DNA from: Ktedonobacterales bacterium
GTDB lineage: Bacteria; Chloroflexota; Ktedonobacteria; Ktedonobacterales; DATBGS01
Length of the DNA: 36,319 bases
Assembly (NCBI GenBank): GCA_036557285.1
Contig: DATBHW010000001.1
Location: 1-36,319 of the forward strand
Direction of reading: 5' to 3'
Shown here: positions 1 to 36,319 of the stretch, one piece after another
How the letters are laid out: each line of letters begins with the position of its first letter
Numbering within the stretch: the stretch's first letter is position 1
Translations under genes and position numbers: made by a program
The notes under the pieces: generated by a model
Database searches by the model: none
Told to the model about the DNA's origin: nothing
What the model saw: only the letters and a program-made list of their open reading frames with translations

Positions 1-280
1 CTCCCCTTTCCTGCCGACAAGCGGCGGAGAAAATGGAACGACCACATCGGGGAACCCTGGCCCGGAGAGGCCGCAGGGTTCACAGATATGGTCGCTGGGG
101 GGTCTGGCGGAGGGTCTCAATGGTACAATACTCCCCAGCCCTATATCTGGACAAGCCGGATGTGGGGTCATGGCAGGGCCGACGTTTTTGGCGTCGGCTA
201 TGCCAGCCGTTCTTCAGATGGTTTTTGATAGCTGGGTGTGAGCTACCCTCCAGAACAAAATGTATCCAACCAACGGGTAT
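1..280 (-). ncRNA. Structured leader RNA of the repeat element, 5' part
   Basis: The minus-strand transcript expected from the promoter at 287-316 would start near base 280. It would run through several hairpins to the window edge and continue, if the ends join, to the small ORF start at 36172, about 286 nt in all. The hairpin 178-184/192-198 (GCCGACG/CGTCGGC) has a counterpart at 22215-22222/22228-22235 where paired bases differ but pairing is kept. I do not recognise a known riboswitch or sRNA family. Confidence 0.6.
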
Positions 281-286
281 GCAGAG

Positions 287-316
287 AGTATAGCCTGACG
301 GGCTGCTCTCTGTCAA
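287..316 (-). promoter_or_regulatory. Sigma70-type promoter of repeat element copy A
   Basis: On the minus strand a perfect -35 TTGACA (311-316) is followed after 18 nt by a -10 TATACT (287-292). The internal copy has the equivalent TTGACA-17 nt-TACAAT at the same relative place, although the spacer sequence has diverged. Confidence 0.7.
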
Positions 317-379
317 GCGTTGGTGCGCCTTTTGGGGGGCAAGCAGGACTTTTGGCCGGTTGGCGGGTGAAAACCGCCT

Positions 380-465
380 ACCTGTAGCGCCGCCTTCCAG
401 GCGGCTGGACGCTGGCCTGCGGGTAAGTAGCCCTTGAGGGCAGACGGTGGCTGGCTTGCGCTGTG
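380..465. repeat. Dispersed palindromic (REP-like) repeat
   Basis: A GC-rich inverted repeat (core GCCGCCTTCCAGGCGGC) is followed by a conserved tail ending in GAGGGCAG. Its first 27 bases match 35825-35851 exactly and the tail is closely similar to 35852-35890, in the same orientation. If the window ends are joined, these two copies flank the small-ORF/leader-RNA element as direct repeats. The region 329-513 holds no gene. Confidence 0.75.
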
Positions 466-513
466 TGTTGGCGAGACAGTATAGTGGAAGAGGTGGGTGT
501 ATTTTAAGAGAGG

Positions 514-1401
514 ATGAGCAAATGGCAGAGAAAGGATGGTCTGAGCGTGTCTGATTTGGCAATTCTTGCCAGCTACGCGCACCCTGACGATGAGCAAGGG
601 GTGACGGGTACGCTGGCGTGGTATGCAGAGCGCGGCGTTCGTACTGGTTTGATTTGCGCAACGCGCGGTGAGCTAGGGGAGATTGCGGAGGCTGATCCTC
701 CGCTGGCAACGCCGGAGACGCTGGGCCAGGTGCGTGAACAGGAGATGCGCCGGGCGGCGGAGGTTGCGAAGATTGGGCAACTCTGGTTTCTGGATTACCG
801 CGATTCGGGGATGCGTGGGACGGACGGGAATCAGGATGCCGCAGCTTTTATGAATGTGGATGAGGGCGAGGCAGTGGGGAAGATTGTGCGCGTAATTCGA
901 GCGTTTAAGCCAACGGTGATAACGACGTTTGATCCAACGGGAGGCTATGGGCATCCCGATCATATTCGGATTCAGGAGTTGACGACGAAGGCGTTCCACG
1001 CAGCGAAGGATGCGGGGCAGTATCCTGAGACGGGCGCGGCGTGGGAGGTGAAACGGCTCTTTTATACTTCGATGCCACGCAGCAGGATTCGGCAGCTCGC
1101 GCAGTTTGCGCGGGAGGCGGGTATGGCGAGCAATTTTACGGGTATGGACCCGGAGAAGCTGGGCCTGCCGGATGAGATGATTACGAATCAGATAGATGTG
1201 CGCGCGTATCTGGACCTGAAGCGCAGGTCGGTGACTCAGCACCGCACGCAGATGAATCCGAACAGCCCGTTTGCGAGGCTGCCGGAAGAGATTACGGCAC
1301 AGTGGCGCGGGACGGAGTATTTTGCCCTGGCGGCGGGGACGCCTGTGGATAGGTCGGACCCGGCGGCTGCGGCTGATCTGTTTGCAGGGCTGGGGGCGTA
1401 A
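514..1401 (+). CDS. LmbE/PIG-L family N-acetyl-sugar deacetylase
   Basis: The 295-aa product carries the PIG-L/LmbE zinc-hydrolase signatures: AHPDDE at residues 22-27 and GHPDH at 146-150, so H23, D26 and H150 are the likely zinc ligands. The segment LDYRDSGM (93-100) is typical of the MshB/Mca/BshB branch. That branch removes acetyl groups from GlcNAc-inositol or GlcNAc-malate intermediates of low-molecular-weight thiols, or cleaves thiol conjugates. The exact substrate cannot be told from the sequence. ATG 514 has its purine-rich stretch too close. A GTG at 547, about 10 nt after AAAGGA, is an alternative start that keeps the whole domain. The protein is soluble with no signal peptide, and the gene stands alone. 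Confidence 0.88.
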   Translation: MSKWQRKDGLSVSDLAILASYAHPDDEQGVTGTLAWYAERGVRTGLICATRGELGEIAEADPPLATPETLGQVREQEMRRAAEVAKIGQLWFLDYRDSGMRGTDGNQDAAAFMNVDEGEAVGKIVRVIRAFKPTVITTFDPTGGYGHPDHIRIQELTTKAFHAAKDAGQYPETGAAWEVKRLFYTSMPRSRIRQLAQFAREAGMASNFTGMDPEKLGLPDEMITNQIDVRAYLDLKRRSVTQHRTQMNPNSPFARLPEEITAQWRGTEYFALAAGTPVDRSDPAAAADLFAGLGA

Positions 1402-1442
1402 TAGCGAACCCGTTTGCGCGCAGGGCTGCGTTCGTGTTGGCG

Positions 1443-1475
1443 CGGCGGTTATCTGCCAGGGACGGTGGTACACAC
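1443..1475. repeat. Partial REP-like repeat
   Basis: CTGCCAGGGACGGTGGTAC matches the half-site seen in the other palindromic repeats (CCAGGGACGGCGG). It lies between the deacetylase gene and the MarR promoter, in 1402-1541, where no gene is visible. Confidence 0.5.
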
Positions 1476-1541
1476 GGTTGGTCAGGTAATGGATAATTCG
1501 AGGGCTGCGCTGTCCAGCGATGGCGGCGCGGCCCTTTTCTC

Positions 1542-1588
1542 TTGACAAAACGGTTCGATTTTATTACTATTAGAGAGGAGAATAGTAA
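1542..1588 (+). promoter_or_regulatory. Promoter and probable MarR operator
   Basis: TTGACA (1542-1547), 17 nt, then TACTAT (1565-1570) forms a sigma70-like promoter. A perfect 8-bp inverted repeat, TTACTATT (1564-1571) and AATAGTAA (1581-1588), separated by 9 nt, covers the -10 box and the expected start point near 1577. This is the layout of an autoregulatory MarR operator and it directly precedes the MarR gene. The operator assignment is inference from position and symmetry. Confidence 0.75.
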
Positions 1589-1628
1589 GGAAATCGAAGT
1601 AATTTTGGTGGAGGCACGAGGGTTAGAT

Positions 1629-2219
1629 ATGAATGAACGACAAGATCAGGCGGCAGGGTTGGATGATGCCGTTCTTCTGGATGGGGCGCTCATTACGGCG
1701 CTTGAGACGATTTTGCCCCGGTATTTTCGGGCGGTTCGCCATGTGATCGATCAGGCGGAAGGGGCGGGCGCGCGAGCGACCAACGGGAGCGAGAGTGCCG
1801 AGGCCCAGCCGAGGCAAGCGCCCGCCGCCGCAGGCGCCGAGCGGCTGACGCTGGCGCAGTTTCGCTGTGTGCAGGCGATTGCGGCGCAGGGTACGACGCT
1901 GACGACGCATCTGGCCTGGCAGATGGGGGTGACGATGCCAACGATGACGAGCCGAATTGATGGACTGGTGGAGCGGGGGATGGTGGAGCGCCAGCCTGAT
2001 CCACAGAGTCGGCGGCAGGTGCTGCTGCGTCTAACGCCTGGCGGGCAGCGGGCGCTGGAGCGGTATCAGGGGGTGGTGGATGGCTGGCTGCGCAGCTTGC
2101 TGGCTGAACTGAACGCGGAGCAGAAGCGGCAGCTGCTCGCGGGGTTGGATGATCTGGACAAGCTTCTGGATGCCGACATTCGCGCTCGCGCTGAGCAGGA
2201 TGCGGCGGTAGAGCGTTAG
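1629..2219 (+). CDS. MarR family transcriptional regulator
   Basis: The 196-aa product holds a MarR winged helix: a recognition-helix region around TTHLAWQMGVTMPTMTSRI, a wing with DPQSRRQVLLRLT, and a closing dimerisation helix. An alanine/glycine-rich insert separates the N-terminal helix from the DNA-binding domain, which makes it longer than the usual 140-160 aa. The frame is open further upstream, but that stretch overlaps the promoter, so ATG 1629 (7 nt after GAGGG) is the sensible start. It is the first gene of an operon with an ABC exporter. It probably represses its own operon and is released by a ligand that the transporter exports. The ligand is unknown. Confidence 0.85.
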   Translation: MNERQDQAAGLDDAVLLDGALITALETILPRYFRAVRHVIDQAEGAGARATNGSESAEAQPRQAPAAAGAERLTLAQFRCVQAIAAQGTTLTTHLAWQMGVTMPTMTSRIDGLVERGMVERQPDPQSRRQVLLRLTPGGQRALERYQGVVDGWLRSLLAELNAEQKRQLLAGLDDLDKLLDADIRARAEQDAAVER

Positions 2220-2230
2220 GAGAAGAGCGG

Positions 2231-3265
2231 ATGCCGATGATTTCTGAAGGCGCTTTGACGGATGCGCCTGCGGCGCGCGGGTCGGGCGCGGCTATCGAGG
2301 CGTATGAGTTGGTGCGGCGCTTCGAGGCGTTTACGGCGGTTGATCATCTCTCGTTTTCGGTGAAGCCTGGCGAGGTGTTTGGCTTTCTAGGGCCAAATGG
2401 CGCGGGGAAAAGCACAACGATTAAGATGCTTTGCACACTGCTGCGCCCGACAGAGGGCTGGGCGCGGGTGAACGGCTATGATGTGGCGCATCAGTCGGCG
2501 GAGGTGCGGGCTTCGATTGGGATTATTTTTCAGGATTATAGCCTGGACGATAGGATTACAGCGGAAGAGAATCTGCGCTTTCACTGCATGATTTATCATG
2601 TGCCGTCCCGCGAGCGGCGAGCGCGCATCAGGAGGATGCTGGAGATGGTTGATCTGGCTGATCGCGGGGGGGAGCGAGTGCGGCTGTTTTCGGGCGGGAT
2701 GAAGCGGCGGCTGGAGATTGCGCGGGGTCTGCTGCATCGTCCGGCGGTGCTGTTTCTAGATGAGCCGACGGTAGGGCTGGACCCGCAGACGCGGCAGAAT
2801 ATTTGGGAGCATTTGCATACGCTGCGCAAGGAGGAGGGTATCACGATTTTTATGACGACACATTATATGGATGAGGCGGAAAACTGTGATCGCATTGGGA
2901 TTATGGATCACGCGCGGTTGATTGCGCTGGATACCCCTGCGGCGCTGAAGGCGGGGCTGGGGGGTGATGTGGTTCGTTTGCGAACGGCGGATAACGGCGC
3001 TGCGGCCAGCTATCTGCGCCAGGAGTATAGTCTTGCGCCGGTGGAAGAAGATGGAGCGGTGCGCGTGGAGGTGGGGCAGGGAGATCGGTTTGTGCCGGAA
3101 CTGCTGCGCAATTTTCCTATAGCCGTACAGTCGGTGGATATAGCGCGGCCAACGCTCAATGATGTGTTTTTGCAACTGACCGGGCGGGCAATTCGTGAGG
3201 AGCAGGCATCGGATCAGGATCGGTTGCGCACGGCGCTCAAACGGCGCGGGGGGAGGGGTGCTTAG
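2231..3265 (+). CDS. ABC transporter ATP-binding protein, DrrA-like
   Basis: The 344-aa product has one nucleotide-binding domain with Walker A GPNGAGKST (54-62), signature SGGMKRRLEIARG (154-166), Walker B LFLDEPT (174-180) and a switch histidine in TTHYMDEAE. A C-terminal extension of about 100 residues matches the DrrA/CcmA-type daunorubicin-resistance ATPases. It should energise the permease encoded next to export a hydrophobic drug or lipid. ATG 2231 follows an AGGAG by about 8 nt, and the gene begins 11 nt after the MarR stop. The ATPase and permease genes abut exactly. Confidence 0.93.
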   Translation: MPMISEGALTDAPAARGSGAAIEAYELVRRFEAFTAVDHLSFSVKPGEVFGFLGPNGAGKSTTIKMLCTLLRPTEGWARVNGYDVAHQSAEVRASIGIIFQDYSLDDRITAEENLRFHCMIYHVPSRERRARIRRMLEMVDLADRGGERVRLFSGGMKRRLEIARGLLHRPAVLFLDEPTVGLDPQTRQNIWEHLHTLRKEEGITIFMTTHYMDEAENCDRIGIMDHARLIALDTPAALKAGLGGDVVRLRTADNGAAASYLRQEYSLAPVEEDGAVRVEVGQGDRFVPELLRNFPIAVQSVDIARPTLNDVFLQLTGRAIREEQASDQDRLRTALKRRGGRGA

Positions 3266-4075
3266 ATGGCGAAGATGGTTGCTGCGCCAGAGACGACCAG
3301 GCAGAGGCGCGTGGCGGTGAAGCGGTTGCTGGATGTGGAGGCGATCTTGATGCTGTGCGAGCGTGATCTGGTGCGCTTTTTCCGCGAGCGAACGCAGTTG
3401 TATGGGTCGCTGGCGCGCACAGTGGTCTGGCTGTTTATTCTAGGGGTGGGCTTGCGCGGTTCGGTGCGCGCGCCCGATAACCTTTCGTATCTGGTGTTTG
3501 TGTTCCCTGGGATGATGGCGATGGCGATTGTCTTTGCTTCATTTCAGAGCGCGATCAGTATTATTTTTGATCGGGAGTTTGGCTTTCTCAAGGAGATTTT
3601 AGTTGCGCCGATTCCGCGCACGTCTATTGTAATTGGCAAGGGGCTGGCAGGCGCGCTGATGGCTACGTTGCAGGGGACGCTTATCTTTGTGTTTGCGCCG
3701 TTTGTGGGGGTCTGGCCCGCGCCGTGGGCGATTCTGGCTTCGATGGGGGTGATGCTGCTGACAGGGCTAGGATTGACGGGCGTGGGCATTCTGATTGCGT
3801 CACGGATGCGTTCGTTCGAGGGTTTTGGGACAATCAATAATTTCATTATTCTGCCGCTGTATTTCATCAGCGGCGCGCAGTTTCCGCTTACCAATGCTCC
3901 GCGCTGGCTCCAGGTTATTGCTCTTTTCAATCCGCTGACGTATGCGGTTGATATGCTGCGCGGCCTGCTAGATGGCTATTGGGTATATCCGCCCGCGCTT
4001 GATCTTGGGGTGGTGGTGGGATTTGCGGTGGTCATTTTGAGCGCGGCGACGTTTGTTTTTGGTCGGCAGGAGTAG
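3266..4075 (+). CDS. ABC-2 type transporter permease, DrrB-like
   Basis: The 269-aa integral membrane protein has about six hydrophobic segments and the ABC-2 layout. It includes the conserved region LKEILVAPIPRTSIVIGKGL and the late motif LPLYFISGAQFP before the last helices, as in DrrB/NodJ-type exporters. Its ATG follows the ATPase stop codon without a gap, and GGAGGGG inside the upstream gene serves as ribosome binding site, so translation is probably coupled. Together with the ATPase it forms a half-size exporter controlled by the MarR gene. The substrate is unknown; drug or antibiotic efflux is the usual role of such trios. Confidence 0.9.
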   Translation: MAKMVAAPETTRQRRVAVKRLLDVEAILMLCERDLVRFFRERTQLYGSLARTVVWLFILGVGLRGSVRAPDNLSYLVFVFPGMMAMAIVFASFQSAISIIFDREFGFLKEILVAPIPRTSIVIGKGLAGALMATLQGTLIFVFAPFVGVWPAPWAILASMGVMLLTGLGLTGVGILIASRMRSFEGFGTINNFIILPLYFISGAQFPLTNAPRWLQVIALFNPLTYAVDMLRGLLDGYWVYPPALDLGVVVGFAVVILSAATFVFGRQE

Positions 4076-4084
4076 GTAGGCGGT

Positions 4085-4143
4085 TGAAGGCCGCGCCTGG
4101 AGGCTGTGCTGCCAGGGACGCCGCCTGTACCGCCGTCCCTGGC
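4085..4143. repeat. REP-like palindrome, possible bidirectional terminator
   Basis: GCCAGGGACG (4111-4120) and CGTCCCTGGC (4134-4143) form a perfect 10-bp stem with a 13-nt loop, between two convergent genes. No T-tract follows on either strand. A role in transcript stabilisation or termination is possible, but it also belongs to the dispersed palindrome family of this window. Confidence 0.6.
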
Positions 4144-4160
4144 GCGTTTGGTTTCTGCTG

Positions 4161-6674
4161 TTAGACTGGCGACCAGTACAATGGGCCGCCGTTGTCCTGA
4201 AATGCAGAGCAGCCGCCGTTGCTGAGGGCGCAGGTAAAGGTTTTGTAGGATGGGACTGTCGAGCTGGTCGGCTGAGCGATGGTGATGCCGCTGCTGTTGG
4301 GCAGCCAGGATGCCTGGGCGTTGGGGTAGGCATAGGTTTTGATGCCGCTGCCATCTACGTTGATGGTGTAGACGGCGTTGGCGGTGGTGAGCAGAGCTTT
4401 TTTGCCATCGGGCGAAAGGAGCGGCGTGGGTTGGAAGGGAAGGTTGTCGGAGTTCTGCCCCAGGTCTACCCCAGAGAAGAGGTGGAAGAGGCTCGTTTGA
4501 TTCAGCTTGCTATACCAGATGCCGTCGCTGCTGCCGCCGGGCCGCCTGCCATGCCAGAGGATGCGTGTGCCGTCGGGCGAGATGTCGAAGGGGGCGTAGC
4601 CGGTGAACTGCGGGCCTGGCCCTTCGAGGGCTTGCGCGGTCCCCAGGGTGAAGAGCTTTTTGTCGCTGTGGGCATTGAGGTCGTATTGGCGGAGGATGAG
4701 GTCGTAGCTGCTGGCAGATTTGGAGACGAGTTCGCTGTAGAAGGCGAAGTGACCGCGCACGACGACTGAGCCAACGGGGATAGCTCCTCCATTGGGACTG
4801 AAGGCGACCTTGGCCTTGCCGCTGGCGGCGTCGTAGGCGAGGATGCTAGCGTTATTTTCGTCGCCGGAGATGAGCAGGGTATGGTTATCGGCCCAGGCGA
4901 TGCTGTTTGCGCCGCCCAGGGCGGTGATAAGTTTGCTGGAGCCAGGGGAGTTTGGGGTGGTGACGGCGCTGGTCTGAGTATCTATGACGTAGAGGTTGCC
5001 GAAGTAAAACCCATCGCTTGGGCCGGTGACGACGGCGATGAGGGCAGCGATATAACGCCCGTCGGGCGAGAAAAGGAGCGGCGTCAAGGGGTAGTCGTAG
5101 TTGACGCCCGCGTTTAAGAATGAATTCGGTTGGCCCACCTGGGGGATGTTGGTCATTTGCTGGGGGGCCTGTCCGTGAAGAGAGACGAAGACCTGATAGT
5201 CGCGCATGAAGGCATAGGACGGCTTGAGTACAGGGGGCGTGGTGGGGGTTACGGTCACGGTGCTGGCCGGAGTGTTGGTAGCTGCTGTGATGGGCGCGGC
5301 GCCGGTGCCAGTATGGAGGTTGACATAGGCCAGCCCGCCGACGGCAAGCGCGGCAACGACCAGCACTGCTGCGACGATGAGCAGCCATCTGTTACTGCTG
5401 CGGTTGGGGGCATTGTCGGGCGGCCATTCAGGGCGGGCAACACCCGGCGGACGTGTGCCGGAACGGCTGGGCGAACCGCCATAGGGATTGGTTGGACGGC
5501 GCGGCGGCGGGGCGGCAACGGTTCTGTCGTCGCTATAGTCGTTGTAGGGGTCAGGAGGCGCGTTGTAGGGTCTGCTGCCCCGGCCAGCGGAAGGCCGATT
5601 GTCGCCGTAGCTGCTGTAGGGGTCACGTTCGCCAGCGCGGTGGCGCGGTCTGGAGGGTATGTCGCCCCAGGTTGGGGGCGCGCCCCGGCCTGGATTGGAG
5701 CCATAGCCCACTCCAGGGTTAGAGCCATATCCAGCGCCCGGATTGGAGCCACGCGATGGGGAGGACGGGAAACCATAGCCTTCAGCGCCGATCTGGCGCG
5801 GGGTGGGCGCGGCGCGAGTGGACAGATCAACCTGGCTGCCTTGTCCTGCTTGAGTCAATCCCTGGACGGCGCGCAAGAGCGCGCTGGCGCTCTGGAAGCG
5901 TCTGTCGGGGTCTTTTGCCAGGGCCATTGCCAGCACACCATCGGCTTCGCGTGGGAGCGATGGGTTCAATGAGCGCGCGGGCTGAAGCGCGTCTTGGGCC
6001 TGCTTCATCATGATCTCGAAGGGAGTGCTGCCGCTGAAGGGGACGCGCCCGGTGAGCATTTGATAGAGGACGATGCCCAGGCTGTAGAGGTCGCTGCGGG
6101 CATCACTTTTGCCCATCGCTTGTTCGGGGGCCATGTATTCGACGGTGCCGACGCCCGCTCCGGTTGAGGTCAGTTTCTGGTCGCTGCTGGCGTCGCGGGC
6201 AATGCCGAAGTCGGCCAGCAGCAGGTGTTTGCCGCGCTGGATGAGGACGTTCTGCGGTTTGATGTCGCGGTGAACGATGCCTTGTTCGTGGGCATATTGT
6301 ACAGCGTCACACAGTTGGGTGAAGATTTCGGTAGCATCGGAGAGGGGGAGCGGTCCGTTGACGCGAGCGATGAGGTCGCGCAGGGTACCGTCAGGGGCAT
6401 AGGGCATGACGAGGTAGAGCAAGTCGTTTTCTTCGCCAAATTCGATGAGGGGCAGGATGTTGGGGTGCGAGAGTTTGGCAATGGCTTGCGCTTCGCGCAG
6501 GAATCGCTCACGAAACATCTTATCTTCACTGTAGCCCTGGCGAATGACTTTGACAGCGACTTCTCTGCCGAACGCGGTAGATTGTTTGGCGCGGTAGACC
6601 TCAGCCATCCCTCCACTGCCGACGCGCTCAATGAGTTCATAGGCGCCGAGCCGCGCCCCTTCCAGTCCAGCCAT
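4161..6674 (-). CDS. Membrane Ser/Thr protein kinase with beta-propeller-like ectodomain
   Basis: The N-terminal 278 residues are a PknB-type kinase: glycine loop GSGGMAEVY, K42 in VAVKV, catalytic HRDIKPQN (D137), DFG (D155) and APE. A 150-residue linker rich in Gly, Ser, Pro and Arg follows, with three tandem GSNPG-type repeats. One transmembrane helix (about 430-452) comes next, then an extracytoplasmic domain of roughly 380 residues. That domain has repeated SPDG motifs (SPDGRYIA, SPDGTRILW, SPDGKKALL) like TolB/PD40 propellers. The start at 6674 is chosen because GGAGGG lies 6 nt upstream; an in-frame ATG five codons earlier has no such site. It probably senses an extracellular cue. A PP2C phosphatase domain is encoded at 26938-27984. 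The gene is monocistronic. Confidence 0.9.
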   Translation of the reverse strand: MAGLEGARLGAYELIERVGSGGMAEVYRAKQSTAFGREVAVKVIRQGYSEDKMFRERFLREAQAIAKLSHPNILPLIEFGEENDLLYLVMPYAPDGTLRDLIARVNGPLPLSDATEIFTQLCDAVQYAHEQGIVHRDIKPQNVLIQRGKHLLLADFGIARDASSDQKLTSTGAGVGTVEYMAPEQAMGKSDARSDLYSLGIVLYQMLTGRVPFSGSTPFEIMMKQAQDALQPARSLNPSLPREADGVLAMALAKDPDRRFQSASALLRAVQGLTQAGQGSQVDLSTRAAPTPRQIGAEGYGFPSSPSRGSNPGAGYGSNPGVGYGSNPGRGAPPTWGDIPSRPRHRAGERDPYSSYGDNRPSAGRGSRPYNAPPDPYNDYSDDRTVAAPPPRRPTNPYGGSPSRSGTRPPGVARPEWPPDNAPNRSSNRWLLIVAAVLVVAALAVGGLAYVNLHTGTGAAPITAATNTPASTVTVTPTTPPVLKPSYAFMRDYQVFVSLHGQAPQQMTNIPQVGQPNSFLNAGVNYDYPLTPLLFSPDGRYIAALIAVVTGPSDGFYFGNLYVIDTQTSAVTTPNSPGSSKLITALGGANSIAWADNHTLLISGDENNASILAYDAASGKAKVAFSPNGGAIPVGSVVVRGHFAFYSELVSKSASSYDLILRQYDLNAHSDKKLFTLGTAQALEGPGPQFTGYAPFDISPDGTRILWHGRRPGGSSDGIWYSKLNQTSLFHLFSGVDLGQNSDNLPFQPTPLLSPDGKKALLTTANAVYTINVDGSGIKTYAYPNAQASWLPNSSGITIAQPTSSTVPSYKTFTCALSNGGCSAFQDNGGPLYWSPV

Positions 6675-6892
6675 CTCAGACCCTCCCATTGTGTCGCTCT
6701 TTTGCTCACACTATCATAGCATGCCCTGGCTACACTCTCCACATCTGTATACATAACGAACGAGGGTGTCTTTTTGCGCCGTCGTTTGCTTTCGCCGGTT
6801 CCTCTCTTGTTTGCTGCGCTTGTTGGCATGGCCCGTGCAACCTTAGAGAGAGTGGTCTATGCGCTTAAGCTAGACTTCCTAGACAGGAACGC

Positions 6893-8191
6893 ATGGTACT
6901 CTTGCTCTTACAGAAGGTTCTTTTGGGGCGCATGATTCACCTGCGCTTTGCAACGAGCAGCCCGGAGACGGATGTTTCGGACGAGCCGTTGGAGGCGACG
7001 CTGAAGTTGGGCGGGCTGGGGAAGCGCAGGCTCGGGCTGGGCGATTTTTCTCGTCGTCATCGTGTGCTGATTCGGGCGTTGGCACTGACGCTGGTTTGGG
7101 AGATTATGGCTGAGGTTGTGGGGCTGCTTTCGGCTACGATCTTTCCTCCGACGAATGATGTCTCGGCTTTTTTCCAGAACCATCCGGTGTTTCGCCAGGG
7201 GCAGTATCCACTATGGGAGACGATCTGGGCGCGTTGGGATGGCATCTGGTATACGCTGATTGCGACACAGGGCTATGGGCCGCGCGCGGGCGGGCTTGAC
7301 GCTTTTTTTCCGGCGTTTCCAGGGTTGATTCATATAGTCGGTGATGTGCTCGGGGGGAATTATCTGCTGGCGGGCGTGCTGCTGAATCGCGTGCTGCTTT
7401 TCCCGACTGTCGCGCTATTTGTGCAGATCGTGCGTGAGGAGGCGGGGGAGCGCGCGGCATGGAGCGCGCCGCTGTTCTTCTTGCTGGTCCCTGTGGCGGT
7501 TTTTTTTCTGGCGGTGTATACCGAGACGCTGTTTCTGCTGGCGTGCCTGGGGTGTTTTCTGGCGATGCGCCACGAACGCTGGCTGATAGCAGGGCTGTGC
7601 TGCGCGGTGGCGACGGCCACGCGCTTGCCGGGGATTGTACTGGTCGGGGCGGTGCTGGTGGAAGGATTGGTGAGCCGCAGCTATTGGAAGGGGCTGGGCG
7701 CGGCGGCGCTGGGGATGAGTGGGCTGGCGGCGTATGCGCTTTATCTGCAACTGCTCTATCATGATCCGCTGGCATTTCAGCATGCTTATAACTATGGCTG
7801 GGGCGGCAGGCATTTTACGCTGGGCATCTGGGCGGGGCCACAGGAGTATCTGCAACTGCTTATCAATGGCTGGCCCTGGGATAACCGGGCTGACATTACC
7901 TCTCTAAGCTGCGTGCTGGCGCTGGTGGTAGATTGCACACTGCTGGCGGTGATGTGGCGTCCGATGCGTTGGTCGTATCGCCTGTTTGTGGTGGGGAGTA
8001 TGCTGCTGCCGCTGTTATCGGCGACGCTGTTCGCCTACAACCGCTATAGCCTGGTGTTGTTTCCGTTTTTGCTGGTGGCGTGCCGGTGGACGGCGAAACG
8101 GCCCACGCTGCGCGAGGCGACGCTGTTGGTGATGGGCTTCTTGTCAGTGTTGGGTCTGGTGATGTTTACGGCGAGCTATTGGGTGGGCTGA
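6893..8191 (+). CDS. PIG-V-like membrane mannosyltransferase
   Basis: The 432-aa polytopic membrane protein has about ten hydrophobic segments. Features shared with PIG-V family glycosyltransferases are WARWDGIWY near the end of the first loop, the FFPAFPGL motif, and FFLAVYTETLF in a membrane helix. Such enzymes transfer a sugar from a polyprenyl-phosphate donor on the outer face of the membrane. In bacteria the acceptor is usually unknown. ATG 6893 has AGGA 5 nt upstream; an alternative ATG at 6932 would only trim the N-terminus. It is divergent from the kinase gene, and 6675-6892 between them shows no other gene. Confidence 0.78.
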   Translation: MVLLLLQKVLLGRMIHLRFATSSPETDVSDEPLEATLKLGGLGKRRLGLGDFSRRHRVLIRALALTLVWEIMAEVVGLLSATIFPPTNDVSAFFQNHPVFRQGQYPLWETIWARWDGIWYTLIATQGYGPRAGGLDAFFPAFPGLIHIVGDVLGGNYLLAGVLLNRVLLFPTVALFVQIVREEAGERAAWSAPLFFLLVPVAVFFLAVYTETLFLLACLGCFLAMRHERWLIAGLCCAVATATRLPGIVLVGAVLVEGLVSRSYWKGLGAAALGMSGLAAYALYLQLLYHDPLAFQHAYNYGWGGRHFTLGIWAGPQEYLQLLINGWPWDNRADITSLSCVLALVVDCTLLAVMWRPMRWSYRLFVVGSMLLPLLSATLFAYNRYSLVLFPFLLVACRWTAKRPTLREATLLVMGFLSVLGLVMFTASYWVG

Positions 8192-8275
8192 TCGCTCTGA
8201 AGAGGAGCGTTCGGTTCATCATAGCGGCGTGCGCCTGGAGGGGCGGGGGCGGCGTTCGTTATAGGCCAACGGTGG

Positions 8276-8297
8276 GCCGCCGTCTCGGCGGCGGTAC
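8276..8297. repeat. Short REP-like palindrome
   Basis: GCCGCCGTCTCGGCGGCGGTAC forms a compact stem-loop between the convergent glycosyltransferase and toxin genes. It resembles the other GC-rich palindromes that end in GGTAC or GCTACA. The rest of 8192-8306 shows nothing recognisable. Confidence 0.5.
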
Positions 8298-8306
8298 GGG
8301 TGGTGT

Positions 8307-9254
8307 TCAGTCGGGTGTGGTGTTGTTCCAGACAAAGGTAGTGTGGTCCCAGGAGCCGGAGAATGGTTGCCCGGCGCTGCTGGCTTGCCAAATAGGCGCT
8401 AGAAGCTCTGTGACGGGCGCGAGGGCGTCTATCAGGCTGGCGGGGGCATCGTTGGCGGTTTTGGCGGCGAGGAACGCAGTCCATTGCTGTTGTTTACGGG
8501 CGTCTTCGGCAAAGGCGAGGGTCAGGATGGTAGAGAGTTCGGGGGAGAAGGCGCGGCTGCGCGCGGCGAAGGTGGCCTGGATGGCGTGCTGCAAGAGCGC
8601 GCCGTCGAAGGGGTGCTGCTGCGCGAGCATCCAGAGGTCGTAGCAATCTTTGAGGCGGCTGGTGAGCAGACCGCGCTCGGCCAGAGCATCGAGCTTTTCA
8701 GCGACGACGGATTCGACGCTGTACGCCTGAAGGGTGAAGGGCTGCTGCCCCAGCAGGGTTGGATAGGGGAACTCGCGCGGGCCAGGGACGATGGGATCGC
8801 CAGCGGCGACATCCACGATGACACGGCTGCGGGCGTGGGCCAGAAAGCCATAGAAGCGAGCGCGCACGCCAGGATACTCGTTTTCTTCGGTGATAGTTTC
8901 GGTTTCAACGCTGGCAGGGTCGAAGCGCAGGCCGTCATCCTCCGGGAGCGGCTGCGCGCAGATGTCGCGCATGAGGGCAGCGACGCTGGCGGGGTCTACG
9001 GGGGTGTCTCTGCCCAGGAGATCGAGGTCGCGGGTGGCGCGGGCAAGGTGCGCTTTCATGCCGAAGAGGAGGAGGCCGCCTTTGAGGACAAAATGGTTGT
9101 GATGCTGAGATTGCGCCAGTCGGCGCAAGATGCCTTCGAGGGTGTAGAGCAGGAGGAGTTGGGCGTAACGGTGTCCTGAGCCGCCTGAGAGGGTCTTCAA
9201 GCGCGCTTGCACTGAGGCGGCCATGTTCTTGACTTTTGTGGAACGATGGGCCAT
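8307..9254 (-). CDS. abiEii: AbiEii-type nucleotidyltransferase toxin (type IV TA)
   Basis: The 315-aa product matches the AbiEii/AbiGii (formerly DUF1814) nucleotidyltransferase toxins. Visible motifs are HFVLKGGLLL (54-63), RDLDLLG (D76 and D78, metal-binding pair), VIVDVA (D148, likely third carboxylate) and AEKLDAL with RLKDCYDLWML (186-210). AbiEii enzymes are GTP-binding, and relatives add nucleotides to tRNA, stopping growth and aborting phage infection. The gene is last of a four-gene run. Its ATG shares one base with the stop of the antitoxin gene (TAATG), so the pair is translationally coupled. All catalytic motifs are intact. Confidence 0.88.
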   Translation of the reverse strand: MAHRSTKVKNMAASVQARLKTLSGGSGHRYAQLLLLYTLEGILRRLAQSQHHNHFVLKGGLLLFGMKAHLARATRDLDLLGRDTPVDPASVAALMRDICAQPLPEDDGLRFDPASVETETITEENEYPGVRARFYGFLAHARSRVIVDVAAGDPIVPGPREFPYPTLLGQQPFTLQAYSVESVVAEKLDALAERGLLTSRLKDCYDLWMLAQQHPFDGALLQHAIQATFAARSRAFSPELSTILTLAFAEDARKQQQWTAFLAAKTANDAPASLIDALAPVTELLAPIWQASSAGQPFSGSWDHTTFVWNNTTPD

Positions 9255-9871
9255 TAGAGCAATACCTCCATATAGAGCCGCAGCAAGGGTTCGACGCGGC
9301 AGATGCGGGCGTAATGAAGCAGTTGGTCAGCATACAGCTTGCGCCGTCGCACGTAGTCGCGGAGGGCTGCCTGTGGGACGCCTGGTGGCAATTTGTGCCG
9401 ATATTTCAGGCAATCGGCAAGCGTTTTTTCTACACTATACACGCGCACCGGCACGCCGTCAAGTTGTACTTCTTCGATGCCAGCGGAGAAGGCTTTGCCG
9501 GAGAAGTAGTGGAACTTGACGGGAGGGCTGATGACGCGCGGCCCCCAACGCTTGCCTTCGACAGCCATGTGCAGGACTGATGGGTTCTCGTCGGTGAGGT
9601 CGTGATAGACCAGCGCGGAGGTGAGGCAGACGACGCCATGCGGGACGGCGATGGCTGCTTCGGCGAGGTCGTCTGGGGGGCAGAGTTCGACATCGGTTGA
9701 GCGGTAGAGACCCTGGCCGACGCGCTCTACCAGACCTTCTTCGGCCAGAGCATAGAGGTTTCTGCGGTCAATGCCCTGCTGGCGCAGGTCTTCGAGGCGC
9801 ACGAAGCCACCATGCTCGCGCAGGAAGGCTTCGAGGCGCTCGGTGGATGAGAGTGTTTCAGGCATGGGCAT
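9254..9871 (-). CDS. abiEi: AbiEi-type antitoxin / transcriptional regulator
   Basis: The 205-aa product has an N-terminal winged helix (about residues 8-55: LEAFLREHGGFVRLEDLRQ, then RRNLYALAEEGLVERVGQGLY). The C-terminal domain, with SVEKTLADCLKYR, fits AbiEi antitoxins. These repress their own operon and counteract AbiEii without forming a stable complex. Two ATGs, at 9871 and 9865, both lie within the end of the nitrilase gene, so translation is coupled upstream as well as downstream. It lacks a promoter region of its own, so autoregulation as in classical abiE would have to act at the head of the four-gene operon or at an internal promoter. Confidence 0.87.
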   Translation of the reverse strand: MPMPETLSSTERLEAFLREHGGFVRLEDLRQQGIDRRNLYALAEEGLVERVGQGLYRSTDVELCPPDDLAEAAIAVPHGVVCLTSALVYHDLTDENPSVLHMAVEGKRWGPRVISPPVKFHYFSGKAFSAGIEEVQLDGVPVRVYSVEKTLADCLKYRHKLPPGVPQAALRDYVRRRKLYADQLLHYARICRVEPLLRLYMEVLL

Positions 9872-10634
9872 CCTCCAGGGTCAGCGTGGCATACAGTACG
9901 CCTTCCGACCAGTCGGCGGTTTCGTAGAGGCATGAGCCGTCGGGGCCGAAGACGTAGCCACCACCTGGGAAATCTTCGTCAATAGTTCTGCCCGCCTGGG
10001 TGGCGACGGCAATAGAGATGTGGTGGTCGCGGGCGTACTGGCCGAGTTTGGTGTGGCACCCACCGCGCCACCAGTCGTAGCCTGCCTGCCAGTTGCGTGT
10101 GGCTTGTTCGCCATAGAGTCCAGGGGCGGCAGCCTCAAAGATGAGGCGCGCGCCTTGCTGGACGTTTTCGGCGAAGACCGCCGGGTTATCGATGTCGGCG
10201 CAGATGGAAAGGCCGCAGGTCGCTTTCGGATGGGGAAAGACGGCGACGGTTGGGCCAGGAGAGAACCAGTGTACTTCGTCGGTGATGATGGTCTTTTTCC
10301 TATAGTAACTCAGGATGCTGCCGTCGCGGGCGACGACCTGAGTGATGAAGGGTTTGCCGTTGGGGTTGGCTTCGACCAGCCCCGCCAGCGCCGTGATCTG
10401 CGTCTCGCGGGTCATGGCGACAAAGCGGGCGACTTCAGGGCCGTCCAGGCGCACAATGGCTTCGGGCTGGCGCGTGGGGTCTATATAGCCAGTGATGCTC
10501 ATTTCGGGGAAGCAGATGATCTCTACATTGCGGCGGGCGGCTTCTTGCAGGTAGGTCTGGATGGCGACCAGGTTGGCGTCAATCGCGCCTTTTTCGCAGC
10601 GCATCTGGACAAGGGCAATGTTCATGGTGTTCAT
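9858..10634 (-). CDS. Carbon-nitrogen hydrolase (nitrilase superfamily)
   Basis: The 258-aa product shows the nitrilase triad: E44 in CFPEMSITGY, K113 or K114 in YYRKKT, and C145 in SICADIDNP. The family hydrolyses amides, carbamoyl compounds or nitriles; here the substrate is unknown. ATG 10634 is used; an in-frame ATG three codons later is equally possible. It starts 11 nt after the DNA methyltransferase stop and ends inside the AbiEi start. Membership in an operon with a methyltransferase and an AbiE pair is unusual and may point to a role in defence or in making a small molecule. Confidence 0.87.
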   Translation of the reverse strand: MNTMNIALVQMRCEKGAIDANLVAIQTYLQEAARRNVEIICFPEMSITGYIDPTRQPEAIVRLDGPEVARFVAMTRETQITALAGLVEANPNGKPFITQVVARDGSILSYYRKKTIITDEVHWFSPGPTVAVFPHPKATCGLSICADIDNPAVFAENVQQGARLIFEAAAPGLYGEQATRNWQAGYDWWRGGCHTKLGQYARDHHISIAVATQAGRTIDEDFPGGGYVFGPDGSCLYETADWSEGVLYATLTLEDAHA

Positions 10635-10645
10635 GGTAGTTGAGC

Positions 10646-11269
10646 CTATCCCTTATTGGTGAATATCAACAGGTAACTATGATGGTAGCCTGGGCCAGCC
10701 TCCTGTGGGCCTGTGTTGCAGCGCACCATCTCGCCCTCGAACAAGAAGAGTTCGCTTAATATTCTGGCGGCGTCCCAGGCGAGGGGGCGCATCCGGCCAT
10801 TCACGCGCAGATTTGATATTTCAATGATCAGCTTTGCGTTCGGCTGCATGCCCAGCGCGATCTTGCTAAAAATGGCCCGGAGGTCGGCAAAGTAATGGGC
10901 GTCTGTCGCCCACTCCGGGTTTCGGAAGCTGCCATAGGGCGGGCTGGTGAACAGCAGATTGAATGGTGGCAGATTGTGGCTTCTGAGGCGCTTGATATTC
11001 TCATTGATGACACGGCTAGGTGGCTCGATGCGTCGGGCGGCGAAGCTGGCGCGCCCGGCGTCTTTTTCGACTCCGATAGCCTGACGACCCAGGCGCTGCG
11101 CTGCGACCAGCGTTGTGCCAAAGCCGCAAAATGGGTCGAATACCCAATCCCCCGGCATGGAATAGCGACTGATGACCAGTTCAGCGAGTTCAAGAGGGAA
11201 GCGGAAAAAGCTGGGGCCATCATACTCAATTGGTTCAAGCGCGCCATCAATGCTGAACCAGGATTTCAT
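10646..11269 (-). CDS. Small DNA methyltransferase (SPPY, N4-cytosine/N6-adenine type)
   Basis: The 207-aa product has a motif-X-like segment (FFRFPLELAELVISRYS), then SAM-binding motif I (DPFCGFGTT, with GVEKD as motif II) and catalytic motif IV FTSPPYGS. This is the X-I-IV order of gamma-type amino-methyltransferases. It is short and has no obvious target-recognition domain, so it might be a solitary methylase, rely on a partner, or act on RNA. ATG 11269 is preceded by GGAGGAAGGG. No restriction endonuclease is adjacent. It is the promoter-proximal gene of the run leading through the nitrilase to the AbiE pair. Confidence 0.75.
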   Translation of the reverse strand: MKSWFSIDGALEPIEYDGPSFFRFPLELAELVISRYSMPGDWVFDPFCGFGTTLVAAQRLGRQAIGVEKDAGRASFAARRIEPPSRVINENIKRLRSHNLPPFNLLFTSPPYGSFRNPEWATDAHYFADLRAIFSKIALGMQPNAKLIIEISNLRVNGRMRPLAWDAARILSELFLFEGEMVRCNTGPQEAGPGYHHSYLLIFTNKG

Positions 11270-11324
11270 AGCCCTTCCTCCATCAGAGACGGTGATCTTC
11301 AGAATACAGCGTCTATCAGGATAT

Positions 11325-11409
11325 TGTACTAGATCCTCGGAGAAATAGCAAATATTTTATGCTATGGGGCAAAACTATCGAATGAATATGTACTAAACCC
11401 TCGGAAATA
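11325..11409. repeat. Imperfect direct repeat in an AT-rich spacer
   Basis: TGTACTAGATCCTCGG (from 11325) recurs as TGTACTAAACCCTCGG (from 11389), each followed by an A/T-rich (A)GAAATA or AAATA, 64 bp apart. The spacer 11270-11512 is much more AT-rich than the rest of the window and lies between the divergent methyltransferase operon and the oxidase gene. Paired operators for one of these genes are possible. No gene is visible here. Confidence 0.45.
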
Positions 11410-11512
11410 TGTTGCTTATTGAGGATTTGATACATTTGTTGGGTAGAGCCTATGGCTGTGCTACAATGGCGCTATACTGGCTCTATCTTGAACGCAAGAG
11501 GTTTATTGAGCG

Positions 11513-12532
11513 ATGAGTGAAGATACCCTGGCGCGCGGGACGGCGCGAGACATTATTGTAATTGGCTGTGGGGTTTCGGGGCTGACGACGGGGGTGCTGC
11601 TGCTTGAGGCGGGGCATCGGGTGAGCATCTGGGCGAAGACACTGCCGCCGTATACGACCTCGAATGCAGCGGCGGCGATCTGGCATCCGTTCAGGGTGAA
11701 TCCGCCGGGGAAGGTCGCAAGGTGGGGGGCGGAGGCGTTTCGGCGGTTTGAGGGTCTGCTGGCTGTGCCGGAGAGCGGGGTTATCCAGGCGCCAGTGCTG
11801 GAGCTGTGCCAGGAGCGCAAGGAAGACCCAGCCTGGCGGGATGTAGTGGTTGGATTTCGGCACGCGACGGCGGCGGAACTGCGGCCAGGGCGCGAGGATG
11901 GTTATGTGTTCGAGGCGCTGGTGATTGATATGAATCGCTATTTGGAGTATCTGCGCCGAGAGTTTCTGGCGAAGGGTGGGCAGATTGCGCAGCGAACGGT
12001 GACGAAGTTGGAGGAGGTGTTTGCGCAGAGCCAGGTAGTGGTGAACTGCGCGGGATTGGGCGCGCGGGAACTGGTGGGAGATCGAGACCTGCATCCCTCA
12101 CGGGGGAAGGTGGTACGTATCAGGCAGCGCGATTTTCATCAGGCGCTGCTGGATGACGAAGACCGCAGCAGTATGGCGTATGTTATTCCGCGCATTGATG
12201 ATATTGTGCTAGGTGGGACGGATGAGGAGGATGTGTCGGGGGAGAGCTATCAGGGCCAGGAGTATCAGGAGAGCGCGACGCTTGATCCCGAAGCTGAGGC
12301 GATTATGCGACGCTGCGCGCGGCTTTCGCCGACTATCGCCAGGGCAACGTCGGCTGATGTGCTGAAGGTGGTGACTGGCTGGCGTCCTCTGCGCTCGGAG
12401 GTGCGAGTGGAAGGCGAGCGCGCTGCGCCGGATCGTATTTTGCTGCATAACTACGGGCATGGCGGGGCCGGTGTGACGCTTTCGTGGGGGTGTGCCAGAG
12501 ATGTGGTCGAGCAGCTTGAAAAGATGATGTAG
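11513..12532 (+). CDS. FAD-dependent D-amino-acid oxidase family protein
   Basis: The 339-aa product begins with a Rossmann FAD-binding motif (VIGCGVSGLTTGVLLLEAG, residues 17-35). It has the family's SNAAAAIWHPF segment, a late GWRPLRSEVRVE stretch and the C-terminal HNYGHGGAGVTLSWG motif that closes over the flavin. These are hallmarks of the DAAO/D-aspartate oxidase family, which oxidatively deaminates D-amino acids to 2-oxo acids, ammonia and hydrogen peroxide. Related glycine or sarcosine oxidases cannot be excluded. It is a single gene followed by a strong terminator. Confidence 0.88.
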   Translation: MSEDTLARGTARDIIVIGCGVSGLTTGVLLLEAGHRVSIWAKTLPPYTTSNAAAAIWHPFRVNPPGKVARWGAEAFRRFEGLLAVPESGVIQAPVLELCQERKEDPAWRDVVVGFRHATAAELRPGREDGYVFEALVIDMNRYLEYLRREFLAKGGQIAQRTVTKLEEVFAQSQVVVNCAGLGARELVGDRDLHPSRGKVVRIRQRDFHQALLDDEDRSSMAYVIPRIDDIVLGGTDEEDVSGESYQGQEYQESATLDPEAEAIMRRCARLSPTIARATSADVLKVVTGWRPLRSEVRVEGERAAPDRILLHNYGHGGAGVTLSWGCARDVVEQLEKMM

Positions 12533-12534
12533 TG

Positions 12535-12576
12535 GAAGCAAGAGGGCCATACCGTCAGGCATGGCCCTCTTGCTTC
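12535..12576. terminator. Strong hairpin between convergent genes
   Basis: A perfect 16-bp stem (12535-12550 with 12561-12576; arm GAAGCAAGAGGGCCAT) with a 10-nt loop starts right after the oxidase stop codon and precedes the convergent P450 stop. It has no long T-tract, but its position and strength suggest a bidirectional terminator. Confidence 0.75.
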
Positions 12577-12587
12577 ACTGCTCATTA

Positions 12588-13826
12588 CTAGAAGCTGACA
12601 GGGAGGGCGGTCAGGCCGCGCAGGCCGAGATTGTCGCGCCACTTGAGCGGCGGTGGGTCCAGGCTAAGATTGGGCATGCGGCGCAGCACGGTCTCGAAGG
12701 CCACCTGCCCTTCAATGCGCGCCAGGGGTGCGCCGAAGCAGAAGTGGCTGGCCCAGGCAAAGGCCAGATGGCGGTTATCTTGTCGGCCCAGATCGAGGCG
12801 GTCAGGGTCAGGGAAGCGCTCCGGGTCGCGGTTGCCTGCGGCCATGACGGCAATCACTGCCTGGCGTTTGCGGATGAGCTTACCGCCCAGTTCCACGTCA
12901 TCCGGGGCCAGGCGAGCGGTTTGCTGGCTAGGGCTTTCGTAGCGCAGCAGTTCTTCGACGGCTGAAGGGATGAGGGAGAAGTCGGCCTTGAGGCGCTCTA
13001 GCTGGTCGGGATGGCGCAGCAGAGTCAGGATGCCATTGCCAATGAGGTTGGTGGTAGTTTCCTGGCCGCCGACCATAGTGACGATGGTGTTGGCGACGAT
13101 CTCGTCGTCGGTGAGCCGATCACCGTCCACTTCAGCTTCGATGAGCGCACTGATGAGGCCGTCGCGCGGGTGTGCGCGGTGTTCCTGGACAGCGGCCTGG
13201 AAATAGGCGGTCATTTCATCAACGGTGCGCAGCACCTGGGGAACGCGGTCAGGATTGTGCTGGAAGTTGCCCAGCACCTGGGCGAAGTCGCCGGACCAGG
13301 CGGTCAACTGTCGCCAGTCGGAAGTTGGCACGCCGAGCAGTTCGGCGGTGACGATGGCTGGCAGGGGGTAGCCGAGATCGGCGATAACATCCATGTGTCC
13401 GGTGGTCTGGATGTCGTCCAGCAGGCGGTTGGTGATGTCCTGAATGTGCCCACGCAAGATTTCGACGCGCCGGGGCGTGAAGGCTTTGGAGGCTAGCCCA
13501 CGCACGCGGCCATGCGCGGGTGGGTCCAGAAAGAGCATCTGGCGCACCATGAGCTGCGCCAGGGGCCGTAACGCTCCCAGGCCCATCGCTTCTAGCTGTT
13601 CGGGTGTAGGCGTGCGGTTGGCGGAGAAGTGCTGGAAGACCCAGATGATGTCGGCGTAGCGGGTCACGACCCAGGCGTGCAGAAAGGGATCCCAATGTAC
13701 GGGGTCTTCGCTGCGCAGCCGGTGGAACAGAGGATAGGGATTCGCCAGCACCTCCGGGTCGAGCAGGTGGTAGAGACTTAACGGTTTGTTCTGTGTATTT
13801 GTTGATGCTGCTGTAGCTTTGTTCAT
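12588..13826 (-). CDS. Cytochrome P450
   Basis: The 412-aa soluble bacterial P450 has the I-helix motif VGGQETTT (252-259), ExxR in EELLRYESP (E292, R295) and the heme-binding loop FAWASHFCFG with thiolate C363. In that loop the two usual glycines are alanines. ATG 13826 is chosen because GGGAGG lies 7 nt upstream; the open frame extends seven codons further. It starts 32 nt after the stop of the adenylation-PCP gene. By analogy with NovH/NovI-type pairs it probably hydroxylates the amino acid while it is bound to the PCP. That partnership is inference. No ferredoxin gene is nearby. Confidence 0.92.
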   Translation of the reverse strand: MNKATAASTNTQNKPLSLYHLLDPEVLANPYPLFHRLRSEDPVHWDPFLHAWVVTRYADIIWVFQHFSANRTPTPEQLEAMGLGALRPLAQLMVRQMLFLDPPAHGRVRGLASKAFTPRRVEILRGHIQDITNRLLDDIQTTGHMDVIADLGYPLPAIVTAELLGVPTSDWRQLTAWSGDFAQVLGNFQHNPDRVPQVLRTVDEMTAYFQAAVQEHRAHPRDGLISALIEAEVDGDRLTDDEIVANTIVTMVGGQETTTNLIGNGILTLLRHPDQLERLKADFSLIPSAVEELLRYESPSQQTARLAPDDVELGGKLIRKRQAVIAVMAAGNRDPERFPDPDRLDLGRQDNRHLAFAWASHFCFGAPLARIEGQVAFETVLRRMPNLSLDPPPLKWRDNLGLRGLTALPVSF

Positions 13827-13858
13827 TGTTCTGCCTCCCGGCGCCATGTACCCCGGCG

Positions 13859-15775
13859 TTACTGGTGGTTCTGTCCTTGCGCCAGCAAATGCTGCGCTTC
13901 ATCTTCGCTCATCGCTTCGAGTTTGGTGACAAGCTGCTGCTGGATTTCGGTGGATAGCATGCGGACGGTGGGCGCTTCGAAGAGAGTGCGCAGCGCCAGT
14001 TCCACGCCGAAGGTTTCGCCGATAAGGGTCACAAGCTGGATGCCCAGCATCGAATGCCCGCCAAGCATGAAGAAGTTTTCATCCATGCCTACCTTATCAA
14101 TGTGCAGTAAGTTGGATACCATCTCCGCTATCAGCGCCTCTACCGGCGTGTCGGGTTCTTCGCTGATTTCTTCTCGCAGGGTGTTGGTGTGGTCAGGGGC
14201 AGGCAGGGCAGCCCGGTCCACTTTGCCGTTGGCGGTGACGGGCAGCGCGTCCAGGCGCACGAAGACGGCTGGGACCATATAGTCGGGCAGGCTCGCCAGC
14301 AGGTGTTCTTGAAGGATGCCCGGGGTGATGGCTGCTTCAGGGTCTATGACGATGTAGGCTACAAGGCGCTTCTCGTCGGGCGGGTCTTCGCGGGCGACGA
14401 CGATGTTGGCCTGGATGGCAGGATGCTGGTTCAGGGCAGCGACGATCTCACCCGGCTCGATGCGATAGCCGCGCAGTTTGATCTGGTCGTCGGAGCGGCC
14501 CAGGAAGGCGAGTTGCCCATCAGGGAGATAGCGGGCAAGGTCGCCGGTTTTGTAGAGGCGAGCGCCGGGTTCTGCGCTGAATGGGTGGGAGATGAAGCGT
14601 TCGGCGGTGAGTTCGGGGCGGTTGAGGTAGCCGCGCGCCAGGCCAGCGCCGCCGATGTAGAGTTCCCCTGCTTCGCCGATGGGTACAGGCTGCAATTGTT
14701 CATCAAGCAGGTAAAGCTGGGTATTGGCAATAGGTCGTCCAAGCGAGGGCGGCTGGTTCGGATAGCCTGCTGGAGGCACCTGCCCGGAGGTGGTGACGAC
14801 GGTGTATTCGGTTGGGCCGTAGTTGTTGATAAAGGCGAAGGGCAAGCTGGAAGGCGGATAATGTTGCAGCCTGTCGCCGCCGGTGAGCATGTAGCGCAGA
14901 GAGGTTTGGGCAGGCCAGGCCAGGGCCAACATCTGCTCGGCAAGCGGGGTAGGCAGGAAGGTATGGGTGATGTTGTGCGCGAGCAGCCAGTCGCGGAGGG
15001 CGGCGGGCGCGACTCGTGTTTCGGTATCGGGCAGATGGATGCTGGCCCCGGCAGTGAGGTAGGGCCAGAGTTCCCAGCCAGTGGCGTCGAAGGCGGGGCT
15101 GGCAACCTGAGTGGCCCGGCTGGCGGCAGTGACATCGAAGGCGCGCTGATGCCAGAAGATGAGGTTGAGCAGGCTCGCGTGGGAAATCTGTACGCCTTTG
15201 GGCTGGCCGGTTGAGCCAGAGGTGTAGATGACATACACGAGATCGTCGGCGGTGATGGCGCAGGCAGGCTCGGTATCGGGCTGCTGGTCCAGCAGGTCGG
15301 CGTCAGCATCCAGGCAGAGGAGCTGAGCAGCCGGGACGGCCAGGCGCGGCAGGAGATGTTGTTGAGTCAGCAAGACGGGAGGCCGGGCGTCTTCGAGGAG
15401 GAAGGCCAGACGATCAGCGGGATAGGTGGGGTCTGTAGCGACGTAAGCGCCGCCAGCTTTGAGGATACCCAGCCAGGCGACAACGAGATCAATAGAGCGT
15501 TCCAGGCAGGCGGCGACGAGCGTATTGGGGCCGACGCCGCGTTTTTGGAGGAGGTGTGCAAGCTGGTTGGCTCGCTGGTTCAGCGCGCGATAAGTGAGGG
15601 TTTGCGCGCCGCTCACCACCGCTACGGCTTCTGGATTGGCAGCCGCCTGGGCAGCGACTAATTGTGGGACACAGGTATCCTGTGGGAAAGGCTGGTCTGT
15701 AGTGTTCCAGGCGCTTAACTGCTCGCGCTCTGGCTCGGTGAGTGACGCTGTTGCCTGCCCTATTTCAACGCTCAT
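13859..15775 (-). CDS. NRPS-like adenylation-PCP didomain protein, predicted Leu-activating
   Basis: The 638-aa product has an adenylation domain (about 35-525) with YTSGSTGQPKG (184-194), FDATGWE (229-235), NYGPTE (318-323), YKTGDLARY and GKVDR (K518). A carrier domain follows with LGGHSM (S575, phosphopantetheine site). There is no condensation, thioesterase or reductase domain. Reading the ten specificity positions against PheA by eye gives D230 A231 W234 F273 L297 G299 N318 V326 V327 K518, that is DAWFLGNVVK, a published leucine code. It probably loads leucine as a thioester for the downstream P450. AGAGG lies 8 nt before ATG 15775. No MbtH-like gene is in the window. Confidence 0.9.
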   Translation of the reverse strand: MSVEIGQATASLTEPEREQLSAWNTTDQPFPQDTCVPQLVAAQAAANPEAVAVVSGAQTLTYRALNQRANQLAHLLQKRGVGPNTLVAACLERSIDLVVAWLGILKAGGAYVATDPTYPADRLAFLLEDARPPVLLTQQHLLPRLAVPAAQLLCLDADADLLDQQPDTEPACAITADDLVYVIYTSGSTGQPKGVQISHASLLNLIFWHQRAFDVTAASRATQVASPAFDATGWELWPYLTAGASIHLPDTETRVAPAALRDWLLAHNITHTFLPTPLAEQMLALAWPAQTSLRYMLTGGDRLQHYPPSSLPFAFINNYGPTEYTVVTTSGQVPPAGYPNQPPSLGRPIANTQLYLLDEQLQPVPIGEAGELYIGGAGLARGYLNRPELTAERFISHPFSAEPGARLYKTGDLARYLPDGQLAFLGRSDDQIKLRGYRIEPGEIVAALNQHPAIQANIVVAREDPPDEKRLVAYIVIDPEAAITPGILQEHLLASLPDYMVPAVFVRLDALPVTANGKVDRAALPAPDHTNTLREEISEEPDTPVEALIAEMVSNLLHIDKVGMDENFFMLGGHSMLGIQLVTLIGETFGVELALRTLFEAPTVRMLSTEIQQQLVTKLEAMSEDEAQHLLAQGQNHQ

Positions 15776-15856
15776 GACTGATACCTCTTTTGCCAGATTT
15801 ATAGAGACTAAGGCTCACTCTTTGCCGGACCTGGGACTCAGGAAAAATGAGCTAAG

Positions 15857-15888
15857 CACAAACTGCCCTTTCCCAAGGGTAGTTTGTG
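15857..15888. promoter_or_regulatory. Long inverted repeat upstream of the NRPS gene
   Basis: CACAAACTGCCCTT and AAGGGTAGTTTGTG pair over 14 positions with one mismatch around a 4-nt loop, about 80 bp upstream of ATG 15775. On the minus strand it is followed about 10 nt later by TTTTT, so it could be a leader attenuator for the NRPS-P450 pair, or a repressor operator. Confidence 0.5.
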
Positions 15889-16027
15889 AGAAGCAGACGA
15901 TGGGCCGTTAGAGTGTTTCTTCAAGAGAAAGATACTACGAAAGAAGAAAGGTGTCTGTGGTAGGCAGGTTGAGAAGTGGTTATGAATGCAGGATTGGCGT
16001 TGTAAAAAAAAGCGGACGTTTTGATGC

Positions 16028-16056
16028 TTGCGGTTTCGGTGATCTGATTGTATAAT
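16028..16056 (+). promoter_or_regulatory. Promoter of the ABC-F gene leader
   Basis: A perfect -10 TATAAT (16051-16056) lies 17 nt after TTGCGG (16028-16033). The expected start is near 16060-16063, leaving a leader of about 330 nt before the ABC-F start codon. Confidence 0.7.
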
Positions 16057-16075
16057 TCTGGCGGAGGTGCATACG

Positions 16076-16090
16076 ATGAAGCTGCGCTAA
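16076..16090 (+). CDS. Four-codon leader peptide MKLR
   Basis: ATG AAG CTG CGC TAA follows a perfect GGAGG (16063-16067) by 8 nt, just downstream of the TATAAT promoter and upstream of an intrinsic terminator and an ABC-F gene. K-L-R fits the Arg/Lys-X-Arg/Lys motif at which macrolide-bound ribosomes stall (as in MRLR of ErmDL). It is therefore a plausible drug-sensing leader peptide. The ribosome binding site would lie very near the 5' end of the transcript. Function is inferred only. Confidence 0.55.
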   Translation: MKLR

Positions 16091-16297
16091 AGAGCCGGTA
16101 GATGAAGCATATGAGCATTTCAAGCATCTGAGCAGAGTATTGCCCCTGCTTCGGATTCTGCCGGTTTGATACTGACCATCCCAGCCGGGATGTGTCGTGT
16201 GCAGCGCAGCAACCGGAAATCCGCCGAAGATTGTACCTCTTTCCCACAGGTTGACCTTCACTCTCTTGGCCTCTCTGCTCTGGACAATCTCAGCAGT

Positions 16298-16350
16298 GCG
16301 CACCACGCAATCACGGCTGGCCGTCGTGTTGTGGGTGCGCGTTTTTGTTT
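16298..16350 (+). terminator. Intrinsic terminator (attenuator) in the ABC-F leader
   Basis: GCGCACC (16298-16304) pairs with GGTGCGC (16334-16340), and the intervening bases add further pairing. GTTTTTGTTT (16341-16350) follows directly. It ends 44 nt before the ABC-F ATG and within the same transcript, so it should stop transcription unless an alternative structure forms. This matches the attenuation layout known for antibiotic-resistance ABC-F genes. The rest of the leader (16091-16297) must hold any antiterminator. Confidence 0.65.
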
Positions 16351-16394
16351 GCGGAAGCAGCGCGTCACTCGCGGGAGAAAGCTGAGGTTGTTGT

Positions 16395-18056
16395 ATGACA
16401 TTGGTGGTTCACCATCTCTCCAAGACATTTGGTATCAATCTGACGCTGGACGATCTGTCGTTTAGCGTTGGCGCGGGGGATCGGGTCGGGGTGGTTGGGA
16501 TGAATGGGGTGGGTAAGTCAACGCTGCTGAATATTCTGGCGGGGCAGGAGACACAGGATGCGGGGACGGTTGCGCTGGACGCCGGGGCGGAGATGGCTTA
16601 TCTGCCGCAGGCGACGCCGATCTTCTTTGGCCGGACGATTGACGATTTGATTCTGGAGTCTGTTGGGAACTTGCGCCAGCTTGAGGCGCGCATGGGCGAG
16701 CTTGAGCGGGAGATGGCAGGCGCTGACGAGGACCGGGCTGCCGCGCTTTTAGAGGAATACGCGCTGGTTTCGACGAGGTTTCAGGATCGCGGCGGATATG
16801 ATCTGGAATATCGGATTGATGCGATTCTGGCAGGGCTGGGGATTGCCCATCTGCCGCGCACGCGGGAGGTGGAGACGCTTTCGGGCGGGGAGAAGGCGCG
16901 AGTTGGGATGGCGACATTGCTGCTGCGTTCGCCTGATCTTTTGCTGCTGGATGAGCCGACAAATCATCTGGATGCGGGGGCGCTGGAGTGGCTGGAGGGT
17001 TATCTGGCGGGGTTTGGAGGGGCGCTGCTGGCGGTGTCGCATGATCGGCAGTTTCTGAATCGGGTGGTGAATCGCATTTTCGAGATTGATGAGCATACGC
17101 GGCGCCTCAAGAAGTATGAGGGTGATTATGACGCCTACGCGGGCGCGAAGGTGACTGAGCGGGCGAAATGGGAGGAGGATTATGAGCGCCAGCAGGAAGA
17201 GATCAAGGCGCTGCGATTGCGTATGCGCGAGACGGGGCGGCAAGTGGCGCATAATCGCGCGCCAAAAGACGGGGATAAGTATATCTATAACTTCAAAGGA
17301 GGAGGTGTCCAGAAGGCTATTTCGCGGAATGTGCGGGCGGCGGAAGAGCAGTTGAAGCGCATCGAGGCGGACCCGATTCTTAAGCCGCCCAGGCCGCTGC
17401 GCTTTTATCCGCGATTCGATGCGAGACGGCTGCGCTCTGACAGCGTGATCACGGTGGAGCATGTGAACAAAGGCTATGATGGCCGGGTGATTCTGCGCGA
17501 TGTGAGCTTTCGGGTGGCGTCGGATGCGCGGATTATGCTGGTTGGCCCAAACGGGGTGGGCAAGACGACACTGCTGCGGCTGCTGCTGGGGCTGGACACG
17601 CCAGACGCGGGGAGTGTGCGCGTGACGGGTAGCGCGCAGCTGGGCTATCTGCCACAGGAGCCGCTGCTGGACACGGGCCAGACGATTCTAGGGGCGTATC
17701 GGCAGGTGGTCGCTGGCTACGATGAGCAATTGATTGCGGGGCTGCTGGAACGAGGGCTGTTCCGGCTGGAGGATATGCCGAAGCTGGTGGGGCAGTTGAG
17801 CGTGGGGCAGCGGCGCAAGCTGGAGATTGCGCGGCTGATGGCGATGCAGCCGAATGCGCTGCTGCTGGATGAGCCGACGAATTATGTCAGCCTGGATGTG
17901 TTGGAGGCGTTCGAGGCGGCGGTGCTGGCGTTTCCTGGGCCGGTGATCGTGGTGACGCATGATCGCTGGTTTATGCAGCGCTTTGGGGGCGAACGCTGGG
18001 AACTGGTGGATGGGCGGCTGATTGGAGAACATATGGGGTTGATGGTTGATGGCTAA
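16395..18056 (+). CDS. ABC-F family ATPase, probable ribosome protection factor
   Basis: The 553-aa soluble protein has two tandem ATPase domains and no membrane segments. The first has Walker A GMNGVGKST (35-43), signature LSGGEKARVGMATL and Walker B LLLLDEPTNHLD. The second has VGPNGVGKTT, LSVGQRRKLEIARL and LLLDEPTNYVSLD. An arginine- and lysine-rich linker (the P-site tRNA interaction motif region) joins them. ABC-F proteins bind the ribosomal E site, and the resistance members dislodge macrolides, lincosamides or pleuromutilins. The departure from DEPTNHLD in the second domain and the attenuator-type leader favour a resistance role over a housekeeping EttA-like role. GAGG lies 7 nt before ATG 16395. 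Confidence 0.88.
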   Translation: MTLVVHHLSKTFGINLTLDDLSFSVGAGDRVGVVGMNGVGKSTLLNILAGQETQDAGTVALDAGAEMAYLPQATPIFFGRTIDDLILESVGNLRQLEARMGELEREMAGADEDRAAALLEEYALVSTRFQDRGGYDLEYRIDAILAGLGIAHLPRTREVETLSGGEKARVGMATLLLRSPDLLLLDEPTNHLDAGALEWLEGYLAGFGGALLAVSHDRQFLNRVVNRIFEIDEHTRRLKKYEGDYDAYAGAKVTERAKWEEDYERQQEEIKALRLRMRETGRQVAHNRAPKDGDKYIYNFKGGGVQKAISRNVRAAEEQLKRIEADPILKPPRPLRFYPRFDARRLRSDSVITVEHVNKGYDGRVILRDVSFRVASDARIMLVGPNGVGKTTLLRLLLGLDTPDAGSVRVTGSAQLGYLPQEPLLDTGQTILGAYRQVVAGYDEQLIAGLLERGLFRLEDMPKLVGQLSVGQRRKLEIARLMAMQPNALLLDEPTNYVSLDVLEAFEAAVLAFPGPVIVVTHDRWFMQRFGGERWELVDGRLIGEHMGLMVDG

Positions 18057-18060
18057 ATCT

Positions 18061-18203
18061 GCGTTCGCGTGTAAGGGCGGCGTGTGTGGTGGCGCGGCGG
18101 CTGGCCGCCTGGAAGGCGGCGCTACAAGTGGCGTTCGCGTGTAAGGGCGGTGTTCGCGCAGGCGCAGCGATTCGCCGCCAGGGACGGCGCTACAAGTGGC
18201 GGT
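18061..18203. repeat. Two tandem REP-like repeat units
   Basis: GCGTTCGCGTGTAAGGGCGG occurs at 18061-18080 and again at 18131-18150. Each unit continues into a GCCGCC...GGCG palindrome and the tail GCGCTACAAGTGGC. The unit length is about 70 bp. The central bases differ (TGGAA in one, AGGGA in the other), the same two variants seen elsewhere in the window. Confidence 0.75.
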
Positions 18204-18222
18204 GGTATGGGTGTTCGATGTA

Positions 18223-18609
18223 TCAGGCGAGGCCGTCTTCCAGGCGCAGCGGCTGCTGAGGGGAATCGCTGTACCCAACCGGTCCGGTTGACTCCTGGCG
18301 TTGGGTGTCTTCAGGGACGGCGGCAGCGGCTCGCGGCGGCCAATGCGGTGGCCTGGGGCGGCGCGGCTCGCGCACGCCGCTGAGGTCGCCGCGCCCGCCT
18401 GGGCTGCCAAAGGGGCGCAGGCGTGGTCGGCGCGTCAGGAGCAGGACACGCGCCATAGCAAGAATATAGATGAAGAAGAGGGTGAGAAGGATAAATAGGA
18501 CAACGGCCATAGGGGTTGGCCCAGCCCAGCGCAAGAGCAAGGTGAAGGCGGCGCTGAGTAGAAGGGCGGGAATAAGAGGCCAGAGGAATGTCGGGCGGTT
18601 GGCGCGCAT
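18223..18609 (-). CDS. Hypothetical small membrane protein
   Basis: The 128-aa product starts at ATG 18609, which has AAGGAG 6 nt upstream; the longer open frame upstream lacks such a site. Residues about 9-28 and 34-56 form two membrane helices. The remaining C-terminal half is a cytoplasm-type tail rich in Arg, Pro and Gly with no recognisable domain. It is convergent with the ABC-F gene. No function can be assigned. Confidence 0.6.
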   Translation of the reverse strand: MRANRPTFLWPLIPALLLSAAFTLLLRWAGPTPMAVVLFILLTLFFIYILAMARVLLLTRRPRLRPFGSPGGRGDLSGVREPRRPRPPHWPPRAAAAVPEDTQRQESTGPVGYSDSPQQPLRLEDGLA

Positions 18610-18805
18610 GGGATGCTCCTTCCCTGGTTGCAAGGCTGCCGGTTCTGCGAGAGAGAATGAAAGGCTTCTTATACTAAAAAAGACGAGCAAGAGCTATGTA
18701 TTGTTTCGCTGGAGGCGGACGGTTCATGAACAAGAATGAGATAATTGGTTGATGAAAGGGCCGCCGCATACCCGCGCTCTTTAGACGGGGTCAGGCGACC
18801 CCCGC

Positions 18806-18840
18806 TTGGCAGGATTACAAAGCGATGATATACTATCATC
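18806..18840 (+). promoter_or_regulatory. Promoter with RHH-type operator; leaderless start
   Basis: TTGGCA (18806-18811), 17 nt, TATACT (18829-18834). A perfect inverted repeat GATGATA-TAC-TATCATC (18824-18840) covers the -10 and ends at the base before ATG 18841. The transcript should start at or near that ATG, and no ribosome binding site is present, so the RHH gene is probably read from a leaderless message. The palindrome is a natural operator for the RHH product. Confidence 0.7.
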
Positions 18841-19011
18841 ATGAACAACGATGCCAAACTGAAACGCACGACCATCTATATCTCACCGGAACTTCAAGCA
18901 GCCTTACGCGCCTTGAGCAAGGCCCATAAGCGCTCCTTTACCGGCGAAGTGTTGTGGGCCTTAGAGCAGTATGTACAGGCCCACCAGAAGGGACCAGCGC
19001 GTGCCGAGTAG
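18841..19011 (+). CDS. Ribbon-helix-helix DNA-binding protein linked to tnpB
   Basis: The 56-aa product has the RHH layout: a beta strand with alternating residues (KRTTIYIS, residues 8-15), helix 1 (PELQAALRALSKAHK) and helix 2 (SFTGEVLWALEQYVQAHQK). It is too short for most gene finders. Its stop codon lies 8 bases beyond the GTG start of tnpB, giving an 11-bp overlap, so tnpB translation is probably coupled to it. It should bind the palindrome over its own promoter and so control TnpB levels. A role in DNA binding at the element ends is an alternative. Confidence 0.8.
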   Translation: MNNDAKLKRTTIYISPELQAALRALSKAHKRSFTGEVLWALEQYVQAHQKGPARAE

Positions 19012-20176
19012 GAAGACATACAAATACCGTATCTCCCCAACGGCCAGGCAGGAACAAACCTTGCTCTTTTACCTGCGACGCTGCCGTGACCTGTACAACG
19101 CGGGGCTGGAAGAGCGTAAAGCCTACTACCAGATGTGCCGTACCCAGCTTGCTTGTTACACGCAAATCAACGAGTTGCCCGATCTGAAGCGTACCTATCC
19201 GGCCTATCAAGACCTGCCCTCGCACGTCTTGCAGGATGTCTTGCGGCGGCTGGACAAAGCGTTTGCCGCCTTCTTCCGGCGCATCAGGAATGGCGAGACG
19301 CCCGGCTATCCGCGCTTCAAGAGCACTAGTCGCTACCATTCGTTCACCTATCCTGATGCAGCGGGTTGGAAACTGCAAGGGGACCGGCTGAAACTGGCGG
19401 GCGTCGGTGAGGTGAAAGTCAAGGTGCATCGGGAGATGCAGGGTACAATCAAAACTGTCACCATCCGGCGCGACATTGAGCAGTGGTACGTGACGTTCTC
19501 CTGTGAGGCGCCAGAAGAAGCGCCCTTGCCGCCCACTGCTGCTGCCGTTGGCTTGGATTTAGGCGTGCTGCATTTTGCTACCCTGTCTACTGGCGAGCAT
19601 ATCGAGAACCCGCGACATTACCGCAAGCGGCTCAAGCGTATCAAACTTCTCTCGCAAATCAAGGACCACCGCAAAAAAGGCAGTCATCGCAGAAAACGAG
19701 CGGCTATCGCCCTGGCAAAGGCGCATCGCAAGGTCCGTAACCAACGGCAGAACTTCCACCAGCAGCTTTCCCGCCGCCTGGTAAACGAGTACGGGCTGTT
19801 GGCGATGGAAGACCTGCATATCCTCTCTATGACTGCCGCGCCTGAGCCGAAACCAGACCCGGAACACGAGGGGCAATATCTGCCCAACGGCGCAGCGGCC
19901 AAGGCAGGCTTAAACCAATCGATTTTAGATGCTGGCTGGGGCCAGTTCCAATCCCTCTGCATCGTCAAGGCTGAGAGGGCCGGGCGGCGCGTGGTGTTGG
20001 TAGACCCCAAATATACCAGCCAGCTTTGCAGCGGCTGTGGCGCTGTCGTCAAGAAGGAGCTTTCCGAACGCTGGCATGCGTGCGCATGCGGCGTAGAGCT
20101 AGACCGGGACCACAACGCGGCACTCAACATGTTGTTCCGGGGCCAGGAAGTGGCCCACGATGCTACGGCGTCGTAG
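19001..20176 (+). CDS. tnpB: TnpB RNA-guided nuclease
   Basis: The 391-aa product from GTG 19001 has N-terminal tyrosine- and lysine-rich sequence (KTYKYRISPT) as in most TnpBs. An ATG at 18971 in frame would add ten unrelated residues. RuvC residues are intact: D186 in GLDLG, E270 in LLAMEDL, and D368/D370 in LDRDHNAALN. The zinc finger is C343-x2-C346 and C361-x-C363. TnpB proteins use a right-end RNA to cut sites next to a TAM, which keeps the element in place after TnpA excision. Length and motifs suggest an active nuclease rather than a dead derivative. Confidence 0.92.
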   Translation: MPSRKTYKYRISPTARQEQTLLFYLRRCRDLYNAGLEERKAYYQMCRTQLACYTQINELPDLKRTYPAYQDLPSHVLQDVLRRLDKAFAAFFRRIRNGETPGYPRFKSTSRYHSFTYPDAAGWKLQGDRLKLAGVGEVKVKVHREMQGTIKTVTIRRDIEQWYVTFSCEAPEEAPLPPTAAAVGLDLGVLHFATLSTGEHIENPRHYRKRLKRIKLLSQIKDHRKKGSHRRKRAAIALAKAHRKVRNQRQNFHQQLSRRLVNEYGLLAMEDLHILSMTAAPEPKPDPEHEGQYLPNGAAAKAGLNQSILDAGWGQFQSLCIVKAERAGRRVVLVDPKYTSQLCSGCGAVVKKELSERWHACACGVELDRDHNAALNMLFRGQEVAHDATAS

Positions 20177-20224
20177 AAGCCTCTTGCCTTGAGGCAGAGG
20201 TACTTCACTGAAAAGAGGTCCAAT
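20100..20224 (+). ncRNA. Putative right-end guide RNA (omega/reRNA) of TnpB
   Basis: In ISDra2-like systems the guide RNA covers the 3' end of tnpB and the right end, with the guide being the flanking host sequence. Here the scaffold would finish with the hairpin 20180-20200 and TTCAC at 20204-20208, and the guide would begin TGAAAAGAGGTCCAAT at 20209. The 5' limit is a guess from family length. Confidence 0.45.
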
Positions 20225-21191
20225 GGTTTCTTTTGATGATGTTTTGAGGGCGCGCGAGGTGATTGGCGGTCGCATCCGCCAGACGCCGCTGTTTTCAGCG
20301 ACGACGCTGGGGCAGATGGCTCCAACGCCGGTTTCGCTTTATCTGAAAGCAGAGATGTTTCAGAAGACGGGTTCGTTCAAGCCGCGCGGGGTGCTCTATC
20401 GGCTTTCGATGCTGACGCCGGAAGAGAGGCGGCGCGGGCTGATAGCAGCGTCGGCGGGCAATCACGGCCAGAGCCTGGCCTGGGGCGCGTCGTCGCTGGG
20501 GATCGCTTCGACGATTGTGATGCCAGAATGGGCCAGCCGCAGCAAGGTTGCGGCGGCACAGGGTTATGGCGCGACGGTGATGCTGCATGGGAAGAGCAGC
20601 CTGGAGGCGCACCTTCAGGCGCGGGTGCTGGCGGAAGAGCGTGGGCTGACACTGATTCACCCGTATGTGGATGAGGGGGTGATTGCCGGTCACGCGACGC
20701 TGGGGCTGGATATTGTGGATGATTTGCCGGATGCGGATGTGGTGGTGTTACAAATCGGCGGGGGGGCGCTCTGTGGTGGCAGTGCGCTGGCGATTAAATC
20801 GCGCAAGCCAGGGATGCGCGTGGTTGGGGTTGAGCCGGTGGGCGCAGCGCGGCTGACGGCGGCGCTGGCGGCTGGGCATCCGGTGACGCTGGAGGGGGTG
20901 AAGACGCATATTGATGGGCTGGGCGCGGGCTATACAGGGGAAGTGAATCTGGCGCTCTTTCAGCGTTATGTGGATGCGGTCGTACAGATCGAGGATGAGG
21001 CGGTGGACCGGGCGATTGCGCTGCTGGCGGAACGCTGCAAGCTGGTGGTGGAGCCAGCGGGAGCGGCGACAGTGGCGGCGATTCTGACGGGGAAAGTTCC
21101 GGTGAAGGCGGGCGAGAAGGCGGTGGCGGTGCTGAGCGGTGGGAATATTGATCCGGCGCGGCTGGCAGGGATTTTGAGCGCGGGCGCTTGA
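20223..21191 (+). CDS. PLP-dependent threonine/serine dehydratase family enzyme
   Basis: The 322-aa fold-type II PLP enzyme has the lysine motif KTGSFKPRG (K53), the asparagine loop SAGNHGQSLAWGA and the glycine loop QIGGGALCGG. There is no ACT regulatory domain, so it is closer to catabolic threonine dehydratase or serine racemase than to biosynthetic IlvA. The probable reaction is threonine or serine to 2-oxo acid plus ammonia. ATG 20223 has AGAGG 5 nt upstream. The TnpB element ends only 14 bp before the start codon, so the original promoter has been pushed away. Expression may now depend on read-through from tnpB. Confidence 0.88.
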   Translation: MVSFDDVLRAREVIGGRIRQTPLFSATTLGQMAPTPVSLYLKAEMFQKTGSFKPRGVLYRLSMLTPEERRRGLIAASAGNHGQSLAWGASSLGIASTIVMPEWASRSKVAAAQGYGATVMLHGKSSLEAHLQARVLAEERGLTLIHPYVDEGVIAGHATLGLDIVDDLPDADVVVLQIGGGALCGGSALAIKSRKPGMRVVGVEPVGAARLTAALAAGHPVTLEGVKTHIDGLGAGYTGEVNLALFQRYVDAVVQIEDEAVDRAIALLAERCKLVVEPAGAATVAAILTGKVPVKAGEKAVAVLSGGNIDPARLAGILSAGA

Positions 21192-21235
21192 TGGGGACGG
21201 CAGAGCCTACTAACCAGGGAAGGGGCGTTGGTCTT

Positions 21236-21775
21236 ATGTGGGACCAGGGGCAAAAACCTGTGATAATCAGGCCAGCGACAATTGACGACGCGCCAGCGAT
21301 TGCCGAGGCGCATGTGCGTTCGTGGCAGTGGGCGTATCGAGGCCAGCTTCCAGACGATTACCTTGATCGTATGTCGGATACGTTGGACCGGCGCGTGGAG
21401 GCGCGTCGGGCGGAACTGGCGAGCCTGTCGTCCGATGGCCGCTGGTGGGTTGCGGGGCAAGCCGATCAGGTTGTTGGATTCGCTATCACTCAGCCGAGCC
21501 GCGATGCCGACGCGCCGCCGCTGACCGGCGAGGTGGTCGCTATTTATCTGCTGCGAGAGGCGGCGGGCAAAGGAGTTGGGCGCGCGCTCTTTGCGCGCGC
21601 AGTGGCAGACCTGCGCGAACGAGGATACCGCCGGGCGACGCTGTGGGTGCTGGAAAGCAATGAGCGCGCCCGCCGGTTTTACGAGGCGGCTGGTTGGCGT
21701 GCCGATGGCACGCGCAAGACCGAGGAGCGGCCCGGCGCGCTCTTGCACGAAGTACGCTATTTTATCACCCTGTGA
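21236..21775 (+). CDS. GNAT family N-acetyltransferase
   Basis: The 179-aa product has a GNAT fold: IIRPATIDDAPAIAEAH at the start, the VVAIYLLREAAGKGVGRALF segment with the acetyl-CoA pyrophosphate loop (GKGVGRAL), and the closing LWVLESNERARRFYEAAGW. The substrate is unknown. ATG 21236 follows AGGGG by about 11 nt. An ATG at 21191, overlapping the dehydratase stop (TGATG), would add 15 residues and would couple the two genes. Either start keeps the domain whole. It appears co-transcribed with the dehydratase. Confidence 0.82.
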   Translation: MWDQGQKPVIIRPATIDDAPAIAEAHVRSWQWAYRGQLPDDYLDRMSDTLDRRVEARRAELASLSSDGRWWVAGQADQVVGFAITQPSRDADAPPLTGEVVAIYLLREAAGKGVGRALFARAVADLRERGYRRATLWVLESNERARRFYEAAGWRADGTRKTEERPGALLHEVRYFITL

Positions 21776-21784
21776 TGTGGCTGA

Positions 21785-22030
21785 TTATACTACCCGCTTG
21801 AAAGAAGCGGGCAATTTTAGCGAACCGCCAGCCTGCTGCTGGCGGTTCGCTGACCAGATCTTGGCGGGGAACTCGCGCCGCGCTGAGGCAGCAGGCGTAG
21901 CGCGTGCCTTCTGCCGGGCGAAGAGCGCGGGCGGGATGCGGAAGGGATAGCGTTTTTCCAGCCAGGCTTTGGCCGGGAACATGCGCGGCGGAAGGTTGTA
22001 CCAGGGGATAGATGCGTGAGACGAGACCAT
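21785..22030 (-). CDS. Conserved small protein of the repeat element (copy B)
   Basis: The 81-aa product begins MVSSHASIPWYNLPPR and is preceded by GGGGAG about 6 nt upstream. It aligns along its length with the copy at 35966-36172. The first 31 residues are nearly identical, differences there include several synonymous third-base changes, and further on a one-codon indel keeps the frame. Conserved features are WYNLPPR, FPAKAWLE, RYPFR, ATPAA and EFPAK. The tail after QQQ differs and covers a hairpin (21823-21850), so the true end may vary between copies. It is basic, with no signal peptide or membrane helix. I do not recognise the family. Confidence 0.6.
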   Translation of the reverse strand: MVSSHASIPWYNLPPRMFPAKAWLEKRYPFRIPPALFARQKARATPAASARREFPAKIWSANRQQQAGGSLKLPASFKRVV

Positions 22031-22318
22031 GAGAGCCTCCCCTTTCTTGCCGTTGTGCGGCGGAGAAAATGGAACGACCACATCGGGGAACCCTGGCCCG
22101 GAGAGGCCGCAGGGTTCACAGATATGGTCGCTGGGGGGTCTGGCTAGGGGGTCTCGATGATACAATAGTCCCCAGCCCCATATCTGGTTGTGCCGAATGT
22201 GGGGTCATGGCAGGGCCGGTGATTTGTTCGCCGGCTGTGCCAGCCGTTCTTCAGATGTTGCAGTATGCTGGGTGTGAGCTACCCTCCAGAGTGAAATGTG
22301 GGGCAAGCGAACGGGTAC
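22031..22318 (-). ncRNA. Structured leader RNA of the repeat element (copy B)
   Basis: About 288 nt separate the predicted start point from the small ORF. The RNA can form a nested stem (22075-22080/22125-22130 enclosing 22089-22095/22110-22116) and a second hairpin (22215-22222/22228-22235). In that hairpin one A-T pair of the other copy is replaced by G-C, and a C-G pair by a T-G wobble. Covariation plus conserved single strands suggest a regulatory leader or an independent RNA. No known family was recognised. Confidence 0.6.
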
Positions 22319-22324
22319 GCTGAG

Positions 22325-22353
22325 ATTGTACCTTGCTTGTGTCTATTTGTCAA
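22325..22353 (-). promoter_or_regulatory. Sigma70-type promoter of repeat element copy B
   Basis: The minus strand reads TTGACA (22348-22353), 17 nt, TACAAT (22325-22330). The boxes are conserved with the other copy while the spacer is not, which supports a functional promoter. Confidence 0.75.
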
Positions 22354-22381
22354 GCATTTTTGCGCAAAGGAGCTAAGGGAC

Positions 22382-23151
22382 ATGATTCTGCTGGATGGCA
22401 AAGTGGCGATTCTGACAGGTTCAGGCCGAGGGATTGGCGCGGCGGCAGCGAAGCTGTTTGCGTCGGAGGGGGCGTCGGTGGTGGTCTGCGATCTGGACGC
22501 CGCGCCTGCGGAGGAGACGGCCAACGCGATCAAGGCAGCAGGCGGCAAGGCAATTGCCGTTCCCGGCGATATGACGGACCCGGCCTTCCCTGAGCAGGTG
22601 GTGGCGAAGGCAATTGATGCGTTTGGCGGGCTGGTAAGCAGTGGCAGGCGATGCTGGATATTCATGTGACTGCGCCGTTCCGACTGATTCGCGCTGCTGC
22701 ATTGTTCATCCGCGAGGCGGCCAAGAAGGAGGCAGCGCAGCAGGGCCGGGCGAATGCGCGCAAGGTGGTCAATGTGAGTTCGGTTTCGGGGACACGGGGC
22801 AACGCGGGCCAGGCGAACTATTCGACGGCGAAAGCGGGCGTGACGGGTCTGACGAAGACGCTGGCGAAGGAGTGGGGGCAGTTCAATGTGCAGGTGAACT
22901 GTGTGGCCTATGGCTGGATTGAGACACGGCTGACGCAGGCGAAAGAGGCGGCTGAGAAGATCGAGCGCGGCGGCGAGGAGATTGCGATAGGCGTGCCAGG
23001 GCAGATGCGGGAGATGCTGAAGCTGATGGTGCCGTTGGGCCGACCGGGTACGCCGGAAGAGGCGGCAGGGCCGATGTTGTTCTTCGCTTCGCCGCTCTCT
23101 AACTATGTCTCTGGCATTGTGCTGGAGGTGCATGGCGGGCGCGCGATGTAA
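22382..23151 (+). pseudogene. Short-chain dehydrogenase (FabG-like), internal deletion and frameshift
   Basis: The N-terminal part (22382-22669) has the TGxGRGIG cofactor loop (TGSGRGIGAAAAKLF) and reaches AIDAFGGL. The rest of the gene continues in another frame from about 22636 (KQWQAMLDIHVTAPFRLIR) through VSSVSGTRGNAGQANYSTAKAG, with catalytic Ser, Tyr and Lys, to the end at 23151. The expected stretch DILVNNAG plus about a dozen residues is missing between them, so some 60-70 bases are lost and the frame is broken near 22634. AAGGAG lies 9 nt before ATG 22382. It is either a genuine pseudogene or an assembly deletion. Confidence 0.82.
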
Positions 23152-23186
23152 TAGCACAGCGCGCGGAAAGGTGTTGGCAAGGAACA

Positions 23187-24494
23187 GTGAGCCAGATGAT
23201 GGCTGCATCGCTCCTTGCTGTAAAGGAGCAGGGTGTGCGGTTTACTGGCCTCTGGCGGCATCCAGATTTTCTGAAGTTGTGGGCTGGGCAAACTATTTCG
23301 GCTTTTGGCTGGGTTTCGCTGCCCGTTGTTGCCATTCTGGCGCTGGAAGCGACGCCGCTTCAGGTGACGCTGCTGAGCCTGGCTGATCTCGCGCCTGGCC
23401 TGCTGATCGGACTCTTCGCGGGAGTCTGGGTAGACCGCCTACGCCGTCGCCCGATTTTGATTGTCACTGATGTGGGGCGCGCGCTGCTGCTGGGGACTGT
23501 TCCGGTGGCTGCGCTGTTGGGCCGCTTGCACATCGAGCAGCTTTATCTGGTGGCGCTGCTGGTGAGCATGCTGAGGGTCTTTTTTGATGTGGCCTACCGG
23601 GCGTATCTGCCCGCTCTGCTAGAGCGAGGGGATTTGCTGGAGGGCAATAGCAAGCTCCAGGCGAGCGGTTCAGTGGCAGAGTTCACCGTTTCCAGCTTGA
23701 GCGGTGTGCTGGTGCAGACGTTGACCGCGCCCATTGCTATCCTGGCGGATGCTGTGTCGTTTCTGGTGTCGGCGTTTTTCATTGCCATCATTCGCAAGCC
23801 AGAGGCGGCGCTGGCGCCAGCGGAGGACGAGCAGAATACCTGGCGCGAGATGACAGAAGGGCTGCGGCTGCTCGCCAGGGACCGGCTGCTGCGGGTGGTT
23901 GCTGTCACGACGGGCCTGTTTAACCTGTTCCGCGCTATGGTTGGTGTGGTGATTATGCTCTATGTCTTGCGTGAATTAGGTTTGCTGCCGGTGATTGTGT
24001 GGCCGCTTTTTGCGTTTGGGGGCATCAGCGCGTTTTTTGCCGCAGCGCTGGCCGGACGAATCACGCGCCGCCTGGGTGTGGGCCGGACATTGATTGGTGG
24101 CCTGTGTGTAAGCGGCACGGCGACGTTCTTCATTCCGCTGGCGGGCGGGCCGTTGGCGCTGATTGTTGTGCTGCTGGTTGGGCAGCAGTTGCTGGGCGAT
24201 GGCGCTGCTACGATCTATGAAATTAATCTGGTCAGTCTCGTCCAGTCTATTACACCTGATCGCTTTCAGGGGCGTGTCAATGGGAGTATTCGGCTCATGG
24301 AGTGGGGGGCAATGCTGGCTGGAACGTTCATTGGCGGTGTGCTGGGGCAGGCTGCTGGCTTGCGTCCGGTGCTTTTGGTGGCCGCCAGCGGCTGGCTGCT
24401 TTCAGGGGTATGGCTGCTGTTTTCGCCAGTGCGCAGGCTCCGCGAGTTACCGAGCGCCGCAGAGAAGGTCGGCGCGGCGGCGCTCGGTAGGTGA
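23187..24494 (+). CDS. MFS transporter (EntS/DHA3-like exporter)
   Basis: The 435-aa protein has about 12 membrane helices, and the loop between helices 2 and 3 carries the MFS motif A variant GVWVDRLRRRPILIVTD. The overall pattern (short N-terminus, RHPDFLKLWAGQTISAFG entry into helix 1) is that of the MFS_3/EntS group, which exports siderophores, macrolides or other drugs. GTG 23187 is preceded by AAGGA; ATGs at 23196 and 23199 are possible alternatives. It lies 36 bp after the broken SDR and may share its promoter. Confidence 0.85.
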   Translation: MSQMMAASLLAVKEQGVRFTGLWRHPDFLKLWAGQTISAFGWVSLPVVAILALEATPLQVTLLSLADLAPGLLIGLFAGVWVDRLRRRPILIVTDVGRALLLGTVPVAALLGRLHIEQLYLVALLVSMLRVFFDVAYRAYLPALLERGDLLEGNSKLQASGSVAEFTVSSLSGVLVQTLTAPIAILADAVSFLVSAFFIAIIRKPEAALAPAEDEQNTWREMTEGLRLLARDRLLRVVAVTTGLFNLFRAMVGVVIMLYVLRELGLLPVIVWPLFAFGGISAFFAAALAGRITRRLGVGRTLIGGLCVSGTATFFIPLAGGPLALIVVLLVGQQLLGDGAATIYEINLVSLVQSITPDRFQGRVNGSIRLMEWGAMLAGTFIGGVLGQAAGLRPVLLVAASGWLLSGVWLLFSPVRRLRELPSAAEKVGAAALGR

Positions 24495-24532
24495 TGTGTT
24501 CTACTTCGCAGGGCAAGTCTTCTTCAGCGCGG

Positions 24533-24844
24533 TCAGGCGCTCTGAATCTTGCTGACTATGCCAGCTTCTACCTTCTGGGCCATATCGCCAAGCTCCGGCT
24601 CGCCTCTGGCGGTGAAGAATTTGATGAGCGTGTTAAAAACGGTGACGGTTGCGGCAACGGCGGCCACTTTCCAGAGGTCTTGCCAGCTTATTGCTCCTTT
24701 GCTGAGGATAAGCTGGCCTGCTGCGAAGAGGGCGGAAGTGATGGCCGAGACGACCAGCCCTTGCGCAAACTTGAGGAACGCTCGCTCCTTGGGAGTCAAC
24801 GGGAGATGTTGGCGCGCGCGCCGATAGATGTCGAGGATGTTCAT
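24533..24844 (-). CDS. Hypothetical small membrane protein, holin-like layout
   Basis: The 103-aa product has an amphipathic N-terminus (LPLTPKERAFLKFAQG), two hydrophobic helices (about 28-46 and 56-74) and a charged C-terminal helix. The pattern resembles small phage-type holins, but no phage genes are near and similarity is only in layout. It is convergent with the MFS gene. Ribosome binding site is weak. Confidence 0.5.
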   Translation of the reverse strand: MNILDIYRRARQHLPLTPKERAFLKFAQGLVVSAITSALFAAGQLILSKGAISWQDLWKVAAVAATVTVFNTLIKFFTARGEPELGDMAQKVEAGIVSKIQSA

Positions 24845-24962
24845 GCCACTCTGCCTTTTTGGATACTAAAGATAAGAACATGACCTTCTGTAGAAAAGAA
24901 ACGTCAGGCGTTGATTTTTTGGTATATTGCTGCTGGCAGAGCGGTAGAAGGGAGAGATACCT

Positions 24963-25436
24963 ATGCCTGTGAGTGTATGCCCGGCGGCAGTGGTGGGCGC
25001 GTCGGTTGAAGAGGTCTGGGCGCTGCTGATGCAGCCAGAGACCTATGACCAGTGGTGGGATATGCACACGGAGCGCGTGACGCCGCCAGAGCCAGCGGCG
25101 CCCGGCCAGGTGGTGGCTGGCTGGAGCAAGGCGCTGGGCCGGAAGTGGGCGGTGAGCATGACGATTGAGATGCTAGATGCGCAGCAGCATCAGATACGGC
25201 TGAATACGAAGCTGCCGCTGGGGATTGGGGTGCAGAACCAGATTAGCTGCGCGAAGGTAAACGCGGCATCGTGCCGGGTGCAGTTTGGCTGAGACTTCAC
25301 GTTCCCTCCTGGATGGCGGGGCTGGCTTTTGGAGCGCCTGGGCGAAAAGCAGTATCATCGCGGCGTGGAGGATGCGCTGGACCGGCTGAAGCGCGCGGCG
25401 GAAGCAGCACATGCGCAGAAAGAAGCGCAACGCTAA
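24963..25436 (+). pseudogene. SRPBCC (polyketide-cyclase-like) protein with in-frame TGA
   Basis: The frame opens at ATG 24963 (GGGAG 9 nt upstream) with the SRPBCC start VGASVEEVWALLMQPETYDQWWD and runs to TGA at 25290 (codon 110). The same frame continues without a shift for 48 more codons, DFTFPPGWRGWLLERLG and then a long amphipathic helix, to TAA at 25434-25436. That is the C-terminal strand and helix expected of the fold, so a single nonsense change (from TGG, CGA or TGC) seems to have split a 157-aa protein. Lipid or polyketide binding is typical of the family. A 109-aa truncated product would lack the closing helix. Confidence 0.75.
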
Positions 25437-26222
25437 TCAGTCTGCGATGAGGAAGCGCAAGACCTCGCGCGCGAAGAGGTCGGGGACGGCGCTGATGGCG
25501 TTGTGCTGCTGCCCTGGCATGGTAACGACCTGGCTGTTGGGCAATGTGTTGTGCAAAGCGGCAACGGCGTCTTTCATATAGTATGGGCTGTCGCCGCCGA
25601 GCAGCAGTAAGGTGGGTGTCTTGAGCGCGCTGAAACGCTCCGGCTGGAAGCGGTAGCCTTGAATCTGGCGCAGTTCGCGGGGGATGGTATGGGCAGCGGC
25701 GACACGCCCAGGCCAGACGGGCAGATAGCTTACGAGTTCCATTTCCAGGGGCGAGAGATGAAGAAAATCTCTGAGAAAGGTAGTAATGACGCCCAGGCGA
25801 TCACCCCGCGCGAGAATGGACTCCAGGCCATCAATGGAGCCAGGAGGGTAGAAGTCCTGGCCGAGCGGGAAGGGCGGCTCATAGAGAATAAGTTTGCCCA
25901 GATGATCGCTGCGCAAGGCGGCTTCCATCAAGCAGAGCGCGCCATACGAATGGCCGAGGAGATGCGCAGGTTCCTCGATAGCAGCGAGGAGCGCCAGGAT
26001 GTCGCTGGCTTCATCCTGAAGAGAATAGGCTGCGGCGTCTCCGCTTCCGTTGCGCCCACGCCGATCAAGAGCATAGACGGTGAAGTGTTCGGCCAGGAGG
26101 CGCAGGATGGGGATCCAGCGGGCCTGGTCTTCAGCGGTGCCATGCGCCAGCACAAGCGGCAAGCCCTTGCCGCTGCGGCTGTAGGCGATTGAGACGCCAT
26201 CCCGCGATGAGACTCTCTCTAT
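25437..26222 (-). CDS. Alpha/beta hydrolase with apparent ATA start codon
   Basis: The product is an alpha/beta hydrolase with LVLAHGT (oxyanion strand), nucleophile elbow GHSYGA, an acid in LLLLGGDSPYY and a histidine in PGQQHN. The domain's first strands (RDGVSIAYSRSGKG) lie upstream of the first ordinary start (TTG 26162). The only stop-free upstream stretch begins after TAG 26235-26237. In it there is no ATG, GTG, TTG or CTG, but ATA at 26220-26222 sits 6 nt after a perfect GGAGG (26229-26233). This gives a 261-aa protein of normal size. Substrate unknown. A start-codon mutation with poor expression is the alternative. Confidence 0.75.
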   Translation of the reverse strand: MERVSSRDGVSIAYSRSGKGLPLVLAHGTAEDQARWIPILRLLAEHFTVYALDRRGRNGSGDAAAYSLQDEASDILALLAAIEEPAHLLGHSYGALCLMEAALRSDHLGKLILYEPPFPLGQDFYPPGSIDGLESILARGDRLGVITTFLRDFLHLSPLEMELVSYLPVWPGRVAAAHTIPRELRQIQGYRFQPERFSALKTPTLLLLGGDSPYYMKDAVAALHNTLPNSQVVTMPGQQHNAISAVPDLFAREVLRFLIAD

Positions 26223-26356
26223 TGGCTTCCTCCTCTAGCTCCCTAGCCAGCTTCTTTCTTGCCTCTCATTATACCAAATCGTCTTGAGTGCTTGGGGCTG
26301 CTATAGTGACAGCGTTCTGCTCGGAGGCGCAGCGCATAGGGCGCAGCAGCATTTGC

Positions 26357-26377
26357 AGCCAGGGACGGCGGCGCTGC
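26357..26377. repeat. REP-like half palindrome
   Basis: GCCAGGGACGGCGGCGCTGC matches the AGGGA-type core of the dispersed repeats. It lies in the 26223-26557 spacer, which otherwise holds only the PadR promoter and operator. Confidence 0.5.
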
Positions 26378-26428
26378 CCGCAAGAACGCGCCTCTTCAAG
26401 AAATGAGGCGCATGCCTTGCCCTTTCTC

Positions 26429-26477
26429 TTGACAAACTTCTTTTTTCCAGTTACTATATCTGTGACGGATATATCCG
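26429..26477 (+). promoter_or_regulatory. Promoter and palindromic operator of the PadR operon
   Basis: TTGACA (26429-26434), 17 nt, TACTAT (26452-26457), with a start expected near 26464. A perfect 12-bp palindrome CGGATATATCCG (26466-26477) sits just after it. The -35 and -10 hexamers are the same as those of the MarR operon promoter (1542-1570). The palindrome is the likely PadR operator. Confidence 0.7.
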
Positions 26478-26557
26478 CTGGCGCTATAGTGTGTTAACAG
26501 CGAGTGGGGGATGGCTCCGGCCACTGCTTCAGGAGAAGTTCAGGAGAAGATGAGGGT

Positions 26558-26938
26558 ATGTCAAACGACGATCAGCGCGCCCCCGAGGCGCTGCTGCCGC
26601 TTACTCCGACGGTTTTGCACATCCTCTTAGCCCTTGCCGATGGCGAGAAGCATGGCTATGCCATCATGCAGGAGGTCGAGGCGCGCACTGGGGGCGCGAT
26701 GCGTATGGGGCCAGGAACGCTCTATGGCTCGATTCAGCGCATGCTCAAAGATGGCCTGATTGTCGAAGCGCAGAAACGCAGCGAGTCTGTTCACGGCGAA
26801 GAGCGCAGGCGTTACTATCGCCTGACCGGCTTCGGGAGCCGCGTCTTGCAGGCCGAAGCTCATCGCCTGGAGCAACTGGTGCATATCGCGCAGAGCAAGC
26901 AGGTTCTTCCTGATTTTGGCACGACGGGAGGCGCGTAA
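26558..26938 (+). CDS. PadR family transcriptional regulator
   Basis: The 126-aa product has the PadR winged helix: LTPTVLHILLALADGEKHGYAIMQEVE, then the recognition stretch MGPGTLYGSIQRMLKDGLI and the wing RRRYYRLTGFG. A C-terminal helix provides the dimer contact. ATG 26558 is taken as start because the domain begins just after it, with AGGAG about 11 nt upstream; the open frame extends 18 codons further without homology. Its stop overlaps the next ATG (TAATG), so the downstream PP2C fusion gene is coupled to it. It probably represses the operon through the palindrome at 26466-26477. Confidence 0.87.
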   Translation: MSNDDQRAPEALLPLTPTVLHILLALADGEKHGYAIMQEVEARTGGAMRMGPGTLYGSIQRMLKDGLIVEAQKRSESVHGEERRRYYRLTGFGSRVLQAEAHRLEQLVHIAQSKQVLPDFGTTGGA

Positions 26939-27984
26939 TGGGCTATCCTCCCGCTGCCTTTTCCGAGCGCCTGTACCGGCTGCTCTTGCTCGCCTACCCC
27001 CGCGCCTTTCGTGAGGAGTATGCCTCTGAGATGGTTCTGGTCTTCCGTGATGCGTATTACGAGGCGTTGCGTCGGTGGGGAACGCTGGGAGCGATGCGCC
27101 TCTGGAGCGATGTATTCAGTGATTTCGTTAAAACGGTCTGTATCCAATGGGTCAGGAGTTGGGTGCAGCGTGACGGGCGCGATTTCGCGCTTGCCGGAAA
27201 GGAACAGTTGGCTATGACGGTGCAATTCAGGCTGGATGTTGGGCAGCGCACGGATATCGGGCGCAAGCGGGCGAACAATGAAGATCAGCTTATCTCAGTG
27301 ATACCAGAAGACCAACAGCTTTTGCAAGACAGGGGCGCGCTCTTTGTAGTTGCCGACGGCATGGGCGGCCATGATCTCGGCGATGTTGCCAGCGAGCTAA
27401 CCATTCAGCAGGTCAAGGACGCCTACTACCACGATCTCCAGGGCGATATTCCTACCGCCCTCCAGAATGCAGTCAAGCTGGCGAATATTGCCATCTGCCA
27501 GGCCAATGAGGCCAAGCAGGCGAAAGGTACCGATGGCTACGGCATGGGCGCCACCTGCGTTGCTGCCGTGCTGCACGATCAGATGCTTTACGCCGCCAAT
27601 GTTGGCGATAGCCGCGTCTATGTCCTGCACGACGGGCGCCTGCGCCAGGTCACGCGCGACCATTCGATTGTGGCGCAGATGGTCGAGCGCGGCGAGATTA
27701 CTCCTGCGCAGGTTCGCACGCACGAGAAGCGCAACCAGATTTATCGTTCGCTTGGCGAAAAGCCCGACCTTGAGGTTGATCTCTTCACCGAGCCAGTGCA
27801 GGAGGGCGATACACTTGTCCTTTGTACGGATGGTCTTTGGGAAATGCTGGAGGATGAAGAATTGCGAACCATCATCGAGCAATCCGGCCCCGAAGAGAGC
27901 GTGCAGCGCCTCATTGCCCGCGCCAACGAAGCGGGTGGGCCTGATAACGTCACGGCGATTGTGGTGCGCGTCTCGGCGGCGTAG
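26938..27984 (+). CDS. PP2C phosphatase fused to a PadR-operon N-terminal domain
   Basis: Residues 1-77 (ERLYRLLLLAYPRAFREEYASEMVLVFRDAYYEA) match the short N-terminal module of permeases usually encoded after PadR regulators. Residues 93-348 are instead a complete PP2C phosphatase: RANNEDQL, VVADGMGGH (D140), NVGDSRVYVL, CTDGLWE (D298) and GGPDNVTAIVV (D336). These aspartates bind the metal pair. No membrane helix is obvious. The phosphatase could act on PknB-type kinases such as the one at 4161-6674, which is inference. The fusion may come from an in-frame event replacing the permease body; the internal ATG at residue 93 is a possible second start. Confidence 0.88.
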   Translation: MGYPPAAFSERLYRLLLLAYPRAFREEYASEMVLVFRDAYYEALRRWGTLGAMRLWSDVFSDFVKTVCIQWVRSWVQRDGRDFALAGKEQLAMTVQFRLDVGQRTDIGRKRANNEDQLISVIPEDQQLLQDRGALFVVADGMGGHDLGDVASELTIQQVKDAYYHDLQGDIPTALQNAVKLANIAICQANEAKQAKGTDGYGMGATCVAAVLHDQMLYAANVGDSRVYVLHDGRLRQVTRDHSIVAQMVERGEITPAQVRTHEKRNQIYRSLGEKPDLEVDLFTEPVQEGDTLVLCTDGLWEMLEDEELRTIIEQSGPEESVQRLIARANEAGGPDNVTAIVVRVSAA

Positions 27985-27997
27985 ATTCCCCACCCCT

Positions 27998-28050
27998 GCC
28001 AGCAGGGACGCTGGCGCTACGGTTGGCCGCCAGGGATGGCGGCGGTACAC
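27998..28050. repeat. Two adjacent REP-like palindromes
   Basis: GCCAGCAGGGACGCTGGCGCTAC is followed by GGCCGCCAGGGATGGCGGCGGTAC. Both end in the GCTAC/GGTAC tail seen in the other copies, and both lie just past the phosphatase stop. Confidence 0.65.
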
Positions 28051-28053
28051 GCG

Positions 28054-28087
28054 GAAGCCGCCCCGGTTAGTTGGCCGGGGCGGCTTC
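28054..28087. terminator. Bidirectional hairpin between phosphatase and sufB genes
   Basis: A perfect 13-bp GC-rich stem (28054-28066 with 28075-28087; arm GAAGCCGCCCCGG) and an 8-nt loop lie between convergent genes. No long T-tract, but the position and stability fit a shared terminator. Confidence 0.7.
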
Positions 28088-28119
28088 GTGAAATTGACGG
28101 TTCTACTCACGATGGGGAA

Positions 28120-31100
28120 TTAGCCGACAGAGCCTTCCATCTCAAGCTGGATGAGGCGGTTGAGTTCGACGGCATACTCCATCGGGAGTTCCTTGGTGAT
28201 CGGCTCGATGAAGCCGTTGACGATCATCGAGTAGGCTTCGTTCTCGGAAAGGCCCCGGCTCATCAGGTAGAAAAGTTGCTCTTCGCCGACCTTGGAGACA
28301 GTAGCCTCGTGGCCGATTTCGACCTGGCTGTTTTCCAGGCGCATCGTCGGGTAGGTATCGGTGCGGGCCTCTTCGTCCAGCAGCAGGGCGTCGCAGCGCA
28401 CATTCGACTTGGAATGATGCGCGTTGGGGTTCACGCGGACAAGGCCGCGATAGGACGCCCGCCCCGTTCCCTTCGAGATGGACTTGGAGAGAATCTGCGA
28501 AGAGGTGTGCGGGGCCAGGTGCGTGACCTTCGCGCCCGCGTCCTGGTGCATGCCGTTGCCCGCGAAGGCGACGGAGAGGACTTCGCCGCGCGCGCCCGGC
28601 TCCATGAGCAAGACGGCAGGATACTTCATAGTCACCTTGGAGTTGTGGACAATGAAGCCTTGCGAGATGAAGTTGCCTGTGCCTTCGACCTCAATGTCCC
28701 AGGTGGGGACTTCGAGGGCCATTGGCTCGGAGACATCCACATCCATGATTTCGACGCTCTCAGGCAGTTCGATAGATGACCGGCCAACCTGGCGATTCAT
28801 CTGAAGCGTCGGCGCTTCCTGCTGCGCCTGCAAGCGCAGGGTTGCGCTTACATGCTGGCAAAGCCGGGGGTCGGCTGCAAAGACGAGGCGATAGGAGCCG
28901 TGCGCCATGCAGGTGACGCCCAGAATCTCGACCTGCCGGGGTTCAGCGAACTCGGTGTGCAGACGCGAGGTGATGCCCAACGTCACCAGCAGCGAGGCGA
29001 TGTCTTGCAGCAGTTCGCGGTTAGCCGACTTCAGGCTGAAGCGCCCACGAACGACGCAGCCGTCAGCATCAAGATAGCCCGCGATGAAGGCCAGCCGCTG
29101 CGATTCTGGCAGGGACCAGACCCACTGAGGGACGCGCTTGGTACGAGCGCTGCCAGTGAAGCCGTTGATCGTGAAGAACTCGGCCAGTTCTTTGTTGTTC
29201 CAGGCGAGATGCTGCCCATCGGCGCGCTGGGTGGGCGGGGCGTCTACTAGGGCTGTCATCGTTTCGACCAGCCGCCCACGCGCGCGATCAGCGGCGGGGG
29301 TGGAGAAGCCAACTTTGGCGTAGCGCACAACGCCTGCTGTTTGGGCAGGAGCCAGTTCAATGTTGCCGTCGCCGACCCAATAGCCGAAGAGCCACATCAG
29401 AGCCTCGGTTGTCTCTTGCGCCTGCGCCATACGAGAGGCCCGCGCGCGGGTCATCGTCAGCGCTGAAGCGTATTGGTTTTCGGAAGCGAACGTGGTCACG
29501 AGTTCGGGTACGCGCAGCCGATAGGGCGCGCCATAGTCAATGGAGGTGCGCGGGATGATCACCTCTTTGAGGTGATCGGCGCGCACATAGGCCAGGTGAT
29601 AGCGGCCCAACTTCTTTGCCGCTTCGGCGTCGTAGAGATACGAGAAGAAGGGGTGGTTCGCGGTGACGCGCAGCTTACGCTCGCCGACTGAGACGGTCTG
29701 CACAGGCTGGTAGCCAGAGAAGCGCTTGCCCTTGACAGCGCGGAAGCACAACTGCCCCGCCTGCTCGTCGTAGGACAGCACCTTCTCGCCAACTTCGAGG
29801 CGCTCGATGGGCTTGACGCCTTCAGGCGTCGTGACAGTTGAGCCTTCTGCCAGGCAGCCAAGATTGCCGTCCACCCATTCCATTGTCGCGTCGGCATAAG
29901 CCGCAGCGCGCTTGGTGACGAGGTTGTAAACGTTCTTCGACCAATTCTGGATGGTGGTATAGCGCACCCGCGCGCCCTTCTGAACGATGATTTCGACGAC
30001 GGCGCTGTGCAGGCTGTCGGAGGCGTAGGTAGGCGCCGTGCAGTTGTGCGAGACAACTCCCTCAGCCACATACGATTCATCCTCCTCAACCGAGAAGTTA
30101 TAGACCGTCGTGTCCATCTCCTCGATTTCGATAGCGCGAATCGGCATATAGAGGTACTTCTCGTCCAGGTAGAAGGGCGAGCCGCTTTGAGAGCCGTTTG
30201 GCGCGGGCTGCCCAACGATTTGACCAAACCGCTCGTTCCAGGGTGACGAGATGACGACCGCATAGATAGCCTGGCGAGGCACTTCGCGTTCCTGCCGATT
30301 CACTGATGCAGCCACACCCAGACGCAGCAGGGCGTCACGGAAGTTATGAGCCAGGTCTGGAGAAATGGTATTGTAGCGGAACATATTTTTCCGCTCGTCA
30401 TAGCTGCCATCTCCACACCAAGCGCCGCGCACCCATTCAGTCAGGTGCTTGAGGGGGGCGTTGCGGATGAAATCTGGCACACGCTTCTCATAAACGTCTG
30501 CTCCGAAGGTACGAGCAAACGCCCGCGCTGCCTCCGTTGAACAGACTACCAGCGTCTGTCCATTCTGGCGTGGTTTATTCTCGATAGGAAGCTTGCCGAA
30601 ATAGCGCTCGATCAGCGCGCGGGTATCTTCTAGGAAGACACGCTCATCCACATGGAATGAGAAAGAGAGGTAATGCTCATTATCAACATGCCCCTCGGCA
30701 TGGTAATAGCCCACCAGGCGGAAGAAATCTGGCTCCAGTGGGAGCCTGACCTCTTTAGCGACAGGCTCATGTCGGCCCCGGCCAATGGGAATAGTGAGAG
30801 AGTGATCGGTTTCGGTCAGCTTCTCTGGCTGGGGTACAGGTACGACGAGGTAATCACCTGGCTTCAGCAGCGAAACCGGTGCCCACTCTGGGGTAAAGGT
30901 TTCGTTGTGGTTACGCGCATACTTGCGCCGGGCGACAAGCAGGGGATGCTCTTCAGTGATATGCAGCGTTGTGTTATCGCCAAAGAAGCGCACATGATAG
31001 ATCATGCCCTGATAGGGGCGTGACATGGTGTGATAGACCTTGCGATAGCGCCCGTTGTGGGTCAGAACTGTATCGCCTTCTTGAATCTCTTCAATCGCCT

Positions 31101-31836
31101 TCGTGCCATCAGCGGTGCGCACAGACGCGCCCGCCAGGAAGCAGCCCTCGACATAATGCACATACGAGCCGGGGGCGGCGATAATCAGCGTGCGCTCGAA
31201 CTGGCCCATGTTCTGCGCGTTGATGCGGAAGTACGCTTGCAGCGGAATCTCTACCCGCACGCCTTCAGGTACGTAGACGAAGCTGCCGCCGCTCCAGACC
31301 GCGCTGTTGAGGGCCGCAAACTTGTTGTCGGTGTAGGGGATGATGGTCCCGAAGTACTGCTTCACGATGTCGGGATGCTCGCGCAGGGCGGTATCCATGT
31401 CGGTGAAGATGACACCCAGCTTCTCCAGGTCTTCGCGCACCTTATGATAGACGGCTTCGCTTTCGTACTGGGCGGTGACACCCGCGAGGAACTTGCGCTC
31501 GGCTTCCGGGATGCCCAGGCGATCAAAAGTCTCTTTGATCTCGGTGGGGACTTCTTCCCAGGTCTTGCCCTGAGCCTGCATCGGCTTGATGTAGTAGTAG
31601 ATGTCGTCGAAGTTGATCTCGGAAAGATCGGCGCCCCAGGTGGGCATAGGCCGCTTGAGGAAATGGTCCAGGCTCTTCAGGCGGAACTGGCGCATCCAGG
31701 CAGGCTCACCCTTCATCTCGGAGATTTGCTCGACAACCTGCTGGTCTAGCCCCTTCCGGGACTTGAAGACATAGTTTTCTGGCATAGAAAAGCCAGCGGC
31801 GTAACGCTCAAGTTCCGTTGTGACCAATTCAGACAT
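28120..31836 (-). CDS. sufB: SufB Fe-S cluster scaffold protein with two inteins
   Basis: The 1238-aa precursor splits into SufB exteins 1-231, 599-660 and 1066-1238, which join to a normal 466-aa SufB, with inteins at 232-598 and 661-1065. SufB with SufC and SufD builds and transfers iron-sulfur clusters in the cytoplasm. The extein sequence is highly conserved ([38 protein letters not shown]) with no breaks, so the gene should be functional after splicing. ATG 31836 has AAGGAG 9 nt upstream; an open extension of 17 codons lacks homology. No sufC, sufD or sufS is in the window, so sufB is separated from its usual operon partners here. Confidence 0.95.
28642..29856 (-). other. SufB intein 2 (405 aa) with LAGLIDADG-type endonuclease
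   Basis: It begins at Cys661 ([20 protein letters not shown]) and ends FIVHN before Ser1066, so the second nucleophile is Ser rather than Cys. Block B is VTANHPFFS. Dodecapeptides [11 protein letters not shown] and [11 protein letters not shown] keep both aspartates, which suggests an intact homing endonuclease. It interrupts SufB after WVDGNLG, 62 extein residues beyond the first intein. Sequence outside splicing motifs is unlike intein 1, so the two were gained separately. Confidence 0.93.
30043..31143 (-). other. SufB intein 1 (367 aa) with LAGLIDADG-type endonuclease
   Basis: It begins at Cys232 ([20 protein letters not shown], block A) and ends VVSHN before Cys599, giving a standard Cys...His-Asn/Cys splice site. 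Block B is ITEEHPLLV (a TxxH-like HPL). Two dodecapeptide motifs, [11 protein letters not shown] and [12 protein letters not shown], each keep an acidic residue, so the homing endonuclease may be active. It interrupts SufB after HYVEG. Confidence 0.93.
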
Positions 31837-31996
31837 AGAAGGTTGCTCCTTATTCCTGGTAATGCCGCCAATGAGCAGCAGCGGCACTGGTTAAATCTGA
31901 TGGTTTTAGTCGGATTTCATTGTGATTATATGACTTTCGCGCCTCCCTGTCAAGGGTGGCATCGGCGTATTCCCGTTCCCCCAGGGTCAGGCTTGC

Positions 31997-33217
31997 TTAG
32001 ACCTCATGCGCCGCTTCCTCAGCCGCTTCCTCAGTGGGCAGGAGATGCAGGTCTCTGAGGAACGGCCCCATAGTTGGGCCAGAGTGGTCGCGCAGTTCCG
32101 CGAATTGTGGGGTGATGCTGGGGTCTTCAGCCAGGCTCAGCGCCAGGTTGCGCGCCTGTTGCGCTGTGGGCGCGTACCCTTGCTGCCAGAGGAGTTTTGC
32201 GTAGGTATTCAGGAAGACGGTTTTGTGGAGCGGCTCCATGTGGGGGATGCGATGCAGGTCGTTGAGCAGCGCCTCAAAGACACGCCTGGCTTTAGTAAAG
32301 GCGCCGTATTTGAGATAGGCGCGGCCTAATGAGCGCTGAACAAGAAACTCCCAGATGGGGCCGTCGGCTCCGCCGATCCGCTGAGAGATGCTGCTTACCT
32401 CCCGCGCCAGGTCTTCTGCCTCGCGCAAGGTGAAGCGAGGGCTGTGGCTCAGGGCGTTGAGCTTGTCGCGTAGAAGATGTGGCTTGCACTCTTCGGGCCG
32501 CTCCCGTATGGCCCTGGTGGTGTCGGCCTCTTCGCAGCAGGCATAGGCGCGCCGGGGCAGTTTCAGGTTGTGATAGGCGACGGCTTCGGCGCGGATGGCG
32601 TGGAACTCCAGGCGATCTATATATTCGCGCTGGGAGCGGTAGATATTTTCGTCCAGGCTATGGATGAGCAGGCGAGCGAGCTTGGCATGATAGAGAGCGT
32701 CGTCGGGGCGGTTCAGGATGCATTGGGTATCGCTCAGGATGAAGCAAATCTGGATTGCCGCCAGCGCCGCGACGTGTGGGTTCACCTGTTTGAGCAAGTC
32801 CTGGCTGGCGTCGCGCACTGCGAGGAACCGGGGCCTGATCTGAAGGTGGTCGGTGCTGGCGCAGGCAAGATGGTGCGCGTATCCCAGCATCGCTACTTGA
32901 GCGGTGAGCGGCGAGTGAGACGCCACTTCGCGGCGGGAACGCTCTCGCTCCAATCGGCGCTGACTGGCAAGGAAGAGATGCTCGAACAGGCTTGCTCGCT
33001 GCTCCGGGTCGAGCGGTGAGGCGGCGGCGATTTTCTGTGCTACGGCTGGGCCGGGGGTTCTAGGGTCGTTGGGATCGAGCAGATAGCTCAGATACTGCGG
33101 GCTGATGCCAACCTGTTCGGCAAAGGATTGTTTTGTGCCTGGGGGCTTGAGGGCGCTGTTCAAGACGGCGCTGTACGTTTCCTTGTGCAACTGGGCTTCC
33201 CAGAAAAGGTCAATCAT
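31997..33217 (-). CDS. XRE-type HTH regulator with TPR-like C-terminal domain
   Basis: The 406-aa product has an N-terminal helix-turn-helix (KQSFAEQVGISPQYLSYLLDP, about residues 29-49). About 300 all-helical residues follow with TPR-like pairs (DDALYHAKLARLLIHSL; GRAYLKYGAFTKARRVFEALL). This layout resembles regulators that bind peptides or partner proteins through the TPR part. Targets are unknown. It starts 160 bp upstream of sufB on the same strand, but the spacer 31837-31996 includes sufB's own ribosome binding site. No shared function with sufB is implied. Confidence 0.75.
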   Translation of the reverse strand: MIDLFWEAQLHKETYSAVLNSALKPPGTKQSFAEQVGISPQYLSYLLDPNDPRTPGPAVAQKIAAASPLDPEQRASLFEHLFLASQRRLERERSRREVASHSPLTAQVAMLGYAHHLACASTDHLQIRPRFLAVRDASQDLLKQVNPHVAALAAIQICFILSDTQCILNRPDDALYHAKLARLLIHSLDENIYRSQREYIDRLEFHAIRAEAVAYHNLKLPRRAYACCEEADTTRAIRERPEECKPHLLRDKLNALSHSPRFTLREAEDLAREVSSISQRIGGADGPIWEFLVQRSLGRAYLKYGAFTKARRVFEALLNDLHRIPHMEPLHKTVFLNTYAKLLWQQGYAPTAQQARNLALSLAEDPSITPQFAELRDHSGPTMGPFLRDLHLLPTEEAAEEAAHEV

Positions 33218-33629
33218 GTTTGCTGCTCGCTACAAATCTTGCATGAAATTAAACAAACTTTTCAGCCTTCCAAGAGTATGCTAGCGGGAGGCTAGACGCC
33301 AGGCGGAACGGTTGTGTAACCAGCACACACGATCTGCCCCTGGCGACGAGAACTTACGTATTGTAAGGCTGGTAAACTTGAAGATCAAGCCTGATAATGT
33401 GGCGAGGGAGCGAATGGCTAAGGGGTCGCGCTTCCCTACGGCGGAAAGAGGGACGCTTTCTATGGAGCGATCAAGACGAAGAGTAGGGTCTTTCGGGAGC
33501 AGGACGGGCTGCTGTGTGGGTATCAGGCAGAAACCGTGTGTGAGAACCATCTCGCATCGCCGCGCCGGGGCCAGCCCTTGGGGCTGGTTTGCTGAGTACG
33601 CGGGCGCGCTGCCATCGGTGAGGCTGGAA
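33218..33629. other. Spacer without a convincing gene
   Basis: The frame read from 33312 is open but its first 106 codons look like non-coding sequence (many Arg, Cys, Ser; no domain). On the minus strand TTGGAA-16 nt-TAATTT upstream of 33217 is a weak promoter candidate for the XRE gene. A small perfect hairpin CCAGCCC-TTG-GGGCTGG lies at 33571-33587. Confidence 0.4.
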
Positions 33630-33875
33630 ATGGGCAAGGCGCTGCGCCAACTGCTGCGGGCGCCCGATTCCCTGGCTGTGTGTAACACTCTTATGCGTCA
33701 CCCTATTTTGCTGCTGGAATCGGCGCCCGAACTGCTGCGCGCGACGGCTGCCGAGGCTGAACGGCGTGGCGACCAAAAAGACGAAGAGATTCTGATGAGC
33801 TATCTGTCTGTACTTGAACTGGCGCGGAAGCGGGGCATAGCCGCCCTCATCAGAGATCTCAAGCAGGAGGAGTAG
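33630..33875 (+). CDS. Small helical protein, possible remnant of a TPR/CHAT-type protein
   Basis: The 81-aa product from ATG 33630 (GAGG 6 nt upstream) reads ALRQLLRAPDSLAVCNTLMRHPILLLESAPELLRATAAEAERRGDQ and so on. This resembles a helical segment common in large cyanobacterial and Chloroflexota TPR/CHAT proteins (pattern: hydrophobic loop, RHPxLL, helix ending AERRGD, then LARKRGI). Alone it is either a tiny stand-alone protein or the last piece of a decayed gene. Its 3' end overlaps the convergent methyltransferase gene by 17 bp. Confidence 0.5.
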   Translation: MGKALRQLLRAPDSLAVCNTLMRHPILLLESAPELLRATAAEAERRGDQKDEEILMSYLSVLELARKRGIAALIRDLKQEE

Positions 33876-34644
33876 GCTGGGCTAATTCGAGCTTCCAGGC
33901 TTCGATGACGCAGTGCAGCGGGATTTCGGCGATCCAGGAGCCTTGCGGCGAGTTTGCCAAAAACTCTTCGGTTGGCTCCGGCTCTTCCAGGGCGGCGACG
34001 ACGAAACCCGCCGCGCGCAGGATACGGAAGTACCAGGAGAGCGGGCGGTGATAAGCCTGGGTGATGATCGGCTGGTCTCCGATCCTGAGCCAGGGCATGT
34101 CATCAACCGCGATTGCCCGGTAGCGGCTCATCTTGCGCCAGATGGTGGTATTGGGGTAGATGCGCTCGATGGCCCAGCCAGAGGTGTTGACTTTATCGAA
34201 GCAGGGATGAGAGAGGCTGGCGACGAAGCGCCCCTGTGGCCGCAGGACGCGAGATACTTCCTGAATGGCTCCGGCTGCATCGGCGATGTCCATCAAGGCC
34301 ATGTTGCAGACGGCCAGGTCGAATGCGCCGTCTGCCAGCATGTCCAGATGAGCGGCGTCGGCAGCATGATAGGTGATACCGAGGGGTTCTCTGGCTTCGC
34401 GGGCGCGGGCGCGCTCGATGATGGGGGCGTTGGCATCAACGCCGATGACGTGCGCGCCCTGGCGGGCGAAACGACGGCTCATATAGCCATTGCCGCAGGC
34501 GAGGTCGAGTACGCGCTGCCCGGCTACATCTCCTGCTAGCATGAAGACTGGCGGGTCAATGAGCGTGCGATGCCAGAGATCGCCGTCATCGCCTAGCTGT
34601 TCATCCCACCAGTCAGCCATCTGGTTCCAGCCGGTGGTTTCCAT
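33859..34644 (-). CDS. Class I SAM-dependent methyltransferase (UbiE/COQ5-like)
   Basis: The 261-aa product has motif I VLDLACGNGY (about 53-62), GVDANAPIIERAR for the ribose-binding acid, and motif IV FDLAVCNMALMDIAD, followed by VLRPQGRFVASLSHPCFD. The substrate is a small molecule or lipid that cannot be told from sequence. ATG 34644 has AGGAGG 7 nt upstream; the nine-codon open extension is ignored. It is monocistronic, downstream of the dehydratase pair. Confidence 0.85.
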   Translation of the reverse strand: METTGWNQMADWWDEQLGDDGDLWHRTLIDPPVFMLAGDVAGQRVLDLACGNGYMSRRFARQGAHVIGVDANAPIIERARAREAREPLGITYHAADAAHLDMLADGAFDLAVCNMALMDIADAAGAIQEVSRVLRPQGRFVASLSHPCFDKVNTSGWAIERIYPNTTIWRKMSRYRAIAVDDMPWLRIGDQPIITQAYHRPLSWYFRILRAAGFVVAALEEPEPTEEFLANSPQGSWIAEIPLHCVIEAWKLELAQPTPPA

Positions 34645-34698
34645 GAGTTGGCCTCCTTTTCTTACTTGCAAGACGCTGCTGCGCGGCTACAGGCGGAA

Positions 34699-34727
34699 GC
34701 GGCTCAGCAGCTATCAAGCCTGCTGAG
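34699..34727. terminator. Hairpin between the dehydratase pair and the methyltransferase gene
   Basis: GGCTCAGCAG (34699-34708) pairs perfectly with CTGCTGAGCC (34718-34727) around 9 nt. On the minus strand it is about 50 bp past the MaoC stop and upstream of the methyltransferase. No T-tract on that strand, so termination is only probable. Confidence 0.45.
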
Positions 34728-34773
34728 CCAGGTGTGTATTTTGCCACATGGGAGGGTTCGGGAGCAAGGGCGC

Positions 34774-35202
34774 TCAGGCGACAGAGACTTCGGCAGCGCC
34801 GCCAGTGACGCGCTCACCGCGCTGGTTTTCGGCCCATACGTCCAGGGTGAGCAGCGCGCGGCCATCGCGCTGCTCGATGGTTTTGATGGTCCCTTTGCAG
34901 GTAAGGATATCGCCGGGCTTGACCATAGCGGAAAAACGGACTTTGAGGCGGGCAAGGCCGGGCTTGCCTGCCAGCGTACCCATCCAGCCGCTGACGAACT
35001 GCCCTAAAAAGCCCATGCTCAACATGCCGTGAGCAATCACCCCATCTAATCCAGCCATGCGGGCGAAATCGTCATCTAGATGAATAAGGTTGTGATCGCC
35101 GGAGGCGTCGGCATAGGCTCTGAGTTGTTCGCGGGTGACGGGCGGCTTGACGAGCGGCGTCAATTCCTGGCCGGTAGTGAGGGCGCTGAGGCTGGTACTC
35201 AT
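34774..35202 (-). CDS. MaoC-type (3R)-hydroxyacyl dehydratase/hydratase subunit
   Basis: The 142-aa single-hotdog protein has the hydratase-2 motif YADASGDHNLIHLDDDFA (about 30-47), in which Asp and His form the catalytic dyad, followed by GLDGVIAHGMLSMGFLG. It matches the catalytic half (HadB-like) of two-subunit (3R)-hydroxyacyl-thioester dehydratases. Its ATG comes 2 nt after the stop of the partner gene, with the ribosome binding site GAAGGAG inside that gene, so the two subunits are made together. Confidence 0.88.
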   Translation of the reverse strand: MSTSLSALTTGQELTPLVKPPVTREQLRAYADASGDHNLIHLDDDFARMAGLDGVIAHGMLSMGFLGQFVSGWMGTLAGKPGLARLKVRFSAMVKPGDILTCKGTIKTIEQRDGRALLTLDVWAENQRGERVTGGAAEVSVA

Positions 35203-35204
35203 AG

Positions 35205-35654
35205 TTAGGCTCCTTCTTCGGGGATGCGCAGGATGGCGAGCGTGCGGCCTGTATAGACGTGCGCGCCGCTGGCGTCTTTGCCGGTGGTTTCCAGAGTAAC
35301 AAAGGTCATCGTGCCGTCTTTGCCTGGGCGCTGACGCACTTCGGCCACGCGCGTCTGGATGGTGAGCGTATCTCCGGCATAGAGGGGGCGCGTGTAGGTG
35401 TATTCTTCTTCGCCATGCAGCAGGCGCATTTTGATAGGGTCTATGGGGAGCGCGCCGACGAACTGGCGAAACCTGGTGACGAAGGTTGGTGGCGCGACCA
35501 GGGCAGGATGCCCGGCGGCCCGCGCGGCGGCTTCGTCGTGAAAGATGGGGGTATCGTCGCCAACGGCATCGGCGAACTGGCGGATGGCATCGGCGGTGAT
35601 TTCCACCGTTTGGGCTGGCGATTCCGCGCCAACAATACTGGCGTCAATGGACAT
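35205..35654 (-). CDS. MaoC N-terminal-type dehydratase partner subunit (HadA/FAS1-like)
   Basis: The 149-aa hotdog protein belongs to the MaoC_dehydrat_N group: ITADAIRQFADAVGDDTPIFHDEAAARAAGHPALVAPPTF, then LLHGEEEYTYTRPLYAGDTL. It lacks the GDxNxIH active site and so is the substrate-binding, non-catalytic partner, as HadA/HadC are to HadB. GGGAG lies 8 nt before ATG 35654. Together the pair should dehydrate (3R)-hydroxyacyl thioesters in fatty-acid or polyketide metabolism. Confidence 0.85.
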   Translation of the reverse strand: MSIDASIVGAESPAQTVEITADAIRQFADAVGDDTPIFHDEAAARAAGHPALVAPPTFVTRFRQFVGALPIDPIKMRLLHGEEEYTYTRPLYAGDTLTIQTRVAEVRQRPGKDGTMTFVTLETTGKDASGAHVYTGRTLAILRIPEEGA

Positions 35655-35824
35655 GGAGGTTTCTCCCTTGCTAAGAGAGCAGACGACTTTGCCCTCTACT
35701 CTCGTGCTACACGGATGGAGACGGCGCTGCCAGGCAGGGTATCGGCTTCTGGCGGCAGCATCAACTGTACCATTACGACGGCCAACCGTCCAGATGAAGG
35801 CGGCTATGTCTATGGGCAGCGTTC

Positions 35825-35938
35825 ACCTGTAGCGCCGCCTTCCAGGCGGCTCAACGTTGGCCTGCGAATACGTGGCCCGTGAGGGCAGCCGTTCGCGCTG
35901 GCGAGCGGTTGGCCGCCAGGGACGGCGGCGCTACAGGC
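35825..35938. repeat. REP-like repeats flanking the terminal repeat element
   Basis: The palindrome at 35825-35851 is identical over 27 bases to 380-406, with similarity continuing to about 35890. A second palindrome, GGCCGCCAGGGACGGCGGCGCTACAG without the last bases of the tail, covers 35911-35936. The region 35655-35965 holds no gene. Confidence 0.75.
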
Positions 35939-35965
35939 AGCCAACCTGCCTGGACGACGGCGCTG

Positions 35966-36172
35966 TCAGTGGGGCTGCTGCTGCTCAGCCAGCCAGCGTT
36001 TGGCCGGGAACTCGCACCGCCCTGACGCGGCAGCAGGCGTGGCGCGCCCCCTGGGCTGGATGAAGAACGCGGGCGAGACCCGAAACGGATAGCGGTTTTC
36101 CAGCCAGGCTTTGGCCGGAAACGCGCGCGGCGGAAGGTTGTACCAAGGGATAGATGCGTGAGACGAGACCAT
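35966..36172 (-). CDS. Conserved small protein of the repeat element (copy C)
   Basis: The 68-aa product begins MVSSHASIPWYNLPPR with GGGGAG about 6 nt upstream, as in the copy at 21785-22030. Compared with that copy, the first 31 codons differ by five synonymous changes and two amino-acid replacements (M17A, K26N). Beyond that RATPAA and EFPAK are kept and one codon is gained without a frame change. It stops soon after QQQ, whereas the other copy runs 14 residues further. No signal peptide, membrane helix or known domain is seen. Confidence 0.6.
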   Translation of the reverse strand: MVSSHASIPWYNLPPRAFPAKAWLENRYPFRVSPAFFIQPRGRATPAAASGRCEFPAKRWLAEQQQPH

Positions 36173-36319
36173 GAGAGACTCCCCTTTCCTGCCGACAAGC
36201 GGCGGAGAAAATGGAACGACCACATCGGGGAACCCTGGCCCGGAGAGGCCGCAGGGTTCACAGATATGGTCGCTGGGGGGTCTGGCGGAGGGTCTCAATG
36301 GTACAATACTCCCCAGCCC
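36173..36319 (-). ncRNA. Structured leader RNA of the repeat element, 3' part (copy C)
   Basis: This is the ORF-proximal part of the leader, ending just before ATG 36172. Its last 141 bases repeat window bases 1-141 exactly, so the upstream part and promoter of this copy are those at 142-316 if the ends are joined. The total leader length would then be about 286 nt, against about 288 nt in copy B. Confidence 0.6.
36179..36319. repeat. 141-bp terminal direct repeat
   Basis: It is identical to 1-141. The length equals the largest default k-mer of a common short-read metagenome assembler (MEGAHIT), which reports circular paths with an overlap of exactly one k-mer. It marks circular closure or a graph loop through a repeat. 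Confidence 0.9.

Follow-up and report, generated by a model that had tools for sequence, protein, structure and literature searches.

A repeated, putatively bistable leader RNA family in a Ktedonobacterales genome

The cassette at 21785-22364 and the contig ends

A stretch of 36,319 nucleotides (the window) was analysed. It makes up the whole of contig C1 in a 5.1 Mb draft genome of a Ktedonobacterales bacterium (G000, 82 contigs). Between positions 21785 and 22364 of the window, the minus strand carries a sigma-70-type promoter, a leader of ~288 nt, a Shine-Dalgarno sequence and a small open reading frame (ORF), all as the original prediction had described them. The -35 box (TTGACA, 22348-22353) and the -10 box (TACAAT, 22325-22330) matched the consensus at 11 of 12 positions, and two promoter-like sites were found, versus 0.3 in shuffled sequences. 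The cassette has the following parts, given with the evidence for each.

22325-22353 (-): sigma-70-type promoter, TTGACA - 17 nt - TACAAT; sequence, and the promoter type of the whole family
22205-22245 (-): P1 hairpin, variable in sequence and conserved in pairing; 12 of 14 pairs changed on both sides among 32 copies, replicated in 18 relatives
22188-22204 (-): strand A, CCCCACATTCGGCACAA, which pairs with B in one state and is degenerate in the window subfamily; A:B pairing conserved, not covarying
22173-22187 (-): strand B, CCAGATATGGGGCTG, partner of either A or C; B:C coevolution (0/5000 permutations), seen again in relatives
22130-22177 (-): P3 hairpin, which contains the best-conserved motif, ATTGTATCATCGAGA (at 22152-22166; ATTNTAYCA in the family consensus); conserved across the phylum-wide set
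22119-22133 (-): strand C, CAGCGACCATATCTG, complementary to B and D alike; pairing tests and folds
22088-22117 (-): inner hairpin of the C:D arm, GAACCCTG..CAGGGTTC; sequence and folds
22073-22085 (-): strand D, CGATGTGGTCGTT, which closes the terminator-like C:D stem, with a short T run in this copy; C:D coevolution
22043-22069 (-): predicted P5 hairpin immediately 5' of the Shine-Dalgarno sequence; sequence in the full-length window-type copies
22037-22042 (-): Shine-Dalgarno sequence GGGGAG; sequence
21785-22030 (-): ORF of 81 aa, MVSSHASIPWYNLPPR..., from the ATG at 22030 to the stop at 21785, of no known family; dN/dS 0.27-0.6 in five full-length copies

Halves of further copies lie at the two ends of the contig.

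80-220 (-): leader core of the contig-start copy, an upstream half with its promoter at 287-316; covariance-model match, E 2.9e-25
36261-36319 (-): partial leader of the contig-end copy, a downstream half; sequence
35966-36172 (-): 68-aa ORF belonging to the contig-end copy; sequence

A second complete copy had been proposed by joining 35966-36319 to 1-328. The end-joined copy and the one at 21785-22364 are 80-88% identical, far beyond chance, but the joining itself could not be established. Positions 36179-36319 are the same 141 bases as positions 1-141, and this 141-mer also terminates contigs C2 and C76. There are thus two upstream and two downstream halves, and either pairing between them is possible. 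These end sequences make an assembly break within the repeat a likelier explanation than a circle. The length of the shared end, 141 bases, would fit a k-mer-sized assembly overlap.

A TnpB-like protein (18971-20176, plus strand, 401 aa) with OrfB_IS605 and Cas12f1-like domains is encoded in the same region as the 21785-22364 copy. Short GC-rich interspersed repeats of the TGTAGCGCCGCCTTCCAGGCGGC type were seen at 380-451, 18061-18182 and 35825-35938 of the window, and also flank many leader cassettes elsewhere in the genome.

Leader family and downstream proteins

A DNA search retrieved 11 similar stretches in G000 and none in 100 relatives. Two similar stretches had the same leader in front of different genes, one for a methyltransferase and one for an unknown protein, so the leader was modelled alone. 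Covariance models (R1 and the broader R2) then gave ~36 leaders in this genome, where two copies had originally been counted. Most of them follow one plan: a sigma-70 promoter, a leader of ~200-290 nt with conserved hairpins, a Shine-Dalgarno sequence and one solitary ORF, with a single leader per gene. The typical promoter is TTGACA - 16 to 18 nt - TATACT. At least 11 of the 12 promoter positions were matched in 22 of 31 leaders. Among random stretches, a few of them overlapping leaders, the figure was 13 of 620.

The genes past the cassette ORF are different and unrelated from copy to copy. Homology between close copies ends roughly at the promoter and at the end of the ORF. The duplicating unit is promoter, leader and ORF together. 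A separate observation is a CCAAANGTCC or CCAACACCTCATGT motif upstream of the promoter, shared by 10 of 32 units (for example L045, L047, L054, L056 and L057), where 0.4 would be expected.

Searches against Rfam 15 gave no gathering-level match over the window, and permissive thresholds returned only weak, chance-like matches to unrelated families. By this lack of a match, the leaders appear to form an uncatalogued RNA family, outside all Rfam families. The original prediction had recognised neither the RNA nor the peptide, and the peptide likewise matched no Pfam family.

The proposals of a sensor peptide or a toxin-like protein found no support. The leader is not bound to the window peptide, since several unrelated protein families, a methyltransferase included, are preceded by it. 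The only names returned by protein library searches were P22_AR_N (with ORF6C in L124), HTH_17 and methyltransferase. One group of 17 ORFs (146-188 aa) could be aligned together and was called the A4 family. A profile search found 22 A4 members in G000, of which 20 have a leader directly upstream; contig ends truncate the remaining two, so that all 20 testable members carry the leader. When 300 further genomes from the phylum were searched in the same way, no A4 member was detected. The A4 profile matched neither the first ORFs of the Chloroflexales loci described below nor P22_AR_N proteins, and no relatives were found in Pfam, PHROGs, NCBIfam, PADLOC or the PDB. The predicted A4 structure is all-helical (mean pLDDT 81), with no structural match by PDB sequence or Foldseek searches.

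Pairwise dN/dS was 0.18-0.39 for most A4 pairs and 0.63-0.86 in one subgroup. The window-type ORFs (68-81 aa) differ by synonymous changes and whole-codon indels, as had been noted from two copies, with dN/dS of 0.27-0.6 in the five full-length ones. The original view was supported in that the RNA is structured, under selection and of a regulatory type, and that the small protein it precedes is real.

Alternative pairings in the leader

Over 32 copies, P1, A:B and P3 together had 84% paired cells and 15 pairs changed on both sides. The covariation score was 0.274, versus 0.153 in shuffled data (0/500) and at most 0.129 in slid controls; in the 18 relatives it was 0.421 versus 0.176 (0/500). 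Conserved stems with a compensatory change, first reported for two copies, therefore hold by covariance over the 32, and the earlier reading of constraint rather than recent duplication was supported as a constraint on structure. A:B is conserved but covaries little, and it is weak in the window subfamily.

Both of the pairings open to strand C have coevolved. For B:C and for C:D, pairing within a locus was better than after swaps between loci (0/5000 permutations each), and C:D reached -27.5 kcal/mol with its own partner versus -22.7 kcal/mol with those of other loci. One C:D test took D as the best downstream complement; the result still holds in an unbiased version of that test. In the relatives, B paired with the following strand also beat swaps (0/5000).

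Predicted folds changed with leader length. In leaders cut before D, B:C was dominant in most folds, with a mean of 8.7 pairs. When D was included, most folds contained C:D and A:B, with 11.5 and 6.5 pairs, respectively; exceptions include L045, L057 and L070b. This order, B:C before D and then A:B with C:D, follows the logic of an attenuator or of a riboswitch expression platform, and the leaders hold two mutually exclusive, evolutionarily maintained helices, one of the features by which attenuators are recognised. At the level of sequence comparison, the anatomy of the leader, its conserved pairing, the coevolution of both pairings and the presence of a single leader per gene can be taken as demonstrated.

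In G000, only short T runs (TTT/TTC) follow the C:D stem, and that of the window copy was not called by a terminator scan; control might thus act at translation or processing instead. Some relatives have T-richer tails after the stem.

The layout resembles that of known attenuators (trp-type leaders, T-box and riboswitch platforms, with 1:2/3:4 versus 2:3 pairing), which likewise have four strands with exclusive pairings, a promoter upstream, a Shine-Dalgarno sequence and gene downstream, and a terminator-like last stem. In contrast to those systems, no metabolic gene follows here, many copies in one genome stand before unknown proteins, and the context is one of mobile elements.

Relatives, proposed switch and competing explanations

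Model R1 found no relatives within the class of G000. With the broader R2 (8 candidates scored per genome), the RNA was detected in at least 6 of 399 other Chloroflexota genomes, and R2 also found it in two further genomes of the class of genome G263. Two more carriers, Kouleothrix aurantiaca and a Chloroflexales MAG, came from a pattern scan of named genomes, which also identified Oscillochloris sp. ZM17-4 and Chloroflexales ZM16-3. Only 5 of the 26 pattern matches in named genomes, all of them in Chloroflexota, had a strong model score, and viral contigs, phages and plasmids gave no credible match.

In Oscillochloris, ZM16-3, Kouleothrix and MAG.66, the leader sits after a small HTH_17-type gene; the Pfam match is that of the Oscillochloris protein, to which the other three are similar by eye. 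Tyrosine recombinases, a D5-type primase, DnaB, ParA and a P22_AR_N/ORF6C antirepressor are encoded near various of the related loci. Judged by this gene content, the surroundings of the relatives are a mobile-element setting. A mobile element without its own enzyme had been among the original suggestions. Duplication of the unit and the surroundings of its relatives agree with it. On the other hand, neither end sequences nor target duplications nor a dedicated enzyme came to light.

Taken together, the data point, with fair probability, to leaders of a new family that act in cis as bistable, attenuator-like regulators. The family would probably derive from mobile elements and have been amplified as promoter-leader-ORF cassettes. 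Transcription from the constitutive-looking sigma-70 promoter would produce a leader with P1, A:B, P3 and strand C. C would pair with B during transcription. Once transcribed, D would capture C in a GC-rich, terminator-like stem, and B would go back to A. Expression of the downstream gene would then be set by whether C stays with B or with D, a principle known from classical attenuators and riboswitches; C:D would terminate or block expression and B:C would permit it. P1 and the P3 motif ATTNTAYCA are the likely site where a bound protein or ligand may bias the choice. The family may have begun as a control element of early or antirepressor-type operons in integrative elements of Chloroflexota, and later have been amplified in the G000 lineage.

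It is conceivable, if rather doubtful, that the leaders are a new signal-responsive RNA class of Chloroflexota mobile elements. The ATTNTAYCA hairpin would then sense a molecule, a protein or the state of the element, and the ~36 units would act as a genome-wide regulon driving a lineage-specific protein family.

The main functional rival is a role like that of C4, the phage-immunity antisense RNA of P1 and P7, where the leader, processed into a stable RNA, would act in trans on homologous leaders and restrain a small ORF and an antirepressor. Phage P1 has a leader RNA, the small gene icd and an antirepressor gene (PMC8201110). This layout is partly shared here, in a phage-like context: at least three leader copies precede P22_AR_N antirepressor-like proteins, one of them exceeding the Pfam cutoff (L064 is a fourth, judged by DNA similarity), and others precede small ORFs. 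B and D are moreover near-copies, which would let the C strand of one RNA pair with a different RNA. We nevertheless consider this role unlikely. The preference of C for its own D rather than the D of another locus speaks for action in cis, and most leader copies lack an antirepressor, their genes being mostly solitary. The leaders, from another phylum, also share no sequence or covariance-model similarity with Rfam C4 (RF01695).

Another explanation that we regard as improbable makes the leader an RNA partner of the encoded protein, through autoregulation by binding, a ribonucleoprotein, or an RNA-antitoxin/protein pair. The one-to-one association of leader and A4, the confident helical domain predicted for the proteins and the hypervariable sequences of both P1 and the proteins would fit such a partnership. 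Against it speak the same type of leader preceding unrelated proteins, the methyltransferase among them, and one ORF that has swapped leaders: the ORFs of L047 and L048 are 93% identical while their leaders cannot be aligned by blastn. We read this as a natural leader exchange, and since the ORF is shared without the leader, the two are exchangeable. The proteins also have no known RNA-binding fold. Type III toxin-antitoxin systems (ToxIN-like) have a similar order of promoter, structured RNA, stem and a protein of 150-190 aa, but the leader RNA here is not a tandem repeat array as type III antitoxins are, the protein model is all-helical and the protein libraries gave no match. HEARO/IscB omega RNAs are likewise structured, of similar length, directly 5' of an ORF and dispersed in many copies; in contrast to them, the leaders of G000 have no Rfam match, are not followed by an IscB-like/HNH ORF and belong to a unit with its own promoter.

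It is very unlikely that these dispersed, solitary units, with homology bounded between close copies roughly by promoter and ORF end and with mobile-element genes as neighbours in other species, are remnants of non-autonomous mobile elements whose leader was kept by descent and has no current regulatory role, since the helices are upheld by paired changes across large divergence, both alternative pairings are kept and ORF dN/dS is mostly well below 1.

The attenuator-like family would add a strongly pairing-supported, uncatalogued RNA to a phylum with few described RNAs, and one tied to integrative elements and antirepressor-type genes. It would also be an unusual case of one leader copied ~36 times in a single genome with every copy retaining its own switch. 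As divergent copies have private B, C and D sequences, the switching model can be tested by mutation and compensation.

Two further loci were noted in the window. SufB (28120-31887, minus strand, 1255 aa) apparently contains two inteins: Pfam placed the SufBD core in two stretches, with intein splicing/Hint and LAGLIDADG homing-endonuclease domains. At 12588-15775 (minus strand), a cytochrome P450 beside an adenylation/carrier-protein enzyme forms a small biosynthetic pair.
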